60,798 bases of DNA from NCBI GenBank assembly GCA_017542465.1, contig JAFXXB010000033.1, positions 1 to 60,798 of the forward strand. The letters are read 5' to 3'. Shown piece after piece: positions 1 to 60,798 of this stretch. A program made the translations under genes and the position numbers. Under the pieces are notes generated by a model. The model was given only the letters and a program-made list of their open reading frames with translations. It searched no databases and was not told where the DNA came from. How positions within the stretch are numbered: position 1 is the first letter of the stretch; every line of letters begins with the position of its first letter. This stretch comes from Bacilli bacterium (GTDB lineage: Bacteria > Bacillota_I > Bacilli_A > RF39 > UBA660).

Positions 1-837
1 AATTGGTTTCCAGGTCATATGAATAAAGCTCGTAAGGAAATGATAGAACTATTACCACAAGTAGATTTAGTATATGAAATAATAGATTCTAGAATACCTA
101 AGAGTTCTAAAATAGTAGATATAGATAATATTGTTAGAAATAAACCTAGAATATTAATTATGTCTAAAGTAGATTTATGTGATATAAATGAAACTAATAA
201 ATGGAAGAGTTATTATGAATCTCAAGGTTATAAAGTAGTATTAGTTAATTTTAATGATGCTAATGATTTTAAAAAGATTGTTAATGCAACTAAAGAAATA
301 TCTGATGAAATAAATAATAAGAGAATTAATAAAGGATTAAAACCTAAAGAGATAAGAGCATTAGTTGTAGGTATACCTAATGTAGGTAAATCTACATTCA
401 TTAATAAGATGGCAGGTAAGAAAGTTGCACAAGTAGGTAATATGCCAGGTGTAACTAAGAATTTAGTATGGTTAAAAACAAACTATAATATAATATTACT
501 TGATACTCCAGGTATTCTATGGCCTAAGTTAGACGCTCAAGAGTTAGCTTTGAACCTTGCTTCATGTGCTGCTATTAATATTGAAATATTAGATAAACAT
601 GAAGTCGCATGTCATATATTAAATAAATTAAGTTCATATTATCCTAATATATTAAAAGAAAGATATAACTTAGATGAATTCAATAATGATCTTATTGAAG
701 AATCATATGAAATAATAGGCAAGAAATATGGATGTTTAATTAAAGGTGGAGAAATAGATTATACTAGAGTATCTAATCAAATAATAAATGATATAAGAAA
801 TGAAAATGTTAAGAATATAACATTTGATAGAAGATAG
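1..837 (+). CDS. rbgA: Ribosome biogenesis GTPase RbgA/YlqF (5' partial)
   Basis: This is a circularly permuted GTPase of the RbgA/YlqF family, which in Gram-positive bacteria acts in late assembly of the 50S subunit. The reading frame is open to base 1, and the codons before the first ATG (position 19) read NWFPGHM, the conserved family N-terminus (usually a few residues after the start). The gene therefore begins just left of the window and is not a 272-residue protein. The permuted G-motif order is visible: G4 (SKVD) comes first, then G1 (GIPNVGKST), then G3 (DTPG). The C-terminal helical domain is present to the stop. It is followed directly by an intrinsic terminator and by rnhB, the neighbour of rbgA in Bacillus as well. 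Confidence 0.95.
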   Translation, partial: NWFPGHMNKARKEMIELLPQVDLVYEIIDSRIPKSSKIVDIDNIVRNKPRILIMSKVDLCDINETNKWKSYYESQGYKVVLVNFNDANDFKKIVNATKEISDEINNKRINKGLKPKEIRALVVGIPNVGKSTFINKMAGKKVAQVGNMPGVTKNLVWLKTNYNIILLDTPGILWPKLDAQELALNLASCAAINIEILDKHEVACHILNKLSSYYPNILKERYNLDEFNNDLIEESYEIIGKKYGCLIKGGEIDYTRVSNQIINDIRNENVKNITFDRR

Positions 838-855
838 TAATAACTATCTTTTTTT
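832..855 (+). terminator. Intrinsic terminator after rbgA
   Basis: A 7-bp stem (AGATAGT/ACTATCT) with loop AATA overlaps the rbgA stop codon and runs into a T tract. Confidence 0.8.
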
Positions 856-863
856 GTTATAAT
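855..863 (+). promoter_or_regulatory. Extended -10 promoter for rnhB
   Basis: TGTTATAAT (TGn plus a perfect TATAAT) lies directly after the terminator T tract and 21 bases before the rnhB start. No recognisable -35 box is present at normal spacing; that stretch is the terminator hairpin. Confidence 0.6.
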
Positions 864-884
864 AAAACATGTGAGGATGATATA

Positions 885-1529
885 ATGTTTAAAGTAGATA
901 ACATAGATTTATTATCTTATGAAAAAGAATTATATAAAAAAGGTATAACTAAAATATGTGGAACAGATGAAGTTGGACGTGGACCTTTATGTGGGCCTGT
1001 CGTAGCTGCTGCATGTATATTACCTGTTAATTATTGTATAGAAGGATTAACTGACAGTAAAAGATTAACTGAGAAAAAAAGAGAAAAGTTATATGATATT
1101 TTAATAAATGATCCTAATGTTATATATGCAGTAGGTATAGTAGATGAAAAAAGAATAGATGAAATAAATATAAGAGAAGCATCTAAAGAAGCTATGATTC
1201 AAGCTATTAATAAGTTAAGTGTTAAGCCAGAGCATGTTTTAATAGATGCAATGAACTTAGATATTGATATTCCCCAAACAGCTATTATACATGGTGATGC
1301 TTTATCATTATCTATTGCTGCTGCATCAGTTATAGCTAAAGTAACAAGAGATAATATGATGATAGAATTAGATAAAACATATCCTGAATATGGATTTGGA
1401 AAACATAAAGGATATCCTACTAAAGATCATATTGAGGCTGTTAAGAAATATGGTGTATTACCTTTTTATAGGTTTACATTTTCACCAATAAGTGAAATAA
1501 TTAAAGATGATAATAAGAAGGGAAGATGA
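885..1529 (+). CDS. rnhB: Ribonuclease HII
   Basis: RNase HII cleaves RNA in RNA-DNA hybrids and removes single ribonucleotides misincorporated in DNA. The 214-residue length is normal for the family. The signature DEVGRGPLCGP lies near residue 28, giving the first catalytic Asp-Glu pair. A later acidic residue in VLIDAMNLD and the C-terminal Asp in KVTRDNMM complete the usual metal-binding set. GKHKGYPTKDH near the C-terminus is also characteristic. The start is preceded by GTGAGGATG-type spacing. The stop is 4 bases before the LtaS-like gene, so both are probably on one transcript. Confidence 0.96.
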   Translation: MFKVDNIDLLSYEKELYKKGITKICGTDEVGRGPLCGPVVAAACILPVNYCIEGLTDSKRLTEKKREKLYDILINDPNVIYAVGIVDEKRIDEINIREASKEAMIQAINKLSVKPEHVLIDAMNLDIDIPQTAIIHGDALSLSIAAASVIAKVTRDNMMIELDKTYPEYGFGKHKGYPTKDHIEAVKKYGVLPFYRFTFSPISEIIKDDNKKGR

Positions 1530-1533
1530 GTGA

Positions 1534-3657
1534 ATGAAGAAGCTTATTTTTAATAGATTAGTACTTAGTACTTTAATATTATTTATAGTTACTTTCTTTT
1601 GTGAAGTATATGTTAGAGTATTAGTTGAAAGCCCAATATTTGCTTTTCCAACTATTAGAATAGCTATATCATGTTTAGCTATTGCTTTATTCTATTCATG
1701 GTTATTTCATTTCTTTAAACCAATAATACAAAAAGTATTTAACATTATTTATGTTATAGCAGTTACAGTTGGTTTATTCTCTGAAATGTGTATGTATATA
1801 AACATTGGTTTCTTTATGGGATTAGGTAATGCTGAACAAGGTGGCAAAGTAACTGATTATATATTTGATGTTATGAAATCACTTGATTGGTCTTACTGGA
1901 TTTTATTTGTTCCTTTAATATTAGGATTAGTTTATTATATATTCTTTGAAGGTAAAATAATTAAAATGTTTAAAAAGATTAAAGGGAAAAAATATACAAA
2001 ACCTCAAAAGATATTTATTGGAGTTTTACCTTTATTCATTGTAGGTATATTATTAGGTATTCATTATATAACTATTAGATCAGATAAATTCCAAGATCCA
2101 TTACAATTAGATCCAAATTATGCTGTATGGTTATATCCAAGTAATTCTAATATGTCAGTTAATAACTTTGGTGTAATTATGTATTTATATTCTGATACTA
2201 AGAGTATGATGAAACATACAACAGAAGAAGATGTGGCATATTTATATCCTGAAGCATCTGAAGGTGGAGTTACTCCTAAAGAGGAAGTAGTTGAACCAGA
2301 TTATAAGAGAGAAATAAATGATGCAGCATGGAATGAATTAAATAATAATACATCTGATGGAACTTATAAGAAATTAAATAATTATTTTATGAATAGACCT
2401 ATATCTCAAAAGAATGAGATGACAGGAATATTCAAGGGTAAAAATGTAATAGTAATGTTAATGGAATCTGTTAATGAAATAGCTATATTAAATGAAAATG
2501 ATTTCCCAACATTATATAAGATGTATCATGAAGGTATAAGTTTTACTAATAACTTTACTCCAAGAAATAACTGTTCAACAGGTAATAATGAAATGACAGT
2601 TAATACATCATTATATACAATTAATAATACATGTACTGCAAATACATATACAAAGAATGTATATCCAGAAGCATACATGTCAATGTTTAAAAAGATAGGT
2701 TATTCAACATCTGCATATCATGATTATACTCAACATTATTATTATAGAGGTACTTATTTACCTCATATGGGTGCAGATAAATACTATGGTGTTGATGATT
2801 TAGGAATGAAATGGAATCCTATTTATCAAGAATGGCCTTCTGATAAAGTAATGTTCCAACAAGCTAAAGATAAATATATGAAGAATACTCCATTTGCAGC
2901 ATTCTTTGTAGGTGTTACAACTCATAGAACTTATAATCAAGCTTCTGAGTTTGGTGATAAGTATACATATCTATGGAAAGATAAGAATTATCCTATAGAA
3001 ACTAAGAGATATTTATCTAAGATGAAAGAGTTAGATTTAGCTCTTGAAGAATTATTAAAAGAGTTAGAAGAAGAAGGTATTTTAGATGATACTGTTATAG
3101 CTTTATTTGGTGATCATTATCCATATGGATTAACTGATACTCAAATAAATGCATACTTAAAAGAGAATGCAACATATACAGTTAAGAGTACATCAACAAC
3201 AGATCATAATGTTGACAGAACTCCAATGATAATATATAATTCAGGTCTTAAGGAACCAGTAGTAGTTGATAAATATACAACTATAATTGATTTATTACCT
3301 ACATTATTTAACTTATTTGATGTAGAGTATGATCCAAGATTATATTTTGGAACTGATGCATTCAGTAAGATTCATCCAGATAGAGCATATTTTGTTGATG
3401 GATCATGGCAAGATAAGAATGCTTCATATTATGCACCATCTGCAAGATTAACTTACTTTGAAGGTGCAACTAAATATGATGCAACAGCATTAAGAAATAT
3501 CAATGCTGATATTAATCAAAAACAATCAATGTCTGCATCAGCTATTAGATCAAATTATTTCAAATACTTAGGTGAAGGTTTAGAAAAATATGCATATCTA
3601 AACAAGCCTAAAGAAGAGGAAAATAAAGAAGAGACTACTGAAGGACAAACAGAATAG
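1534..3657 (+). CDS. LtaS-like alkaline-phosphatase-superfamily membrane enzyme
   Basis: This 707-residue protein has the lipoteichoic acid synthase architecture. About five membrane segments (within residues 8-185) precede an extracellular sulfatase-fold domain. Key positions of the LtaS active site can be matched: the Glu in VIVMLMESVNE, the nucleophilic Thr in CSTGNNEMTVNTSLY, and the Asp-His pair in LFGDHYPYG. The family transfers glycerol phosphate from phosphatidylglycerol to a lipid-anchored polymer. pgsA, which makes the phosphatidylglycerol substrate pathway intermediate, lies at 55.4 kb. The C-terminus ends in a Glu/Lys/Thr-rich tail. Substrate is inferred; other phosphoglycerol or phosphoethanolamine transferases share this fold. 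Confidence 0.82.
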   Translation: MKKLIFNRLVLSTLILFIVTFFCEVYVRVLVESPIFAFPTIRIAISCLAIALFYSWLFHFFKPIIQKVFNIIYVIAVTVGLFSEMCMYINIGFFMGLGNAEQGGKVTDYIFDVMKSLDWSYWILFVPLILGLVYYIFFEGKIIKMFKKIKGKKYTKPQKIFIGVLPLFIVGILLGIHYITIRSDKFQDPLQLDPNYAVWLYPSNSNMSVNNFGVIMYLYSDTKSMMKHTTEEDVAYLYPEASEGGVTPKEEVVEPDYKREINDAAWNELNNNTSDGTYKKLNNYFMNRPISQKNEMTGIFKGKNVIVMLMESVNEIAILNENDFPTLYKMYHEGISFTNNFTPRNNCSTGNNEMTVNTSLYTINNTCTANTYTKNVYPEAYMSMFKKIGYSTSAYHDYTQHYYYRGTYLPHMGADKYYGVDDLGMKWNPIYQEWPSDKVMFQQAKDKYMKNTPFAAFFVGVTTHRTYNQASEFGDKYTYLWKDKNYPIETKRYLSKMKELDLALEELLKELEEEGILDDTVIALFGDHYPYGLTDTQINAYLKENATYTVKSTSTTDHNVDRTPMIIYNSGLKEPVVVDKYTTIIDLLPTLFNLFDVEYDPRLYFGTDAFSKIHPDRAYFVDGSWQDKNASYYAPSARLTYFEGATKYDATALRNINADINQKQSMSASAIRSNYFKYLGEGLEKYAYLNKPKEEENKEETTEGQTE

Positions 3658-3667
3658 GAATGATTTT

Positions 3668-5686
3668 ATGAAACTTGTAATAGTGGAATCTCCAGCTAAA
3701 ACTCATTCAATTGGTAACTACCTTGGAAAAGATTTCAAGGTAGTTTCTTCTAAAGGACACATAAGAGATTTAGCAACAACTGGTAAATTTGGATTAGGTA
3801 TAGATGTTGATAATAACTTCGAACCTAATTACAAGATTAAAGCAGGAAGAAATAAAGATGTAACTGCTTTAAAAAAGGATGCAAAAGAAGCAGATCTTGT
3901 ATATCTTGCAACCGACCCAGACCGTGAAGGAGAAGCAATAAGTTATCATTTATATGAAGCTTTAGGATTAACTGATAAGAAGTATGAAAGAGTAGTATTT
4001 AATGAAATCACTAAGAATGCTGTTCTTGAAGCTTTTGAACATCCACGTAAGATTGATTATGATTTGGTTAAATCACAAGAGACTAGAAGAATGCTAGATA
4101 GAATTATAGGTTTTAGATTATCTAGATTAATGCAATCTAAAACTGAAGGTAAATCAGCTGGACGTGTTCAATCAGTTGCATTGAAGCTTGTAGTTGATCG
4201 TGAAAGAGAAATTGAAGCGTTTATTCCTGAAGAATATTGGGAAATAACTGCTGACTTTGATAGTTTTATAGCATCATTAGAAAAATATAATAATCAAAAG
4301 TTAGAATTACATAATGAAGAAGAAGTAAATAATGTATTATCTTCATTAGGTAAAGAATATAAAGTAACAAGTGTTGAAAAGAAAGAGAAAGCTCGTAAAG
4401 GTGTAATGCCATTTACTACTTCAACATTACAACAAGCATTAATTAATAAATATTCATATTCATCAACTAAGACTATGCAAATAGCTCAAAAGTTATATGA
4501 AGGTATTGATATTGGATCTGAAACTGTAGGTTTAATAACTTACATGAGAACAGATTCAACTAGATTATCTCCAGTATTTATAAATGAAGCATTTGATTAC
4601 ATAGAAAAAGAATATGGTAAGGAATATGTTGGTGCCGTTAAAAAGGGTAAGAAGACTGAGAATGTACAAGATGCTCATGAAGCAATCAGATGTACATCAG
4701 TTATGAGAACACCTGAAAGTATAAAGAAGTATTTATCAGATGATGAATATAAAGTATATTCAATTATATACGCAAGATCTTTAGCTTGTTTAATGGCTGA
4801 TTCAAAAATATTATCTACTACAATATTACTTGATAATAATAACTATGAATTTAAAGCAACAGGTTCTATTGAAACTTTTGATGGTTTCTTAAAAGTATAT
4901 AGACCTTATTATTCTACAAGTGATGAAGAACTTCCAAATATAAGTGAAGGAGATATCCTTAAGACTGATAAAGTAGATTCAGAACAAAAGTTTACTAAAC
5001 CTAAACCAAGATATACTGAAGCTACATTAATACAAGAAATGGAAGAGTTAGGTATAGGTAGACCTTCTACTTATGCTTCAACTATGCAATTACTTAAAAC
5101 TAGAGGATATGTAAGAGTAATAGAAAAGAAATTCCATCCTACTGAAATAGGAATTAATATAACTGATAAATTACAACAAGGTTTCTCAGATATTATTAAT
5201 GTTGATTATACAAAAGAGATGGAAGATGATTTAGATAATATTGCTGACAATAAAATGGATAATATTAAAGTATTAAGAGATTTCTATAATACTTTTGAAC
5301 CATTGGTAGAAAAGAACTTTAAAGAAATGGAAAAAGATGCACCTGAAGAAACTGGTGAAACTTGTCCTGAATGTGGTTCACCTATGGTTATTAGACATGG
5401 TAAATATGGTAAATTTGAAGCATGTTCAAATTATCCTGAATGTAAGTATATTAAAAAAGAAGAAAAAGAAACTGTTGAAGTGTGTACATGTTTAAAATGT
5501 GGCAAACCAATAGTTGAAAGAAAAACTAGAAGAGGTAAAGTCTTCTATGGTTGTTCAAATTATCCTAAATGTAAAGAAGCATTCTGGGATAAACCAACTG
5601 GTGATGAATGCCCTGAGTGTCATGCAATGCTAGTTGAAGGAAAAGATGGAATTAAATGTTCATCTTGTGAATATACAGAACAATAG
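3668..5686 (+). CDS. topA: DNA topoisomerase I
   Basis: A type IA topoisomerase that relaxes negative supercoils. The N-terminal Toprim domain starts with LVIVESPAKT and carries the acidic DPDREGEAI motif near residue 90. The catalytic tyrosine lies in GLITYMRTDSTR near residue 290. The C-terminus holds three zinc-finger modules: CPEC with CSNYPEC, CLKC with CSNYPKC, and a shorter CPEC with CSSC. The 672-residue length suits a Firmicutes TopA. An SD-like GGAATGA precedes the start. The stop codon abuts the promoter of the small RNA described next. Confidence 0.97.
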   Translation: MKLVIVESPAKTHSIGNYLGKDFKVVSSKGHIRDLATTGKFGLGIDVDNNFEPNYKIKAGRNKDVTALKKDAKEADLVYLATDPDREGEAISYHLYEALGLTDKKYERVVFNEITKNAVLEAFEHPRKIDYDLVKSQETRRMLDRIIGFRLSRLMQSKTEGKSAGRVQSVALKLVVDREREIEAFIPEEYWEITADFDSFIASLEKYNNQKLELHNEEEVNNVLSSLGKEYKVTSVEKKEKARKGVMPFTTSTLQQALINKYSYSSTKTMQIAQKLYEGIDIGSETVGLITYMRTDSTRLSPVFINEAFDYIEKEYGKEYVGAVKKGKKTENVQDAHEAIRCTSVMRTPESIKKYLSDDEYKVYSIIYARSLACLMADSKILSTTILLDNNNYEFKATGSIETFDGFLKVYRPYYSTSDEELPNISEGDILKTDKVDSEQKFTKPKPRYTEATLIQEMEELGIGRPSTYASTMQLLKTRGYVRVIEKKFHPTEIGINITDKLQQGFSDIINVDYTKEMEDDLDNIADNKMDNIKVLRDFYNTFEPLVEKNFKEMEKDAPEETGETCPECGSPMVIRHGKYGKFEACSNYPECKYIKKEEKETVEVCTCLKCGKPIVERKTRRGKVFYGCSNYPKCKEAFWDKPTGDECPECHAMLVEGKDGIKCSSCEYTEQ

Positions 5687-5715
5687 TTGATTTATAGAAA
5701 GTATTATATTATAAT
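5687..5715 (+). promoter_or_regulatory. SigmaA-type promoter of the candidate antitoxin RNA
   Basis: TTGATT, 17 bases, then TATAAT begins one base after the topA stop codon. It predicts a transcript starting near 5722. No plus-strand gene follows before the hairpin at 5774, so the promoter appears to serve a non-coding RNA. Confidence 0.75.
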
Positions 5716-5721
5716 TTAAGT

Positions 5722-5812
5722 ATGAAAAAGGAACATGAAATTGGCATAGTTGAGTGTTACCTTATATTGTGGTAAATCACCTAACTAGTTTTAGTTAAGT
5801 GATTTTCTTTTA
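5722..5812 (+). ncRNA. Candidate antitoxin RNA of a type I toxin-antitoxin locus
   Basis: A roughly 90-nt RNA is predicted between the promoter at 5687-5715 and the strong hairpin plus T-rich tail at 5774-5810. It carries no plausible reading frame. It converges on the minus-strand hydrophobic peptide gene, and their 3' regions overlap, as in the Bacillus TxpA/RatA and BsrG/SR4 arrangement. Its 5' part (5730-5756) repeats the predicted 5' end of the toxin mRNA in inverted orientation. The RNA itself is inferred from the promoter and terminator only. Confidence 0.6.
5774..5810 (+). terminator. Hairpin terminator shared by the convergent transcripts
   Basis: The stem AAATCAC-C-TAACTA / TAGTTA-A-GTGATTT has 13 pairs, one mismatch and a GTTT loop. 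On the plus strand it is followed by TCTTTT. On the minus strand it starts 4 bases after the peptide stop but lacks a good U tract, so termination there may be leaky. Confidence 0.8.
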
Positions 5813-5893
5813 TATAAGTGTTAAATATAACAAATATAATAAAAGGAAGATAATAATGATTAAAGATAAGATTAAAAAATCCTTCTTACACAT
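5810..5893 (-). CDS. Small hydrophobic peptide, candidate type I toxin
   Basis: A 27-codon frame on the minus strand begins MCKKD and then consists almost wholly of Leu, Ile, Phe and Tyr from residue 6 to the end, enough for one membrane helix. It has one of the best ribosome-binding sites in the window, AAAGGAGG, 8 bases before the ATG. A hairpin lies just after the stop. Size, one-helix composition, strong SD, and an oppositely transcribed RNA overlapping its 3' end are the hallmarks of type I toxins of Gram-positive bacteria. I do not recognise the sequence as Fst, TxpA or BsrG. Toxicity is inferred. Confidence 0.68.
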   Translation of the reverse strand: MCKKDFLILSLIIIIFLLLYLLYLTLI

Positions 5894-5959
5894 TTGTATC
5901 GCCTCCTTTCAGTTGTTGAAATTAGGCAATCACTCAACTTATTTCATGTTCCTAATTCA

Positions 5960-5988
5960 ATAATACCATAGTAGTCTAAAGGATACAA
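5960..5988 (-). promoter_or_regulatory. Candidate promoter of the toxin mRNA
   Basis: On the minus strand, TTGTAT (5988-5983), 17 bases, then TATTAT (5965-5960). The predicted start is near 5952, giving a 5' leader of about 59 nt that begins with the inverted-repeat sequence. The -35 match is only moderate. Confidence 0.5.
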
Positions 5989-5996
5989 ACAAAATT

Positions 5997-6030
5997 AACT
6001 CAAGAATTATCTTGAGTTTTTATTTTTAAT
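5997..6030 (+). terminator. Intrinsic terminator upstream of the preQ1 riboswitch
   Basis: The stem AACTCAAGA / TCTTGAGTT with loop ATTA is followed by a T-rich run. Its right arm contains the -35 box of the next promoter. Confidence 0.75.
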
Positions 6031-6040
6031 AATATATAAT
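6012..6040 (+). promoter_or_regulatory. Promoter for the preQ1 riboswitch and transporter
   Basis: TTGAGT, 17 bases, TATAAT. The -35 lies inside the right arm of the preceding terminator. The predicted start is near 6047, so the transcript begins essentially with the first stem of the riboswitch. Confidence 0.75.
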
Positions 6041-6048
6041 TAATCACG

Positions 6049-6084
6049 TACTAGTTAACCTACACATCCTAGTATAAAAAAGGG
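6049..6084 (+). promoter_or_regulatory. PreQ1-I riboswitch
   Basis: Stem P1 is TACTAG (6049-6054) with CTAGTA (6069-6074). The loop contains CCTACAC, matching the preQ1-I core CUACAC. It is followed by TATAAAAAA, as in the Bacillus queC aptamer. Loop ACC can pair with the GG of AAAAAAGGG to form the pseudoknot. That segment adjoins the SD (AAGGAG, about 6085-6090), so ligand binding probably limits translation of the transporter downstream. The motif and the function of the next gene agree. Confidence 0.82.
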
Positions 6085-6097
6085 AAGGAGAATTTTA

Positions 6098-6763
6098 ATG
6101 AATAATGTGTTATTAATTTTTATTAATATAATAGTATCTTTTACAATTGTTGTATTAATAGAAAAAATATTTAAGAAGGAAGGACTATATGTTTGGGCTG
6201 CCATTGCATTAATCATGGCTAACATACTTGAATGTCAAACTGTTGGTTTATTTAATGGTTTTACATCTACATGTGGTAATGTATTATTTGCATCTGTATT
6301 CTTAGCTACAGATATCATGAGTGAAAAGTATGGATCAGAGTATAGTAAGAAAGCAATTAAACTTGCAGTACTTGCTATGATATCATTTACTATAATTATG
6401 CAAATAGGTTTATTATTTACTCCTGACGCATCAGATTTTGCTCATGATTCAATGGTAACATTATTTAGTTTAAACTTAAGAATAACTATATCTAGTTTAG
6501 TTATGTTCTATATAAGTAATAATTTAGATATATTCTTATTTGATAAGTTAAAGAAGAAATTACCTAAACAATTATGGTTAAGAAATAATGTAGCTACAAT
6601 TATATCTAATGTATTAGAAAACTATTTCTTTATATTCTTTGCATTTGTAGGTATATATGATGTTCCAACAATGTTAAATATTGCGACTACAATATCTGTT
6701 GTTGAAATAGTAATAGCTATATTTGATACACCATTCTTATATATAAGTAAGAAGTTAAATTAA
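6098..6763 (+). CDS. yhhQ: Queuosine precursor transporter, VUT/YhhQ family
   Basis: A 221-residue integral membrane protein with about six hydrophobic segments. It carries the YhhQ/VUT (DUF165) signatures ATDIMSEKYG near residue 70 and a C-terminal FDTPFLY. The family imports queuosine precursors such as preQ0 or preQ1 for tRNA modification. The preQ1-I aptamer directly upstream independently supports this role. No queuosine synthesis genes are in the window, so salvage is likely. The gene is a single transcription unit ending at the hairpin over its stop. Confidence 0.88.
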   Translation: MNNVLLIFINIIVSFTIVVLIEKIFKKEGLYVWAAIALIMANILECQTVGLFNGFTSTCGNVLFASVFLATDIMSEKYGSEYSKKAIKLAVLAMISFTIIMQIGLLFTPDASDFAHDSMVTLFSLNLRITISSLVMFYISNNLDIFLFDKLKKKLPKQLWLRNNVATIISNVLENYFFIFFAFVGIYDVPTMLNIATTISVVEIVIAIFDTPFLYISKKLN

Positions 6764-6786
6764 AGAGTGTGATACTCTTTTTTATT
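6762..6786 (+). terminator. Intrinsic terminator after yhhQ
   Basis: AAAGAGT / ACTCTTT stem with a short loop GTGAT, then a T run; it overlaps the stop codon. Confidence 0.8.
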
Positions 6787-6807
6787 TTAATTAAAATGTA
6801 AGGTTAT

Positions 6808-6848
6808 AAGTGCATATATTGAATGCACTTAAAAGTTGGTATTATAAT
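6808..6848 (+). promoter_or_regulatory. Promoter with palindromic operator candidate for the XRE regulator
   Basis: TTGAAT (6819-6824), 18 bases, TATAAT (6843-6848). The inverted repeat AAGTGCAT (6808-6815) / ATGCACTT (6823-6830) overlaps the -35 box, which suits repression, possibly autoregulation by the XRE protein. The operator role is inferred. Confidence 0.6.
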
Positions 6849-6894
6849 ATAAGTGTAATGAGCTATACTTAAGCCATGAAAGGAGATAAGTCCG

Positions 6895-7812
6895 ATGAAA
6901 TTTGGAGATAATTTAAAATCAATTAGAAAAATGAAGAAAGTTTCTCAAGAAGATCTTGCTGATAAGTTAGGAGTATCAAGACAAAGTGTATCAAAATGGG
7001 AAACAGGTGAAAACTATCCTACCATGCAAAATATAGTTTGTTTATGTTCTATATTTAAATGTAAGATGAATGATTTAGTACATGAAGATTTTGATGATCT
7101 AGATTTCTTGGATGAAGAGATTAAAATGAGTGTAGTTAAATTAAATGAAAAAGAGCAAAAGAATATTAAGGTTATAAGTAATATATTATTTATGATTGCT
7201 AGAATAGGAGCAATAATATCTAGAGTCGCTATGGGATTTGTAGTAGCTGCTATGATATTCGTTCCAATACTTATAAATAGTATAGAGATTAATGATAATA
7301 GAATAATTAGTAATGGTAAAGTATTTACTGTAACAGAAATTCATGATGGTGTTAGAATATCATCTTCACAAAATGAACATATAATTATATCTGATATAAA
7401 TAATAAAGATGTAGAATTAATTAAGAATGCTATAACTAAACAAAGTAAAACTAAATTAATTATTTTTATTGAATTAGGTTTTGCATTTATAGTTGCTTTC
7501 TTAGTATTTATATCAATGGCTTTATCTAAAATGGATAAGTTATTTGTAAATATTCATGATGGTGAGACTCCATTTACACTTGATAATATTAGTTATTTAA
7601 AGAAGATGGCATATTATTTTATAATAGCTATAGTTTTATCAGCTATAGGATCTACAATGTTTAATATAGGTATTGGTGTAGATAATGTAGTAGAATTTAA
7701 TCTATTTAATATAACTGAAATAATATTCTTATTTGCTATGTCTTTGGTATTTGAATATGGATATCGTATTCAACAAGATTCAAAAGGTAAAATGTATGGA
7801 AAAGAAGATTAA
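6895..7812 (+). CDS. XRE-family regulator with DUF2975-like membrane domain
   Basis: The first 65 residues form a Cro/CI-type helix-turn-helix, with SQEDLADKLGVSRQSVSKWE as the recognition region. The rest resembles the membrane domain often called DUF2975, with four hydrophobic segments near residues 95-125, 185-205, 240-260 and 275-290. Such proteins combine DNA binding with a membrane anchor, and their signal is unknown. A perfect SD (AAAGGAGATAAG) precedes the start. The gene stands alone between two terminators and has a palindrome in its own promoter, suggesting autoregulation. It is not tied to the YibE/F pair by a shared transcript. Confidence 0.85.
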   Translation: MKFGDNLKSIRKMKKVSQEDLADKLGVSRQSVSKWETGENYPTMQNIVCLCSIFKCKMNDLVHEDFDDLDFLDEEIKMSVVKLNEKEQKNIKVISNILFMIARIGAIISRVAMGFVVAAMIFVPILINSIEINDNRIISNGKVFTVTEIHDGVRISSSQNEHIIISDINNKDVELIKNAITKQSKTKLIIFIELGFAFIVAFLVFISMALSKMDKLFVNIHDGETPFTLDNISYLKKMAYYFIIAIVLSAIGSTMFNIGIGVDNVVEFNLFNITEIIFLFAMSLVFEYGYRIQQDSKGKMYGKED

Positions 7813-7827
7813 TTTCTTCTTTTTTTA
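7801..7827 (+). terminator. Intrinsic terminator after the XRE regulator
   Basis: AAGAAGA / TCTTCTT stem overlapping the stop codon, followed by a run of Ts. Confidence 0.8.
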
Positions 7828-7836
7828 TGTTATAAT
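7828..7836 (+). promoter_or_regulatory. Extended -10 promoter for the YibE/F pair
   Basis: TGTTATAAT directly after the terminator T tract, with no -35 box. Confidence 0.6.
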
Positions 7837-7859
7837 TTTGTTTATACAATGGTGATTAT

Positions 7860-8954
7860 ATGAAGAAGAATTATATATTATTAATTATATTATTTGTATT
7901 ATCTTTAGGTTGTATTATATTTACTTATAATGATCATTTCTTATATCAAACACCAATAATGAGAGTTACAAGTATTGAAAGTAAAAATATAACTGAAGAT
8001 AAATATGAAGAACCTTTATATGTTCAAACTATTAAAGGAACTATTATGAATGGTGAATACAAAGGAAAGACATATGAAACTATTAATTCATATACTAAAT
8101 CATTAGTCATGGATGACAAATTAACTAAAGGATCAGAAGTATTTGTAGAATTATCTAATGATGGTAGTGATCTTTTAGGTATACATGGAGTTAAAAGAGA
8201 TAAATACTTAGTTATACTAATAGTTATATTTATTGATTTAATAATTATTATTGCAGGTAGAAAAGGTTTTAAAACATTATTAAGTTTAATTGTTAATCTT
8301 GGTATAACTGCAGGATCAATTATATTATTCATGAATAATTATACAAAGATGAATTTATTACTTTTATATTTTATAGTATCTATTATTTATATAGTAGTAT
8401 CTTTATTTATTACAAATGGTAAGAGTAAAAAAACACTTGCAGCTATTTTATCATCTATTACATCATTACTTATTACATTTGGATTATCATTTATACTTAT
8501 TAAAATAAATGAAAGTAATTTATATATATGGAATATAGATTATATAGAAGCTGTATATGATTATAATAATTATTTATATGTATGTGTATTGTTATGTGGT
8601 TTAGGTGCAATCATGGATATCTCTATAACTATATCTTCTGCTTTAAATGAATTAATAGAAAAAGATAAAAAGATAAAGAAAGATGCATTGATTAAATCAG
8701 GTAAAGAAATATCTAAAGATATAGTAGGTACTATGATTAATGTTATGTTATTTACATGCTATACATCAGTTATACCAACTATAGTTATAGCGACAAAAAA
8801 TAAAATACCATTTACCAATGCTATGGATTTCTATGGTGGTTTAGAGTTAATGATTGTTTTATGTAATTGTATAGGTATTGTTTTAACTATTCCTATTTCA
8901 TTATTTATATCTATATGGATATTAAATAAAAAGAAGGAAGTGATGAAGAAATGA
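7860..8954 (+). CDS. YibE/F-like multi-pass membrane protein (first of two)
   Basis: A 364-residue protein of the YibE/F family, a poorly characterised group of Gram-positive membrane proteins. One N-terminal membrane segment (residues 4-24) is followed by an extracytoplasmic beta-rich stretch to about residue 115, then about seven membrane helices. The family motif around GLGAIMDISITISSALNEL is present near residue 250. The stop overlaps the start of the next gene (ATGA), so the two are translationally coupled and probably act together. Lactococcal relatives have been linked to transport or stress, but no specific function can be read here. Confidence 0.8.
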   Translation: MKKNYILLIILFVLSLGCIIFTYNDHFLYQTPIMRVTSIESKNITEDKYEEPLYVQTIKGTIMNGEYKGKTYETINSYTKSLVMDDKLTKGSEVFVELSNDGSDLLGIHGVKRDKYLVILIVIFIDLIIIIAGRKGFKTLLSLIVNLGITAGSIILFMNNYTKMNLLLLYFIVSIIYIVVSLFITNGKSKKTLAAILSSITSLLITFGLSFILIKINESNLYIWNIDYIEAVYDYNNYLYVCVLLCGLGAIMDISITISSALNELIEKDKKIKKDALIKSGKEISKDIVGTMINVMLFTCYTSVIPTIVIATKNKIPFTNAMDFYGGLELMIVLCNCIGIVLTIPISLFISIWILNKKKEVMKK

Positions 8955-9745
8955 ATAAGATATTATTAATAATATTATTTATCCTTCTATTACTTGTAGG
9001 TAAGAAAAGAGGAATAAAAACATTTATAACATTTATTATTTGTTTTGCTCTTATAGGTTTATATATCATATTAATGAGATTTGGATTTAATGCTATTATC
9101 TTAGCTTTTATAACATGTATATTAGCAAGTATTATATCTTTATTCTTTCTTAATGGATTAAGTCCTAAAACACTTGCAGCTTTCTTTGGAGTCTTAATAG
9201 TACAAATTATTACATTTATACTTATAGCGATAATAAGTGTAAGAGCTAACATTGGACCTTTTGGTGAAGAATCACTTGAGACTATTGCAGGATATAATTT
9301 AAACATTAATTATAATATGATGAATGTTGTAATTGGTGTGTATTTAGTTAGTATAGTAGGTACTGTAATAGATACATCTATATCTGTTGCATCAGCTATG
9401 AACGAAGTAAAAGAGAATAATCCTAAGTTAAAAGAAAAAGAATTATTTAAATCAGGTATGAATGTAGGTGGGGATATATTAAGTACTACAATTAATACTT
9501 TATTCTTTGCTTTAGTAAGTGTATTTATAGGGTTCTTTATGTGGCATAGAGGAATGTCATTTGAACAGGTAATTAATTATAAATTATTTGTATATGAAGT
9601 AGTAGAATTATTAATAGCCTTTATAGGATCAGTTATTATTATTCCTGTTTCAGCATTAATAAGTTCTAAGATGTTAACAAATAAAAAATCAGATATATTA
9701 GTTGATAAGATAAGAACAACTATAAAAAGTGCATTTGGTGATTAA
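8951..9745 (+). CDS. YibE/F-like multi-pass membrane protein (second of two)
   Basis: A 264-residue YibE/F protein without the N-terminal extracytoplasmic domain of its upstream partner. About seven membrane helices are seen, and the family motif TVIDTSISVASAMNEV lies near residue 140, matching the equivalent motif upstream. The start overlaps the upstream stop by 4 bases. Two adjacent members, one with and one without the extra domain, is the usual family arrangement and suggests a heteromeric membrane complex. Function unknown. Confidence 0.8.
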   Translation: MNKILLIILFILLLLVGKKRGIKTFITFIICFALIGLYIILMRFGFNAIILAFITCILASIISLFFLNGLSPKTLAAFFGVLIVQIITFILIAIISVRANIGPFGEESLETIAGYNLNINYNMMNVVIGVYLVSIVGTVIDTSISVASAMNEVKENNPKLKEKELFKSGMNVGGDILSTTINTLFFALVSVFIGFFMWHRGMSFEQVINYKLFVYEVVELLIAFIGSVIIIPVSALISSKMLTNKKSDILVDKIRTTIKSAFGD

Positions 9746-9760
9746 TTATAATGTTAAATA

Positions 9761-9792
9761 AAAGTGTTAACTAAATTGTTAATACTTTTTTT
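9761..9792 (+). terminator. Intrinsic terminator after the YibE/F pair
   Basis: AAAGTGTTAAC / GTTAATACTTT stem with one G-U pair, loop TAAATT, then a T tract. Confidence 0.8.
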
Positions 9793-9807
9793 ATGATTTA
9801 TTATCTA

Positions 9808-9816
9808 TGTTATAAT
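9808..9816 (+). promoter_or_regulatory. Extended -10 promoter for gpmI
   Basis: TGTTATAAT, 17 bases before the gpmI ATG and 15 bases after the terminator T tract. Confidence 0.6.
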
Positions 9817-9832
9817 TTAAATAGGTGATAAT

Positions 9833-11389
9833 ATGAATAGACAAGTTGCTTTAGTTATTATGGATGGAGTAGGAATAAGTAATAATAAAGATGGAAATGC
9901 TTTTGTTAATGCTAATACTCCTAATTTAGATAAATTAATGAATAACTCAATACCAATACATGCGCATGGTACTTATGTAGGATTACCAAGTGATGATGAT
10001 ATGGGTAATTCAGAAGTAGGTCATAATGCTATGGGATGTGGACAAATATATTCACAAGGTGCAAAACTTGTAAATGATGCAATTGAAACAGGTGAATTAT
10101 TTAATCATTCTACATGGAAAGAAGCAGTTAATTATTGTAAGAATAATAAATTACATTTTATAGGATTATTATCTGATGGTGGAGTTCATTCACATATTAA
10201 TCATTTATTAAAAATGATTGAACAAGCAAAAAAAGATGGAATAAAAGATGTATGTGTTCATATCTTATTAGATGGAAGAGATGTACCTAAGACATCTGCT
10301 TTAGAATATGTAGAAATATTAGAAAATAAATTAAAAGAATTAAATGATGATACTTTCTATGGAAGAATAGTATCTGGTGGTGGAAGAATGAACATCACAA
10401 TGGATAGATATGAAGCTGACTGGGGTATGGTAGAACGTGGTTGGCATACTCATGTATTAGGAGAAGGAAGAACATTTAATTCAGCTAAAGAGGCAAATGA
10501 AACTGATAGAAAAGAAAATCCTGATATTATAGATCAATATTTAAATCCATTTGTTATAAATAATACAAATGGAACTATTGAAGATGGTGATTCAGTAATC
10601 TTCTTTAACTTTAGAGGAGATAGAGCAATAGAAATATCTAGAGCATTTACAGAAGAAAACTTTAATAAGTTTGATAGGGTTAGAGTACCAAAAGTTTATT
10701 ATGCTGGAATGTTACAATATGATTCAGAAATAAAAATACCTGAACACTTCTTAACAGCTCCACCTAATATAACAAATACATTAACAGAACAATTAATTAA
10801 ATATAATATAAATGAATATGCAGTATCTGAAACTCAAAAGTTTGGTCATGTAACTTACTTCTGGAATGGTAATAAGATAGATAAGTTTAGTGATACTTTA
10901 GAAACATATGAAAGAGTAGATTCTGATATTATTCCATTTGATCAAGCGCCAGCTATGAAAGCATATGAAATAACAGATAAGTTTATTGATGCAATAAAGA
11001 CAAATAAATATCAATTCTTAAGATGTAATTTTCCAAATGGTGATATGGTAGGTCATACAGGCAATTATGATGCTACAGTTAAATCAATGGAAGCAGTAGA
11101 TGAAAATATTGGAAGAATTATGCAAGCATGTGATGAAACTAATACAATATTATTAGTTATCGCAGATCATGGCAATGCTGAAACAATGGTAGATGAAAAA
11201 GGCAATGTAGTAACATCTCATACAACTAATCCTGTTCCATTTATTTTATATGGAAATAATATAGATAATATTACATTTAAACAAGGAGACTTTGGATTAG
11301 CTAATTTAGCTAGTACTATAACTGATTTATTAGGTGTACCTAGTAATCCTATTTGGAAAGAATCAATGATAAATATAAAGGAAGATTAA
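9833..11389 (+). CDS. gpmI: 2,3-bisphosphoglycerate-independent phosphoglycerate mutase
   Basis: Interconverts 3- and 2-phosphoglycerate in glycolysis using two metal ions and a phosphoserine intermediate. The first metal-binding Asp is in VIMDGVGIS, the catalytic Ser in MGNSEVGHNAMG, and further metal ligands lie in FPNGDMVGHTGN and VIADHGNAE. The 518-residue length is typical. The start follows AGGTGATAAT. It is separated by one base from guaD, so gpmI, guaD and the flavodoxin probably form an operon. It is not clustered with other glycolytic genes as it often is in Bacillus. Confidence 0.97.
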   Translation: MNRQVALVIMDGVGISNNKDGNAFVNANTPNLDKLMNNSIPIHAHGTYVGLPSDDDMGNSEVGHNAMGCGQIYSQGAKLVNDAIETGELFNHSTWKEAVNYCKNNKLHFIGLLSDGGVHSHINHLLKMIEQAKKDGIKDVCVHILLDGRDVPKTSALEYVEILENKLKELNDDTFYGRIVSGGGRMNITMDRYEADWGMVERGWHTHVLGEGRTFNSAKEANETDRKENPDIIDQYLNPFVINNTNGTIEDGDSVIFFNFRGDRAIEISRAFTEENFNKFDRVRVPKVYYAGMLQYDSEIKIPEHFLTAPPNITNTLTEQLIKYNINEYAVSETQKFGHVTYFWNGNKIDKFSDTLETYERVDSDIIPFDQAPAMKAYEITDKFIDAIKTNKYQFLRCNFPNGDMVGHTGNYDATVKSMEAVDENIGRIMQACDETNTILLVIADHGNAETMVDEKGNVVTSHTTNPVPFILYGNNIDNITFKQGDFGLANLASTITDLLGVPSNPIWKESMINIKED

Positions 11390-11390
11390 T

Positions 11391-11858
11391 ATGAATGAAT
11401 ATATGATGGAAGCTAAAAGATTAGCTGATACAAATTTAACTGACAATGAAGGTGGACCTTTTGGTGCAGTTATTGTTAAAGATGGTGTTATAGTTGGTAA
11501 GGGAGATAACAGAGTACTTGTTAATCATGATCCAACAGCACATGCTGAAATTACAGCAATAAGAGATGCAAGTAAAACATTAGGTACACATGATTTATCA
11601 GGATGTGTATTATATACATCTTGTTATCCATGTCCTATGTGTTTATCTGCTATTATCTGGGCAAATATAAAAACAGTTTACTATGGTAATACTAAAGAAG
11701 ATGCAGCTAACATAGGTTTTAGAGATGATATGATATATGATTATATTAAGGATAATAATAGTAATACAGATGTTCTTAATTTAATTAATATAGATAGAGA
11801 TGAAACTATTAAAACATTTGAAGAATATAATAATAAAGAAGATAAGGAGTTATATTAA
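11391..11858 (+). CDS. guaD: Guanine deaminase (cytidine-deaminase fold)
   Basis: A 155-residue zinc deaminase with the catalytic motifs HAE (PTAHAEITAIRDA) and PCPMC (TSCYPCPMCLSAI). The segment GGPFGAVIVKDG, the motif order and the C-terminal EDAANIGFRDDMIY region match the Bacillus GuaD branch, which converts guanine to xanthine, more closely than tRNA adenosine deaminase TadA. The start is one base after gpmI. A broader nucleoside deaminase cannot be excluded. Confidence 0.85.
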   Translation: MNEYMMEAKRLADTNLTDNEGGPFGAVIVKDGVIVGKGDNRVLVNHDPTAHAEITAIRDASKTLGTHDLSGCVLYTSCYPCPMCLSAIIWANIKTVYYGNTKEDAANIGFRDDMIYDYIKDNNSNTDVLNLINIDRDETIKTFEEYNNKEDKELY

Positions 11859-11859
11859 T

Positions 11860-12321
11860 ATGAAGACATTGGTAGTATATTTTTCAGCAAGTGGAGTAAC
11901 AAAAAGAAGAGCTGAAGAAATAAGTAATCAAGTAGGTGGAGATTTATATGAAATAGTACCTACAGAAATATATACAAGAGAAGATTTAGATTGGACTAAT
12001 AATAATAGTAGATCAAGTGTAGAGATGGCTGATAAAACATCTAGACCTACAATTGTTAATAATCCAATAGATTTAAACAATTATGATAAAATTGTAATTG
12101 GTTTTCCTATATGGTGGGGTGTTGTACCTCATGTTGTTAATACATTTATTGAAAGTAATGATTTAACTAATAAAGAATTATATGTATTTGTTACATCTGG
12201 TACAACTCCAGTTGAAAGTAGTATAGATGATTTGAAAACAACATATCCAAATTTAAACTTTGTTAATGCTATAAGGATAGCAAGTGAAAGTGATATAGAA
12301 GAAATTAAAGGATGGTTATAA
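11860..12321 (+). CDS. Flavodoxin
   Basis: A 153-residue flavodoxin-fold protein. The N-terminal VVYFSASGVTKRRAEEI is the FMN phosphate-binding loop, with a Gly-Val-Thr pattern in place of the usual Gly-Asn-Thr. GFPIWWGVVPHVVNTFIE near residue 85 is typical of flavodoxins related to the NAD(P)H-dependent oxidoreductases of anaerobes. The start at 11860 is preferred because AAGGAG sits 8 bases upstream; an earlier in-frame ATG lies inside guaD without an SD. It probably serves as a low-potential electron carrier. Confidence 0.88.
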   Translation: MKTLVVYFSASGVTKRRAEEISNQVGGDLYEIVPTEIYTREDLDWTNNNSRSSVEMADKTSRPTIVNNPIDLNNYDKIVIGFPIWWGVVPHVVNTFIESNDLTNKELYVFVTSGTTPVESSIDDLKTTYPNLNFVNAIRIASESDIEEIKGWL

Positions 12322-12331
12322 TACCATCTTT
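12308..12331 (+). terminator. Intrinsic terminator after the flavodoxin gene
   Basis: GATGGT / ACCATC stem extended by A-T and G-U pairs, followed by a broken T run (a second T6 follows at about 12342). Confidence 0.65.
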
Positions 12332-12348
12332 TATAATTCTCTTTTTTA

Positions 12349-12357
12349 TGACATAAT
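12349..12357 (+). promoter_or_regulatory. Extended -10 promoter for the zinc-ribbon gene
   Basis: TGACATAAT: TGn plus a five-of-six -10 box, 20 bases before the preferred start of the next gene. Confidence 0.5.
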
Positions 12358-12376
12358 ATAAATGGATGTGATAAAT

Positions 12377-12922
12377 ATGAAAAAACTTAAATGTGAATCA
12401 TGTGGAGGAAATCTTAAAATAGATGATAATAAAGAATATGCTACATGTCCATTCTGTGAAACTAAATATAAATTAAATGAAGATTTAACTATTAAAGTTA
12501 AATTAGATGATGATACAAAGAAAATGATTAAAGGTGGAGCTAAGATATTTGGAGCATTTACAATTGCCTCATTTATCCCATTTATAATTGTTTCAATAGT
12601 TATTTTAACAATGATAGTTGTTGGAGTAATATTTGGTATTAAAGAAGTAGGTAAACAACAAGTAAGTAATTTTAATTTTAAATTCACATATGGAAGTGGA
12701 ACTCAACAAACTTTATTTGTTAATAATACATTAAATGATGTAGTTGAAAGTAATAAAAAGAATAAAAGAAAAATAACAGTTAAATATGAAGATAAAGAAA
12801 CACAAGATGAAAAAGAAATAAATGAAATAAAACATTCATTAAATAAATTCCAATATGAAGTATCTTATTCATATGATGAAAAGGGTTATATAACAACTAT
12901 AACTATAGAAGATATTAAATAA
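12377..12922 (+). CDS. Zinc-ribbon membrane protein of unknown function
   Basis: A 181-residue protein. The N-terminal zinc ribbon has two CxxC pairs (CESCGG and CPFCET, residues 5-28). One long hydrophobic segment near residues 60-90 follows. The extracytoplasmic C-terminal part is about 85 residues, rich in Lys, Asn and Thr, and beta-like. The start at 12377 is preferred because GGATGTGAT lies just upstream; the earlier ATG at 12362 overlaps that site. I do not recognise a family beyond the zinc ribbon. The arrangement resembles the protein at 49420. Confidence 0.65.
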   Translation: MKKLKCESCGGNLKIDDNKEYATCPFCETKYKLNEDLTIKVKLDDDTKKMIKGGAKIFGAFTIASFIPFIIVSIVILTMIVVGVIFGIKEVGKQQVSNFNFKFTYGSGTQQTLFVNNTLNDVVESNKKNKRKITVKYEDKETQDEKEINEIKHSLNKFQYEVSYSYDEKGYITTITIEDIK

Positions 12923-12953
12923 TGTAAGGTATATTAATAAGGAACTAAATAAC

Positions 12954-12982
12954 TTGACTATTATATGTTTAATTAATATAAT
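12954..12982 (+). promoter_or_regulatory. Promoter of the T-box aminoacylation operon
   Basis: TTGACT, 17 bases, TATAAT. The predicted start is near 12989, at the beginning of T-box stem I. Confidence 0.8.
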
Positions 12983-12988
12983 AAAAGT

Positions 12989-13189
12989 GTAATTTTGTGG
13001 AGAAGACATGTCTTTAGTACTTCCTATATAAAGAGAGGGCTATATGGTGGAAATGCCTATATATAGTATTAAAGGTGACAATTCTTAATAACATAAAACG
13101 CATATCTGCGATAAAGAAGAATTAAGTGTACTTAAGTAAAGTAAGATGGCACCGCGGGGTAACTCGTTCTTACAACCTTAAGTTTTTTT
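12989..13189 (+). promoter_or_regulatory. T-box leader, Asp/Asn type
   Basis: The hallmark T-box sequence lies at 13141-13157 (GTAAGATGGCACCGCGG). Stem I has the AGAGAGGG...GGTGGAAATGCC distal region. A stem III candidate is CGCATATCTGCG (13109-13120). ACTTAAG upstream and CTTAAGT before a T7 run form the terminator arms. The specifier region at 13077-13082 reads GACAAT: an Asp codon directly followed by an Asn codon. The T-box bulge is UGGC, which pairs with a G discriminator base; tRNA-Asp and tRNA-Asn carry G73, whereas bacterial tRNA-His has C73. The leader therefore senses Asp and/or Asn tRNA. It is the only leader seen for eight downstream genes. Confidence 0.9.
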
Positions 13190-13209
13190 GTTTTTTAGGA
13201 GGTATAAAT

Positions 13210-13836
13210 ATGGAGATTGATCTTAACACATGGAATAGATATGAGTTATTCAAACATTTTGATGAAGAAACTAATCCATTTTTAATAATTAATACACCTA
13301 TAGATATAACTAATATATATAATCATTGTAAACAATCAGATGATTCTATATATGCTACTATTGGTTATGTTATTAATAAGGCTGTTAATCAAGTAGATGG
13401 ATTTAAATATCGTAAAGAGAATAATAAGATAATTAAACATGAAGTAATTCATAGTAATTATACAGAAAATATTGATAATGAAACTATTGGATTCTTTAGA
13501 GTAGAATTTGATGATAATTATCGACATTACATGGAAGCATTTAATAAAGAAAGACAATTATTAATTGATAATAAAGGATCAGATCCTAGTATTATTACAA
13601 GTGATGAAATATGGATTTCATGTGCACCATGGTTTAATATTAATTCTTTAGTACCACCATATAATAAAGATAATACAATTCCTCAATTTATTTGGGATAG
13701 ATTTAAAAAAGAAAATAATAAAGTAACAACTAATCTTATGATCATGGTCCATCATGGATTTATAGATGGTTATGGTGTAGGAAAGTGTATTGAAGCAATA
13801 CAAAATGAAATTAATAATTTCAAAGGAGATGAATAA
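13210..13836 (+). CDS. Chloramphenicol-acetyltransferase-like (CatA family) acyltransferase
   Basis: A 208-residue protein of the CAT fold, close to the usual 210-220 residues. The catalytic motif HHxxxDG is present near the C-terminus as MVHHGFIDGYGVG. The N-terminal LNTWNRYELFKHFDEETNPF is the typical CAT beginning. The start at 13210 is fixed by AGGAGGTATAAAT; a longer frame begins inside the T-box and is not real. It is the first gene behind the T-box and lies one base before hisS, so its expression follows Asp/Asn starvation. Whether it acetylates chloramphenicol or another acceptor cannot be told from sequence. Confidence 0.85.
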   Translation: MEIDLNTWNRYELFKHFDEETNPFLIINTPIDITNIYNHCKQSDDSIYATIGYVINKAVNQVDGFKYRKENNKIIKHEVIHSNYTENIDNETIGFFRVEFDDNYRHYMEAFNKERQLLIDNKGSDPSIITSDEIWISCAPWFNINSLVPPYNKDNTIPQFIWDRFKKENNKVTTNLMIMVHHGFIDGYGVGKCIEAIQNEINNFKGDE

Positions 13837-13837
13837 T

Positions 13838-15088
13838 ATGATAACTAAACAAAAAGGAACATATGATATATATGGAGATTTAGCAAAGAAAAGAATGTAT
13901 GTAAATGATGTATTAAATGCATTATGTGAAAAATATAATTATGGTTATATTGAAACACCAGTATTTGAGGCTTCAGAATTATTCCATAGAGGTGTTGGTG
14001 AAACAACTGATATGGTACAAAAAGAAACATATGATTTCGTTGATAGAGGAGAAAGAAATATAACTTTAAGACCAGAAGGAACTGCAGGTGTAGTTAGATG
14101 GTTTGTTGAAAATAAACTATATGGTAATTTAACTGATCCTGTTAAAGTTTATTACAACATGAAGATGTATAGATATGAAAGACCTCAATCAGGAAGAAAT
14201 AGAGAATTCACTCAATGGGGATTTGAAATGTTTGGATCAGATACAGTTGAAGCTGATGCTGAAGTAGTATCACTAGCTTATAATGCATATAGATTATTAG
14301 GATTAGATGATGTTAAGATTCAATTAAATACATTAGGTGATAATGAATCTAGAGCTAATTATAGAGAAGCATTAGTTAAATATTTTGAACCACATATTAA
14401 TGATTTATGTGAAGACTGCCAAGAAAGATTTAAGAAGAATCCTTTAAGAATCTTAGACTGTAAGGTAGATGCTGAATCTGATATCATTAAGAATGCTCCT
14501 AAAACAATAGATTATTTAAATGAGGAATCATTAAATAGATTTAATAGATTAAAAGAATTATTAGATTTAATGGATATTCCATATAATGTTAATACTAATT
14601 TAGTTAGAGGATTAGATTATTATAACCATGTAGTATTTGAAGTTACATTAAGAGATTCATATGCCCTTGGTGGTGGTGGAAGATATAATGGTTTAGTTGA
14701 ACAACTTGATGGACCATCTACTCCAGGTGTAGGTTTTGCTATGGGTTATGATAGAACAATCTTAGCTATGGAAGAAGAAGGAGTTAATATTCCAATTAAG
14801 AATGATATAGATTTGTATATATTAGCTGTATCTGAATCTGAAAGAGAAACAGCTGCATACTTAACTCAAGATTTAAGATTAAATGGATTTATAGTTGAAA
14901 CTGATCTTATGAATAAAGGATTAAAAGGACAATTTAAATCCGTTGATAGATTTAATGCTAAATACTTAATAGTATTAAATGATGAAGATTTACAAAAGAA
15001 TGAAGTAGTTATTAAAGATAATGCTACTAAAGAGGAAGAAAGAGTATTACTAAATGATTTAGTTGAATATTTAGATACTCATATGTAG
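13838..15088 (+). CDS. hisS: Histidyl-tRNA synthetase
   Basis: A class II synthetase that charges tRNA-His. The 416-residue length is typical. Motif 2 (RYERPQSGRNREFTQWGFEMFG) and the histidine-specific segments LVRGLDYYNHVVFE and GGGGRYNGLVEQ are present. The C-terminal anticodon-binding domain follows from about residue 325. The start at 13838 has AAAGGAGATG upstream; an earlier in-frame ATG lies within the preceding gene. Motif 3 is GVGFAMGYDRTIL. Its place behind an Asp/Asn-type T-box recalls the hisS-aspS pairing of Bacillus. Confidence 0.97.
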   Translation: MITKQKGTYDIYGDLAKKRMYVNDVLNALCEKYNYGYIETPVFEASELFHRGVGETTDMVQKETYDFVDRGERNITLRPEGTAGVVRWFVENKLYGNLTDPVKVYYNMKMYRYERPQSGRNREFTQWGFEMFGSDTVEADAEVVSLAYNAYRLLGLDDVKIQLNTLGDNESRANYREALVKYFEPHINDLCEDCQERFKKNPLRILDCKVDAESDIIKNAPKTIDYLNEESLNRFNRLKELLDLMDIPYNVNTNLVRGLDYYNHVVFEVTLRDSYALGGGGRYNGLVEQLDGPSTPGVGFAMGYDRTILAMEEEGVNIPIKNDIDLYILAVSESERETAAYLTQDLRLNGFIVETDLMNKGLKGQFKSVDRFNAKYLIVLNDEDLQKNEVVIKDNATKEEERVLLNDLVEYLDTHM

Positions 15089-15096
15089 GTGATAAT

Positions 15097-16413
15097 ATGA
15101 AGAAAGTATATGTAAATGAATTAAAGAACCATTTAGGAGAAGAAATAACATTCTCTGGTTTTGTTGATGTAGTAAGAGATAAGAAATGGGTACAATTTGT
15201 TATTCTTAGAGATTCAACAGGTAAAGTACAAATGACTGTTGAAAAAGAACCAGCTGAAAATGCTTCAATGGTAGAACAAGTAACAGCTTTAACTCATGAT
15301 TCAGTTATTAAGATAACTGCTAAAGTAGTTGAAAATGAAGCTGTTAAATTAGGTGGATTAGAATTAATACCATCAAATATTGAAGTATTATCTAAAGCTG
15401 AAGAATTGCCATTTGATTATAATAATTTAGATGGTGTTAACTTAGATACTAGATTAGATTATAGATGGTTAGATTTAAGAAATGAAAAGAATATGTTAAT
15501 AAGACAAGTTGAAACAGCTTTAACTCAAGGTATGAGAGAATTCTTATATGCTAACAATTTTACTGAAATACATACACCTAAATTAATAGGTGCTGCATCT
15601 GAATCAGGAAGTGAAGTATTTGAAGTTAAATATTTTGATAGAAAAGCATATTTAGCTCAATCACCTCAATTCTATAAACAAATGGCTATAGCAGCTGGTA
15701 TGGATAAAGTATTTGAAGTAGGTCCAGTATTTAGAGCTGAAAACTCAAATACAAATAGACATTCAACTGAGTTTACTGGATTTGATTTAGAGTTTGCTCA
15801 TATTGATTCATATGAAGATGTTATGTCTTTAGAAGAAGATTTACTTATTGCTGGATTAACTAAAGTTAAAGAAAAATATGGTGATAAGATTAAAGAATTA
15901 TTTGGAATAGAAGTAATTATTCCAACTAAACCATTCCCAAGAATGGCATTAAAAGATTTATATCAAAAATTCCATGATAAATATGGATTTGATATTCCAA
16001 CTGAAGATGTTGGTGATATGAATGCAGAAGCTGAAAAGTTAACATTCAAATTAGCTCAAGAAGAATTTAATTCTGAGTTTATGTTTATAACTGACTATGC
16101 TGCAACTAAGAGACCTTTCTATCATATGAGAGATGAAAATGGTAAGTTACAAGGTTATGATTTAATATGGAGAGGAACTGAAATTACTTCAGGTGCTCAA
16201 AGAGAACATAGATATGAAGAATTATTAAAGAACGCACAAGAAAAAGGTTTAGGAGAAGATGTTAAATTCTATCTACAATTCTTTAAATATGGTTGTCCTC
16301 CACATGGTGGATTTGGTATTGGATTAGATAGATTAACAATGTTATTATTAGGATTACCTTCATTAAAGGAAACAGAATTTATCTTTAGAGGACCTAATAG
16401 ACTAGAACCATAA
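15097..16413 (+). CDS. aspS: Aspartyl-tRNA synthetase, archaeal/eukaryotic type
   Basis: A 438-residue class IIb synthetase. The N-terminal OB-fold anticodon domain spans residues 1-105. The catalytic domain contains the flipping-loop region GAASESGSEVF, motif 2 (FRAENSNTNRHSTEFTGFDLE) and motif 3 (GGFGIGLDRLTMLLLG). It lacks the GAD insertion that makes standard bacterial AspRS about 590 residues long, and aligns with the short archaeal type. Archaeal-type AspRS in Firmicutes is often non-discriminating and makes Asp-tRNA-Asn for GatCAB, but asnS lies directly downstream. The enzyme's specificity therefore needs a test. The start follows AGGTGATAAT. Confidence 0.93.
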   Translation: MKKVYVNELKNHLGEEITFSGFVDVVRDKKWVQFVILRDSTGKVQMTVEKEPAENASMVEQVTALTHDSVIKITAKVVENEAVKLGGLELIPSNIEVLSKAEELPFDYNNLDGVNLDTRLDYRWLDLRNEKNMLIRQVETALTQGMREFLYANNFTEIHTPKLIGAASESGSEVFEVKYFDRKAYLAQSPQFYKQMAIAAGMDKVFEVGPVFRAENSNTNRHSTEFTGFDLEFAHIDSYEDVMSLEEDLLIAGLTKVKEKYGDKIKELFGIEVIIPTKPFPRMALKDLYQKFHDKYGFDIPTEDVGDMNAEAEKLTFKLAQEEFNSEFMFITDYAATKRPFYHMRDENGKLQGYDLIWRGTEITSGAQREHRYEELLKNAQEKGLGEDVKFYLQFFKYGCPPHGGFGIGLDRLTMLLLGLPSLKETEFIFRGPNRLEP

Positions 16414-16425
16414 GAGGTGAGATAT

Positions 16426-17796
16426 ATGGATTTAATAGATGTATTTAAAACTAAAAAAATAGGAGATAAAGTAACTTTAGAAGGTTGGGTTAGAAATAAT
16501 CGTGATCAAAAAGAATTTGGTTTTATTGATTTCTATGATGGAACTTCAATTAATACTATTCAAGTAGTATATGATAAAGAATTATCTAACTTTGATGAAG
16601 TAGCTAAGATATTAGCTGGTACATCAATTATTGTTGAAGGTACATTAGTAGAATCAAATGGTAAACAAGATTATGAAGTAAAACCAAGTAAGATTGAAAT
16701 AGTTGGAGATTGTCCAGCTGATTATCCAATTCAACCTAAGAGACACACAATGGAATTCTTAAGAAGCCAAGCTTACTTAAGACCTAGAACAAAAACATTC
16801 CAAGCTGTATTTAAAATAAGAAGTGTAGCTGCTCAAGCAATACATAGTTATTTTCAAGAACATAACTATGTATATGTTCATACACCTCTTCTTACTACAG
16901 CTGACTGTGAAGGTTCAGATCAAATGTTTAAAGTTACAACATTAGATATGAATGATATACCTAAAACAGAAGATGGGAAAGTAGATTATTCAAAAGATTT
17001 ATTTGGTAAACAAACTTATATAACTGGATCAGGTCAATTACATGGCGAAACTTTTGCTATGGCATTTAAAAAGATTTATACCTTTGGACCAACATTTAGA
17101 ACAGAGAATTCAAATACTAAAACACATGCAAATGAGTTCTGGATGATTGAACCAGAAATGGCTTTCATGCATTTAGATGATTTAATGAATGTAGAAGAAG
17201 AAATGTTAAAGTATGTTGTTAAAGATGTATTAGATAAATGTAAGAATGAATTAGAATTCTTAGATCAATTTGTTCAAAATGGATTAATAGATAAATTAAC
17301 TAAGTTAGTTAATTCAGACTTTGTTAAGATTACACATAAAGAAGTTATTGATTTATTATTAAACTCTGGAGAAAAATGGGAATTTACTCCTGACTATGAA
17401 TCAGATATAGCTAAAGAACATGAAAAATGGATTACTGAACACTTTAATTCACCAGTATTCATTTATAACTGGCCTAAAGATATTAAGGCTTGGTATATGA
17501 AGTTAAATGATGATGGAAAGACAGTTGCTGCTGTTGATCTTGAAGTACCTGGTTCTGGTGAATTAATGGGTGGATCAGAAAGGGAAGTAGATCTAGATAA
17601 ACTAGAAGAATTAATAAAGAAACATAATGTAAATAGAGAAGAAATTGAATGGTACATTAACTTAAGAAAATTTGGTGGATGTTATCATTCAGGATTTGGT
17701 ATGGGATTTGAAAGACTTATTATGTACTTAACTGGTATTGAAAATATAAGAGATGTTATACCATATCCAAGAACACCAGGTAACTGTGATTATTAA
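16426..17796 (+). CDS. asnS: Asparaginyl-tRNA synthetase
   Basis: A class IIb synthetase that charges tRNA-Asn directly. The 456-residue length is normal. OB-fold residues 1-105 contain LEGWVRNNRDQKEFGFIDF. Motif 2 is FRTENSNTKTHANEFWMIEPE. Motif 3 is FGMGFERLIMYLTG, followed by the AsnRS-specific end IPYPRTPGNCDY. The ATG at 16426 is chosen because GAGGTGA lies 5 bases upstream; an in-frame GTG at 16417 is part of that SD. It follows aspS with only a short gap. Confidence 0.96.
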   Translation: MDLIDVFKTKKIGDKVTLEGWVRNNRDQKEFGFIDFYDGTSINTIQVVYDKELSNFDEVAKILAGTSIIVEGTLVESNGKQDYEVKPSKIEIVGDCPADYPIQPKRHTMEFLRSQAYLRPRTKTFQAVFKIRSVAAQAIHSYFQEHNYVYVHTPLLTTADCEGSDQMFKVTTLDMNDIPKTEDGKVDYSKDLFGKQTYITGSGQLHGETFAMAFKKIYTFGPTFRTENSNTKTHANEFWMIEPEMAFMHLDDLMNVEEEMLKYVVKDVLDKCKNELEFLDQFVQNGLIDKLTKLVNSDFVKITHKEVIDLLLNSGEKWEFTPDYESDIAKEHEKWITEHFNSPVFIYNWPKDIKAWYMKLNDDGKTVAAVDLEVPGSGELMGGSEREVDLDKLEELIKKHNVNREEIEWYINLRKFGGCYHSGFGMGFERLIMYLTGIENIRDVIPYPRTPGNCDY

Positions 17797-17797
17797 T

Positions 17798-18238
17798 ATG
17801 AAAGATAATTATGAGATAAAGATTGCTGATTATGATGAAGCAATAAAATATGTACCAAAGAATATAGCTGATGGTATCAATTACGGGGCAGTTATAATCT
17901 ATTATGGTTATTTAAATGGTGAAATTATATCAGAAGGAAGAGCATACCTTAAACCTAAAGGTATGGCCTCTCCTGATGAAGACACATTAAATGATGAAAC
18001 AGCATGTTTATCATCATTTAAAACTAAAGAAAAATATCAAAACCAAGGATATTTTTCTAGATTATATAAATTCATTATTGAAGACTTAAAGAATAGAGGA
18101 ATTAAATATGTTTCTCTAGGTATAGATCCTAACAATGAAAGAAATATGAATATGTATTCTAATTGGGGATTTAATGAATATATTAAAAGTACTGTAGAAG
18201 ATAGTGAAAATATTGATTGGTATAAAAAGAAAATATAG
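17798..18238 (+). CDS. GNAT-family N-acetyltransferase
   Basis: A 146-residue acetyl-CoA-dependent acetyltransferase. The acetyl-CoA loop QNQGYFSRLY follows a beta strand near residue 78, and the late motif NMNMYSNWGFNEY matches the GNAT end strand. The start at 17798 is one base after asnS; an earlier in-frame ATG lies inside asnS. The gene sits between asnS and gatC in an operon otherwise devoted to aminoacylation. The substrate is unknown. MccE/RimL-like GNATs that detoxify aspartyl-adenylate mimics are one family precedent for such a place, but this is only a suggestion. Confidence 0.8.
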   Translation: MKDNYEIKIADYDEAIKYVPKNIADGINYGAVIIYYGYLNGEIISEGRAYLKPKGMASPDEDTLNDETACLSSFKTKEKYQNQGYFSRLYKFIIEDLKNRGIKYVSLGIDPNNERNMNMYSNWGFNEYIKSTVEDSENIDWYKKKI

Positions 18239-18252
18239 GAAGGGTTGATAAC

Positions 18253-18546
18253 ATGGAATTTAATGAAGAAACTATAGATAAACTAGCTGATTTATTAATG
18301 ATAGGATTAACTCCTGATGAAAATAAGATGGTTTTAGATGAGTTTGAAATTATTGATAAGAATATCAATAAGATAAATGATATTAAAGGTATAGAAGATG
18401 CTATTCCTATGACTCATGCATTAGATGATTTTGAATGTGAGTTAAGAGAAGATATAGCAGAAGAATCACCTTCAATAGATGAACTACTATCTAACTGTGA
18501 TCAAAAAGATGGTAGAGAAGTAGAAGTACCAAAGGTGGTGGAATAA
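18253..18546 (+). CDS. gatC: Asp/Glu-tRNA amidotransferase subunit C
   Basis: The 97-residue GatC wraps around and stabilises GatA in the GatCAB transamidosome. The N-terminal MEFNEETIDKLADLLMIGLT and the following charged helix match the family, as does the central segment EDAIPMTHALDDFECELRED. The SD AGGAAGGGTTGAT precedes the start. It is followed by gatA after one base. The order C-A-B is the common Firmicutes arrangement. Confidence 0.93.
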   Translation: MEFNEETIDKLADLLMIGLTPDENKMVLDEFEIIDKNINKINDIKGIEDAIPMTHALDDFECELREDIAEESPSIDELLSNCDQKDGREVEVPKVVE

Positions 18547-18547
18547 T

Positions 18548-19999
18548 ATGATGAATAAGACTATTGTTGAATTACATGAAGAACTTAAGAACAATAAAGT
18601 TACTTCTGATGAATTAGTTAAAGAATCATTAGAGAAATCACACGAGGTACAAGAAAAGTGTAATGCTTTTGTTACTATCTTAGATGATGCTAAAGGAAGT
18701 AATGTAACTGATGATTTATTATCAGGTATTCCATTTGGTATTAAAGATAATTATTCAACTAAAGGAATATTATCTACAGGATCATCTAATACATTGAAAG
18801 ATTATGTTCCATTCTTTACTGCAACAGCTATTGAGAATTTAATGTCTCATGGATGTATTCCAGTGAATAAAACATGTATGGATGAATTTGGTATGGGTGG
18901 AACAGGTACAACAGGTCATACAGGTGTACAAAAGAATCCTTGGGATTTAACAAGAATGTGTGCAGGATCATCTTCAGGATCAGCTGCTGCTGTTGCTGCT
19001 GGTGTTTATCCATTTGCTACAGGATCTGATACAGGTGATTCAATAAGAAAACCTGCAGCTTTTTGTGGAATAGTAGGTTATAAGCCAACATATGGAATGA
19101 TTTCAAGATATGGATTATTCCCATTTGCATCATCTCTAGATACATGTGGTGTATTAACTAGATGTGTTGAAGATGCTGCTATTGTTGTTGATGCAATGAA
19201 GGGTAAAGATCCTAAAGATATGACTTCTTGGGATTCATCAAATATTAATTTATATAAAGATTTATCTAAAGATATAAATGGAAAGAAATTATTCTATATT
19301 AAAGAAATTGTTGATAAGTCTAATTATAAGAACTTACCTGAAGAAACAGAAAAACATTTAGATAATTTTATGACTACATTAGATAAGTTAAAAGAATTAG
19401 GTGTAGAAGTAGATGCTGTATCAATTGATCAAAAACTACTTAATGCTATAGCTTCAACATACGTAGTTATTTCATGTGCTGAAGCAACATCTAATATGTC
19501 TAACTTAACAGGTTTCTCATTTGGACCTCGTGGAGAAGGTAATTCTTATCAAGAACAAATGAAAGATCATAGAACTAAAGGTTTCTCATCATTAATTAAA
19601 AGAAGATTTGTAATTGGTTCATATGTATTACAAGCATGTAATCAAGATAGATATTTCAAGAATGCTCAAAGAGCAAGACGTTTAATAGTAGATGCTATTA
19701 AAGAACAATTCAAAAAATATGATGCATTAATCATGCCAGTAGGTACGGGACATGCACCTAAGTTAGATAATACAGATAAAGTAACTGATGACGAATTAAC
19801 ACCATTAGATGAACACTTACAAATAGGTAATTTTGGTGGGTTCCCATCTATTACTATTCCAAATGGATTTATAGATGGATTACCAGTAGGTATTAATATT
19901 ACAGGTAATTGTTATGATGATCAAAATGTATTAAATATTGCTTATGCCTTAGAATCATCTATGGATTATAAGAATCAAATAGCTAAGGAGGTAAAGTAA
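18548..19999 (+). CDS. gatA: Asp/Glu-tRNA amidotransferase subunit A
   Basis: The amidase subunit that releases ammonia from glutamine. The Ser-cisSer-Lys triad is visible: Lys in IPFGIKDN (about residue 64), and the serines in MCAGSSSGSAAAVAAG and GSDTGDSIRKPAAFCG. The length of 483 residues is typical. The start at 18548 has AAGGTGGTGG upstream; a second ATG follows immediately and cannot be distinguished. With GatB and GatC it converts Glu-tRNA-Gln to Gln-tRNA-Gln and, where substrate exists, Asp-tRNA-Asn to Asn-tRNA-Asn. Confidence 0.97.
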   Translation: MMNKTIVELHEELKNNKVTSDELVKESLEKSHEVQEKCNAFVTILDDAKGSNVTDDLLSGIPFGIKDNYSTKGILSTGSSNTLKDYVPFFTATAIENLMSHGCIPVNKTCMDEFGMGGTGTTGHTGVQKNPWDLTRMCAGSSSGSAAAVAAGVYPFATGSDTGDSIRKPAAFCGIVGYKPTYGMISRYGLFPFASSLDTCGVLTRCVEDAAIVVDAMKGKDPKDMTSWDSSNINLYKDLSKDINGKKLFYIKEIVDKSNYKNLPEETEKHLDNFMTTLDKLKELGVEVDAVSIDQKLLNAIASTYVVISCAEATSNMSNLTGFSFGPRGEGNSYQEQMKDHRTKGFSSLIKRRFVIGSYVLQACNQDRYFKNAQRARRLIVDAIKEQFKKYDALIMPVGTGHAPKLDNTDKVTDDELTPLDEHLQIGNFGGFPSITIPNGFIDGLPVGINITGNCYDDQNVLNIAYALESSMDYKNQIAKEVK

Positions 20000-20000
20000 T

Positions 20001-21446
20001 ATGAGTAAATATTATGTAACAATAGGTTTAGAGATGCACTGTGAAGGTTCTTTAACTAACACTAAAGCATTCTCAAGTGGTAAAAATGAATACACTGAAG
20101 AACCTAACTGTAATGTGTCTCCTGTAGATATGGCGTTCCCAGGTATACTTCCTGTAGTTAATAAGAAGTGTGTAGAACAAGCAATAATGTTGTCAACAAT
20201 ACTACATGCAAGAATACCTGAATATATGTATTTTGAAAGAAAGAATTATTATTATCCAGATTTACCTAAAGGATATCAAATAACTCAAAATCCACCTGAA
20301 GAATGTGTTGGTAATGGTGGTTATATAGATATTGAAAGAGCAGATGGTTCTACATTTAGAGTAGATATAGATAATCTTCACTTAGAAGAAGATGCTGCTC
20401 AATTAACACACCTATATGATACATCTACTATTAACTATAATAGAGCAGGTGTTCCATTATTTGAGTTAGTTACAACTCCATGCTTACATTCGGCTGATGA
20501 TGCTATAACATACTTAGAGTATATTAGAGCAATATATCAATACTGTGGTATTTCAGAAGCTGATAGTAAAAAAGGTCAAATAAGATGTGATGTAAATGTA
20601 TCTATAAGTGATGATCCTAATACTTTAGGCACTAAAGTAGAAATAAAGAATGTTAATTCATTTTCATCTGTAAGAGATGCAATTAACTATGAAATAGAAA
20701 GACAATCTGACTTAAAAGATCAAGGTAGATATGATGAAGTAGAACAAGAAACAAGAAGATGGGATGAATCTACCATGTCTACTGTTCATATGAGAAGTAA
20801 AGTTGATGCAATAGATTATAAGTATTTTGTTGAACCAAATATTCCAAGAATTAAACTTGATCCTAATTGGATAAAAGAAATACAAGTTAATATTCCTGAA
20901 CTTCCATATGAAAGAAAAGAAAAGTATATGAATGAGTTTGGTTTATCAGCATATGATGCAGGTATAATTATTAAAGAAAAACCTACAGCTGATTATTTTG
21001 AAAAATGTGTAGAGTTAGGTATGGACCCTAAGACTGCAGCTAACTGGTTATGTACTCAAATACTTGGTTATTTATATCAAGAAGATATTAGTATAAATGA
21101 ATTCTATTTAACTCCTGAATTGATGAATCAAATAACCACTGCTATTAAAGATGGAGTAATATCATCTAAACAAGCTAAAGAAGTATTTGCTAAATCATTA
21201 GAGGAAAAAGAAGAACCTAATACAATCATGGATAAATATTCAATTAAACAAATGGATAATGATTCAGAATTGTTAGATATAGTAATTAAAGTATTAGATA
21301 ATTCACCAGAACAAATAAAGCAATATAAAGGTGGATTAACAAATTTATTTAACTATTTTGTTGGTCAAGTAATGAAAGAAACTAAAGGACAAGCAAATCC
21401 AGTTAAATTAAAGGAATTATTAGATCAAGAATTAGCTAAGAGATAA
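20001..21446 (+). CDS. gatB: Asp/Glu-tRNA amidotransferase subunit B
   Basis: The tRNA-binding kinase subunit that activates the misacylated amino acid and receives ammonia from GatA. The N-terminal VTIGLEMHCEGSLTNTKAFS, the segment NYYYPDLPKGYQITQ and the motif RCDVNVSI are diagnostic. The C-terminal YqeY-like helical domain covers about residues 330-481. The length of 481 residues is normal. It is the last gene of the T-box operon and ends in a strong terminator that overlaps its stop codon. Confidence 0.97.
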   Translation: MSKYYVTIGLEMHCEGSLTNTKAFSSGKNEYTEEPNCNVSPVDMAFPGILPVVNKKCVEQAIMLSTILHARIPEYMYFERKNYYYPDLPKGYQITQNPPEECVGNGGYIDIERADGSTFRVDIDNLHLEEDAAQLTHLYDTSTINYNRAGVPLFELVTTPCLHSADDAITYLEYIRAIYQYCGISEADSKKGQIRCDVNVSISDDPNTLGTKVEIKNVNSFSSVRDAINYEIERQSDLKDQGRYDEVEQETRRWDESTMSTVHMRSKVDAIDYKYFVEPNIPRIKLDPNWIKEIQVNIPELPYERKEKYMNEFGLSAYDAGIIIKEKPTADYFEKCVELGMDPKTAANWLCTQILGYLYQEDISINEFYLTPELMNQITTAIKDGVISSKQAKEVFAKSLEEKEEPNTIMDKYSIKQMDNDSELLDIVIKVLDNSPEQIKQYKGGLTNLFNYFVGQVMKETKGQANPVKLKELLDQELAKR

Positions 21447-21460
21447 TCTTAGCTTTTTTT
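21434..21460 (+). terminator. Intrinsic terminator of the T-box operon
   Basis: AGCTAAGA / TCTTAGCT, an 8-bp stem with loop GATAA, then a T run. Confidence 0.9.
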
Positions 21461-21480
21461 ATTAATATTATTAATAATTA

Positions 21481-21489
21481 TGATATAAT
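21481..21489 (+). promoter_or_regulatory. Extended -10 promoter for the sigma factor gene
   Basis: TGATATAAT, 29 bases before the start codon and about 20 bases after the terminator T run; no -35 seen. Confidence 0.6.
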
Positions 21490-21518
21490 ATTTATATGTA
21501 TAACAACAGGGTGGTACT

Positions 21519-23954
21519 ATGAAGATATCTTTAAAAGAGGTAAAAGAAAAAGATGTTAAAGAATTATATGATTTGCTTTTACCTACATTTAATAAACTGT
21601 ATAATCCATATGATTATTTATCTTTAAGTGATGATGAAAAAGATAAGTTATTTAATAGTTGTATAGAATATACAAAAAGCTATTATGATGGTAAAGAAGA
21701 GTATGAAACATATTTAAAGAATATATTTAAATATAAGGTTAAATATACTGTTAAAGATAAACTTAATAGCCCTGATTCAACTTTAATCATTAATACTTTT
21801 ATTAATAAGTATTTTAGTAATAAACACGACTATGATACTTGTATTAAAAATATTAATAAACTAAATAAATTCTTTATGGATTATAACTATGTTGTAACAC
21901 CTGAAGTAATGATTTCTTTAATTGGTAATAATCTTTTAAATAAAAAAGTAGAAGTAATATTTAATAAGAATAAAGATGAAATAATAAATGGTGAAGTAGA
22001 TATATTATTTGATAATATTACTTTAATTGATTTAATAGAAATATATTGTTTATCTAATAAAATAACTATTAATAAAAGTGATGATTCAAAACTATATGAA
22101 GATATAGTAGAAGGAACAACTGATCCTATTAAGATGTATTTGTTGGAAATAGGAAGAATAAAATTATTATCTAGTACAGAAGAAAAAGAATTAGGTAATA
22201 GAATATTACAAGGTGATGTTGAAGCTAAGAATAAACTTGTAGAATCAAACTTAAGACTTGTTGTATCAATAGCTAAGAAATATGTTGGAAGAGGATTATT
22301 ATTTTTAGATTTAATACAAGAAGGTAATTTAGGATTAATTACAGCAGTAGAAAAATATGATGTTAATAAAGGCTATAGATTTTCTACATATGCTACATGG
22401 TGGATTAGACAAGCAATAACTAGAGCTATTGCAGAAAAAGCAAGAGGTATAAGATTACCTGTTTATAAAGTAGATGAATTAAATAGATATGCAAGAGAAA
22501 GAGATAAATTAAAAATAAATGAAGAAAAAGATTTATCTATTGAAGAGATAGCTAAAGGACTTAATATACCTATTGATAAAGTTAAAGAGAATGAAAAACT
22601 ACTTCAAGAGACAGTTAGTTTAAATGCACCTGTTGGAGATGAACACGAATCTGAAGTAGGTGACTTTATACCTAATGAACAATATGGAGTAGAAGATGAA
22701 GTAACAGATAATACTCTTATTCAAAATGTAAGAGAATTTATGGATAGTTCTAATTTAACTGAAAGAGAAAGAGAAGTATTATATTATAGATATGACGAAC
22801 AATTAACTCTTGAAGAAATAGGAAAGAAGTATAATGTATCAAGAGAAAGAATTAGACAAATACAAAATAAAGCATTAGCTAAATTAAGAAAGTCTAAAGG
22901 TATTAAAAATCTTGCAATATATACTCAAGATCCTATTCAGTCTATTGAACATATTGATAAGTTTAGGAAACAATATTATTCAAGCGGTAATTGTTATATA
23001 AATGAAATAATAGATGAAAACTATGATCAATCTAAAAAGAAGAGAAATCCAGGTGGTCATTCTAAAAAGTTATTAGATATATTAAAGGATTATAAGAAAG
23101 AATATATATTAAAAGCAATTGATTCGTTGGATTATAAAGATAAAAAATTAATATATTTAAGATATGGTAAAGATTTATCAATAATAAATAAAGATATATC
23201 TAAGGAAGAAAAAAGAAGAGTATTTAATTTAATTACTATTATAAAAACAAGATGTAGAAATTTAACTATATATGGAAAAATGTACATAAGAAATTTTAAA
23301 CATAAAGGAGACGTTAAGATGGGTAAATGTGGAAAAGTTGCAAAGAATTTATTTGATTACTTTGGTAAATATGATAAGAATGTAGTATTACAAGCTGTTG
23401 AAATGTTACCAGATGAATATAAAGAGTTAGTTAAATATAGATATGGTGAAGATTATTCATTAATTACACCAAGAGCTTTAGAAAGTGATAAGGCTAAAAA
23501 ATTCTATGGTGCTATTAAACCTGCAATAATATCTAGATGTGAGAAGATAATGAAAGAAAATGAAGGGGTCATAGTTAAAAATAATTATCAACAAGATGTT
23601 ATAGATACACCAGTAGAACAAGAGGAAGTAATAAACAAACAAGAAGAAAAAGTAATTATAGAAAAACAAGATTATATATCTTTATTAGATTTATTAAAAT
23701 TATCAACTGATATTGAATCTAATTATTTATTAACACCAGAAGAATATGTTATTGTTGCTTTAAAACTAGGATATGTAAATGGTAAGTATTTTTCAACATC
23801 TACAATAGCTGAATTCTTAGGTATTGAAGAACAAAGAGTTAGAGATATAACTAAGAAAGTGTTATTGATGATGAAAGCTAATTTAAATAATGCATTTGAT
23901 AATGCTATTGAAGAAATAGTTGAAGAACCATATGAGGGAAGAGGTAGAAAGTAA
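21519..23954 (+). CDS. Primary-like sigma-70 factor with long N- and C-terminal extensions
   Basis: An 811-residue sigma-70 protein. Residues 202-465 form a full primary-type core: region 1.2 ([17 protein letters not shown]), region 2 with [14 protein letters not shown], region 3, and region 4.2 ([20 protein letters not shown]). Normal RpoD ends here. This protein continues for about 345 residues with three further segments that look like degenerate sigma4 modules, near residues 515-585, 603-680 and 715-795. The last contains a clear helix-turn-helix ([19 protein letters not shown]). About 195 unrecognised N-terminal residues precede region 1.2. dnaG is not adjacent. The start has GGGTGGTACT upstream. 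An internal SD and ATG occur at codon 601. Confidence 0.88.
23305..23321 (+). promoter_or_regulatory. Internal ribosome-binding site and in-frame ATG in the sigma gene
   Basis: AAAGGAG (23304-23310) lies 8 bases before an in-frame ATG at 23319, codon 601. Initiation there would yield a 211-residue protein with only the last two sigma4-like modules. Such good SDs are rare inside the coding regions of this window. Confidence 0.45.
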
Positions 23955-25453
23955 TGAACAACGTAGAAATTAAAAGAACAAACCTTTTAGATTGTGTGGA
24001 ATTTAAACCAAAGAAATTTGGTGACTCAAGAGGATATTTTAAATCTTTAACTAAAGAACAATTAAAAGAATTAGGTTTTAATGAGTTTAATCAATTTAGT
24101 GAATCAATGAGTTCTAAAGGAACACTTAGAGGTATGCATTATCAAGTAGATCCATATTCTCAAGCTAAATTAGTTAGTTGTGTTCAAGGTAGAGTATTAG
24201 ATGTAGTAATAGATTGTAGAAAAGGTTCTCCTACATATGGTAAATATGTAGCTGTAGAATTAGATCCTATAATTGGCAATATGTTATATGTTCCTCGTGG
24301 ATTTGCACATGGTTTCTTAAGTTTAGAAGATAATTCTAAATTCCAATATTTTGTTGATAATGAATATAGAGTTGATAGAGAAGGTGGAGTAGCTTGGGAT
24401 GATCCTAAAGTAGATATTCCATGGACTTCATACTTTAAGAAATATGGTATTACTAAACCTATATTAAGTGTTAAAGATACAAATAGAAATACACTTGAAG
24501 AAGAACCAATTAAGTTTAATATTAATCCTAAGAAATTCTTAGTAACTGGTTATAAAGGTCAATTAGGTTATGATATAGTTCGTGAATTACAAGCAAGAGG
24601 AGAAAAAGATATACTTGCAGTTGATATAGATGATATGGATATAACTAATAGAGATGAAGTAATGTCTATTGTTAAAGAATATAATCCTGATGTAATATTC
24701 CATTGTGCTGCATGGACTCAAGTAGATAAGGCTGAAGAGATGGAAGATGTGGTAAGAAAAGTAAATGTAGATGGGCCTAAAAATCTAACAGATGCATCAA
24801 TTGAAGTAGGAGCTAAGATGATTTATATTTCCACTGACTATGTATTTGATGGAACTAAAGATATAAAGGAAACATATTCTGAAACTGATGAAGTAAATCC
24901 TAAATCTATATATGGTAAAACTAAATATGAAGGTGAAGAAGCAGTAAGAGAAAATCCTAATCATTTTATTGCAAGAACATCTTGGGTATTTGGTATAAAT
25001 GGTCATAACTTTATTAAGACTATGTTGAAACAAGCATTAAATGGTAAAACAAATTTATCAGTTGTTAATGATCAAGTAGGTTCTCCTACATATACTGTTG
25101 ATTTAGCTAAAGTATTAGTTGATATGGCTTATTCAGATAAATATGGTACATATCATATTAATAATGAAGGATATTGTTCATGGGCTGAATTTGCTGATTA
25201 TATATTTAAATCAAATAATAAGAAAGTAGTAGTTACTCCTGTATCTACAGAAGAGTGGCATAAGATAATTAATAGATCAGAAGCTTATAGACCACGTAAC
25301 TCTAAATTATCTAAAGATAAACTTGAAGCTAATGGATTTAAGAGATTACCTGATTGGAAAGATGCAGTTGATAGATATAGTGATGAATTAGCAGAATCTA
25401 CAAAACTAGCTGATAAGAGATTAAATTTAACTAAGAAAACACCTAAGTACTAG
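23954..25453 (+). CDS. RmlC-RmlD fusion: dTDP-4-keto-rhamnose 3,5-epimerase and reductase
   Basis: A 499-residue bifunctional protein for the last two steps of dTDP-L-rhamnose synthesis. Residues 1-180 are a cupin epimerase with the catalytic His in LRGMHYQ, the Asp/Lys region VIDCRKGSPTYGK and LYVPRGFAHGF. Residues 195-499 are an NAD(P)-dependent reductase with TGYKGQLG, the catalytic Tyr-Lys pair in KSIYGKTKYEGE, and ISTDYVFDG. Separate rmlC and rmlD genes are the norm. rmlA and rmlB are not in the window. The start overlaps the sigma factor stop by one base (TAATG), so the two are co-transcribed. The next genes are glycosyltransferases. Confidence 0.94.
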   Translation: MNNVEIKRTNLLDCVEFKPKKFGDSRGYFKSLTKEQLKELGFNEFNQFSESMSSKGTLRGMHYQVDPYSQAKLVSCVQGRVLDVVIDCRKGSPTYGKYVAVELDPIIGNMLYVPRGFAHGFLSLEDNSKFQYFVDNEYRVDREGGVAWDDPKVDIPWTSYFKKYGITKPILSVKDTNRNTLEEEPIKFNINPKKFLVTGYKGQLGYDIVRELQARGEKDILAVDIDDMDITNRDEVMSIVKEYNPDVIFHCAAWTQVDKAEEMEDVVRKVNVDGPKNLTDASIEVGAKMIYISTDYVFDGTKDIKETYSETDEVNPKSIYGKTKYEGEEAVRENPNHFIARTSWVFGINGHNFIKTMLKQALNGKTNLSVVNDQVGSPTYTVDLAKVLVDMAYSDKYGTYHINNEGYCSWAEFADYIFKSNNKKVVVTPVSTEEWHKIINRSEAYRPRNSKLSKDKLEANGFKRLPDWKDAVDRYSDELAESTKLADKRLNLTKKTPKY

Positions 25454-25462
25454 GTGTTTTTT
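25436..25462 (+). terminator. Intrinsic terminator after rmlCD
   Basis: AAAACACCTA / TAGGTGTTTT, a 10-bp stem with loop AGTAC, overlapping the stop codon and running into Ts. Confidence 0.9.
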
Positions 25463-25481
25463 ACTTTATTATTTATTAATA

Positions 25482-25490
25482 TGTTATAAT
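25482..25490 (+). promoter_or_regulatory. Extended -10 promoter for the glycosyltransferase cluster
   Basis: TGTTATAAT, 20 bases before the start codon and about 20 bases after the terminator; no -35 seen. Confidence 0.6.
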
Positions 25491-25510
25491 ATTAACAAGA
25501 GTGTGATTAT

Positions 25511-26677
25511 ATGAAAAACATAATTATTATAGGTTCACGTGGATATAAATATAACTATGGTGGATGGGAAACTTTTGTTACTGAATTAGTTAATAATACA
25601 AAGGATAAAAATGTTAAATATTATATTCCTTATTTAACTCATGATAAAAGTGAAGATAAGAAGATAACTAATACTAATAATTTAGAACAAGTTAATCTAT
25701 ATACAAAGAGTATGGGATTTCCAACTATGTTTGTTTTCACTATTAAATCTATTAAATACTATATAAAATATGTTAAAGAAAATAATATGAAGAATACTGT
25801 TATGTTAATACTTGGATCTAAAATAGGTCCTTTAATGCCTAAATATTATAATCAATTAAAAAGATTAGGTGTTAAGGTAGTAATGAATCCTGATGGTATT
25901 GAATGGAAGAGAGATAAATGGGCATGGTGGATTAAGAAGTGCTTTAAGATATCTGAAAGATTCCATGTTAAATATGCTGATCATGTAGTATGTGATTCAA
26001 AAGCAATTAAGAAATATATTGATGAAGAATATAAAATTAAAGATAAAACATCTTTTATTGCATATGGAACTTATCTTGATAAAAAAATAGATGAAAAAAG
26101 ATGTAAGGAATTTTTTAAAGAACATGATATTAAACCAAATAATTATTATATATATGTAGGTAGATTTATACCTGAAAATAATATTGAAACTATTATTAAA
26201 GAATATATGAAATCTAATACGGATAAGAAATTATATTTAATTACTAACTATGCTGAAAATAAATTCTATAAATATTTAAAAGAAGTAACTCATTATGAAG
26301 ATGATGATAGAATTGTTTTTTTAGGACCTATATATGATCAAGAATTATTATCATATATCAGAAGAAATGCATATGGATATATTCATGGACACTCAGCAGG
26401 TGGAACAAACCCAAGTTTACTTGAAGCTTTAGGAAGCACTAAGATAAATATATTATTTGATGTGGCTTACAATAAAGAAGTAGGTGGTTCATCTTGTTTA
26501 TATTTTTCTAAAGTAAGTAATTCATTATCTCATGAAATTAACTTAGCTGATAAACTAACTAAAAAAGAAATAGATAACTTAGGTAAAGAATGTATAGAAA
26601 GAATTAAAAAATACTATACATGGCCTTATATAGTTGATGAATACTTTAAAGTATTTGATAGATTGTTAGGTGAGTAA
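25511..26677 (+). CDS. DUF1972-type glycosyltransferase, probable rhamnosyltransferase
   Basis: A 388-residue GT-B glycosyltransferase. The N-terminal IIGSRGYKYNYGGWETFV is the signature of the DUF1972 group, which includes the rhamnosyltransferases of capsule and rhamnan synthesis (WchF/Cps2T-like). The second half has the GT4-like donor site: YIYVGRFIPENN and a late GGTNPSLLEALG in place of the usual EGFGLPxLEA. The rmlC-rmlD fusion next door supplies dTDP-rhamnose, which supports rhamnose as donor. It ends one base before the membrane protein gene. Acceptor unknown. Confidence 0.84.
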   Translation: MKNIIIIGSRGYKYNYGGWETFVTELVNNTKDKNVKYYIPYLTHDKSEDKKITNTNNLEQVNLYTKSMGFPTMFVFTIKSIKYYIKYVKENNMKNTVMLILGSKIGPLMPKYYNQLKRLGVKVVMNPDGIEWKRDKWAWWIKKCFKISERFHVKYADHVVCDSKAIKKYIDEEYKIKDKTSFIAYGTYLDKKIDEKRCKEFFKEHDIKPNNYYIYVGRFIPENNIETIIKEYMKSNTDKKLYLITNYAENKFYKYLKEVTHYEDDDRIVFLGPIYDQELLSYIRRNAYGYIHGHSAGGTNPSLLEALGSTKINILFDVAYNKEVGGSSCLYFSKVSNSLSHEINLADKLTKKEIDNLGKECIERIKKYYTWPYIVDEYFKVFDRLLGE

Positions 26678-26678
26678 T

Positions 26679-28481
26679 ATGGGTTATATAACATCATTTG
26701 TATTTCCTCTTATATATATAATATTATTTACTTATTCATTAACAGTAATATTTAAGAATAAGTTTGAATATAATATAGTATTAACATTTGTTATAAGTGC
26801 ATTAATGTTATATGTGTCTTTATTTGTATTTCATACAATATATGTAGGTTTAGTTATTAACATATTATTTTGTTTTATATTTCCAATATATTTAATAAAG
26901 AATAAATATACATTTAAAGATATTAAGAATAAATATTTAACTAATACTCTTATAGGTTTTATAGCAGTGTATATATTTATCTATTTATATGATTTAAATA
27001 GATTCTATACTAGATGGGATGAATTATCTCATTGGGGTAAGATGGTTAAAGAGATAATTAGATTAGATGATTTCTATTCAATATCTCAATCACATTTATT
27101 AGTGCATAAAGATTATCCACCTATATTTTCATTGATGGAAACATTCTTTACTTTAATAAGTGGGGGATTTAAAGAAACATATCTTATTAGATGTATTCAT
27201 TTATTTGAAGGTAGTATTGTTATATCTACTTTAAATTATTTTAAAGAAAAGAAAACTATAAATATAATTATTAAAACTTTATTATCATTAGCTATTATAT
27301 ATATAATTACTTTATTATTTGATTCAGAAGTATTTGTTAATAGTATATATATAGATTATCCTTTAGCTGCTATAGTAGCATATATGTTATTTATAGTATT
27401 TAGAAGTGATAAGATATCATATAACTTAATTATTAAATTAGGATTATTCTTAACATTTATATTATTAGCTAAACAAGTAAGTATAGCATTCTTCTTAATG
27501 ATTATATTTATGTTATTAATTAAAATGATATTAAATAGAAAAAAATTAGATATAAAGAAAATATTAATAACTATATTTGTGGTATTAATTGTACCTATTA
27601 CAATGCTTACTTCATGGAATAAATATAAAGATAATCTAAATACAGTAGCTCAATTCAAAACAAGTGATATTAAAATAACTGAAGTAAAAGAGATCATGAC
27701 AAATGCTGGTGAAAATAATTGGCAACATGAAGCTTCTACAAATTATTTAAATGCTTTATTTAATAAAAACATATCATCTAGTTATTTGAAGATTACGTTT
27801 ATAGGCACTGCTATAGTAATGTTATTACTTGTATTTATTGTTTATAACAATACTAAAGATAATATTAAAAAAAGTAATATATATATATTATTATCAACAA
27901 TTATAATTGGATATATTGGTTATACTTTATTGATGTATTTAATGTATGTATTTAATTTTGGGCCTATTGAAGGACCTGCTATTGCATCATTTGATAGATA
28001 TATGTCTACATATGTCCTTATATGTTTATATGTATTATTATTTATATTATTCTATTATAAGAATATTAAACATAGATATTTACTTATATTATTAGCTGCA
28101 ATAATGATAACTATTAGACCACATCAATACTTAAGATTAAGACCAGATTTAATTATATTACCTAATCATCATTATGATGAATCAATATATGCGGCAAATA
28201 AGATTGATAGATATGTAAATCAAGATGATAAAGTATTTATAATTGATCAAGTAGAAAAGAATGGTTCTGTATTCTATATTAATTATTTCAGTACTAAAGC
28301 AACAACTAATTTAACTAATTATGAAATGATTAATATAGATGATAATATTGAAGTATTACAAGAGTATGATTATTTATATACATATTCATTAAATACAAGT
28401 GAATTAGAATTACATCAATTATATAAAATTTATATTGAAAAGAATAAAGTGAAGTTAATAAAAGTGGATTATTATGAGTAG
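26679..28481 (+). CDS. Polytopic membrane protein, probable GT-C glycosyltransferase
   Basis: A 600-residue protein with about 11-12 membrane helices and an extracytoplasmic C-terminal part from about residue 490. An Asp-Glu pair in the first large loop (TRWDELSHWGKM, near residue 112), followed by KDYPPIFSLMETF, fits the GT-C fold, where such an Asp is catalytic and the donor is a polyprenyl-phosphate sugar. The next gene makes such donors. The ATG at 26679 is chosen over a GTG at 26670 because the latter is part of the SD (AGGTGAG). Exact family and substrate are not recognised. Confidence 0.68.
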   Translation: MGYITSFVFPLIYIILFTYSLTVIFKNKFEYNIVLTFVISALMLYVSLFVFHTIYVGLVINILFCFIFPIYLIKNKYTFKDIKNKYLTNTLIGFIAVYIFIYLYDLNRFYTRWDELSHWGKMVKEIIRLDDFYSISQSHLLVHKDYPPIFSLMETFFTLISGGFKETYLIRCIHLFEGSIVISTLNYFKEKKTINIIIKTLLSLAIIYIITLLFDSEVFVNSIYIDYPLAAIVAYMLFIVFRSDKISYNLIIKLGLFLTFILLAKQVSIAFFLMIIFMLLIKMILNRKKLDIKKILITIFVVLIVPITMLTSWNKYKDNLNTVAQFKTSDIKITEVKEIMTNAGENNWQHEASTNYLNALFNKNISSSYLKITFIGTAIVMLLLVFIVYNNTKDNIKKSNIYILLSTIIIGYIGYTLLMYLMYVFNFGPIEGPAIASFDRYMSTYVLICLYVLLFILFYYKNIKHRYLLILLAAIMITIRPHQYLRLRPDLIILPNHHYDESIYAANKIDRYVNQDDKVFIIDQVEKNGSVFYINYFSTKATTNLTNYEMINIDDNIEVLQEYDYLYTYSLNTSELELHQLYKIYIEKNKVKLIKVDYYE

Positions 28482-28495
28482 GAAGGATGATTAAG

Positions 28496-29425
28496 ATGTT
28501 ATTTAATAAAAAGAAAATAGCAGTATTAATACCATGTTATAATGAAGCACCAACAATTGAAAAAGTTGTAAAAGATTACAAAAAAGCATTACCAGGCGCT
28601 GATATATATGTATATGATAATAATTCAACAGATGGAACTGATAAGATAGCTAAGAAAGCTGGAGCAATTGTTAGATATGAATATAAACAAGGTAAAGGTA
28701 ATGTAGTAAGATCAATGTTTAGAGATATCGATGCTGATTGTTACCTTATGATTGATGGAGATGACACATATCCTGCTGAAAATGCAAAAGAGATGTGTGA
28801 TTATATTTTAGATGGTAAAGCAGATATGGTAATAGGTGATAGATTATCATCTACATATTTTAAAGAGAATAAAAGACCATTTCATAATTTAGGAAATGTT
28901 ATGGTAAGATTCTTTATCAATACATTATTTAAAGCAAAAGTAAAAGATATCATGACAGGTTATAGAGCATTCTCGTATAATTTTGTTAAAGGTTTTCCTG
29001 TATTATCTAAAGGATTTGAAATAGAAACAGAAATGACTATTCATGCATTAGATAAGAATTTTGGACTTGTTGAGATACCTGTAGAGTATCGTGATAGACC
29101 AGCAGGATCAGTGAGTAAGTTAAATACATTTAAAGATGGTTTTAAAGTATTAATGATGATAAAGACGTTGTTTAAAGAATATAAACCAAGAACATTCTTT
29201 AATATCTTATCATTTATATCATTTATTATAGGTTTAGTATTAAATATATTTCCAATTATAGAATATTTTAAATTTAGCTATGTATATAAAGTACCATCAT
29301 TGATAGTAGGTGGATTCTTTATAATAGTATCTCTTTTATTAATGATAACAGGAATAATACTTGAAGTAATAGCAAAGAAACATAAACAACTATACGAATT
29401 ATATTTAAATACCTTAAAGAAATAA
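28496..29425 (+). CDS. DPM-type family 2 glycosyltransferase with C-terminal membrane anchor
   Basis: A 309-residue polyprenyl-phosphate sugar synthase of family GT2. The catalytic domain shows VLIPCYNEAPTIEKVV, YVYDNNSTDGT and the DxD motif in MIDGDDTYPAE. Two hydrophobic helices near residues 235-255 and 270-295 anchor it. The family makes lipid-linked mannose or glucose, which GT-C enzymes such as the upstream neighbour then use. The ATG at 28496 is preferred because GGAAGG lies 9 bases upstream; the ATG at 28487 has no spacing from it. It is the last gene of the glycosyltransferase operon. Confidence 0.85.
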   Translation: MLFNKKKIAVLIPCYNEAPTIEKVVKDYKKALPGADIYVYDNNSTDGTDKIAKKAGAIVRYEYKQGKGNVVRSMFRDIDADCYLMIDGDDTYPAENAKEMCDYILDGKADMVIGDRLSSTYFKENKRPFHNLGNVMVRFFINTLFKAKVKDIMTGYRAFSYNFVKGFPVLSKGFEIETEMTIHALDKNFGLVEIPVEYRDRPAGSVSKLNTFKDGFKVLMMIKTLFKEYKPRTFFNILSFISFIIGLVLNIFPIIEYFKFSYVYKVPSLIVGGFFIIVSLLLMITGIILEVIAKKHKQLYELYLNTLKK

Positions 29426-29454
29426 TTGACAATTAATGTTTAATTATATATAAT
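29426..29454 (+). promoter_or_regulatory. Consensus promoter for rpsO
   Basis: TTGACA, 17 bases, TATAAT: a perfect sigmaA consensus that starts right after the preceding stop codon. The predicted start is near 29461. Confidence 0.9.
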
Positions 29455-29460
29455 CAATAC

Positions 29461-29544
29461 GTAATGAAGTTATTACTTGGATTGGACTTACTCCAAATTC
29501 ATTCTAAGTTTTGACGGATAAATAAAGAAAAGGAGGAAAATAAG
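29461..29544 (+). promoter_or_regulatory. rpsO 5' leader with two small hairpins
   Basis: The roughly 84-nt untranslated region holds GTAAT/ATTAC (29461-29476) and TTGGA/TCCAA (29482-29496). A second upstream TTGGA copy at 29477 can compete for the same partner. Ribosomal protein S15 represses its own mRNA in many bacteria, so this is a candidate S15 site. The SD AAAGGAGG is strong. Confidence 0.45.
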
Positions 29545-29814
29545 ATGGCTGTAACTAAGGAAAGAAAAGCAGAATTAGTTAAAGAATTTGGTAAGGAAGC
29601 TAAGAATACTGGAGCTCCAGAAGTTCAAATTGCAATTCTTACTGAAGAAATCAATGAATTAACTGAACATTTAAAAACTCATATTCATGATTTCCATTCT
29701 AAAAGAGGATTACTTATGAAAGTTGGTAAGAGAAGATCTTTACTTGACTATTTAAAGAAGAATGACATTAAGTCATATAGAGAAGTAATCGAAAAATTAG
29801 GTATAAGAAAGTAG
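29545..29814 (+). CDS. rpsO: 30S ribosomal protein S15
   Basis: An 89-residue primary 16S rRNA-binding protein of the central domain. [20 protein letters not shown], then [19 protein letters not shown] and [12 protein letters not shown], are the conserved helices that bind the three-way junction. It has its own consensus promoter and its own terminator. pnp follows, the same rpsO-pnp order as in Bacillus and E. coli, but here with a terminator in between. Confidence 0.98.
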
Positions 29815-29837
29815 GCACTTGTTTTAAGTGTCTTTTT
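29814..29837 (+). terminator. Intrinsic terminator between rpsO and pnp
   Basis: GGCACTT / AAGTGTC with one G-U pair, loop GTTTT, and a T5 run. No clear promoter is seen in the 50 bases before pnp, so pnp may depend on read-through. Confidence 0.75.
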
Positions 29838-29886
29838 ATTTATGTAGTAGGCACAAAAAATCATAAATAAAGAAGGAGAAAAGTAA

Positions 29887-32070
29887 ATGGAAAAGAAAGT
29901 ATTTAAGACAATGTTCCATGGTAAAGAATTAATAGTTGAACATGGACAAGTAGCTAAGCAAGCACATGGTGCTGTATTAGTTAGATATGGAGATACAGTT
30001 ATTTTATCTACAGTTGTTGTATCTAACACTGCAAATATTTTATCTGATTTCTTCCCATTAATGGTTTTATACCAAGAAAAATTATATTCAGTAGGTAAGA
30101 TACCTGGTGGATTTATTAAAAGAGAAGGTAGACCAACAGATGCTGCAACACTTGCTGCACGTATGATTGATAGACCTATGAGACCAATGTTTCCAGAAGA
30201 CTTCAGAAATGAAGTACAAGTAGTTAATACTGTATTATCGGTTGATACTGATAATTCACCTGAATTAACTGCTATGTTTGGATCATCATTATGTACATGT
30301 ATTTCTAAGATACCATTTGATGGACCAATCGCTGGTGTTAAAGTAGGACGTGTAAATGGTGAATTTATCATTAACCCAACACCTGCACAACTAGAAGAAT
30401 CTGATATTGACTTAACTGTTGCTGGTACTAAGAAAGCTATTAACATGGTTGAAGCTGGATCTAAAGAAGTATCTGAAGAAGATATGTTAGATGCATTAAT
30501 GTTCGGTCATGAAGCAGTTAAAGAATTGTGTGAATTCCAAGAATCAATTATCAAGGAAATTGGTGTTCCTAAGATGGAATATGAACACTTAGTTATTGAA
30601 GATGAATTAGTTGAAGATATTAAGAAGCTAGCTGAAGATAAATTAGATAAAGCTATGCGTATTAAAGAAAAACTTGAAAAGTATGCTGCTATTGATGCTG
30701 TAAAAGAAGAAGTAGTAACTAAGTATGAAGAAGAAAATAAAGATAAATTAGACTCTGAAGAATTAACAGTATTAATTACTAAAGTTAAATTAGCTTTAGA
30801 AAATATCGAATATGATTTATTTAGATCAATTACAGTTAATGAACATATAAGAGCTGATGGTAGAAAGATGGATGAAATTAGACCATTATCTACTGATATC
30901 GATTTATTGCCTAGAACTCATGGTTCAGCATTATTTACTAGAGGTGAAACTCAAGCATTAGCTGTAACTACATTAGGTGCATTAAATGAATATCAAGCAT
31001 TAGATGGATTATCATTAGAAGCTGAAAAACATTTCATGTTACATTATAACTTCCCAGCATTCTCTGTTGGTGAAACTGGTAGATATGGTTCTCCTGGTAG
31101 AAGAGAAATTGGACATGGTGCTTTAGGTGAAAGATGCTTAAAACAAGTAATGCCATCTGAAGAAGAATTCCCATATACAGTTAGAGTTGTATCTGAAATA
31201 CTTGAATCTAATGGTTCATCATCACAAGCAACTATTTGTGCTGGTTGTATGTCATTAATGGCTGCAGGTGTTCCAATTAAAGCTCCAGTAGCAGGTATAG
31301 CTATGGGATTAATTACATCTAAAGATGAAAAAGAATATGAAATATTAACAGATATCCAAGGTATGGAAGATCATTTAGGTGACATGGACTTTAAAGTTGG
31401 TGGAACTAGAGAAGGTATTTGTTCATTACAAATGGATATTAAGATTAAAGGTATAACTAAAGAAATCTTAGGTAAAGCATTAGCTCAAGCTAAGAAAGCA
31501 AGAATGGAAATTCTTGATGTAATTGAAGCTCAAATACCTGAACCAAGAAAAGAAGTATCTAAGTATGCTCCTAAACTTGAAACATTCATGATTAATCCAG
31601 ATAAGATTAAAGATGTTATTGGTAAAGGTGGAGAAACTATTACAAATATCATTTTAACTTCATCAAATGTTGATACAGTACAAGATATTAATGCTGTTAA
31701 GATTGATGTAGAAGAAAATGGACAAGTTATTATTTATCATACAGATAGAGAAGTTATAAATAAAGCTGCTGAAATGATAAAGAATATTGTAAGAGAAGTT
31801 GAAACTGGTAAAAAGTATGAAGGTAAAGTTGTTCAAGTAGAAGACTTTGGATGCTTCGTAGAATTATGGCCAGGATGCCAAGGATTAGTACATGTTTCTC
31901 AATTAGCTCACGAAAGAGTTGATAAACCATCTGATGTGGTATCAGTTGGAGATACAATTGTTGTTGAATCATTAGGATATGACAATAAGGGTAGATTAAA
32001 CTTATCAAGAAAAGTATGTATGCCAAAACCAGAAAAGAAAGATAAAAAAGAAGAAAAGAGTGAAGAATAA
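29887..32070 (+). CDS. pnp: Polynucleotide phosphorylase
   Basis: A 3'-5' exoribonuclease using phosphate, and part of RNA degradation complexes. The 727 residues contain two RNase PH-like domains. The second is catalytic, with FSVGETGRYGSPGRREIGHG and the acidic motif LTDIQGMEDHLGDMDFKVGG. A KH domain follows (IKDVIGKGGETI, near residue 575) and then an S1 domain (GKVVQVEDFGCFVEL, near 640). Normal length for the family. The C-terminus ends in a Lys/Glu tail. The SD is GAAGGAG. Confidence 0.98.
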   Translation: MEKKVFKTMFHGKELIVEHGQVAKQAHGAVLVRYGDTVILSTVVVSNTANILSDFFPLMVLYQEKLYSVGKIPGGFIKREGRPTDAATLAARMIDRPMRPMFPEDFRNEVQVVNTVLSVDTDNSPELTAMFGSSLCTCISKIPFDGPIAGVKVGRVNGEFIINPTPAQLEESDIDLTVAGTKKAINMVEAGSKEVSEEDMLDALMFGHEAVKELCEFQESIIKEIGVPKMEYEHLVIEDELVEDIKKLAEDKLDKAMRIKEKLEKYAAIDAVKEEVVTKYEEENKDKLDSEELTVLITKVKLALENIEYDLFRSITVNEHIRADGRKMDEIRPLSTDIDLLPRTHGSALFTRGETQALAVTTLGALNEYQALDGLSLEAEKHFMLHYNFPAFSVGETGRYGSPGRREIGHGALGERCLKQVMPSEEEFPYTVRVVSEILESNGSSSQATICAGCMSLMAAGVPIKAPVAGIAMGLITSKDEKEYEILTDIQGMEDHLGDMDFKVGGTREGICSLQMDIKIKGITKEILGKALAQAKKARMEILDVIEAQIPEPRKEVSKYAPKLETFMINPDKIKDVIGKGGETITNIILTSSNVDTVQDINAVKIDVEENGQVIIYHTDREVINKAAEMIKNIVREVETGKKYEGKVVQVEDFGCFVELWPGCQGLVHVSQLAHERVDKPSDVVSVGDTIVVESLGYDNKGRLNLSRKVCMPKPEKKDKKEEKSEE

Positions 32071-32081
32071 TCACTCTTTTT
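32057..32081 (+). terminator. Intrinsic terminator after pnp
   Basis: AGAGTGA / TCACTCT stem over the stop codon, loop AGAATAA, then T5. Confidence 0.85.
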
Positions 32082-32184
32082 ATTTACATAATAAATGTTA
32101 ATTACATGTTAAATACGTGAAACATTATACACTAATTATTTTTTATATGTTAATATTAATTTAGAAAATAAGGAGGAAAAGATT

Positions 32185-33267
32185 ATGAAAAGATTATTAT
32201 GCGCAATAGCAATGTTAGTTGCATTTATCCCTTTTGTAGGTGTAAAAGCTTTAAATGAAACAACTAACTATTATAGTTATAAGAAAGGACAAATTGTTAA
32301 CTTCTATCCAAATGCTACAGAAGAAGCTGCTAGAAATAAAAAAGCTTTAGAAACAATGATTGTTGAAGATAAAGATACATCTAGTAGATTTATTAAAGCA
32401 TGGATAATGGGTGGTGGAGTTTATTCTGGATCATCTGCAGATCAAACAGCTGCATTTATAAACCAATATAAGACAGCTTATATAGATTTATTATCTAAAG
32501 CAAAAGCAGCTGACGGATTAGGAGTATTCCCTACAACAGGTGCTGAAACTGATGAAAAAGATAATTATATGATTAATTTCAATGATACTAGTAAAGGTAT
32601 GGATTTAATCACTTTAGATGATTTAAAAACTATGTTTGGTGATGCACTTTCTCCAGTGTTAACTGCTACAACAGGAACTACAGATCCTAGTGCAGCATTA
32701 GTAGATAATACTGATAATTATACATTATCAGATGTTGAAATAGTTAATAGAGTTGGTGAAAAGACTTCATTATATGATGAATTAGAATTAGTTGTTGCAG
32801 TTGCTAAAAAGATTGATGAAGCAGGAGCAAAAAGAGGATTCTATGTATTAGAAAGAAATGCAAGTGGTGGAATCAAACAAATGTGGATTGCAGAATTTAC
32901 ATGGAATGGTAACGATATCAGCGGCATTCAATTACGTAAAGCAGTAACTGCAGATGCAAATACTACATATTTATTCATGCCTACAGTATATGTTAATAAG
33001 ACTGCAGATTGTCATGAAGAAACACCTGAAAATCATTGTTATAAGTGTGTAAACGAAAATGGTAAATTCATATTTAAATGGACTACTGCTGGTGATAAAG
33101 AAGTAGAAAAATGTGAAGTTCAAAATGATATTACTTCTAAGAAAGATTGTTCAGAATTAGTTAAGACTGGTGTAGAATCTCATATCTTAGAATTTGCTAT
33201 TGTAGCTGCATTATGTGTTATCGCATTAATCGTAGTTAAACGTAAAGACTTATTTAAGACAATATAA
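32185..33267 (+). CDS. Secreted, C-terminally membrane-anchored surface protein
   Basis: A 360-residue protein with a signal peptide (positive MKRLL, hydrophobic to about residue 19, cleavage plausible after VKA) and a C-terminal membrane helix at about residues 333-350 followed by KRKDLFKTI. There is no LPXTG, so the helix and basic tail are the likely anchor. Four or five cysteines cluster near residues 275-325, including CHEE, CYKC, CEV and CSEL, and probably form disulfides. The body is not recognised. A strong SD (AAGGAGG) and codon use suggest good expression. The 114-base gap upstream shows no convincing promoter. Confidence 0.7.
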   Translation: MKRLLCAIAMLVAFIPFVGVKALNETTNYYSYKKGQIVNFYPNATEEAARNKKALETMIVEDKDTSSRFIKAWIMGGGVYSGSSADQTAAFINQYKTAYIDLLSKAKAADGLGVFPTTGAETDEKDNYMINFNDTSKGMDLITLDDLKTMFGDALSPVLTATTGTTDPSAALVDNTDNYTLSDVEIVNRVGEKTSLYDELELVVAVAKKIDEAGAKRGFYVLERNASGGIKQMWIAEFTWNGNDISGIQLRKAVTADANTTYLFMPTVYVNKTADCHEETPENHCYKCVNENGKFIFKWTTAGDKEVEKCEVQNDITSKKDCSELVKTGVESHILEFAIVAALCVIALIVVKRKDLFKTI

Positions 33268-33277
33268 TATAAAAACT

Positions 33278-33301
33278 AGAGAGGTATAACCTCTCTTTTT
33301 A
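33278..33301 (+). terminator. Intrinsic terminator after the surface protein gene
   Basis: AGAGAGGT / ACCTCTCT, an 8-bp stem with loop ATA, then a T5 run. Confidence 0.9.
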
Positions 33302-33315
33302 TTTGTCTTATTATT

Positions 33316-33324
33316 TGATATAAT
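33316..33324 (+). promoter_or_regulatory. Extended -10 promoter for the glucosaminidase-like gene
   Basis: TGATATAAT, 25 bases before the start codon; no -35 seen. Confidence 0.55.
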
Positions 33325-33349
33325 TATCTTATGATAGGGGATTTTAAAT

Positions 33350-34072
33350 ATGGGAAAGTATAAGAAAGAGATTATCATATTAAGTATATGCTTTATAATG
33401 TGTATAGTATCTATTATAGTTATTAAGAATAAATTCTTTGGTGGTATGAGTGTATATCAACAAGCAGCTAATATAGCTAATGGATTAAAAAATGATAATG
33501 GTAAATATAAAGAAGCTGTGACAGTACCTATTGAAACAACTACAATTGTTATTCCTAAAGCAGATGATTATACACCTGGTGATGAAGAAGTAGGGGATGA
33601 AGTTGATACAACATATCCGTATGAGATTGCTCCTCAATTTGAGGATGATGGATCAATTATATATGATGGAATGACTTTAACTGAATTAACCAACAAATTA
33701 AATAAGAGTTTAAATGGATATATGACTAATACTGGATATTTCTTTGCTGAGTATACAAAGAAGACTGGATTGAATCCTTATTTAGCTGTATCTATAGTAT
33801 TACTTGAGACAGGATGCAAGTGGAGTTGTTCAAAACTAACAAAAGAATGTAATAATATAGGTGGATTAAAAGGATCACCTTCTTGTAATGGTAAATCATA
33901 TAAGAAATATAATACGTTAGGTGAAGGAATAGATGGATTCTTAGATATAATATATAAGAATTATTATTTAAAAGGTATGAAGACACCTGAAGAGATGAAC
34001 CCTGTATATGCTGCTTCTACTACTTGGGCAGAAAAAGTAAGAAGTTATATGAATGAAATAAAGAATAAGTAA
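33350..34072 (+). CDS. Membrane-anchored glucosaminidase-like peptidoglycan hydrolase
   Basis: A 240-residue protein. One membrane helix near residues 8-26 is followed by an acidic, Thr/Pro-rich linker to about residue 105, then a lysozyme-like domain. Within it, FFAEYTKKTGLNPYLAVSIVLLETGC places the probable catalytic Glu. NNIGGLKGSP and the TLGEGIDGFLDII segment match the bacterial glucosaminidase (Flg_hydrolase-related) fold. It likely cleaves wall glycan from the outer membrane face. Two cysteines (around GCKWSC) may form a disulfide. The exact bond cleaved is not readable. Confidence 0.75.
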   Translation: MGKYKKEIIILSICFIMCIVSIIVIKNKFFGGMSVYQQAANIANGLKNDNGKYKEAVTVPIETTTIVIPKADDYTPGDEEVGDEVDTTYPYEIAPQFEDDGSIIYDGMTLTELTNKLNKSLNGYMTNTGYFFAEYTKKTGLNPYLAVSIVLLETGCKWSCSKLTKECNNIGGLKGSPSCNGKSYKKYNTLGEGIDGFLDIIYKNYYLKGMKTPEEMNPVYAASTTWAEKVRSYMNEIKNK

Positions 34073-34086
34073 TTATTCTTTTTTTA
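34061..34086 (+). terminator. Intrinsic terminator after the glucosaminidase gene
   Basis: AAGAATAA / TTATTCTT stem over the stop codon, loop GTAA, then a T run. It faces the minus-strand terminator just downstream. Confidence 0.85.
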
Positions 34087-34092
34087 TACAAT

Positions 34093-34120
34093 AAAAAAGA
34101 TATACATTAAAGTATATCTT
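34093..34120 (-). terminator. Intrinsic terminator of the minus-strand glycosyltransferase gene
   Basis: On the minus strand, AAGATATAC / GTATATCTT with a 6-base loop, then a U6 run. The right arm overlaps the gene's last codons. Confidence 0.8.
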
Positions 34121-35045
34121 CATCATATCCTAATTTATTTTTTAATATATATATTGGTCTATTCTTTATTTCTATATATGTTCTAGATACATATTCACCA
34201 ATTATACCTAATACAAATAATATTAATCCACCTAATATTAATAAAACGCTCATTAATGAGGCATAACCTGGAATATCTTTTCCTTGTATTAATGTTTTAG
34301 CAACTAATACTATTAAATATATAAATGCACCTAATGAAATAGTTCCTCCAATAAAGCTTGCTGCTCTTAAAGGTAAAGTGGAGAAGTTTAGTATACCATC
34401 TATAGCGTAAGATATTTGTTTCTTTAATCTAAACTTAGATTTGCCAGCAGTTCTTTTATTAGGTTTATATGGTACATATTTAGTTTTAAAACCTACATAT
34501 GAGAATAATCCTTTAGTGAATCTATTTGATTCTGTCATACTTGTTAAGGCTTTAACTACATCATGTCTCATTAATCTGAAATCTGATGCACCTTTTACAT
34601 ATTCTCTTTTAGTGGCCTTTCTCATAATATTATAGAATATACCTTTAGCTAACTTTTGGAATAATCCTTCACCTTTATAATTATTAGTCATGCATACAAC
34701 ATCATAATCTTTGTTTTCTTCTAAGAAAGATAACATATCTTTAATATATTTAGGGTTTTGTTGTAGGTCTGCGTCAATTATAACGGCATATTCAGCTTTA
34801 CTTGCAGATAATCCGGCATGTATTGCAGCATCCTTACCGAAGTTACGAGAGAAGGATAATACTTTAACTCTTTTATTATCTTTCTTATATATATATTCTA
34901 ATACTTTATATGTATTATCTGTAGAACTATCATCAACAAATATAATATTATATTTAATACCATCTAAGGCTTTATCTATAGCATTATATAGGTTTTCTAG
35001 GGATTCTTCCTCATTTAGAGTAGGGATAATAATATCTAATTTCAT
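34107..35045 (-). CDS. Family 2 polyprenyl-phosphate glycosyltransferase (GtrB/ArnC-like)
   Basis: The only substantial gene on the minus strand. 312 residues with an N-terminal GT2 domain: IIIPTLNEEESLENLY, FVDDSSTDNT, and the DxD in VIIDADLQQNP. Two membrane helices lie near residues 230-255 and 265-285. GASDFRLM and NRFTKGLFSYVGF are typical of the GtrB/YkcC branch, which attaches glucose or another sugar to undecaprenyl phosphate. The start has GGACGTGG upstream. It lies between the glucosaminidase gene and the divergent S10 cluster. The donor sugar is not readable. Confidence 0.88.
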   Translation of the reverse strand: MKLDIIIPTLNEEESLENLYNAIDKALDGIKYNIIFVDDSSTDNTYKVLEYIYKKDNKRVKVLSFSRNFGKDAAIHAGLSASKAEYAVIIDADLQQNPKYIKDMLSFLEENKDYDVVCMTNNYKGEGLFQKLAKGIFYNIMRKATKREYVKGASDFRLMRHDVVKALTSMTESNRFTKGLFSYVGFKTKYVPYKPNKRTAGKSKFRLKKQISYAIDGILNFSTLPLRAASFIGGTISLGAFIYLIVLVAKTLIQGKDIPGYASLMSVLLILGGLILFVLGIIGEYVSRTYIEIKNRPIYILKNKLGYDEDIL

Positions 35046-35063
35046 AATACCACGTCCAATTAA

Positions 35064-35072
35064 ATTATATCA
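35064..35072 (-). promoter_or_regulatory. Extended -10 promoter for the minus-strand glycosyltransferase gene
   Basis: On the minus strand, TGATATAAT, 18 bases before the start codon; no -35 seen. Confidence 0.6.
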
Positions 35073-35139
35073 TATTTACACTTTATTTTTATATATTTAA
35101 TAAGTGTAAAATTTTTTGATAAAAATAGGCTCAAAAAAC

Positions 35140-35168
35140 TTGCTTTTCTACGAAAAATCGTTTATAAT
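35140..35168 (+). promoter_or_regulatory. Promoter of the S10-spc-alpha ribosomal cluster
   Basis: TTGCTT, 17 bases, TATAAT. It is the only good promoter seen between here and rplQ, so it may drive some 30 genes. The predicted start is near 35175. Confidence 0.8.
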
Positions 35169-35174
35169 GGTTTG

Positions 35175-35305
35175 TAGTTTAAACGGCGAAGATAGGCGAG
35201 GTTGTCGATACACTAGGAAGAGTTGTAAAAATGCTTTCTAGAGTAAACGGGTTATTTGCCTGGAGCAAGTTTATTCAAGAAATAAGCGAAGGGAGGACAT
35301 GTAAA
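35175..35305 (+). promoter_or_regulatory. Structured leader of the S10 cluster
   Basis: The roughly 130-nt leader is visibly richer in G+C than its surroundings. CTAGGAAG (35213-35220) pairs with CTTTCTAG (35234-35241) in 8 bp with one G-U. GTTTA (35177-35181) can pair with TAAAC (35244-35248) to close a larger domain. Neither helix precedes a T run, so any control would be of translation or of another kind. S10 leaders bound by L4 or another ribosomal protein are the family precedent; the ligand here is unknown. Confidence 0.55.
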
Positions 35306-35611
35306 ATGTCAAAAGTAAGATTAAGATTAAAAGCTTATGATCATCGTATCTTAGATACTGCTTGTGCAAAGATTGTTGATACTGTTAAGAGAACAGGTGG
35401 AGAAATCTCTGGACCAGTTCCATTACCAACAGAAATTCAAAAGATCACTGTATTAAGAGCTGTACATAAGTACAAAGATTCTCGTGAACAATTCGAGATG
35501 AGAACTCATAAGAGATTAATCGATGTTAAAAATCCTAGTAAAGAAACTATGGATGCGTTAGCACATTTAGATTTACCTAGTGGTGTTGAAGTAAACATCA
35601 AGACTATGTAA
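35306..35611 (+). CDS. rpsJ: 30S ribosomal protein S10
   Basis: The 101-residue S10 (NusE) protein of the 30S head, also part of antitermination complexes. [20 protein letters not shown] and the segment [32 protein letters not shown] are diagnostic. The ATG at 35306 follows GGGAGGACATGTAAA; a longer in-frame start at 35231 lies within the leader. CGT codons are frequent here, in contrast to the AGA preference of the metabolic genes. Confidence 0.98.
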
Positions 35612-35649
35612 TCAAAACAAAAAAAGAAAGATAAACGGAGGAAAAGAAA

Positions 35650-36456
35650 ATGAAAGGAATCTTAGGTCGTAAATTAGGAATGACTGAAAAATTTACGAAA
35701 GATGGAAAAGTAATTCCTGTTACTGTAGTATCTGTTGAACCTAATGTTATCACTCAAATTAAGACAGTTGAAACTGATGGTTATAACGCAATTCAAATTT
35801 CTACAGTTGACAAGAAAGAAAAGCATGTAACAAAACCTGAAGCAGGACATGCAAAAAAAGCTGGTGTAGCTCCTAAGCGCTTCTGTAAAGAATTAAGAGT
35901 AGATAATCCTCAAGATTATACTCTAGGAAGTACTTTAGATGCTAGCACATTCACAGTTGGTGAAAGAGTAGATGTAACTGGTACATCTAAAGGAAAGGGT
36001 TTCCAAGGACCAATCAAACGTCATGGATTCTCTAGAGGACCTGAAACACATGGTTCTGATTATCATAGAAAACCTGGTTCAATGGGTACTATGAGACCAA
36101 TGAGAGTTTTAAAGGGTAAAAAGTTAGCTGGACATATGGGAGCTGAAACTGTTACAATTCAAAACTTAGAAATAATTGAAGTTAACACTACTGATAATTA
36201 CATTTTAGTAAGTGGTAATGTTCCAGGAGCAAAACAAGGTTTAGTATTAATTAAAGAATCTGTTAAACCTGGAAAAGTAAATCCAAAAGACATCATTTCT
36301 TATGTAGAAGAAGAAGTTGCTGAAGAAGCTCCAGTTGAAGAAACTGTAGTTGAAGAAGCACCTGTAGAAGAAACTGAAACAACAGAAGAAGCTGTAGTTG
36401 AAGAAGTTGCTGAAGAAGCTGCTGAAGAGAAAGTTGAGGAAACAACTGAAGAATAA
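35650..36456 (+). CDS. rplC: 50S ribosomal protein L3 with long acidic C-terminal tail
   Basis: L3 is an early-assembly protein near the peptidyl transferase centre. The core, residues 1-210, has GRKLGMTEKFTKDGKVIPVT, RHGFSRGPETHGSDYHRKPGSMG (tip of the long loop, Gln methylation region) and the usual end VKPGKVNPKD. It then continues for about 58 residues as an imperfect repeat of EE, VEE and APVEET. The family normally stops near residue 209. SD ACGGAGG. The tail is A+T-rich and repetitive but in frame and unbroken. Confidence 0.97.
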   Translation: MKGILGRKLGMTEKFTKDGKVIPVTVVSVEPNVITQIKTVETDGYNAIQISTVDKKEKHVTKPEAGHAKKAGVAPKRFCKELRVDNPQDYTLGSTLDASTFTVGERVDVTGTSKGKGFQGPIKRHGFSRGPETHGSDYHRKPGSMGTMRPMRVLKGKKLAGHMGAETVTIQNLEIIEVNTTDNYILVSGNVPGAKQGLVLIKESVKPGKVNPKDIISYVEEEVAEEAPVEETVVEEAPVEETETTEEAVVEEVAEEAAEEKVEETTEE

Positions 36457-36483
36457 TTCTTCAGATGAAAGGAGATAAGTATT

Positions 36484-37104
36484 ATGGCAAAGTTAAAATT
36501 AATGAATATTAAAGGTGAATCTAGTAAAGATATCACATTAAATGATGAAATTTGGAAAACAGAAGTAAATGAGGTTGTTTTAAAGAAAGCATTAAAATTA
36601 CAAATGGATTCTGCAAGACAAGGAACTCATGCAGTAAAAGGTAGAACTCAAGTATCTGGCGGAGGTAAGAAACCTTACAGACAAAAAGGTACTGGTAACG
36701 CAAGACAAGGTTCTACAAGAGCACCACAATTTAGAGGTGGCGGAATAGTATTTGGACCAACTCCAAGAAGTTATGGTTTCAAAATGAATAGAAAAGAAAG
36801 AGTATTAGCTCTTAAGTCAGCATTATCTGACAAATTAAATGAAAAGAGAGTTGTAGTTGTTGATTCATTAGAAAATGTTTCTACTAAGACTAAAGATGTT
36901 AAAACATTATTAGCTAACTTAAAAGTAGAAGGTAAGGTATTATTTATATCTGCTAATGATGCTGAAAAGTTATACTTAGCAACTAGAAATACAACTAATA
37001 CTGCATTAATCATGGCAGACGAAATCAATTGTTATGATATCGTTAACGCTGATTACATCGTATTAGATGAAGACTCTTGCAAATATATAGAGGAGGCACT
37101 TTAA
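36484..37104 (+). CDS. rplD: 50S ribosomal protein L4
   Basis: The 206-residue L4 lines the exit tunnel and, in E. coli, represses the S10 operon at its leader. The long basic loop [36 protein letters not shown] is complete (about residues 45-80), with [17 protein letters not shown] after it. The start follows AAAGGAGATAAG. The stop shares one base with the rplW start. Confidence 0.98.
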
Positions 37105-37373
37105 TGAAAGATATAATTATAGCCCCAGTAGTGACTGAGAAATCTGCTGTAACAGCTAATGACGGAAAAACTTATGTTTTTAAAGTTGATAAAGCTGCTA
37201 ATAAAACACAAATTAAACAAGCAATTGAAAGTGCATTTAATGTTAAAGTTTCTGAAGTTAGAACTATCAATACTAAGTCTAAGAAGAAAAGAGTTGGTAG
37301 ATATACAGGAACTACTAAAACTTATAAGAAAGCAATCGTTGTATTACAAGATGGTAATGCAATCGAAATATAG
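37104..37373 (+). CDS. rplW: 50S ribosomal protein L23
   Basis: The 89-residue L23 lies at the tunnel exit and docks trigger factor and SRP. IIIAPVVTEKSAV and YVFKVDKAANKTQIKQAIE are conserved, and KRVGRYTGTTKTYKKAIV forms the C-terminal beta region. The ATG at 37104 has GAGGAGG upstream; a longer in-frame start is inside rplD. It overlaps rplD by one base. Confidence 0.98.
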   Translation: MKDIIIAPVVTEKSAVTANDGKTYVFKVDKAANKTQIKQAIESAFNVKVSEVRTINTKSKKKRVGRYTGTTKTYKKAIVVLQDGNAIEI

Positions 37374-37388
37374 TAGGAGGTTATTGAG

Positions 37389-38225
37389 ATGGGTATATTA
37401 AAATATAAACCAACGACTAATGGACGTCGTGGTATGTCAACATTATCTAATGATGAACTTACTCAAGGAAATAATCCTACTAAGTCATTATTAAAGACAA
37501 AAGCTAAAACTGGTGGACGTAACAATCAAGGTAAATTAACTGTTAGACACATCGGTGGTGGCGCTAAGAGAAAATATAGAGTAATTGATTTTAAAAGAAA
37601 TAAATTTGGTGTAACAGGTAATGTTGCAACAATCGAATACGATCCAAATAGAAATGCAAATATCGCATTAATTAACTATTTAGATGGTGAAAAGAGATAT
37701 ATCATTGCTCCTAAAGATTTAAAGGTTGGTATGATTGTTGAATCTGGAGAAGCTTGTGATATTAAAATTGGTAATGCAATGCAATTACAAAATATTCCAG
37801 TTGGTACATTAGTACACAACGTAGAATTAAAACCAGGTAAGGGTGCTGAAATAGCAAGATCTGCTGGTGCATCTGTTCAAATACTTGGTAGAGATGATAA
37901 ATATGTAATCGTTCGTTTACAATCAGGTGAAACAAGAAAGATTCTTGGAACTTGTATGGCAACAATCGGTGTTGTTGGTAACGAAGATGCAGAATTAGTT
38001 AAAGTTGGTAAAGCAGGACGTACTAGACATTTAGGTATCAGACCTACAAATAGAGGTTCTGTAATGAACCCTAACGATCACCCACATGGTGGTGGTGAAG
38101 GTAGAACACCAATCGGACGTAAGTCACCAATGACTCCTTGGGGTAAACCTGCTCTTGGAGTTAAGACTAGAAATCCAAAGAAAGCATCTAATAAGCTTAT
38201 TATTAGTAGAAAGAAAAACAAGTAG
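37389..38225 (+). CDS. rplB: 50S ribosomal protein L2
   Basis: The 278-residue L2 is needed for subunit joining and peptidyl transfer. [20 protein letters not shown] begins the N-terminal zone. The key loop with the conserved His near the catalytic centre reads [20 protein letters not shown] (about residues 219-238). The basic tail ends [15 protein letters not shown]. Normal length. SD AGGAGG. Confidence 0.98.
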
Positions 38226-38235
38226 GTGAGTAACT

Positions 38236-38502
38236 ATGGCAAGAAGTTTGAAAAAAGGGCCTTTCATTGATGAAAGCTTAATGAAGAAAATACAAAAGTT
38301 AAACGCTGAAAATAAAAAGGAAGTTGTTAAGACTTACTCAAGACGTTCAACTATATTCCCTGACTTTGTTGGTCATACAATTGCTATTCATAATGGTAAG
38401 GATTTCATTCCTGTATACATTAGTGAAGAAATGGTTGGTCACAAGCTTGGTGAATTCGCATTGACTCGTAAAAACGGTGGTCATGGCGAGAATAAGAAGT
38501 AG
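38236..38502 (+). CDS. rpsS: 30S ribosomal protein S19
   Basis: The 88-residue S19 sits in the 30S head with S13. [19 protein letters not shown] and [25 protein letters not shown] are conserved, as is [29 protein letters not shown] precedes the start, and rplV follows after a short spacer with GGAGGAG. Confidence 0.98.
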
Positions 38503-38514
38503 GAGGAGTAAAGA

Positions 38515-38856
38515 ATGGAAACATTTGCAATACATAAAAATGCTATGGTAGCTCCTTTAAAGGCTAGAATGACTCTTGATTTAATCAGAGGTAAGAAAGC
38601 TACTACTGCTGTTAATATATTAAAGAATACAAACACTAAATCAGCTAGATTAATTGAAAAAGTATTAAACTCAGCTATAGCTAATGCTACAAATAATTTT
38701 GGAGCTAAGTTAGAAGATTTAAGTGTTTCTGAATGCTATATCAACCCAGGTGTTGTTTACAAGAGATGGAAACCAGCATCACGTTCTAGAGTTGATAAGA
38801 GAAATAAAAGAACAAGTCACATAACTGTTAAAGTTAGTGATGGTAAGGAGGCTTAA
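38515..38856 (+). CDS. rplV: 50S ribosomal protein L22
   Basis: The 113-residue L22 has a tunnel-lining beta hairpin, the site of macrolide resistance changes. [20 protein letters not shown] and the hairpin region [25 protein letters not shown] are present (about residues 80-108). The length is normal, and no insertion is seen in the hairpin. Confidence 0.98.
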
Positions 38857-38858
38857 TT

Positions 38859-39524
38859 ATGGGACAAAAGGTAGATCCTAGAGGATTAAGACTTGGTGTT
38901 AATAAAGATTGGGAATCTAAATGGTATGCAGAAGGAAAAGAATATATATCATCTTTAAATAATGATATTAAGATTCGTGAATATTTAACTAAGAAGTTAA
39001 AAGATGCTGCTGTATCTAAGATTGAAATCGAAAGAAAGCCAAATAGAGTAGATGTTAAGATTATTACTGCTAAACCTGGTGTTATCATCGGACATGGTGG
39101 AGAAGACATCGAAAAATTAAGAAATGAAATTAAGAAAGTATCTGGTGAAACTGTATATGTTAATATCGTTGATGTTAAGAATCCAGCATTAGATGCTTCA
39201 CTAGTTGCTCAATCAATTGCTAGACAAATTGAAAATAGAGGTAACTATCATAACATTCAAAAGAAAGCTATTAAGGACACTATGAAGGCTGGAGCTCAAG
39301 GTATTAAAACTATGGTTTCAGGAAGACTTGGTGGAGCTGAAATGGCAAGAAGCGAATTCTATGTTGAAGGAACAGTACCTTTACAAACTATTAGAGCTGA
39401 CATAGATTATGCTACAGCTGAAGCTGATACTACTTATGGTAAGATTGGTATCAAGGTTTGGATTTATAAAGGTGAAATCTTAAACAAGAAGAATAAAGGA
39501 GGTAATAGCGATGTTAATGCCTAA
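38859..39524 (+). CDS. rpsC: 30S ribosomal protein S3
   Basis: The 221-residue S3 contributes to the mRNA entry helicase. [22 protein letters not shown] begins the protein. The KH domain shows [17 protein letters not shown] (residues 74-90; a His replaces the usual Arg/Lys in the GxxG-type loop). The C-terminal domain has [30 protein letters not shown]. The stop lies 14 bases inside rplP. Confidence 0.98.
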
Positions 39525-39939
39525 GAGAACAAAATATCGTAAGCCTCATAGAATATCTTATGAAGGAAAAGCTAAAGGTAATACTAAAGTCAATAAAGGC
39601 GAATATGGATTACAAGCTAAAGAAGGCGGATACGTAAATTCAAGACAAATTGAAGCTGCACGTATCGCTATGACAAGATATATGAAACGTGGAGGAAAAG
39701 TATATATTAATATATTCCCTCACTTAGCAAGAACTAAACAAGGTTTAGGACAACGTCAAGGTACAGGTAAAGGATCTGTAGATCATTATGCAGCTGTAGT
39801 TAAAGCTGGAACAGTAATGTTCGAAGTATCTGGTGTTTCTGAAGAAATCGCTAGAGAAGCTTTAAGATTAGCATCACATAAATTATCTGTAACAACTAGA
39901 TTCGTTGTAAGAGAAGGCGGTGTAGCTAATGAAGACTAA
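39511..39939 (+). CDS. rplP: 50S ribosomal protein L16
   Basis: The 142-residue L16 organises the A-site of the large subunit. It begins [14 protein letters not shown], the conserved family start, which fixes the ATG at 39511 rather than the second one two codons later. AAAGGAGG lies upstream inside rps[30 protein letters not shown] is the conserved basic loop. Overlaps rpsC by 14 and rpmC by 11 bases, which indicates coupling. Confidence 0.98.
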
Positions 39940-40132
39940 TGAAATTAGAAAAATGTCTAATGAAGAAATCATTAAGAAAATTGAAGAATTAAAGTCTGAA
40001 TTATTCGATATGAGAATGAAACAAGCTACAGCAGCTTTAGAAAAATCTCATAAGATTAATGAAGATAGAAAGACAATTGCTAGATTAAAAACTGTTCTAG
40101 CAGAAAGAGAAAATGAAGGAGGAGAACAATAA
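39929..40132 (+). CDS. rpmC: 50S ribosomal protein L29
   Basis: The 67-residue L29 is a two-helix protein near the tunnel exit. [20 protein letters not shown] and [30 protein letters not shown] are diagnostic. It overlaps rplP by 11 bases and shares one base with the rpsQ start. Confidence 0.97.
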
Positions 40133-40392
40133 TGAGTGAAACTAATAAGACTTATATAACAGGTAAAGTTGTATCAGCTAAGAATGATAAGACTATAACT
40201 GTTTTAGTAGAAACTTATAAAAATCATCCTTTATATCATAAGAGAGTTAAAACTTCTAAGAAGTATACAGCTCATGATGAAAAAAATATTGCGAAAGTTG
40301 GAGATACAGTTAGATTAGTATCTACAAGACCATTATCTAAGACTAAAAGATATGCTCTTGATGAAGTATTAATTGAATCTGTAGAAATCTAA
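40132..40392 (+). CDS. rpsQ: 30S ribosomal protein S17
   Basis: The 86-residue S17 is a primary 16S rRNA binder with an OB fold. [39 protein letters not shown] and [17 protein letters not shown] are conserved. The SD AGGAGG lies in the end of rpmC, which it overlaps by one base (TAATG). Confidence 0.98.
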
Positions 40393-40405
40393 GAGGAGGG
40401 TTATT

Positions 40406-40774
40406 ATGATACAACAAGAAACTAGATTAAAAGTTGCTGATAACTCTGGCGCAAGAGAAGTTTTAGTAATCAGAGTAAAAGGTGGAAGTAAAGTTAAATA
40501 TGCTAACATTGGAGATGTAGTAACTTGTACTGTTAAGAAAGCTATTCCAAACTCTAATGTTAAAGAAGGTAAAGTAGTTAAAGCTGTAATCGTTAGATCA
40601 AGACAAGGTGTTAGAAGAGAAGATGGATCTTACATCAAGTTCGCTGATAATGCATGCGTATTAATTAAGGAAGATAAGAGTCCAATCGGAACTCGTGTTC
40701 TTGGACCAGTTGCTAGAGAATTACGTGATAAGAATTACATGAAGATCGTATCTTTAGCTAACGAAGTATTATAG
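40406..40774 (+). CDS. rplN: 50S ribosomal protein L14
   Basis: The 122-residue L14 forms an intersubunit bridge and binds Rsf[23 protein letters not shown] is the conserved start, and [23 protein letters not shown] the end. Normal length; SD AGAGGAGGG. Confidence 0.98.
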
Positions 40775-40784
40775 GAGGATAAAT

Positions 40785-41093
40785 ATGGTAAAAGTTGGAG
40801 ATAAAGTTATAGTTATCGCTGGCGATGACAAAGGAAAAGAAGGAACTGTTACTAAGATCTTAAAAGATAAGAATAAAGTAGTAGTATCTGGAATTAATAT
40901 TGTTACAAAACATATTAAACCTAGCGCATACAATGAAAATGGTGGAAGAGTTCAAGTTGAAGCACCAATTCATATTTCTAACGTTAAGTTAGCTTCTGAA
41001 AAGAAGGAAACAAAGAAAGCTGAAAAAACTACAAAAGCAGAACCTAAGAAAACTGCAAAGAAATCTACAAAGAAAGAGTCAGGTGATAAGTAA
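40785..41093 (+). CDS. rplX: 50S ribosomal protein L24 with replaced C-terminus
   Basis: The first 70 residues are L24: [25 protein letters not shown] (KOW motif), then [19 protein letters not shown] and [11 protein letters not shown]. The usual continuation, with a TGxxxRVxFK strand and KKVRxAKKSG segment, is missing. In its place are about 30 residues of Lys/Ala/Thr/Glu repeats. Total length (102) matches the family only by coincidence. The frame is open and the stop overlaps the rplE start by one base, so this is not a frameshift artefact of the end. Confidence 0.95.
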
Positions 41094-41632
41094 TGAGTAC
41101 TTTAAAGGAAAAATACGAAAAAGAAATTAAACCTGAATTAATGAAAGAATTTAATTATTCATCAGTTATGGAAGCTCCTAAACTTGAAAAGATAGTTATC
41201 AACATGGGTGTTGGTGAAGGTGCAAAAGATGATAAGTTCATTGAAGCTGCTAAGGCTGACTTAGAAGCAATCACTGGACAACATGCTGTTGTAACTAAAG
41301 CTAAACATTCAATAGCTGGTTTCAAGATTAGAGAAGGTCAACCTATAGGTGTTAAAGTTACACTTAGAGGTGAAAACATGTATAACTTCATGGAAAAATT
41401 AATTAAAGTTGCATTACCTCGTGTTAGAGATTTTAGAGGTATTAGTAATAGAGCATTCGATGGAAAAGGAAATTATACTTTAGGTATTAAAGAACAAATT
41501 ATTTTCCCTGAAATCGAATACGATAAAGTAATAAAAGTAAGAGGAATGGACATAGTTTTTGTTACAACTGCAAAGACTAATGACGAAGCATTAAAATTAT
41601 TAGATGCATTCGGAATGCCATTTAGAAAGTAG
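41093..41632 (+). CDS. rplE: 50S ribosomal protein L5
   Basis: The 179-residue L5 binds 5S rRNA and contacts the P-site t[38 protein letters not shown] and [22 protein letters not shown] are the conserved blocks. It starts on the rplX stop (TAATG). Confidence 0.98.
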
Positions 41633-41640
41633 GTGCAAGT

Positions 41641-41826
41641 ATGGCTAAGACTAGTTTAAAGGTTAAACAATCAAGAAAACAAAAATTTGGTGTAAGAGAA
41701 TATACTAGATGTGAAAGATGTGGAAGACCTCATGGCGTATTACGTAAATTTGGTTTATGTCGTATTTGCTTTAGAGAACTTGCTAACCAAGGTAAAATAC
41801 CTGGTGTTAAGAAGTCTAGTTGGTAG
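41641..41826 (+). CDS. rpsN: 30S ribosomal protein S14, zinc-binding type
   Basis: The 61-residue type Z S14 has both CxxC pairs, CERCGRP and CRICFRE, which bind zinc, and the conserved end [11 protein letters not shown]. This is the zinc-dependent form of Gram-positive bacteria; a zinc-free paralogue is not in the window. Confidence 0.98.
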
Positions 41827-41840
41827 GAAGGAGTTTTAGT

Positions 41841-42239
41841 ATGGTAGAAGATAAAATAGCTGATATGCTTACAAGAATAAGAAATGCTAATCAATTAAAG
41901 TATGATACTGTTGAAGTATTAGGAAATAAGACTACTGAAGAAATATCTAGAATCTTAAAAGATGAAGGATATATTGCTGATTATGTAGTTAATAAAGCTT
42001 CAAATGGTAATACTATTACATTAACATTAAAATATTCTGATAATAAAAAGGTAAGAGTTATTACTGGATTAAAGAGAATATCTAAGTCTGGTTTAAGAGT
42101 TTATGTTAAACATGCTGAACTTCCAAAAGTTCTTAACGGATTAGGTATTGCAATAATCTCTACATCTGAAGGAATTATGACTGATAGAGATGCTAGAATC
42201 AAAGGTCTAGGAGGAGAAGTACTTGCATACATTTGGTAG
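41841..42239 (+). CDS. rpsH: 30S ribosomal protein S8
   Basis: The 132-residue S8 binds 16S helix 21 and in E. coli represses the spc operon. DKIADMLTRIRNANQLKYDTVEV and the C-terminal ISTSEGIMTDRDARIKGLGGEVLAYIW are conserved. The ATG at 41841 gives the family length and has GGAAGGAG upstream; a longer in-frame start overlaps that site. Confidence 0.97.
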   Translation: MVEDKIADMLTRIRNANQLKYDTVEVLGNKTTEEISRILKDEGYIADYVVNKASNGNTITLTLKYSDNKKVRVITGLKRISKSGLRVYVKHAELPKVLNGLGIAIISTSEGIMTDRDARIKGLGGEVLAYIW

Positions 42240-42257
42240 TGTGAGGAAATATTAGTT

Positions 42258-42797
42258 ATGAGTAGAATAGGAAATAGAGTATTAACAATCCCTGCAGGAG
42301 TTACTGTAACAGTTGACGGAACTAAAGTTACTGTTAAAGGACCTAAAGGTGAATTAACAAATGAATTTAATAAAAACATGGTAATTGAAATCAATGGTAC
42401 TGAATTAACAGTTAAGAGACCAAATGATTCAAAAGAAATGAAAACATTCCATGGTACAACAAATTCTTTAATTGAAGGTATGATCATTGGTGTTTCTGAA
42501 GGATTCACTAAAGACTTAGAAATAAATGGTGTAGGTTACAGAGTAGCTGTAAATGGAAATAAGATTGAATTAAACGTTGGATATTCTCATCCAGTTAAAA
42601 TCGATGTTCCAGCTGGATTAAAAGCTGAAGCACCATCTCAAACTAAATTAACTATTTCAGGAATTGATAAACAAAAAGTTAATGAATTCGCTGCAAATAT
42701 TAGAAAAGTTAGAGAACCAGAACCATATAAAGGTAAAGGTATTAAGTATGCTGATGAACATATTAGAATTAAAGAAGGAAAGAAAGCATCTAAATAG
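42258..42797 (+). CDS. rplF: 50S ribosomal protein L6
   Basis: The 179-residue L6 lies near the factor-binding site. MSRIGNRVLTIPAGVTVTV, VKGPKGELTNEF, INGVGYRVAVNG and the end EPEPYKGKGIKYADEHIRIKEGK are diagnostic. Normal length with two repeated domains. Confidence 0.98.
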   Translation: MSRIGNRVLTIPAGVTVTVDGTKVTVKGPKGELTNEFNKNMVIEINGTELTVKRPNDSKEMKTFHGTTNSLIEGMIIGVSEGFTKDLEINGVGYRVAVNGNKIELNVGYSHPVKIDVPAGLKAEAPSQTKLTISGIDKQKVNEFAANIRKVREPEPYKGKGIKYADEHIRIKEGKKASK

Positions 42798-42817
42798 TTG
42801 AAAGGAGAAAATGAAGT

Positions 42818-43174
42818 ATGATAAAGAAAGAAGCAAATAATGTTGCAAGATTAAGAAGACATGCTAGAGTTCGTAAGAGTGTATCTGGAACTAAAGAATG
42901 TCCAAGATTAAACGTTTTTAGATCTAATTCTCATATTTTCGCACAAGTAATTGATGATGAAAATGGTAATACTTTAGTTTCTTCATCAAGCGTTGAACTA
43001 AAAATTAAAAATGGTGGAAACGTAGAAGGTGCTAAAACAGTTGGTGCTGATATCGCTAAGAAAGCTGTTAAGGCTGGTATCAAAAAAGTTGTTTTTGATA
43101 GAGGCGGATATCAATATCATGGACGTGTAGAAGCTTTAGCTAATGCTGCACGTGAGAATGGATTAGAGTTCTAG
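42818..43174 (+). CDS. rplR: 50S ribosomal protein L18
   Basis: The 118-residue L18 binds 5S r[38 protein letters not shown] and the C-terminal [30 protein letters not shown] are conserved. SD AAAGGAG precedes the start. Confidence 0.98.
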
Positions 43175-43184
43175 GAGGTGCAAG

Positions 43185-43796
43185 ATGGCTGAAGAAGTAA
43201 AAGAAGTAGTAGAAACAACTGAAGAAGTTGTTGTTGAAGAAAAAACTGAAAAGAAACCTGAAAGAAAATCTGAAGGTAAAAGAGAATTTAGACCAAAAAG
43301 AAATTTTGAACCTAAAAAGAAATTATTAGACGAAAGAGTAATCGACCTTAAGAGAGTAACAAAAGTTACTAAAGGTGGTCGTCATATGAGATTCTCAGCT
43401 ACTATGGCTGTAGGTGATGGAAAAGGTTTAGTTGGAATTGGTTCAGGAAAAGCTAATGAAGCTCCAGAAGCAATTAAGAAAGCATTACAAGCTGCTAATA
43501 AGAATTTAGTTAAAATCTCATTAGTAGATAATAATAGAACTATACCACATGATGCTCATGGTACTTGTGGTAAGTCAAGTGTAATGATTAAACCTGCACC
43601 TAAAGGTACTGGAATCATCGCAGGTGGTGCTGCACGTGCTATCTTAGAGATTGTTGGTATTAAAGATGTAGTTGCTAAGAGTTTAGGATCAAATACAAAA
43701 GTTAATGTTGCTAAAGCTACTTTAGAAGCATTACAATCAGAACGTACTCCAGAAAGAATTGCTGAGTTACGTGGTAAGAAAGTTGAGGAGTTATAA
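43185..43796 (+). CDS. rpsE: 30S ribosomal protein S5 with charged N-terminal extension
   Basis: S5 takes part in decoding accuracy. The core starts near residue 45 ([26 protein letters not shown]), with [18 protein letters not shown] and [20 protein letters not shown] following. It is preceded by about 45 residues: an acidic [19 protein letters not shown] block, then a basic [18 protein letters not shown] block. The total of 203 compares with about 166 in Bacillus. SD TAGGAGGTG fixes the start. The next gene is rplO, with no rpmD between them. Confidence 0.97.
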
Positions 43797-43797
43797 T

Positions 43798-44238
43798 ATG
43801 AAGTTAAACGAATTAAGTAAATCTCCAGAGACTAAAGTAAGAAAAAGAGTAGGTCGTGGACAAGGTTCAGGGCTAGGTAAGACTGCAGGACGTGGAGAAA
43901 ACGGACAAAAGTCAAGATCAGGAGTTTCAATTAAACCTTGGTTTGAAGGTGGACAAACTTCATTATTCAAGAGACTTCCTAAGAGAGGTTTCAATAATGC
44001 TAAGTTTAGAAAGGAATATGCTGTAATCAACTTATCTGATTTAAACAGATTTGAAGATGGTACAGAAGTAACTCCAGAATTATTAATTGAAACTGGTATT
44101 ATTAAGAAACCTTTAGCTGGTATTAAAGTATTAGCTAATGGTAAATTAGAAAAGAAGGTTAATGTAAAAGCTCATAGATTCTCATCTACAGCTGTTACAA
44201 AGATAGAAGAATTAGGCGGAACAACAGAGGTGATTTAA
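43798..44238 (+). CDS. rplO: 50S ribosomal protein L15
   Basis: The 146-residue L15 is a late-assembly protein. [21 protein letters not shown] and [18 protein letters not shown], then [17 protein letters not shown], are conserved. The ATG at 43798 has TTGAGGAG upstream and lies one base after the rpsE stop. In nearly all Firmicutes rpmD would stand between rpsE and this gene. Confidence 0.98.
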
Positions 44239-44239
44239 G

Positions 44240-45496
44240 ATGTTTTCAAATCTTAAAGGATTATTTACTCCTAGTAATAAAGATTTAAGAAAAAGAATCT
44301 ACTTCACTTTGTTTGTGCTAGCTATATTTGGACTAGGAACTAATATAATGGTTCCTGGTGCAAAACAAATTACAGAAAGCTTAGGATTCTTTGATTTATT
44401 GAATCTAATGAGTGGTGGTAGTTTAAGAACTTTTTCAATATTTTCGTTAGGAGTTATGCCATACATTACGGCATCAATCATAACGCAATTATTACAAATG
44501 GATATAATTCCTTATTTTAAAGAATTAAAAGAACAAGGGGCTACTGGTAGACAAAAGATAAATAGAATTAATAGATATTTAGGTATCTTATTCTCATTTG
44601 TACAAGGTTATATTTATTCTATAGCATTTATACAAGGAGATACAATGACTGTTGTTAAGACAACAATCATCTTAACTGCTGGTACATCCTTATTATTATG
44701 GCTAGCTGATGAAGTTACTAAAAAGGGTATAGGTAATGGTGTATCTTTATTCATCATGGCAGGTATCGTAAGAGACTTACCAAATACATTTACAAGTGCA
44801 TATGAACAATTAATAAATGGTAATTGGGTTGGTGTAGTATTATTTGCTGCATTCATACTTGCTTACTTATTTATCTTAGTTGGTGTTGTATATACTGAAA
44901 TTGCTGAAAGAAGAATACCAATTCAACATAGTACAAGAACATCTAGTTCTTATGCTAAAGAACAAGCTTATATGCCTTTAAAACTTAATTCTGCAAATGT
45001 TATGCCTGTAATATTTGCAAGTGCTTTAACTGCAATTCCATCATTAATTGCTGGATTTGTTAATAACGAAGCATTCAAGAGTTTTGTTGAAAACTATATT
45101 GTATATACTTCCTTAACAGGATTTATATTATATATTGTATTAATATTTGCATTTGGATATGTATATTCCTTAATGGAATTAAATCCAAAGGAAATGGCAG
45201 AGAATTTAGATAAGTCCAGAGCTTATGTTCCTGGTATTACACCTGGAGAAAAGACTCAAGCTTATTTCAAGGGTACTATTACAAGATTAACTGTTGTTGG
45301 TAGTGCTTCACTTGCAATATTAGCTGCTATTCCAATTATATTCACTAAATTATCTGGTCTATCTAGTTCAATTACATTAGGTGGAACTGGACTACTTATC
45401 GTAGTTGGTGTTGCACTTGAAACTTATAAACAACTTGAATCATCAATTGTTTCAAGAAGTTATGAAACTAGTTATAGGAGAAGAAGAAATAGATGA
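44240..45496 (+). CDS. secY: Protein translocase subunit SecY
   Basis: The 418-residue pore subunit of the Sec translocon, with ten membrane helices. LGVMPYITASIITQLLQM (helix 2 region), ADEVTKKGIGNGVSLFIMAGI and the cytoplasmic loops ERRIPIQHSTR and YVPGITPGEKTQAY are diagnostic. The start follows GAGGTGATT. The stop overlaps the adk start (ATGA). Confidence 0.98.
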   Translation: MFSNLKGLFTPSNKDLRKRIYFTLFVLAIFGLGTNIMVPGAKQITESLGFFDLLNLMSGGSLRTFSIFSLGVMPYITASIITQLLQMDIIPYFKELKEQGATGRQKINRINRYLGILFSFVQGYIYSIAFIQGDTMTVVKTTIILTAGTSLLLWLADEVTKKGIGNGVSLFIMAGIVRDLPNTFTSAYEQLINGNWVGVVLFAAFILAYLFILVGVVYTEIAERRIPIQHSTRTSSSYAKEQAYMPLKLNSANVMPVIFASALTAIPSLIAGFVNNEAFKSFVENYIVYTSLTGFILYIVLIFAFGYVYSLMELNPKEMAENLDKSRAYVPGITPGEKTQAYFKGTITRLTVVGSASLAILAAIPIIFTKLSGLSSSITLGGTGLLIVVGVALETYKQLESSIVSRSYETSYRRRRNR

Positions 45497-46140
45497 ATAT
45501 AATATTTGTGGCACCTCCCGCAGCTGGGAAGGGAACTCAAAGTAATTTACTAGTAGAGAAATATGGGTTAGCCCATATTTCCACTGGTGATTTATTAAGA
45601 GAAGAATCAAACTCAGGCAGTGAGTTGGGTAATAAGTTAAAAGTTGAATTAACAACTGGTAAACTTATATCTGATGAAATAGTAATTAATTTATTAAAAA
45701 ATAGATTAATGAAAGATGATATTAAAAATGGATTCATATTAGATGGCTATCCACGTAGTTTAGAACAAGCAAGATTACTTGAAGGTATACTAGACGAACT
45801 AAATATGAAAATCGATCATGTTTTATATTTAGATATGGATAAAGAGCTTGCTATGCATAGAGCATTAGGAAGACTAACTTGTCCAAAGTGTGGAAAAGGT
45901 TATAATAAATATGAAGAGGTAATGAAACCAAAGGTTGATGGCAAATGTGATGATTGTCACGTTGATCTAGAGTGTAGATCAGATGATAATGAAGAAACTT
46001 TCAACACTAGATTTGATACATACATAAATAATACACAACCTTTATTAGATTATTATAAAGAAAGAGAATTATTAACTGTTATCGATAACTCTGGTACTCC
46101 AGAAGAAACATTTAATAAGATTAAAGAAGTGATTATTTAA
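45493..46140 (+). CDS. adk: Adenylate kinase, zinc-containing LID type
   Basis: The 215-residue enzyme interconverts ATP plus AMP and 2 ADP. The P-loop is APPAAGKGTQ (Ala-Ala in place of the usual Gly-Ala), the AMP site has HISTGDLLRE, and LDGYPRSLEQA follows. The LID carries a CPKC pair and a CDDC pair (near residues 130-155), the zinc form common in Gram-positives. The start overlaps the secY stop by 4 bases. Confidence 0.98.
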   Translation: MNIIFVAPPAAGKGTQSNLLVEKYGLAHISTGDLLREESNSGSELGNKLKVELTTGKLISDEIVINLLKNRLMKDDIKNGFILDGYPRSLEQARLLEGILDELNMKIDHVLYLDMDKELAMHRALGRLTCPKCGKGYNKYEEVMKPKVDGKCDDCHVDLECRSDDNEETFNTRFDTYINNTQPLLDYYKERELLTVIDNSGTPEETFNKIKEVII

Positions 46141-46141
46141 G

Positions 46142-46891
46142 ATGATTAATATTTATAGTGATATAGAGATTAATAAAATTAAAAAAGCAGGTCATGTTAA
46201 CAAATTATGTCATGATTATTTGGCAAGTTTGATAAAACCTGGTATTTCAACAAAGTATTTAGATGATGAAGCTGGTAAGTTTATCGAATCACACGGTGGA
46301 ATTCCAGCATCAAAAGGATATGAAGGTTATCCTTGTAACATCTGTATATCATTGAATGAAGAAATCGTTCATGGTATAGGAAAAGATGATGTTATCCTTA
46401 AAGAAGGAGATATCATTACCTTCGATATAATGACTAAACTAGATGGTTATATAGCAGATTCTGCTACTACATGGCCAGTTGGTAAAGTCAATAAAGAAAA
46501 AGAGCACTTAATGTATCATACAAAAAGAGCTTTAGAGGTAGCATTGAAAGAAATCAAAGCTAGAGCACCAATAGGTAATTATTCAGCTAGAGTTCAACAA
46601 TATGCTGAAAAGCATGGATTATCAGTTCCACATGAAATAGGTGGACATGGTGTAGGAAAAGATGTACATGAAGATCCATTTATTCCAAACTATGGAAAAT
46701 ATGGTGAAGGTATGATTTTAAAATCAGGAATGGTTATAGCGTTAGAACCTATGCTAGTTACAGGTAATAGACATGTAGATATATTAGATGATGATTGGAC
46801 TATAGTAACAAAAGATGGTAGTCCATCAGCTCATTTTGAACATACAGTAGTTGTTAGAGATGACGGCTATGAAATACTTACAGGAGAGTAA
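46142..46891 (+). CDS. map: Methionine aminopeptidase, type I
   Basis: The 249-residue enzyme removes the initiator Met. The metal ligands are seen in ITFDIMTK (Asp), [10 protein letters not shown] (Asp), [12 protein letters not shown] (His) and ALEPML (Glu), with a final Glu in [10 protein letters not shown]. The N-terminal substrate His is in EEIVHGIGK. The order secY-adk-map-infA is standard for Firmicutes. It lies one base after adk. Confidence 0.98.
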
Positions 46892-46898
46892 AAAGAAT

Positions 46899-47111
46899 AT
46901 GGCGAAAGAACAAAAAATTGAAGTTGAAGGAAAAGTTCTAGATGTTACTCATGATATATATAGAGTAGAACTAGATAATGGAATGATTGTAGCAGCCCGT
47001 GTTTCTGGTAAAATACGTATGAACATGATCCGTATTTTAGCAGGTGACAGAGTTACAATTGAGTTGTCACCAACTGATTTAACACATGGGATTATAAAAT
47101 ATAGAAAGTAA
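46899..47111 (+). CDS. infA: Translation initiation factor IF-1
   Basis: The 70-residue S1-fold factor that binds the A-site during initiation. [21 protein letters not shown] and [31 protein letters not shown] match the family. The ATG at 46899 has GGAGAG upstream; a longer frame starts inside map. Confidence 0.97.
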
Positions 47112-47126
47112 AATGGAGGTTTAATT

Positions 47127-47240
47127 ATGAAAGTAAGAGCATCTGTAAAACCAATCTGCCCAAAATGTAAAATAATTAAAAGAAAGGGCAAAATAAGAGT
47201 TATTTGTGAAAATCCAAAACACAAACAAGTTCAAGGTTAG
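47127..47240 (+). CDS. rpmJ: 50S ribosomal protein L36
   Basis: A 37-codon gene. The product starts [20 protein letters not shown] and ends NPKHKQVQG, with the zinc ligands C11, C14, C27 and H32, so it is the zinc-binding form. TGGAGG precedes the start. Its place between infA and rpsM is the standard one. Confidence 0.97.
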
Positions 47241-47251
47241 GAGGAAATTAA

Positions 47252-47617
47252 ATGGCACGTATTAAGAATATCGAATTACCTAAAACTAAATCATTATTTA
47301 TTGGTTTAACTGCTATCCATGGAATTGGACAAAGCACTGGTAAAAAGATTTGTGAAGCTGCAGGATTAGATCCTGATATGAAAGTACAAGATTTAACTTT
47401 AGACGATGAAGCTAAAATAAGAGCAGAAGTTGATAAATATCTTGTAGAAGGTGACTTAAGAAGAGAAGTTCAAATGAATATTAAGAATAAGATGGAAATC
47501 AATTCTTACCAAGGAACAAGACATAAAAAAGGTCTTCCTGTTCATGGACAAAGAACTTCAAGAAATGCTAGAACTCGTAAGGGTAAAGGTAAAGTAGTTG
47601 CTAATAAGAAGAAATAA
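47252..47617 (+). CDS. rpsM: 30S ribosomal protein S13
   Basis: The 121-residue S13 forms bridges to the large subunit and touches the P-site tRNA with its tail. [21 protein letters not shown] (helix-hairpin-helix), [36 protein letters not shown] and the basic end are conserved. SD AGGAGG. Confidence 0.98.
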
Positions 47618-47635
47618 TAAATAGGAGGAAGAATT

Positions 47636-48019
47636 ATGGCTTATAATAGAAGAAAAAGAAAAGTTAAAAAGAATATACCTGAAGCACAAGCTCATATTTC
47701 TACAACATTTAATAACACATTAGTTACTATCACTGATAAAGATGGTAACACAATAAGCTGGGCTTCATCAGGAACTATCGGATATAAAGGATCAAAGAAG
47801 AAAACATCTTATGCTGCTGGTTTAGCTGCTGAATCTGCTGGTAAAGCTGCTCAAGAATGTGGCGTTGTAAAAGTTGATGTTTTTGTTAAAGGATTAGGTG
47901 GAGGAAGAGAAACTGCTATTCGTTCACTACAAGCAATAGGTTTAGAAATTACATCTATTACTGATGAAACACCTGTACCACATAATGGTTGTAGACCACC
48001 AAAAAGACCAAGAAATTAA
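47636..48019 (+). CDS. rpsK: 30S ribosomal protein S11
   Basis: The 127-residue S11 lies on the platform near the E-site. [20 protein letters not shown], the loop [23 protein letters not shown] and the end [18 protein letters not shown] are diagnostic. SD AGGAGG. Confidence 0.98.
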
Positions 48020-48043
48020 TAATTAAGTGAAAAGGAGTATATT

Positions 48044-48985
48044 ATGAATTTTGAAAAACCAGAATACGAAATAACTGAATATGATCAAAAGAAAAATTAT
48101 GGGAAGTTTGTTATCAAACCACTTGAAAGAGGATTTGGTATCACTTTAGGAAATGCATTAAGAAGAGTTATGTTATCTTCTATGCCTGGATCTGCTGTTA
48201 CTAGCGTTAAGATTGAAGGCGTTATGCATGAATTCCAAAAGATCGATGGAATTAAAGAAGACGTTATGAACATTGTTCTTAACATTAAATCATTAGTTGT
48301 TAAGAATTATTCAAATGATACAAAGGTTATGCATTTATCTGCATCAAAAGAAGGCGTAGTTACTGCTGCTGACATTGAACATGATGCTGATATCGAAATT
48401 GTAAATCCTGAACTTGTTATTTGTAATTTAGTTAAAGGTGGAAAAATCGACATGGAACTTACTGTTAATAACGGTAGAGGATATGTTGATGCAAAAGAAA
48501 ATAAGAGATTAATGGGTGGAGACATCCCTGGTGTTATACCAGTAGATTCAAATTATAGTCCAATTGAAAAAGTTTTACCTGAAGTTGATCCAACACGTGT
48601 TGGTCAAAATGAAAACTTTGATAAATTAACTATGTATGTATATACAAATGGATCTATGACTCCAGAAGAAGCTATGGCTTTAGCTGGTAAAATCTTAATT
48701 GAACATTTCATGGTTATAACTGACTTAAATGAAATTGCTGATAAGACAGGTATAATGGCAGAAAAGAAAGTTGATACTATTACTAAGACTTTAGAAACTC
48801 CTATTGAAGAAATAGAATTCTCTGTAAGAGCTTATAACTGCTTAAAGAGAGCTAATATCAATACAATGCAAGATTTAATTGATATGAGTGAAAATGAAGT
48901 TGCTAAGATTAGAAACTTAGGAAAGAAATCATTAAAAGAAGTTTTAGATAAAGTAGCTGAAATGGGACTAAAGTTCCACGAATAA
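48044..48985 (+). CDS. rpoA: RNA polymerase alpha subunit
   Basis: The 313-residue alpha subunit. The N-terminal assembly domain has GFGITLGNALRRVMLSSMPGSAV. The C-terminal domain (from about residue 245) has ETPIEEIEFSVRAYNCLKRANI and RNLGKKSLKEVLDKVAEMGL, the helices that bind UP-element DNA and activators. Normal length. Confidence 0.98.
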   Translation: MNFEKPEYEITEYDQKKNYGKFVIKPLERGFGITLGNALRRVMLSSMPGSAVTSVKIEGVMHEFQKIDGIKEDVMNIVLNIKSLVVKNYSNDTKVMHLSASKEGVVTAADIEHDADIEIVNPELVICNLVKGGKIDMELTVNNGRGYVDAKENKRLMGGDIPGVIPVDSNYSPIEKVLPEVDPTRVGQNENFDKLTMYVYTNGSMTPEEAMALAGKILIEHFMVITDLNEIADKTGIMAEKKVDTITKTLETPIEEIEFSVRAYNCLKRANINTMQDLIDMSENEVAKIRNLGKKSLKEVLDKVAEMGLKFHE

Positions 48986-49017
48986 TATAAAAGAAATTAA
49001 GTAAGGAGGTTACTATA

Positions 49018-49359
49018 ATGTACAGAAAATTATCAAGAGAATCTAGAATTAGAAGAAGTATGTTAGCCGGAATTACTAAAGATGTTATTATGAACGAAGG
49101 TGTTACTACTACTGAAGCAAGAGCTAAAGAAGTAAGAAAATTCGTTGATAAGATGATTACTTATGGAAAAGATGGATCTTTAGTTGCAAGAAGAAAAGCT
49201 TTAGCTTTCTTACATAACGATAAAGATGTAGTTAATAAAGTATTTAATGAATTAGCTCCTCGTTATGCTGAAAGAAATGGTGGATATACTAGAATTATTA
49301 AATTAACTGAAAGAAAAGGCGATGACGCTTTAACAGTAAGACTTGAATTAGTTGACTAA
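49018..49359 (+). CDS. rplQ: 50S ribosomal protein L17
   Basis: The 113-residue L17. [22 protein letters not shown] and the C-terminal [23 protein letters not shown] are conserved. Last gene of the cluster; the ecfA transport genes that follow in many Firmicutes are absent. A strong terminator overlaps the stop. Confidence 0.98.
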
Positions 49360-49372
49360 TCAAGTCTTTTTC
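49339..49372 (+). terminator. Terminator of the S10-spc-alpha cluster
   Basis: AGACTTG / CAAGTCT plus, across a bulged A, ATTAG / CTAAT: 12 pairs, loop TTGA, then a T-rich run. It is one of the most stable terminators in the window. Confidence 0.92.
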
Positions 49373-49386
49373 TTTTTATTCATTTA

Positions 49387-49395
49387 TGGTATATT
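49387..49395 (+). promoter_or_regulatory. Extended -10 promoter for the zinc-ribbon membrane protein gene
   Basis: TGGTATATT, 24 bases before the start codon, shortly after the cluster terminator. Confidence 0.5.
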
Positions 49396-49419
49396 TAATA
49401 ATAGAAATGAGGTATAAAT

Positions 49420-50271
49420 ATGAAAAAGTGTCCTAGTTGTAATACACAAGTAGATGAAAAAAATAAATTTTGTATTAACTGTGGTGCTCCATTAACTGAA
49501 GTAAAAAAGGAAGAAGTTAAAGAAGAACCAAAGAAAGAAGAAGTAAAGGTAGAAGAACCTAAAAAGGAAGAAATAAAAGTTGAAGTAACTAAAACTCCAT
49601 CAAGTGGTGAAGGCTTTGGTACTGCATCGTTAATATTAGGTATAATATCATTAGTATTATCATTTACTACTTGGTTAATTATTCCAATTTTCCTTGTTGT
49701 AATAACTATCGTAGTTGGTTTAATACTAGGTATTATTAACTTAGCTAAAGGTGGAAAGAAGTTTGCTGGTTTAATATTAAATGGTATATCAATTGTAACT
49801 GGTATTGCATCTTTTGTAATATTCTATGTATTTGTTATATCTTTAGGTTTATTCTCAGCATTTGATTATCTTCAAGATTATTCTTATACAACTAAATCAA
49901 TAACTAAATATCAAGCTAATCCAGTAGCTGGTTTTTATAAGTGTTCATCATCATCTAATGTGAGTGCTGATAATTACACATCTAAATTAGATTTATATTC
50001 AAGTAAAAACTTCACTTGGACATATGTTAATGAAAATGGCATTGTTAAAGGAACTTATACTTACAGTGATGTAGAAAAGGATACTGAATTAGCTAATACA
50101 AATTATTACAAATTAGTTATGACAAGTAATTCTATTACTCAAAATGGTAAAGAGGTAACTGGAACTAAGGAAAACACTTATGAAATGGGTATAGATACAT
50201 CTGGTAAGAAGAAATCATTAGTTATGATAAATGAAAAGTCATATACAATGTATTATTGTATAGAATCTTAA
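49420..50271 (+). CDS. Zinc-ribbon, two-helix membrane protein with extracytoplasmic domain
   Basis: A 283-residue protein. Residues 3-22 form a zinc ribbon (CPSC and CINC). A Lys/Glu repeat (EEVK, EEPKKEE) runs to about residue 55. A DUF4190-like membrane region (GTASLILGIISLVLS and LGIINLAKGGKKFAGLILNGISIVTG) spans about 67-150. The last 110 residues are Ser/Tyr/Thr-rich and probably outside the cell, with a KYQANPVAGFYKC start. The protein at 12377 has a similar plan (cytoplasmic zinc ribbon, membrane, outer domain). Function unknown. Confidence 0.7.
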   Translation: MKKCPSCNTQVDEKNKFCINCGAPLTEVKKEEVKEEPKKEEVKVEEPKKEEIKVEVTKTPSSGEGFGTASLILGIISLVLSFTTWLIIPIFLVVITIVVGLILGIINLAKGGKKFAGLILNGISIVTGIASFVIFYVFVISLGLFSAFDYLQDYSYTTKSITKYQANPVAGFYKCSSSSNVSADNYTSKLDLYSSKNFTWTYVNENGIVKGTYTYSDVEKDTELANTNYYKLVMTSNSITQNGKEVTGTKENTYEMGIDTSGKKKSLVMINEKSYTMYYCIES

Positions 50272-50281
50272 AAGTGATAAT

Positions 50282-50533
50282 ATGAAAAAAAGTGAACAAT
50301 GTAGAATAGGTTTTTATATAGTATTAATAAATATAATATTAATATTATTTATGTTTACATCTAAACAATTTGATAATGTATATTTTATAATATCTATTGC
50401 TTCATCAATAATAGCTATTATTATTAATTTTCAAGTAATGTTATTATATAAAAATATATTTAATATTATTACTTTTATAATTAATATATTAATATCAAAT
50501 GGATTAATTATTTATTTTATATTTTTTAAATAA
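50282..50533 (+). CDS. Small membrane protein of unknown function
   Basis: An 83-residue protein that is almost entirely hydrophobic, with about three membrane helices (near residues 10-24, 29-52 and 58-81). It begins 10 bases after the previous gene with a weak SD (AAGTGAT) and shares its terminator, so the two are probably co-transcribed. No family is recognised. Confidence 0.6.
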   Translation: MKKSEQCRIGFYIVLINIILILFMFTSKQFDNVYFIISIASSIIAIIINFQVMLLYKNIFNIITFIINILISNGLIIYFIFFK

Positions 50534-50534
50534 T

Positions 50535-50562
50535 AAGGTAAGTTATATTAACTTATCTTTTT
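50535..50562 (+). terminator. Intrinsic terminator after the small membrane protein gene
   Basis: AAGGTAAGTTA / TAACTTATCTT stem with one G-U pair and loop TAT, then T5. Confidence 0.85.
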
Positions 50563-50566
50563 ATTA

Positions 50567-50575
50567 TGATATAAT
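50567..50575 (+). promoter_or_regulatory. Extended -10 promoter for the prepilin peptidase gene
   Basis: TGATATAAT, 30 bases before the start codon; no -35 seen. Confidence 0.6.
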
Positions 50576-50605
50576 TAATATGGTGAAATAATAGGAGGAA
50601 ACATC

Positions 50606-51379
50606 ATGGTTTATATAGCTTTATTTGTTGTTGGTTCACTTGTTGGTATGTTTAGCTATTATATTGAAAATAGACTATGTAATGGAGAATCAATTGTTAA
50701 ACCTGGATTTCATTGTGAAAATTGTAATCATAGATTAAGCTGGTATGAATCAATTCCAGTTGTGTCTTATATATTATTACAAGGCAAATGTAAAAAGTGT
50801 AAGATTAAGCTATCTAAGGAATATATAATATATGAGATACTAGCTGGTATTTTATTTCCGCTATCATATTATTTATATGGATTTTCATCTGAGTTTTTTA
50901 TAATGATTTTACTATTTACTTTATTAGTAAATATATATATAACTGATTTTAAATATATGATTATACATATTATTCCTATTATAATAACTATAGTTGGAAT
51001 AATATTAACTTATTTAATATCTTCAGGATTATTATTTACAACTATGTATATATTATTATATTTATATGATGGAATATTTATATTCTTAATATTATTAGGA
51101 ATTAAATTACTTGGTAATATTATTTTAAAAAAAGAAACGTTTGGATGGGGAGATATATTATTATCTATTATTGCTGGATTATTATTTGGTTTTAAAGGTG
51201 GCTTGGTATTTATTATTATTTCTTTAATATTAGCTTTACCTTATGGAATAATAAATAAAGTGTTAAATAAAAAGATAAAGATGCCTTTTGGACCTTTTAT
51301 GGTTACATCTATGTGTTTATTATATATTTTTTATTCAAATATAAGTGAATTATTATCTATTATAGGAGTGAGTATATGA
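50606..51379 (+). CDS. Prepilin peptidase (A24 family)
   Basis: A 257-residue membrane aspartic protease that cleaves and N-methylates type IV prepilins (PilD/ComC). The N-terminal methylase domain has the zinc pairs CENC and CKKC (residues 35-75) around LSWYESIPVVSYILLQGKC. The two catalytic Asp residues are in TDFKYMIIH and in the GxGD-like FGWGDILLS. About seven membrane helices. No pilin or pilus ATPase genes are in the window. The stop overlaps the next gene by 4 bases. Confidence 0.92.
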   Translation: MVYIALFVVGSLVGMFSYYIENRLCNGESIVKPGFHCENCNHRLSWYESIPVVSYILLQGKCKKCKIKLSKEYIIYEILAGILFPLSYYLYGFSSEFFIMILLFTLLVNIYITDFKYMIIHIIPIIITIVGIILTYLISSGLLFTTMYILLYLYDGIFIFLILLGIKLLGNIILKKETFGWGDILLSIIAGLLFGFKGGLVFIIISLILALPYGIINKVLNKKIKMPFGPFMVTSMCLLYIFYSNISELLSIIGVSI

Positions 51380-53001
51380 AAAAAATTAAGTATTTATTAT
51401 TAATTATTTTTCTATTTCCAGTTATAGTATTTGCATCTGAAATTAAACAAGATTCAATTGAAGTGAACATACAACAAGATGGAAGTGTAAGTGTAACTGA
51501 AACATGGGAAGTACCACGTCAAGCTAGTAATGAGTTTTCAAAAGATTTCTTTAATTTAAATAATGTAGTTATAGAAAACTTTACTGTTAAAAGTGAAACA
51601 ATAAATATTGAAAAGGTTAGTAAATTAAAGAAGGATAAATTAAATACTTTAACAGAGGTTAAAAGGGACAAATCAATTAGTTATAAAATGTTATTAGATA
51701 CATCATCTGATAAAAAATACACTTTAACATATAATATCAAGGGAATGATTAAAAAATATAAAGATAATATATATGGTATAGATTTTACTTTTATTGGTAT
51801 AAATTATAATTTAAAGATTAATAAGATTTATATAACTATTACAAGTGAAATACCTTTCTATGATAATAATACTGCTTTATATGGAATGGGTAAAAACATA
51901 TCTTTAACAATGGAAGATGGAAAAATATTATTTAATTCTTATAACTTTAATGGTAAATATAATATTAGATTATTAACTAAATTTACAGGTGTTGAATATA
52001 TTAATTATGTAAATATTAATAAGACATTTGATCAAGCTTATTCATCAATTAAGAATGAAAATATGTATTTATCATATGTATTTAATATAATATCTAAAAG
52101 TATCATATTTATCTTAATTGTTATTATAGTAATTGTTATTACCATGATTATTTATCATTTAATAATTAAAAATAAAAAGAATGATGAATATAAGAATATA
52201 TTTACTATCATGAATAAAACAATTTCAACATATGATGATGTGGATTATTATAAAGATATACCTATGGTAGATTTATATAAAGCAGAGTTTATCAGTTCAT
52301 ATTTTAAAATATCAAAGAATAAAGCTGATCTATTAGGAGCATACTTATTGAATTGGTTATATTTAGGAATAATTGATGTTAATATTACAGGATTGAAACC
52401 ATATATAAAATTAAATTATGACAGTATTGATTCAGATAACCAATTGGATAAAGATTTATTCTTAATGTTAAAAGAATCATCTGTACATAATAAGATAGAC
52501 GGATTTAAACTTGAAAGATTTTCAACTAACCATTATTTAAGAGTAATGGAATGGTTTAATACAGGTGTTGCCAATGTTTTATCAAGTGAAGGTAAAAAAG
52601 GTGGAGTAAAGAAGATAACTAAAATGGGTAAAACTACAATTGAATTACAAGAAAACATAATAAGTGATGGTAATAAATTGTTGGGATTAAAAAAATATTT
52701 ACTTAACTTTAATCAAGTTCCAAGAGAAAGTGATTTAACAGAAGGTACATATAAATTCTTACTTATATATGCTGAATTATTTGGCGTAGGAGAAATGGTA
52801 TCTAAAGAGATATTAAGAAAAAATCCAGATAATATATATGCAAAGAAATTACAAGAATTAGAAAAAATAAGATTCATTTATCGTAATTTCTACAATAAAG
52901 CATTTGAAGAATATAAGAAGATTAAAAAGAATGCTATAACTGATATATCAGAATTTACTATAGATTTTGATGAAAATATTAGTAAAAAGGGTATAAAATA
53001 A
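51376..53001 (+). CDS. DUF2207 membrane protein
   Basis: A 541-residue protein. A signal peptide (MKKIKYLLLIIFLFPVIVFA) is followed by an extracytoplasmic beta-rich domain with the DUF2207 pattern IEVNIQQDGSVSVTETWEV. One membrane helix lies near residues 230-260. The cytoplasmic part has the typical PMVDLYKAEFISSYFKISKNKADLLGAYLLNWLYLG block. The YciQ-like family is widespread in Gram-positives but its role is unknown. It starts on the stop of the prepilin peptidase gene (ATGA), which suggests coupled expression. Confidence 0.82.
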   Translation: MKKIKYLLLIIFLFPVIVFASEIKQDSIEVNIQQDGSVSVTETWEVPRQASNEFSKDFFNLNNVVIENFTVKSETINIEKVSKLKKDKLNTLTEVKRDKSISYKMLLDTSSDKKYTLTYNIKGMIKKYKDNIYGIDFTFIGINYNLKINKIYITITSEIPFYDNNTALYGMGKNISLTMEDGKILFNSYNFNGKYNIRLLTKFTGVEYINYVNINKTFDQAYSSIKNENMYLSYVFNIISKSIIFILIVIIVIVITMIIYHLIIKNKKNDEYKNIFTIMNKTISTYDDVDYYKDIPMVDLYKAEFISSYFKISKNKADLLGAYLLNWLYLGIIDVNITGLKPYIKLNYDSIDSDNQLDKDLFLMLKESSVHNKIDGFKLERFSTNHYLRVMEWFNTGVANVLSSEGKKGGVKKITKMGKTTIELQENIISDGNKLLGLKKYLLNFNQVPRESDLTEGTYKFLLIYAELFGVGEMVSKEILRKNPDNIYAKKLQELEKIRFIYRNFYNKAFEEYKKIKKNAITDISEFTIDFDENISKKGIK

Positions 53002-53021
53002 TAATTTTTACAAAAAAATAG

Positions 53022-53056
53022 AAATATGCAAATTTTTAAAATCTGCATATTTTTTT
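53022..53056 (+). terminator. Intrinsic terminator after the DUF2207 gene
   Basis: AAATATGCA / TGCATATTT, a perfect 9-bp stem with a 13-base A+T loop, then a T7 run. Confidence 0.85.
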
Positions 53057-53129
53057 ATATAGATTTTAAATAACTGATATATAAGTACAACAGATTTTTA
53101 AAATCTGATATACAGATATTCAAGATCTG
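53032..53129. repeat. Cluster of related direct and palindromic repeats upstream of ssb
   Basis: The motif ATTTTTAAAATCTG occurs at 53032-53045 and 53094-53107, with a degenerate copy at 53062-53076. CAGATTTTTAAAATCTG (53091-53107) is a perfect palindrome about its central base. A second, looser one, CAGAT...ATCTG, follows at 53113-53129. They lie between the terminator loop and the ssb start, where a promoter is expected. A regulator-binding array is plausible; the protein is unknown. Confidence 0.7.
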
Positions 53130-53188
53130 AGCTTTGTTTTCTTCATTTCTTTTTGATAATTTATCTTTTCAAGAAAGGAGGAAAACAT

Positions 53189-53581
53189 ATGCATAACATG
53201 GTATATTTGATTGGTAGATTAACTGAAGACCCTTGTATTAAAAAGTTAGAAGATGATAGGGATATGTTAACTATTAATCTTGCAGTCCAAAGAAGCTTTA
53301 AGAATGAAGATAATATATATGAAACTGATTATTTAAGATGTATTCTTTGGAATGCACTTGCAGAACACACATGTGAATACTGCAGAAAAGGTGATCTTGT
53401 TGGAATAAAAGGTAGAATCCAAACAAGATCATATGAAGATGAAGATAAGAATATCAAATATATAACTGAAATTATTGTTGATAGAATTTCGTTTTTAGCA
53501 TCAGCTAAAAGCCATTCAGATGAAACTAAAATAATACCTGAAGATGAAGAAGTAGAAGAAGATGTAGAAAAGGAGGATTAA
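53189..53581 (+). CDS. ssb: Single-stranded DNA-binding protein
   Basis: A 130-residue OB-fold SSB. MVYLIGRLTEDPCIKKL, LAVQRSFKNE and LRCILWNALAEHTCEYCRKGDLVGIKGRIQTRSYED are the conserved strands. The ATG at 53189 is fixed by AAAGGAGG 7 bases upstream; a longer frame begins before that site. The C-terminus is acidic (EDEEVEEDVEKED) but lacks the DDDxPF-like tip that recruits partner proteins in standard SSB. It may be a secondary SSB. The upstream prepilin peptidase is also a competence-type gene. Confidence 0.93.
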   Translation: MHNMVYLIGRLTEDPCIKKLEDDRDMLTINLAVQRSFKNEDNIYETDYLRCILWNALAEHTCEYCRKGDLVGIKGRIQTRSYEDEDKNIKYITEIIVDRISFLASAKSHSDETKIIPEDEEVEEDVEKED

Positions 53582-53644
53582 AGAACAAATAAAGAATAAA
53601 AAGGTGATTAAACTAAGTCATATTACATAACTATAATTACTAAT

Positions 53645-53676
53645 AAACACAGGCAAAAAAAACCTGTGTTTTTTTA
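53645..53676 (+). terminator. Intrinsic terminator after ssb
   Basis: AAACACAGG / CCTGTGTTT, a 9-bp stem, loop rich in A, then T run. Confidence 0.9.
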
Positions 53677-53684
53677 ATAATATG

Positions 53685-53693
53685 TGGTATAAT
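53685..53693 (+). promoter_or_regulatory. Extended -10 promoter upstream of the unknown gene and gpsB
   Basis: TGGTATAAT, 31 bases before the next start codon and 9 bases after the terminator. Confidence 0.6.
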
Positions 53694-53724
53694 TTATCTT
53701 GTGCGCTAAAAAGGGGTGACTGAA

Positions 53725-54198
53725 ATGAAATATATAAAAAATAACAAAATTTACGTACAATTATATGATTTAAATTATATTCTCTATAATGGGGCTGGAA
53801 TTATACCTAAGAGTGTATTTGATAAGGCTTTAAAACAAGCTGTTAATATGAATGATGATAATAAATATGATTATATTGAATTTGATGATATTCATGAAAT
53901 AAATTATTTTGAAGGTTTAACATTTATAATTAACAAGGATGAAATAGATAATATGTCTATGAATGAATTATTTGAGTTCTATAATTATTCTAAGGAAGAA
54001 TTAGATCATATTGGTAATTTGTTTAAATCAGTTCATAGAGCTATGGATCTTATTACTTTAAAAAGTGAATATAATAAAGAAAGACATAGATTTGAAACTT
54101 TAAAGTATTTATATAATAAAAGAACAAAAGAAAAAGAAATGATAAAAGTAAAAAGTTTAAAGCCTAGTACTTTAAATACAGCAAATAATAATGTATAA
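53725..54198 (+). CDS. Conserved-position protein of unknown function upstream of gpsB
   Basis: A 157-residue soluble, charged protein. I do not recognise a family. It has many Asn, Asp, Tyr and Lys residues, a central acidic stretch (YDYIEFDDIHEINYFEG), and a predicted helical part from residue 85 ending in a basic KRTKEKEMIKVKSLK tail. No signal peptide or membrane helix. The ATG at 53725 is preferred, with AGGGGTG upstream; a GTG at 53716 is inside that site. In Bacillus this place is held by ypsA; similarity to YpsA is not visible. Confidence 0.6.
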   Translation: MKYIKNNKIYVQLYDLNYILYNGAGIIPKSVFDKALKQAVNMNDDNKYDYIEFDDIHEINYFEGLTFIINKDEIDNMSMNELFEFYNYSKEELDHIGNLFKSVHRAMDLITLKSEYNKERHRFETLKYLYNKRTKEKEMIKVKSLKPSTLNTANNNV

Positions 54199-54239
54199 TA
54201 ATTATGTAATAATTAAATAAAAGTAAGAAGGGCGATAAT

Positions 54240-54572
54240 ATGTATAATGATAAGTTATTTTTAACTCCACAAGAAATATTTAATAAGGAATTTAAGATTG
54301 ATGCTGAAGGTTATAGACCTAAGGAAGTTGATCAATTCTTAGATATGGTAATTCGTGATTATACAGAGTTTACTAATATTATCAAAAAGCTACAAATCGA
54401 AAACAGAGAATTAGCTAATGATAATAATAAGTTAAGAACTGAAAATCGTCGTTTACAAGCAATTATTGATACTGCACATGATGGACAAGGAACTAAGTCT
54501 AACATTAATAATATAGATGTATTAAAGAGAATATCTAATCTAGAAAAAGCAGTATATGGTAAAGAAGAATAA
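54240..54572 (+). CDS. gpsB: Cell division protein GpsB (DivIVA family)
   Basis: A 110-residue coiled-coil protein that couples cell division to peptidoglycan synthesis and binds penicillin-binding proteins and MreC. The N-terminal DivIVA domain reads FLTPQEIFNKEFKIDAEGYRPKEVDQFLDMVIRDY. The coiled coil runs from about residue 40 to 75, followed by a linker and a short C-terminal helix DVLKRISNLEKAVYG. The neighbour rnpB follows at once, as in Bacillus. The stop codon overlaps the predicted first stem of rnpB. Confidence 0.93.
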   Translation: MYNDKLFLTPQEIFNKEFKIDAEGYRPKEVDQFLDMVIRDYTEFTNIIKKLQIENRELANDNNKLRTENRRLQAIIDTAHDGQGTKSNINNIDVLKRISNLEKAVYGKEE

Positions 54573-54914
54573 TATCTTGGATAAACGCTGCCGTAATTAA
54601 TCGGTTGAGGAAAGTCCATGCTATCACATTCTGTGATGAATGTAGTGTTCGTGCTAGGGGAATAAATAACCCTAGGTAGCGTAAGCTAACGGCTGTGAAA
54701 TAACCTCAAATGGTTAAAGTAACTATAAAAGTGCCAAAGAGACGAGTCGACTGGGAAACTGGTCGGGTGGAACGTGGTAAACCCCGCGAGATAGAAATCC
54801 AAAATTGGTAGGAGAGTCTTTGGAAACGAATGATAAGGGACCAAAGGAGCATATTTGCTAGATAAATGTTTATCGCCTAGTAATAGGTTACAAAACATGG
54901 CTTATAAAGATATT
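54571..54914 (+). ncRNA. rnpB: RNase P RNA, class B
   Basis: The catalytic RNA of RNase P, which matures tRNA 5' ends. The conserved core is clear: GAGGAAAGTCCATGCT near 54607, GTAGTGTTCGTGCTAGG, GTGGTAAACCCC near 54775, AGATAAATG near 54860, and ACAAAACATGGCTTA near 54890. The layout matches the Bacillus (type B) form but with shortened peripheral helices; the total is about 344 nt. The outermost stem pairs AATATCTT (54571-54578) with AAGATATT (54907-54914). That stem plus the following T-rich run may also act as 3' end. The left arm overlaps the gpsB stop codon by 2 bases. Confidence 0.95.
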
Positions 54915-54943
54915 TTTATTCTTTTATAAAGGAAGGGATTCTA

Positions 54944-55459
54944 ATGTTTTCACAAGGTGAAGTATTTAGAAATACAAGAGAATCTTCTGGAGTATCACTT
55001 GAAGAAGCAAGTAAAGATTTAAACATTCCTGTTATTGAACTAGAACAAATAGAAGCAGGTGCTTTTGGTGCTTTTGAAGATATTTATTTATTAAAAAATA
55101 AAATACTTGAATATGCTAAGTATTTAGGTTTGGATTTGAATAAGGTTTTAGAGGATTTTAATGAGTATATGTTTGATAGAACATCAAAGATTAAATTAAA
55201 ATCAATTGAAACTGAAATGAAGGAATTAGAGAAGGAAGAAATGATAGATGAAGAAAATCGTGTATCATCACCTTATACTAAATATATTCCTAAAGAAAGA
55301 ACTGTACCATATATAATTGGTGGTATATTAATAGTAATATTAATTATATTAATAGTATTCTGGAGTATATCAACAATTATGGGATTTAATAAAAAGACTA
55401 AAACAATTAGTTATGTAGGAGGAGCTTATGAATTTACCCAACAAAATAACAATGGCTAG
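54944..55459 (+). CDS. rodZ: RodZ-like helix-turn-helix membrane protein
   Basis: A 171-residue protein with an N-terminal cytoplasmic helix-turn-helix (residues 5-75; RESSGVSLEEASKDLNIPVIELEQIEAG), a linker, and one membrane helix near residues 127-147. This is the RodZ/YmfM plan; RodZ ties MreB to the cell wall machinery. The extracytoplasmic part is very short (about 25 residues), so the usual C-terminal domain is missing. The position directly before pgsA matches Bacillus ymfM-pgsA and supports the call. SD AGGAAGGGA. Confidence 0.8.
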   Translation: MFSQGEVFRNTRESSGVSLEEASKDLNIPVIELEQIEAGAFGAFEDIYLLKNKILEYAKYLGLDLNKVLEDFNEYMFDRTSKIKLKSIETEMKELEKEEMIDEENRVSSPYTKYIPKERTVPYIIGGILIVILIILIVFWSISTIMGFNKKTKTISYVGGAYEFTQQNNNG

Positions 55460-56024
55460 AATTTTCTTAGCTATAGGATTATTAATATTATTAATTTTTC
55501 CATTTGATTTATGTGGATTATATTTTCCAAATTATATAATCTTTGGAAAGATTACAATGAACTTAAAATTTTTAATTGGTGGTGGAGTATTCTTGGTTGC
55601 TTCTATTACTGATTCATTAGATGGATATATAGCAAGATCTAGAAATTTAGTAACAGACTTTGGTAAGGTAATGGACGCTATTGCTGATAAAGTATTAGTT
55701 AATGGCGTATTAATTGCTTTAGCATGTGAAGGTTCAATAAGTGTTGCTATTCCAATTATAATTGTTACAAGAGATATATTTGTTGATTCAATAAAGATGG
55801 TAGCTGGATCTAAAGGTAAAGCAGTTGGAGCATCTATGTTAGGTAAGATTAAAACTATATGCATGATGGCTGGTATAACTTTGGTATTCTTCTATAATTT
55901 TCCATTTGAATTATTCTTAAGATTTGATGTTGCAAATGGCTTATTATATGTAGCTACATTATTATCTGTAATAAGTGGTATTCAATATTATCTTGTTAAT
56001 AAGGATGCATTTAAGGACAAGTAA
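55428..56024 (+). CDS. pgsA: CDP-diacylglycerol-glycerol-3-phosphate 3-phosphatidyltransferase
   Basis: The 198-residue membrane enzyme makes phosphatidylglycerol phosphate. The CDP-alcohol phosphotransferase motif D-x2-DG-x2-AR-x8-G-x3-D-x3-D is complete: DSLDGYIARS...TDFGKVMDAIADK (residues 63-88). MNLPNKITMARIFLAI is the usual start. It overlaps rodZ by 32 bases, with GTAGGAGGAG as SD. Its product feeds the LtaS-like enzyme at 1.5 kb. Confidence 0.96.
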   Translation: MNLPNKITMARIFLAIGLLILLIFPFDLCGLYFPNYIIFGKITMNLKFLIGGGVFLVASITDSLDGYIARSRNLVTDFGKVMDAIADKVLVNGVLIALACEGSISVAIPIIIVTRDIFVDSIKMVAGSKGKAVGASMLGKIKTICMMAGITLVFFYNFPFELFLRFDVANGLLYVATLLSVISGIQYYLVNKDAFKDK

Positions 56025-56038
56025 TACTTGTCTTTTTT
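56016..56038 (+). terminator. Intrinsic terminator after pgsA
   Basis: GACAAGT / ACTTGTC stem with loop AAT over the stop codon, then T6. No clear promoter follows before the next start at 56055, so that gene may rely on read-through. Confidence 0.8.
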
Positions 56039-56054
56039 GTTAAAGGTGATTAAT

Positions 56055-56909
56055 ATGTCCAAAGTAGGTATAGTAATATTAAATTATAATGATTATGAAA
56101 CAACATCTAATATGTTAGATAATATTAAAAATTATAAATCTTTAGATAATATAGTAGTAGTAGATAATAATTCTATAGATGATTCATACAATATCTTAAA
56201 GAAATATAATAATAAGAAAATAGATGTTGTTAAATCAGATATAAATGGTGGTTATTCAGCAGGTAATAATTTTGGTATAAAGCATTTATTAGATAATTAT
56301 AAAGTAGACTATGTAATAATATCTAATCCTGATATAACAGTTACAGATGATACTATAAAATCACTTATAAATGAATTAGATAAAGATGAAAAGATAAAAG
56401 TAATAGCACCATGTATAAGTGAATTAGGAACAATTAAAAGAGGATGGAAATTACCTGACTACTATGGTGAAATGATAACTATTCTTAACACAAGACAAAG
56501 ATTCCATAAAACATATGGATTATATGATGAGAATCATTATAAAGATAGATTATCTAAAGTTGAAGTAGTATCTGGTTGTTTCTTTATAATTAGAAGTGAT
56601 GTATTAAATGAAATAGGGCTTTTTGATGAAGGGACATTCCTTTATTATGAAGAAAATATTCTAGGTCATATACTTAAGGAAAAAGGTTATGATACATATA
56701 TCTTAAATGATGTAACTGTTACTCATAATTTATCTCAAAGTGTTGATAAATCAGTTAAGAAATTAAAGAAATATAAAATACTAGTTAAATCATTAATGTA
56801 TTATGAAAAAAAGTATAATAAGAGAAACATATTTAGTATGTTGTTCTTAACAGTTATATATGTTATTTCATATGTATTAGCTTATATTAAGAACATGTTT
56901 AAAAGGTAA
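56055..56909 (+). CDS. Family 2 glycosyltransferase, rhamnosyltransferase-like
   Basis: A 284-residue GT2 enzyme. IVILNYNDYETTSNML, VVVDNNSIDDS and GGYSAGNNFGI are the nucleotide-sugar sites; ISNPDITV holds the DxD-type position. VSGCFFIIRSDVLNEIGLFDEGTFLYYEE is typical of the GT2 rhamnosyl- and galactofuranosyl-transferases. A hydrophobic segment near the C-terminus (residues 260-280) may bind the membrane. The ATG at 56055 follows AAAGGTGATT; an earlier in-frame ATG lies in the terminator. It could use the dTDP-rhamnose made by the fusion enzyme at 24 kb, but the donor is not proven. Confidence 0.85.
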   Translation: MSKVGIVILNYNDYETTSNMLDNIKNYKSLDNIVVVDNNSIDDSYNILKKYNNKKIDVVKSDINGGYSAGNNFGIKHLLDNYKVDYVIISNPDITVTDDTIKSLINELDKDEKIKVIAPCISELGTIKRGWKLPDYYGEMITILNTRQRFHKTYGLYDENHYKDRLSKVEVVSGCFFIIRSDVLNEIGLFDEGTFLYYEENILGHILKEKGYDTYILNDVTVTHNLSQSVDKSVKKLKKYKILVKSLMYYEKKYNKRNIFSMLFLTVIYVISYVLAYIKNMFKR

Positions 56910-56926
56910 TTATATTACCTTTTTTC
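56901..56926 (+). terminator. Intrinsic terminator after the family 2 glycosyltransferase gene
   Basis: AAAAGGTAAT / ATTACCTTTT, a 10-bp stem with loop TAT, then further Ts. Confidence 0.85.
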
Positions 56927-56948
56927 TATGGTTAAAAATGGCCTTATA

Positions 56949-56957
56949 TGGTATGAT
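56949..56957 (+). promoter_or_regulatory. Extended -10 promoter for the leucine-rich-repeat gene
   Basis: TGGTATGAT, 17 bases before the start codon. Confidence 0.5.
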
Positions 56958-56974
56958 TAAAGTGGTGATGATAT

Positions 56975-58663
56975 ATGTTCTTTTTTCTTGAAGTAATTAT
57001 TATTGTTATGTTTATTCTTGTTTTTATTAAAATAATAAATAAAGTGTTAAGCAAGACTAAAAATATTTCTTTTAGGAGACCTTTGACAACTGTAGATGGA
57101 AATAATGCAATATCTCCTTCAATGTATAATCAAAGCTTAAATAATCTAGCTAAAGATTACATTAAAGAAGAATTAAAACAACAAGGTTTTGGATTATTTG
57201 ATTCAACATTAGATTTAGAGGTAAAAAAGAGTATTTTATCTTTAGTATTTTCTATAGTAATGATGATATGTAACTTTATGTTATTGTTTAGAATTAATAA
57301 CACATTAACTATATTATTAATGTTTGTATCAATCATATTATTCCTTGTATTTTTCTTTAAATTTAATTTATATGGAATATTGATTAAACAATTTAATGAA
57401 AGACAAGATGAAAAGATGGATTATATAATTGCATCTTATATACAACAAAGAACTAATAGAGTTATTTTTGTTGCAGCAAGATTAATCGTTTTAGGATTGA
57501 TGATTGCAATTCCATATTTAATATTTAATAAACCTACATATTTATTCGAAGCATATGATGATGGGTATAGATTAAGATATTACGTTGATTCATCTAATAA
57601 TAAAGAAGTAGTTGTACCATCTGAATATAAAGGTAAAAAAGTTATAGCTATACGTGGAAATGTGTTTAAAGGTTTAAATGTTGAAAAAGTAGTATTACCT
57701 GATAGTATTAAAGAAATAAATGGACATGCTTTTGAAAATAATAAAAGACTTAAAGAAGTTGTGATGCCTTCATCACTTGAAATTTTAGGATCACAAGCAT
57801 TTAAGAATTGCACATCTTTAGAAAAAATTGATATACCTGTTGGTGTAAAAGAAATTCAATATTCTACATTTGAAGGTGCAACGAGTTTACAAGAAGTAAG
57901 TTTTAATAATCAAGAAATAATAATAGGAGGATATGCATTTACTAATGCAAGTAGCTTAAGAAAGTTAAATAATTTAAACCCTACAGAAATACATGCATAT
58001 GCATTCCAAAATACATCACTTGAAGATATTGTGTTACCTAATGGTATTGAAGAAATACCAGCTGGTGTATTCCAAGGAACTAAATTAACATCTTTAGATA
58101 TTCCAGCAAGTGTTAAAAAGATAAGTGAAAGTGCATTTGAAGGTTCTTCAATATCAAAAGTAACATTACATGATGGACTTGAAGAAATAAGTGAAAGTGC
58201 TTTCCAAGGATCAGGATTAACATCAATTACTATTCCTGATACAGTTACAAAGATTAGTGCTCATGTATTCCAAGATTGTACATCTTTAAAGAGTGTAAAA
58301 TTATCAAAGAATATCAAAGAAATCAAAGCAGGTACATTTAGAAATACTGCTATTGAAGAAATAGATATTCCAACAGGTGTAACTAAAATAGGCGAAAGAG
58401 CTTTTAGAAATTGTAGAAACTTAAAGAAGGTAACTGTACCTAGTACTTTAGGATCAATAGGTGACTCAGCATTTAGGGAATGCCCTCGATTAAGAGAAAT
58501 AACTATACCAGGTTATTGTTCAGTTGGTAAAAAAGCATTTGAAGATTCATTTACAATTATAAAACGTGATAATAAAATGCGTAATACTGAAATGGATGAA
58601 AGAATGGAAAGAGTATCTAAAGCAATAAAGGAAGCAGAAGAAAAATATAATTCAGAAGAATAG
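56975..58663 (+). CDS. BspA-type leucine-rich-repeat membrane protein
   Basis: A 562-residue protein. Membrane helices lie near residues 2-24, 88-108, 112-132 and 165-185. Then come about 12 repeats of roughly 23 residues (residues 200-530) of the BspA/LRR_5 type, with the pattern I.....F.....L..I.IP.....I. Examples are LPDSIKEINGHAFENN and IPASVKKISESAFEGS. The end is a charged helix. In secreted BspA proteins the repeats face outward; here a multi-helix anchor is at the N-terminus. Ligand unknown. Confidence 0.85.
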   Translation: MFFFLEVIIIVMFILVFIKIINKVLSKTKNISFRRPLTTVDGNNAISPSMYNQSLNNLAKDYIKEELKQQGFGLFDSTLDLEVKKSILSLVFSIVMMICNFMLLFRINNTLTILLMFVSIILFLVFFFKFNLYGILIKQFNERQDEKMDYIIASYIQQRTNRVIFVAARLIVLGLMIAIPYLIFNKPTYLFEAYDDGYRLRYYVDSSNNKEVVVPSEYKGKKVIAIRGNVFKGLNVEKVVLPDSIKEINGHAFENNKRLKEVVMPSSLEILGSQAFKNCTSLEKIDIPVGVKEIQYSTFEGATSLQEVSFNNQEIIIGGYAFTNASSLRKLNNLNPTEIHAYAFQNTSLEDIVLPNGIEEIPAGVFQGTKLTSLDIPASVKKISESAFEGSSISKVTLHDGLEEISESAFQGSGLTSITIPDTVTKISAHVFQDCTSLKSVKLSKNIKEIKAGTFRNTAIEEIDIPTGVTKIGERAFRNCRNLKKVTVPSTLGSIGDSAFRECPRLREITIPGYCSVGKKAFEDSFTIIKRDNKMRNTEMDERMERVSKAIKEAEEKYNSEE

Positions 58664-58679
58664 TAAGATGGGTGGTTTT

Positions 58680-60413
58680 ATGAAAGAATACAAGTTTATT
58701 CATCTATTGTATGTTCCAACTCTTGCATGTAATATGGCTTGTAAATATTGCTATCTAGAAGATAATACAAAAGAGTTGAAAACTGATAAAAAGGTATTAG
58801 ATACATTAAAGTATGCTATAGATAAATTTAATAAAAGTAATGTATATCCATTTAATATATCATTACATGGTGGAGAAGTTACTTGTTTACCTCATGATGA
58901 TTTTGAAGGTGTTATTAAGTTTATAAGTGATTATTATAAAAAGAATAACAAGTTGATAACATCACATGGTTTTAAAATAGGTGATCCTCATATTAAAACT
59001 AATTTATATTCTATAGATAAACATATAGATACTATAAAGAAATATAATGTATCTATTTCAGGTAGTTTAGATTTACCTTTATCATTACATAATGAATATA
59101 GAGTAACTAAGGGTAATGGTAAAACATTAGATAAGATAATTGATAATTGTAAGCTATTAAATGAATTACCTAATAAAAGAAAAGTGTCAGCTACTATATT
59201 TAAAGAACATTATGACAAGATAGATGAAATAATTGAAGATATCAAATGGTTAGATAAAAATACAACACTTGATATGAATGATTTTAATTTTATGATTGGA
59301 TTTGATTATAATTCAAATGGAATACTTCATCATATGAGTGAAAGTGAACAAGTTAAGTTCTTTAAAAGAATGCATAAAGAATTTGATGGAACTAATCTTG
59401 ATGAGGGAGTAAATGGTGCATGGTTTAATGAGTTTGGACCTGAGTATTGTACAAACTGTACCAACTGTGGATCTAAGTTCTTCTTACTTGAAAAGAATGG
59501 AGATATTTATTCATGTGTAAGAGGGCAAAAGAATCCTGATTTCTATTATGGAAATATATATGAAAATACTGTTGAAGAAATATTAAGTAAAGCAGAAGAA
59601 CAAATATTAAAAGCACACAATAGAGTTGGTTTTGATCCTAAATGTGCTAAATGTCCTTATCTTTATATATGTAAGACTGGTTGTCCGTTTGTTAAGAATG
59701 TTTATAAACAAAATAAATCATACACATGTAAGTTACAACAAGAATTATATAAATTAAGAGGATATAAAAAAGATAATAATGTAGAAGAAACAGCATATTA
59801 TTATTTACAAGAAATGCATCCTAATATAATGAATGAATATTATCCTAAAGAAGTTTTAGATTATCCAACACTGGAAGAAATTATTAAAGAAGATAAGAAT
59901 CTAAAGGATATATATTCAGATGATGTATTTATACTTAACGTAGATGGCCAAGAATATATACTATCATCTCAAATAACTAAGAAGGTAAGGGATATAGTAT
60001 ATTTAACAAATGATTCAAAGATAGAATTATATATGAGAAATAATATATTTGAAAGTGTATGTGATTACCCTAATAATAACTCATTATATATGATGTTATT
60101 ATCAGGCGATTTAATTACATATGGTGATGAAGGAAGAACCAAACAAAGACATGTCATGACACATCAAATATATGAAGGTGTAATTAAGAAAAATAAATCA
60201 GATAAAAAGGGTTATTATAAGGTAGATATTTCTAATATATTGAAAATGTATTATAATGAATTAGATAAGAATAATCCTAATAACTTGTTCTTTACAACAA
60301 GTGCATTAAGAGATTACCATTATACAAAACAAAAGAATAATGCATATTATCATATTCAAGCAATTAATCTACCATTTCAAAATATTGAATTTTATGTGCT
60401 AGAGGAGGAATAA
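58680..60413 (+). CDS. Radical SAM/SPASM enzyme, candidate peptide maturase
   Basis: A 577-residue protein. The radical SAM cluster motif Cx3Cx2C is at residues 17-24 (CNMACKYC), followed by the GGE motif in SLHGGEVTC. A SPASM-type domain with many cysteines follows (CTNCTNCG, CVRG, CAKCPYLYICKTGCP, then CKLQ; about residues 255-360), predicting auxiliary Fe-S clusters. About 210 C-terminal residues are not recognised. The plan resembles sulfatase-maturing and RiPP-maturing enzymes. The ATG at 58680 is chosen because GGGTGG lies just upstream; one at 58668 has no SD. A Gly/Ser/Asn-rich protein gene follows 2 bases later. Confidence 0.85.
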   Translation: MKEYKFIHLLYVPTLACNMACKYCYLEDNTKELKTDKKVLDTLKYAIDKFNKSNVYPFNISLHGGEVTCLPHDDFEGVIKFISDYYKKNNKLITSHGFKIGDPHIKTNLYSIDKHIDTIKKYNVSISGSLDLPLSLHNEYRVTKGNGKTLDKIIDNCKLLNELPNKRKVSATIFKEHYDKIDEIIEDIKWLDKNTTLDMNDFNFMIGFDYNSNGILHHMSESEQVKFFKRMHKEFDGTNLDEGVNGAWFNEFGPEYCTNCTNCGSKFFLLEKNGDIYSCVRGQKNPDFYYGNIYENTVEEILSKAEEQILKAHNRVGFDPKCAKCPYLYICKTGCPFVKNVYKQNKSYTCKLQQELYKLRGYKKDNNVEETAYYYLQEMHPNIMNEYYPKEVLDYPTLEEIIKEDKNLKDIYSDDVFILNVDGQEYILSSQITKKVRDIVYLTNDSKIELYMRNNIFESVCDYPNNNSLYMMLLSGDLITYGDEGRTKQRHVMTHQIYEGVIKKNKSDKKGYYKVDISNILKMYYNELDKNNPNNLFFTTSALRDYHYTKQKNNAYYHIQAINLPFQNIEFYVLEEE

Positions 60414-60415
60414 TT

Positions 60416-60798
60416 ATGTTATACGATAAGGCTACAACATTTAGAGAATTAAAACTAAAAAAGTCTGTTTATAATTTAGCTAATTATTATAATATAACTA
60501 ATGAAGAATTATTCGAAATATATGATTATTTAGTTGCAAATAAAGATAGATATTTAGTATCTACTAAGTTAACAATCAAATTATATGATGAGAATAATCA
60601 ATTATATAAAACATATCGTGTTACAAATAATGTTCCTGATTTTGGTAACACATCTTTTGATGGTATAAGAATTGATGATTTAGGTGAACATATTAGTACA
60701 CATTATGTTAGTCATTCATCATTTGGTGGAGGAGGTTCTTCTTCGTCATCTGGTGGAGGTTCATCAAATAATAACAATAACAATAATAATACATTTGA
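60416..60798 (+). CDS. Unknown protein with Gly/Ser/Asn-rich end (3' partial)
   Basis: The frame starts MLYDKATTFRELKLKKSVYN with GAGGAGG as SD and is open to the end of the window (127 codons). Residues 1-95 look folded, with many Tyr, Asn and Asp. From about residue 98 it turns into low complexity: HSSFGGGGSSSSSGGGSS, then eight Asn and TF. It starts 2 bases after the radical SAM stop, so both are made together. The folded-then-simple layout could be a leader plus core region, but a plain linker to an unseen domain is equally possible. No family is recognised. Confidence 0.6.
   Translation, partial: MLYDKATTFRELKLKKSVYNLANYYNITNEELFEIYDYLVANKDRYLVSTKLTIKLYDENNQLYKTYRVTNNVPDFGNTSFDGIRIDDLGEHISTHYVSHSSFGGGGSSSSSGGGSSNNNNNNNNTF

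Follow-up and report, generated by a model that had tools for sequence, protein, structure and literature searches.

A radical SAM/SPASM enzyme family encoded beside proteins with C-terminal poly-asparagine tails in gut and rumen bacteria and in Campylobacter phages

Radical SAM enzymes that act on neighbouring peptides are a known kind. Among the related SPASM enzymes, anSME oxidises Ser or Cys and others form carbon-carbon links, in some families at Asn, and the His-Xaa-Ser system (HxsA with HxsB and HxsC) brings together a protein with a C-terminal low-complexity repeat and radical SAM enzymes. Likewise, DynA, the dynobactin maturase, and other cross-linking SPASM maturases act on a peptide encoded beside them, and in the GrrA/GrrM glycine-rich cyclophane system a Gly-rich precursor is paired with a SPASM enzyme. 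PMC9062424 cites the His-Xaa-Ser motif together with HxsB/HxsC and discusses Aro-Xaa-Asn motifs. Numerous radical SAM genes, with no role assigned, have been described in Campylobacter phages (PMC2853527, PMC3322345). One phage protein family of this type, phrog_1802 ("radical SAM domain-containing protein", category "other"), carries neither a function nor a substrate in its PHROG entry.

The locus described here lies at the end of the window, that is, the whole stretch of DNA that was analysed (60,798 bases), which is also the whole of contig C2, so that the window edge is the contig edge. The sequence-only reading of this DNA proposed a peptide-modification system, possibly of the Gly-rich kind, with a long leader. 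The data presented here agree with an enzyme paired with a substrate-like protein, but not with the Gly-rich hallmark: the defining feature of the partner is a C-terminal poly-Asn tail, not its Gly richness. No description of such an enzyme/poly-Asn pairing was found in the open-access literature.

The enzyme and its partner at the contig end

The features of the locus are listed in the table. The enzyme starts at the ATG at 58680; another in-frame ATG lies upstream at 58668, and this start is less likely because relatives align from 58680. The enzyme belongs to the radical SAM superfamily (Pfam Radical_SAM, 42.7 bits against a cut-off of 29.5), carries the cluster motif CNMACKYC, a CxxxCxxC site, and scores above cut-off with the SPASM models PF13186 (24.9 bits, cut-off 21.5) and TIGR04085 (47.3 bits), in keeping with the radical SAM/SPASM assignment and the Cx3Cx2C site of the sequence-only reading. 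The CxxxCxxC motif and the seven-Cys SPASM pattern, C-x(9-15)-G-x4-C ... C-x2-C-x5-C-x3-C ... C, were present in all 49 relatives aligned and in the two phage enzymes examined, one from a Campylobacter phage and one from the metagenomic phage contig L137. The C-terminal part that the earlier reading could not assign corresponds to 207 residues for which Pfam gave no match. These residues are predicted to fold confidently on their own (AlphaFold2, pLDDT 93), and residues E, R, K, H, N and Y within them are invariant across gut and phage enzymes. Fold searches with this domain returned no PDB match at E < 0.001; the best match (Z 6.2) was an uncharacterised Leptospira protein, tied with RhoGDI-like sandwiches, and none was confident. 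The enzyme is a complete radical SAM/SPASM protein outside the named maturase families, and the curated cut-offs of the NCBIfam SPASM maturase models (DynA, anSME, HxsB, PapB, GrrM and others) were not reached. It matches phrog_1802 at full length (E 1.1e-40, residues 12-570; PHROGs come without curated cut-offs), as do the Campylobacter phage enzyme (6.4e-142) and that of L137 (1.5e-49).

Table. Features of the locus, with coordinates in the window unless another contig is named
Feature	Position	Strand	Basis
Membrane-anchored LRR_5 (BspA-type) protein, 562 aa, first gene of the conserved block	56975..58663	+	Pfam LRR_5, hydropathy, alignment A4
Radical SAM/SPASM enzyme, 577 aa	58680..60413	+	Pfam/NCBIfam; 80 related loci
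Radical SAM domain, residues 11-188	58710..59243	+	PF04055, 42.7 bits
SPASM domain (residues 260-350; contains Cys350, the last conserved Cys)	59457..59729	+	PF13186 24.9 bits, TIGR04085 47.3 bits; invariant Cys
Enzyme C-terminal domain, residues 371-577, beta-rich	59790..60410	+	AlphaFold2 pLDDT 93; invariant residues
Poly-Asn protein, 127 codons present, open at contig end	60416..60796	+	sequence; relatives
Predicted N-terminal fold of the poly-Asn protein (residues 1-98), with two helices and five strands	60416..60709	+	AlphaFold2
Ser/Gly-rich linker of the poly-Asn protein	60710..60766	+	sequence
First 8 codons of the Asn tract, AAT and AAC mixed; remainder beyond the contig	60767..60790	+	sequence
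Zinc-ribbon membrane protein, 345 aa (L102/L103)	G000:C19:73640-74677	-	completes the block in the own genome

The gene for the poly-Asn protein begins with an ATG at 60416, two bases past the enzyme stop codon that ends at 60413, and its product shows the HSSFGGGG stretch, the Ser runs and the Asn runs noted from the sequence. The folded first part that had been suspected is also predicted by AlphaFold2 (residues 1-98, pLDDT 82-98 by block, compared with about 55 in the tail). This N-terminal domain gave no family match in Pfam, NCBIfam or further profile searches, and a fold search with the protein gave no confident match (best Z 4.5).

The truncation noticed at the window edge was real, as the contig itself ends at 60798, inside the (AAY)n repeat of the poly-Asn gene. 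The end of the protein most likely lies on contig C19 of the same genome, which ends with TAATAACTAG; read on the strand of the gene, this gives the last Asn codons and a stop, and relatives give closed tails. It is followed on C19 by the zinc-ribbon membrane protein of 345 aa and by the ATPase and permease of an ABC transporter. In genome G005, of the same genus, the genes for the LRR protein, the enzyme, a 134-aa poly-Asn protein, the zinc-ribbon protein and the ABC pair are contiguous, and because of this uninterrupted gene order C2 and C19 most likely flank a single gap in one poly-Asn gene. The other (AAY)7 site in the genome, on contig C42, was set aside: it is out of frame for Asn, as read in a surface-protein gene.

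A conserved block with a patchy distribution

From a genome scan, 80 loci were retained whose enzymes share 50-82% identity with the window enzyme over nearly the full length. The poly-Asn protein directly follows the enzyme in 78 of the 78 loci with enough sequence, the RiPP-type arrangement in which a precursor is encoded beside its modifying enzyme. Two outcomes had been named as speaking against the original proposal, a pair that is not conserved and a downstream frame that belongs to a long enzyme or to a structural protein with a simple linker. Neither was found: the neighbourhood comparison showed the pair to be conserved, and relatives of the partner end 0-1 residues past the Asn run. 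The tail could be read in 74 of the 78 loci (72 directly and two under code 25); of the other four, three stop at a contig end that lies ahead of the tail or inside it, and the fourth is L017. The apparent loss of the tail in L017 was rejected, since a single base differs ahead of an intact (AAY)n and the tail is present on a second contig from this MAG.

Clustering of the neighbouring genes gave the order membrane LRR_5 protein, enzyme, poly-Asn protein and, often, zinc-ribbon membrane protein, so the block extends beyond the pair first noticed. An LRR relative immediately precedes the enzyme in 70 of 78 testable loci (absent from eight), and the zinc-ribbon protein was found in 43 of 64 (absent from 21). 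The LRR protein passes Pfam LRR_5 with 263 bits (cut-off 27.7) and has four predicted hydrophobic segments (1-28, 81-99, 101-138 and 160-186) ahead of the LRR domain. The zinc-ribbon protein has two hydrophobic segments with zinc-ribbon cysteines on both sides; its family is widespread in the related loci and has no Pfam domain above cut-off. Gene position suggests a role for these membrane proteins, and it would be a loose one, since each of the two genes is missing from some loci. In three Bacteroidales loci (L066, L068 and L078) a nucleotidyltransferase-looking protein of about 300 aa replaces the LRR gene directly upstream of the enzyme.

The system was found in Bacilli, Clostridia, Bacteroidales, Eggerthellaceae and a recoded lineage; Lachnospiraceae bacterium GAM79 (AP018536) is a carrier with a complete genome. 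The enzyme is patchy, occurring in 8 of 98 near genomes and, among 392 genomes sampled across the phylum, only in the genome studied here. A search of 60 near genomes for the poly-Asn protein detected it in six, each of which carries the enzyme. Among the near genomes, (AAY)10 was present in seven of seven carriers other than the own genome compared to 11 of 90 non-carriers (Fisher 2.5e-6), of which only part were resolved. A general abundance of Asn runs in AT-rich genomes was considered and rejected, as the resolved runs of non-carriers are linkers or tails of unrelated proteins or non-coding-looking repeat. Long Asn runs in unrelated proteins without the enzyme were seen in G085, G019, G032, G054, G028 and others (L105, L109, L111, L114, L116), as linkers or tails of, for example, LysM and PBP-like proteins.

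In the enzyme tree, Bacteroidota and Actinomycetota form single clades among Bacillota, and two loci that use TGA for Gly (NCBI code 25), L055 and L057, are placed inside a Bacillota clade with 99/100 support. The genes of L055 (CAMVNA010000010.1, 8410-11612 and downstream) and L057 (CAMOEC010000020.1) might be taken as interrupted. This was rejected, because the LRR, enzyme and poly-Asn genes are all intact when TGA is read as Gly. All 16 in-frame TGA codons in the two enzymes fall on alignment columns dominated by Gly, many of which are invariant, and the genes neighbouring these enzymes also carry many TGA codons. It looks as if the block moved from Bacillota into an SR1/Gracilibacteria-type lineage and was then recoded. 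MAG binning errors are possible for single records; the TGA codons are not such an artefact, since they lie in frame inside the genes themselves.

In closed tails the last Asn run has 5-20 residues, mostly 8-20, with a median of 13, and it is mostly preceded by SSS or GSS. The residue that follows is R in 25, G in nine, H in eight, S in four and A in four, there is none in 13, and one run is interrupted. Among 1372 ORFs of at least 100 aa in the related loci, exactly 62 end in five or more Asn plus 0-1 residue; these occur one per locus and every one is the poly-Asn gene. The tail codons are scrambled (512 AAT and 388 AAC) and the share of AAC rises with genome GC, to 0.875 at 65% GC, which indicates that selection acts on asparagine and not on a DNA repeat. 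A hydrophobic stretch occurs in 3 of 77 poly-Asn proteins and the rest have no predicted membrane segment; the candidate substrate in gut and rumen bacteria is a dedicated protein of about 120 aa without a signal peptide or membrane segment. Profile comparison found it to be kin neither to the 211-aa phage protein described below nor to the C-terminal domain of the enzyme. Matches of the poly-Asn alignment to maltose-binding-protein fusions were discarded as the Asn linker of that tag.

Asparagine tails on Campylobacter phage fibres

Searches of phage and plasmid proteins found a full-length relative, 34% identical to the window enzyme over 98% of the length. It occurs in Campylobacter phage CAM-P21 and in a C. 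coli plasmid record that contains a prophage. These phages are Mu-like, and the enzyme lies in the tail module, behind the genes for a tail-collar fibre (PF12571) and a 211-aa protein. The CAM-P21 fibre ends in APSGSTNNNNY. On IMG/VR contigs with the enzyme, fibres that differ in length and C-terminal sequence all finish with S/G/T/C-N(2-5) and then Y, F, S or no further residue (..STNNNNY, ..GATNNNNY, ..GSSNNNNY, ..STGNNF, ..SSGNNF, ..SMGNNF, ..SMGNNS and ..SCNNNNN). A second scan, with the N-terminal domain of the fibre, found fibres that are 88-100% identical in this domain and have no enzyme in at least 1.2 kb downstream; these end in RGHV, FMELR, ILNVR, MLL, MIWN, KIYE or KELR. When fibres were grouped by distinct C-termini, Asn tails were found in six of six classes with the enzyme and none of seven without it (Fisher 5.8e-4), all from one phage group, the Campylobacter phages. 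The 211-aa protein (phrog_10241; L117 8351-8986 and relatives) is conserved between fibre and enzyme in the enzyme-carrying phages, and tblastn did not detect it in the phages without the enzyme that were compared. Its role may be that of a chaperone for the fibre or of a partner to the enzyme, and because the enzyme travels with this gene, the Asn tail could depend on the 211-aa gene instead.

The most divergent member of the enzyme family is that of L137 (IMGVR_UViG_3300010935_000101, a 97-kb contig; enzyme at 6765-8585). No neighbour with an Asn tail was seen in 17 kb of this contig; one nearby protein, of 172 aa, has a Cys-rich C-terminus. When viral contigs were scanned with A1, the gut alignment, no match came up.

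Possible function and comparison with described systems

The C-terminal Asn tail of the adjacent protein is all that the two unrelated hosts of this enzyme family have in common, which makes the tail the likely substrate. The data establish the association of the genes, the architecture of the tail, its conservation at the amino-acid level and its co-segregation with the enzyme in phages; modification of the tail, with its manner and purpose, is inferred. The uncharacterised radical SAM family that matches PHROG 1802 probably modifies the C-terminal Ser/Gly-poly-Asn tail of the adjacent protein; the difference in tail length, 2-5 Asn in phages and mostly 8-20 in bacteria, and the lack of a visible Asn-tailed neighbour in L137 count against this reading. 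For the broader proposal, that these enzymes place a hitherto undescribed modification on C-terminal poly-Asn tails both in a horizontally mobile, membrane-linked system of gut and rumen bacteria and at phage fibre tips, belief and doubt are about equal. In the proposed mechanism, the [4Fe-4S] cluster at CxxxCxxC would cleave SAM, and the 5'-deoxyadenosyl radical would abstract a hydrogen from a side-chain carbon in the tail, either of Asn or of the Ser before it. The SPASM clusters would hand on the electron, the C-terminal domain of the enzyme would help to hold the tail, and oxidation, cross-linking or epimerisation of the tail could result. In gut and rumen bacteria the poly-Asn protein may be received or displayed by the membrane LRR and zinc-ribbon proteins, whereas in the Mu-like Campylobacter phages the substrate would be the tip of the tail fibre.

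It is conceivable that the Asn tail is a recognition or handling tag and that the enzyme modifies the Ser/Gly linker, the folded domain, the fibre body or a third molecule. Such a role would fit the short phage tails and the fact that the nearest solved relative, anSME, oxidises Ser or Cys, given that a Ser-rich stretch precedes the tail. However, no sequence feature other than the Asn run is shared by the gut proteins and the phage fibres, the Ser content before it varies (SMGNNF, SCNNNNN), and a homopolymer of 8-20 residues exceeds the needs of a short tag. Overall, a tag is considered unlikely, though it is the strongest of the alternatives.

Less probable still is a classical RiPP, in which the N-terminal domain is a leader and the Ser/Gly/Asn tail is cleaved off and exported as a small active peptide. 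A SPASM enzyme does adjoin a small protein here, and the transporter anticipated beyond the window edge has a counterpart in the ABC ATPase and permease that follow the block in the own genome and in its close relative G005. However, neighbour clustering found no peptidase and no transporter or exporter family that recurs across the other loci. The long leader proposed from the sequence is indeed a long first part, but it is predicted to be a folded domain of about 95 aa, and the phage fibres that bear the Asn tail are structural proteins. The presence of the same enzyme family beside Asn-ending phage fibres argues for modification of a protein tail over a classical released peptide. Finally, the tail could be a neutral (AAY)n microsatellite located by chance at the end of a gene; such repeat-like DNA breaks assemblies, and slippage could alter its length. 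This was rejected on codon mixing and GC tracking, which contradict a neutral repeat, and it is very improbable also in that the run is kept across phyla, is always C-terminal with 0-1 residue after it, and recurs in phage fibres only beside the enzyme.

If modification of the tail is correct, it would be a new protein modification, and to our knowledge the first example of a phage tail fibre being completed by a radical SAM enzyme. It would also define a membrane-linked system common to Bacilli, Clostridia, Bacteroidales, Eggerthellaceae and a recoded lineage. In two unrelated settings the enzyme family is linked to C-terminal runs of Asn, and this names a candidate substrate for PHROG 1802, an enzyme family without an assigned function; the link of that entry to Asn-tailed proteins and to the bacterial block is drawn in the present analysis.

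Compared with the described systems, the closest solved sequence is anSME (PDB 4k37), which is alike in the radical SAM and SPASM part only (E 2e-6, residues 6-354). The enzyme scores 88.8 bits with the anSME model TIGR03942 (cut-off 349), has no sulfatase partner and has the extra 207-aa C-terminal domain. A Grr-type glycine-rich cyclophane precursor, which is close to the idea of the sequence-only reading, was rejected because the enzyme scores far under the GrrM cut-off (TIGR04261, 59.2 bits against 310), and Gly is confined here to the linker. The best NCBIfam score was that of DynA (NF041298, 93.7 bits, cut-off 450), from which the present system differs in that its proposed substrate is a homopolymer tail on a folded protein. 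With the HxsB model the enzyme reaches 74.2 bits (cut-off 370), and the His-Xaa-Ser system has His/Ser repeats and two radical SAM enzymes, whereas the block described here has poly-Asn and one enzyme.
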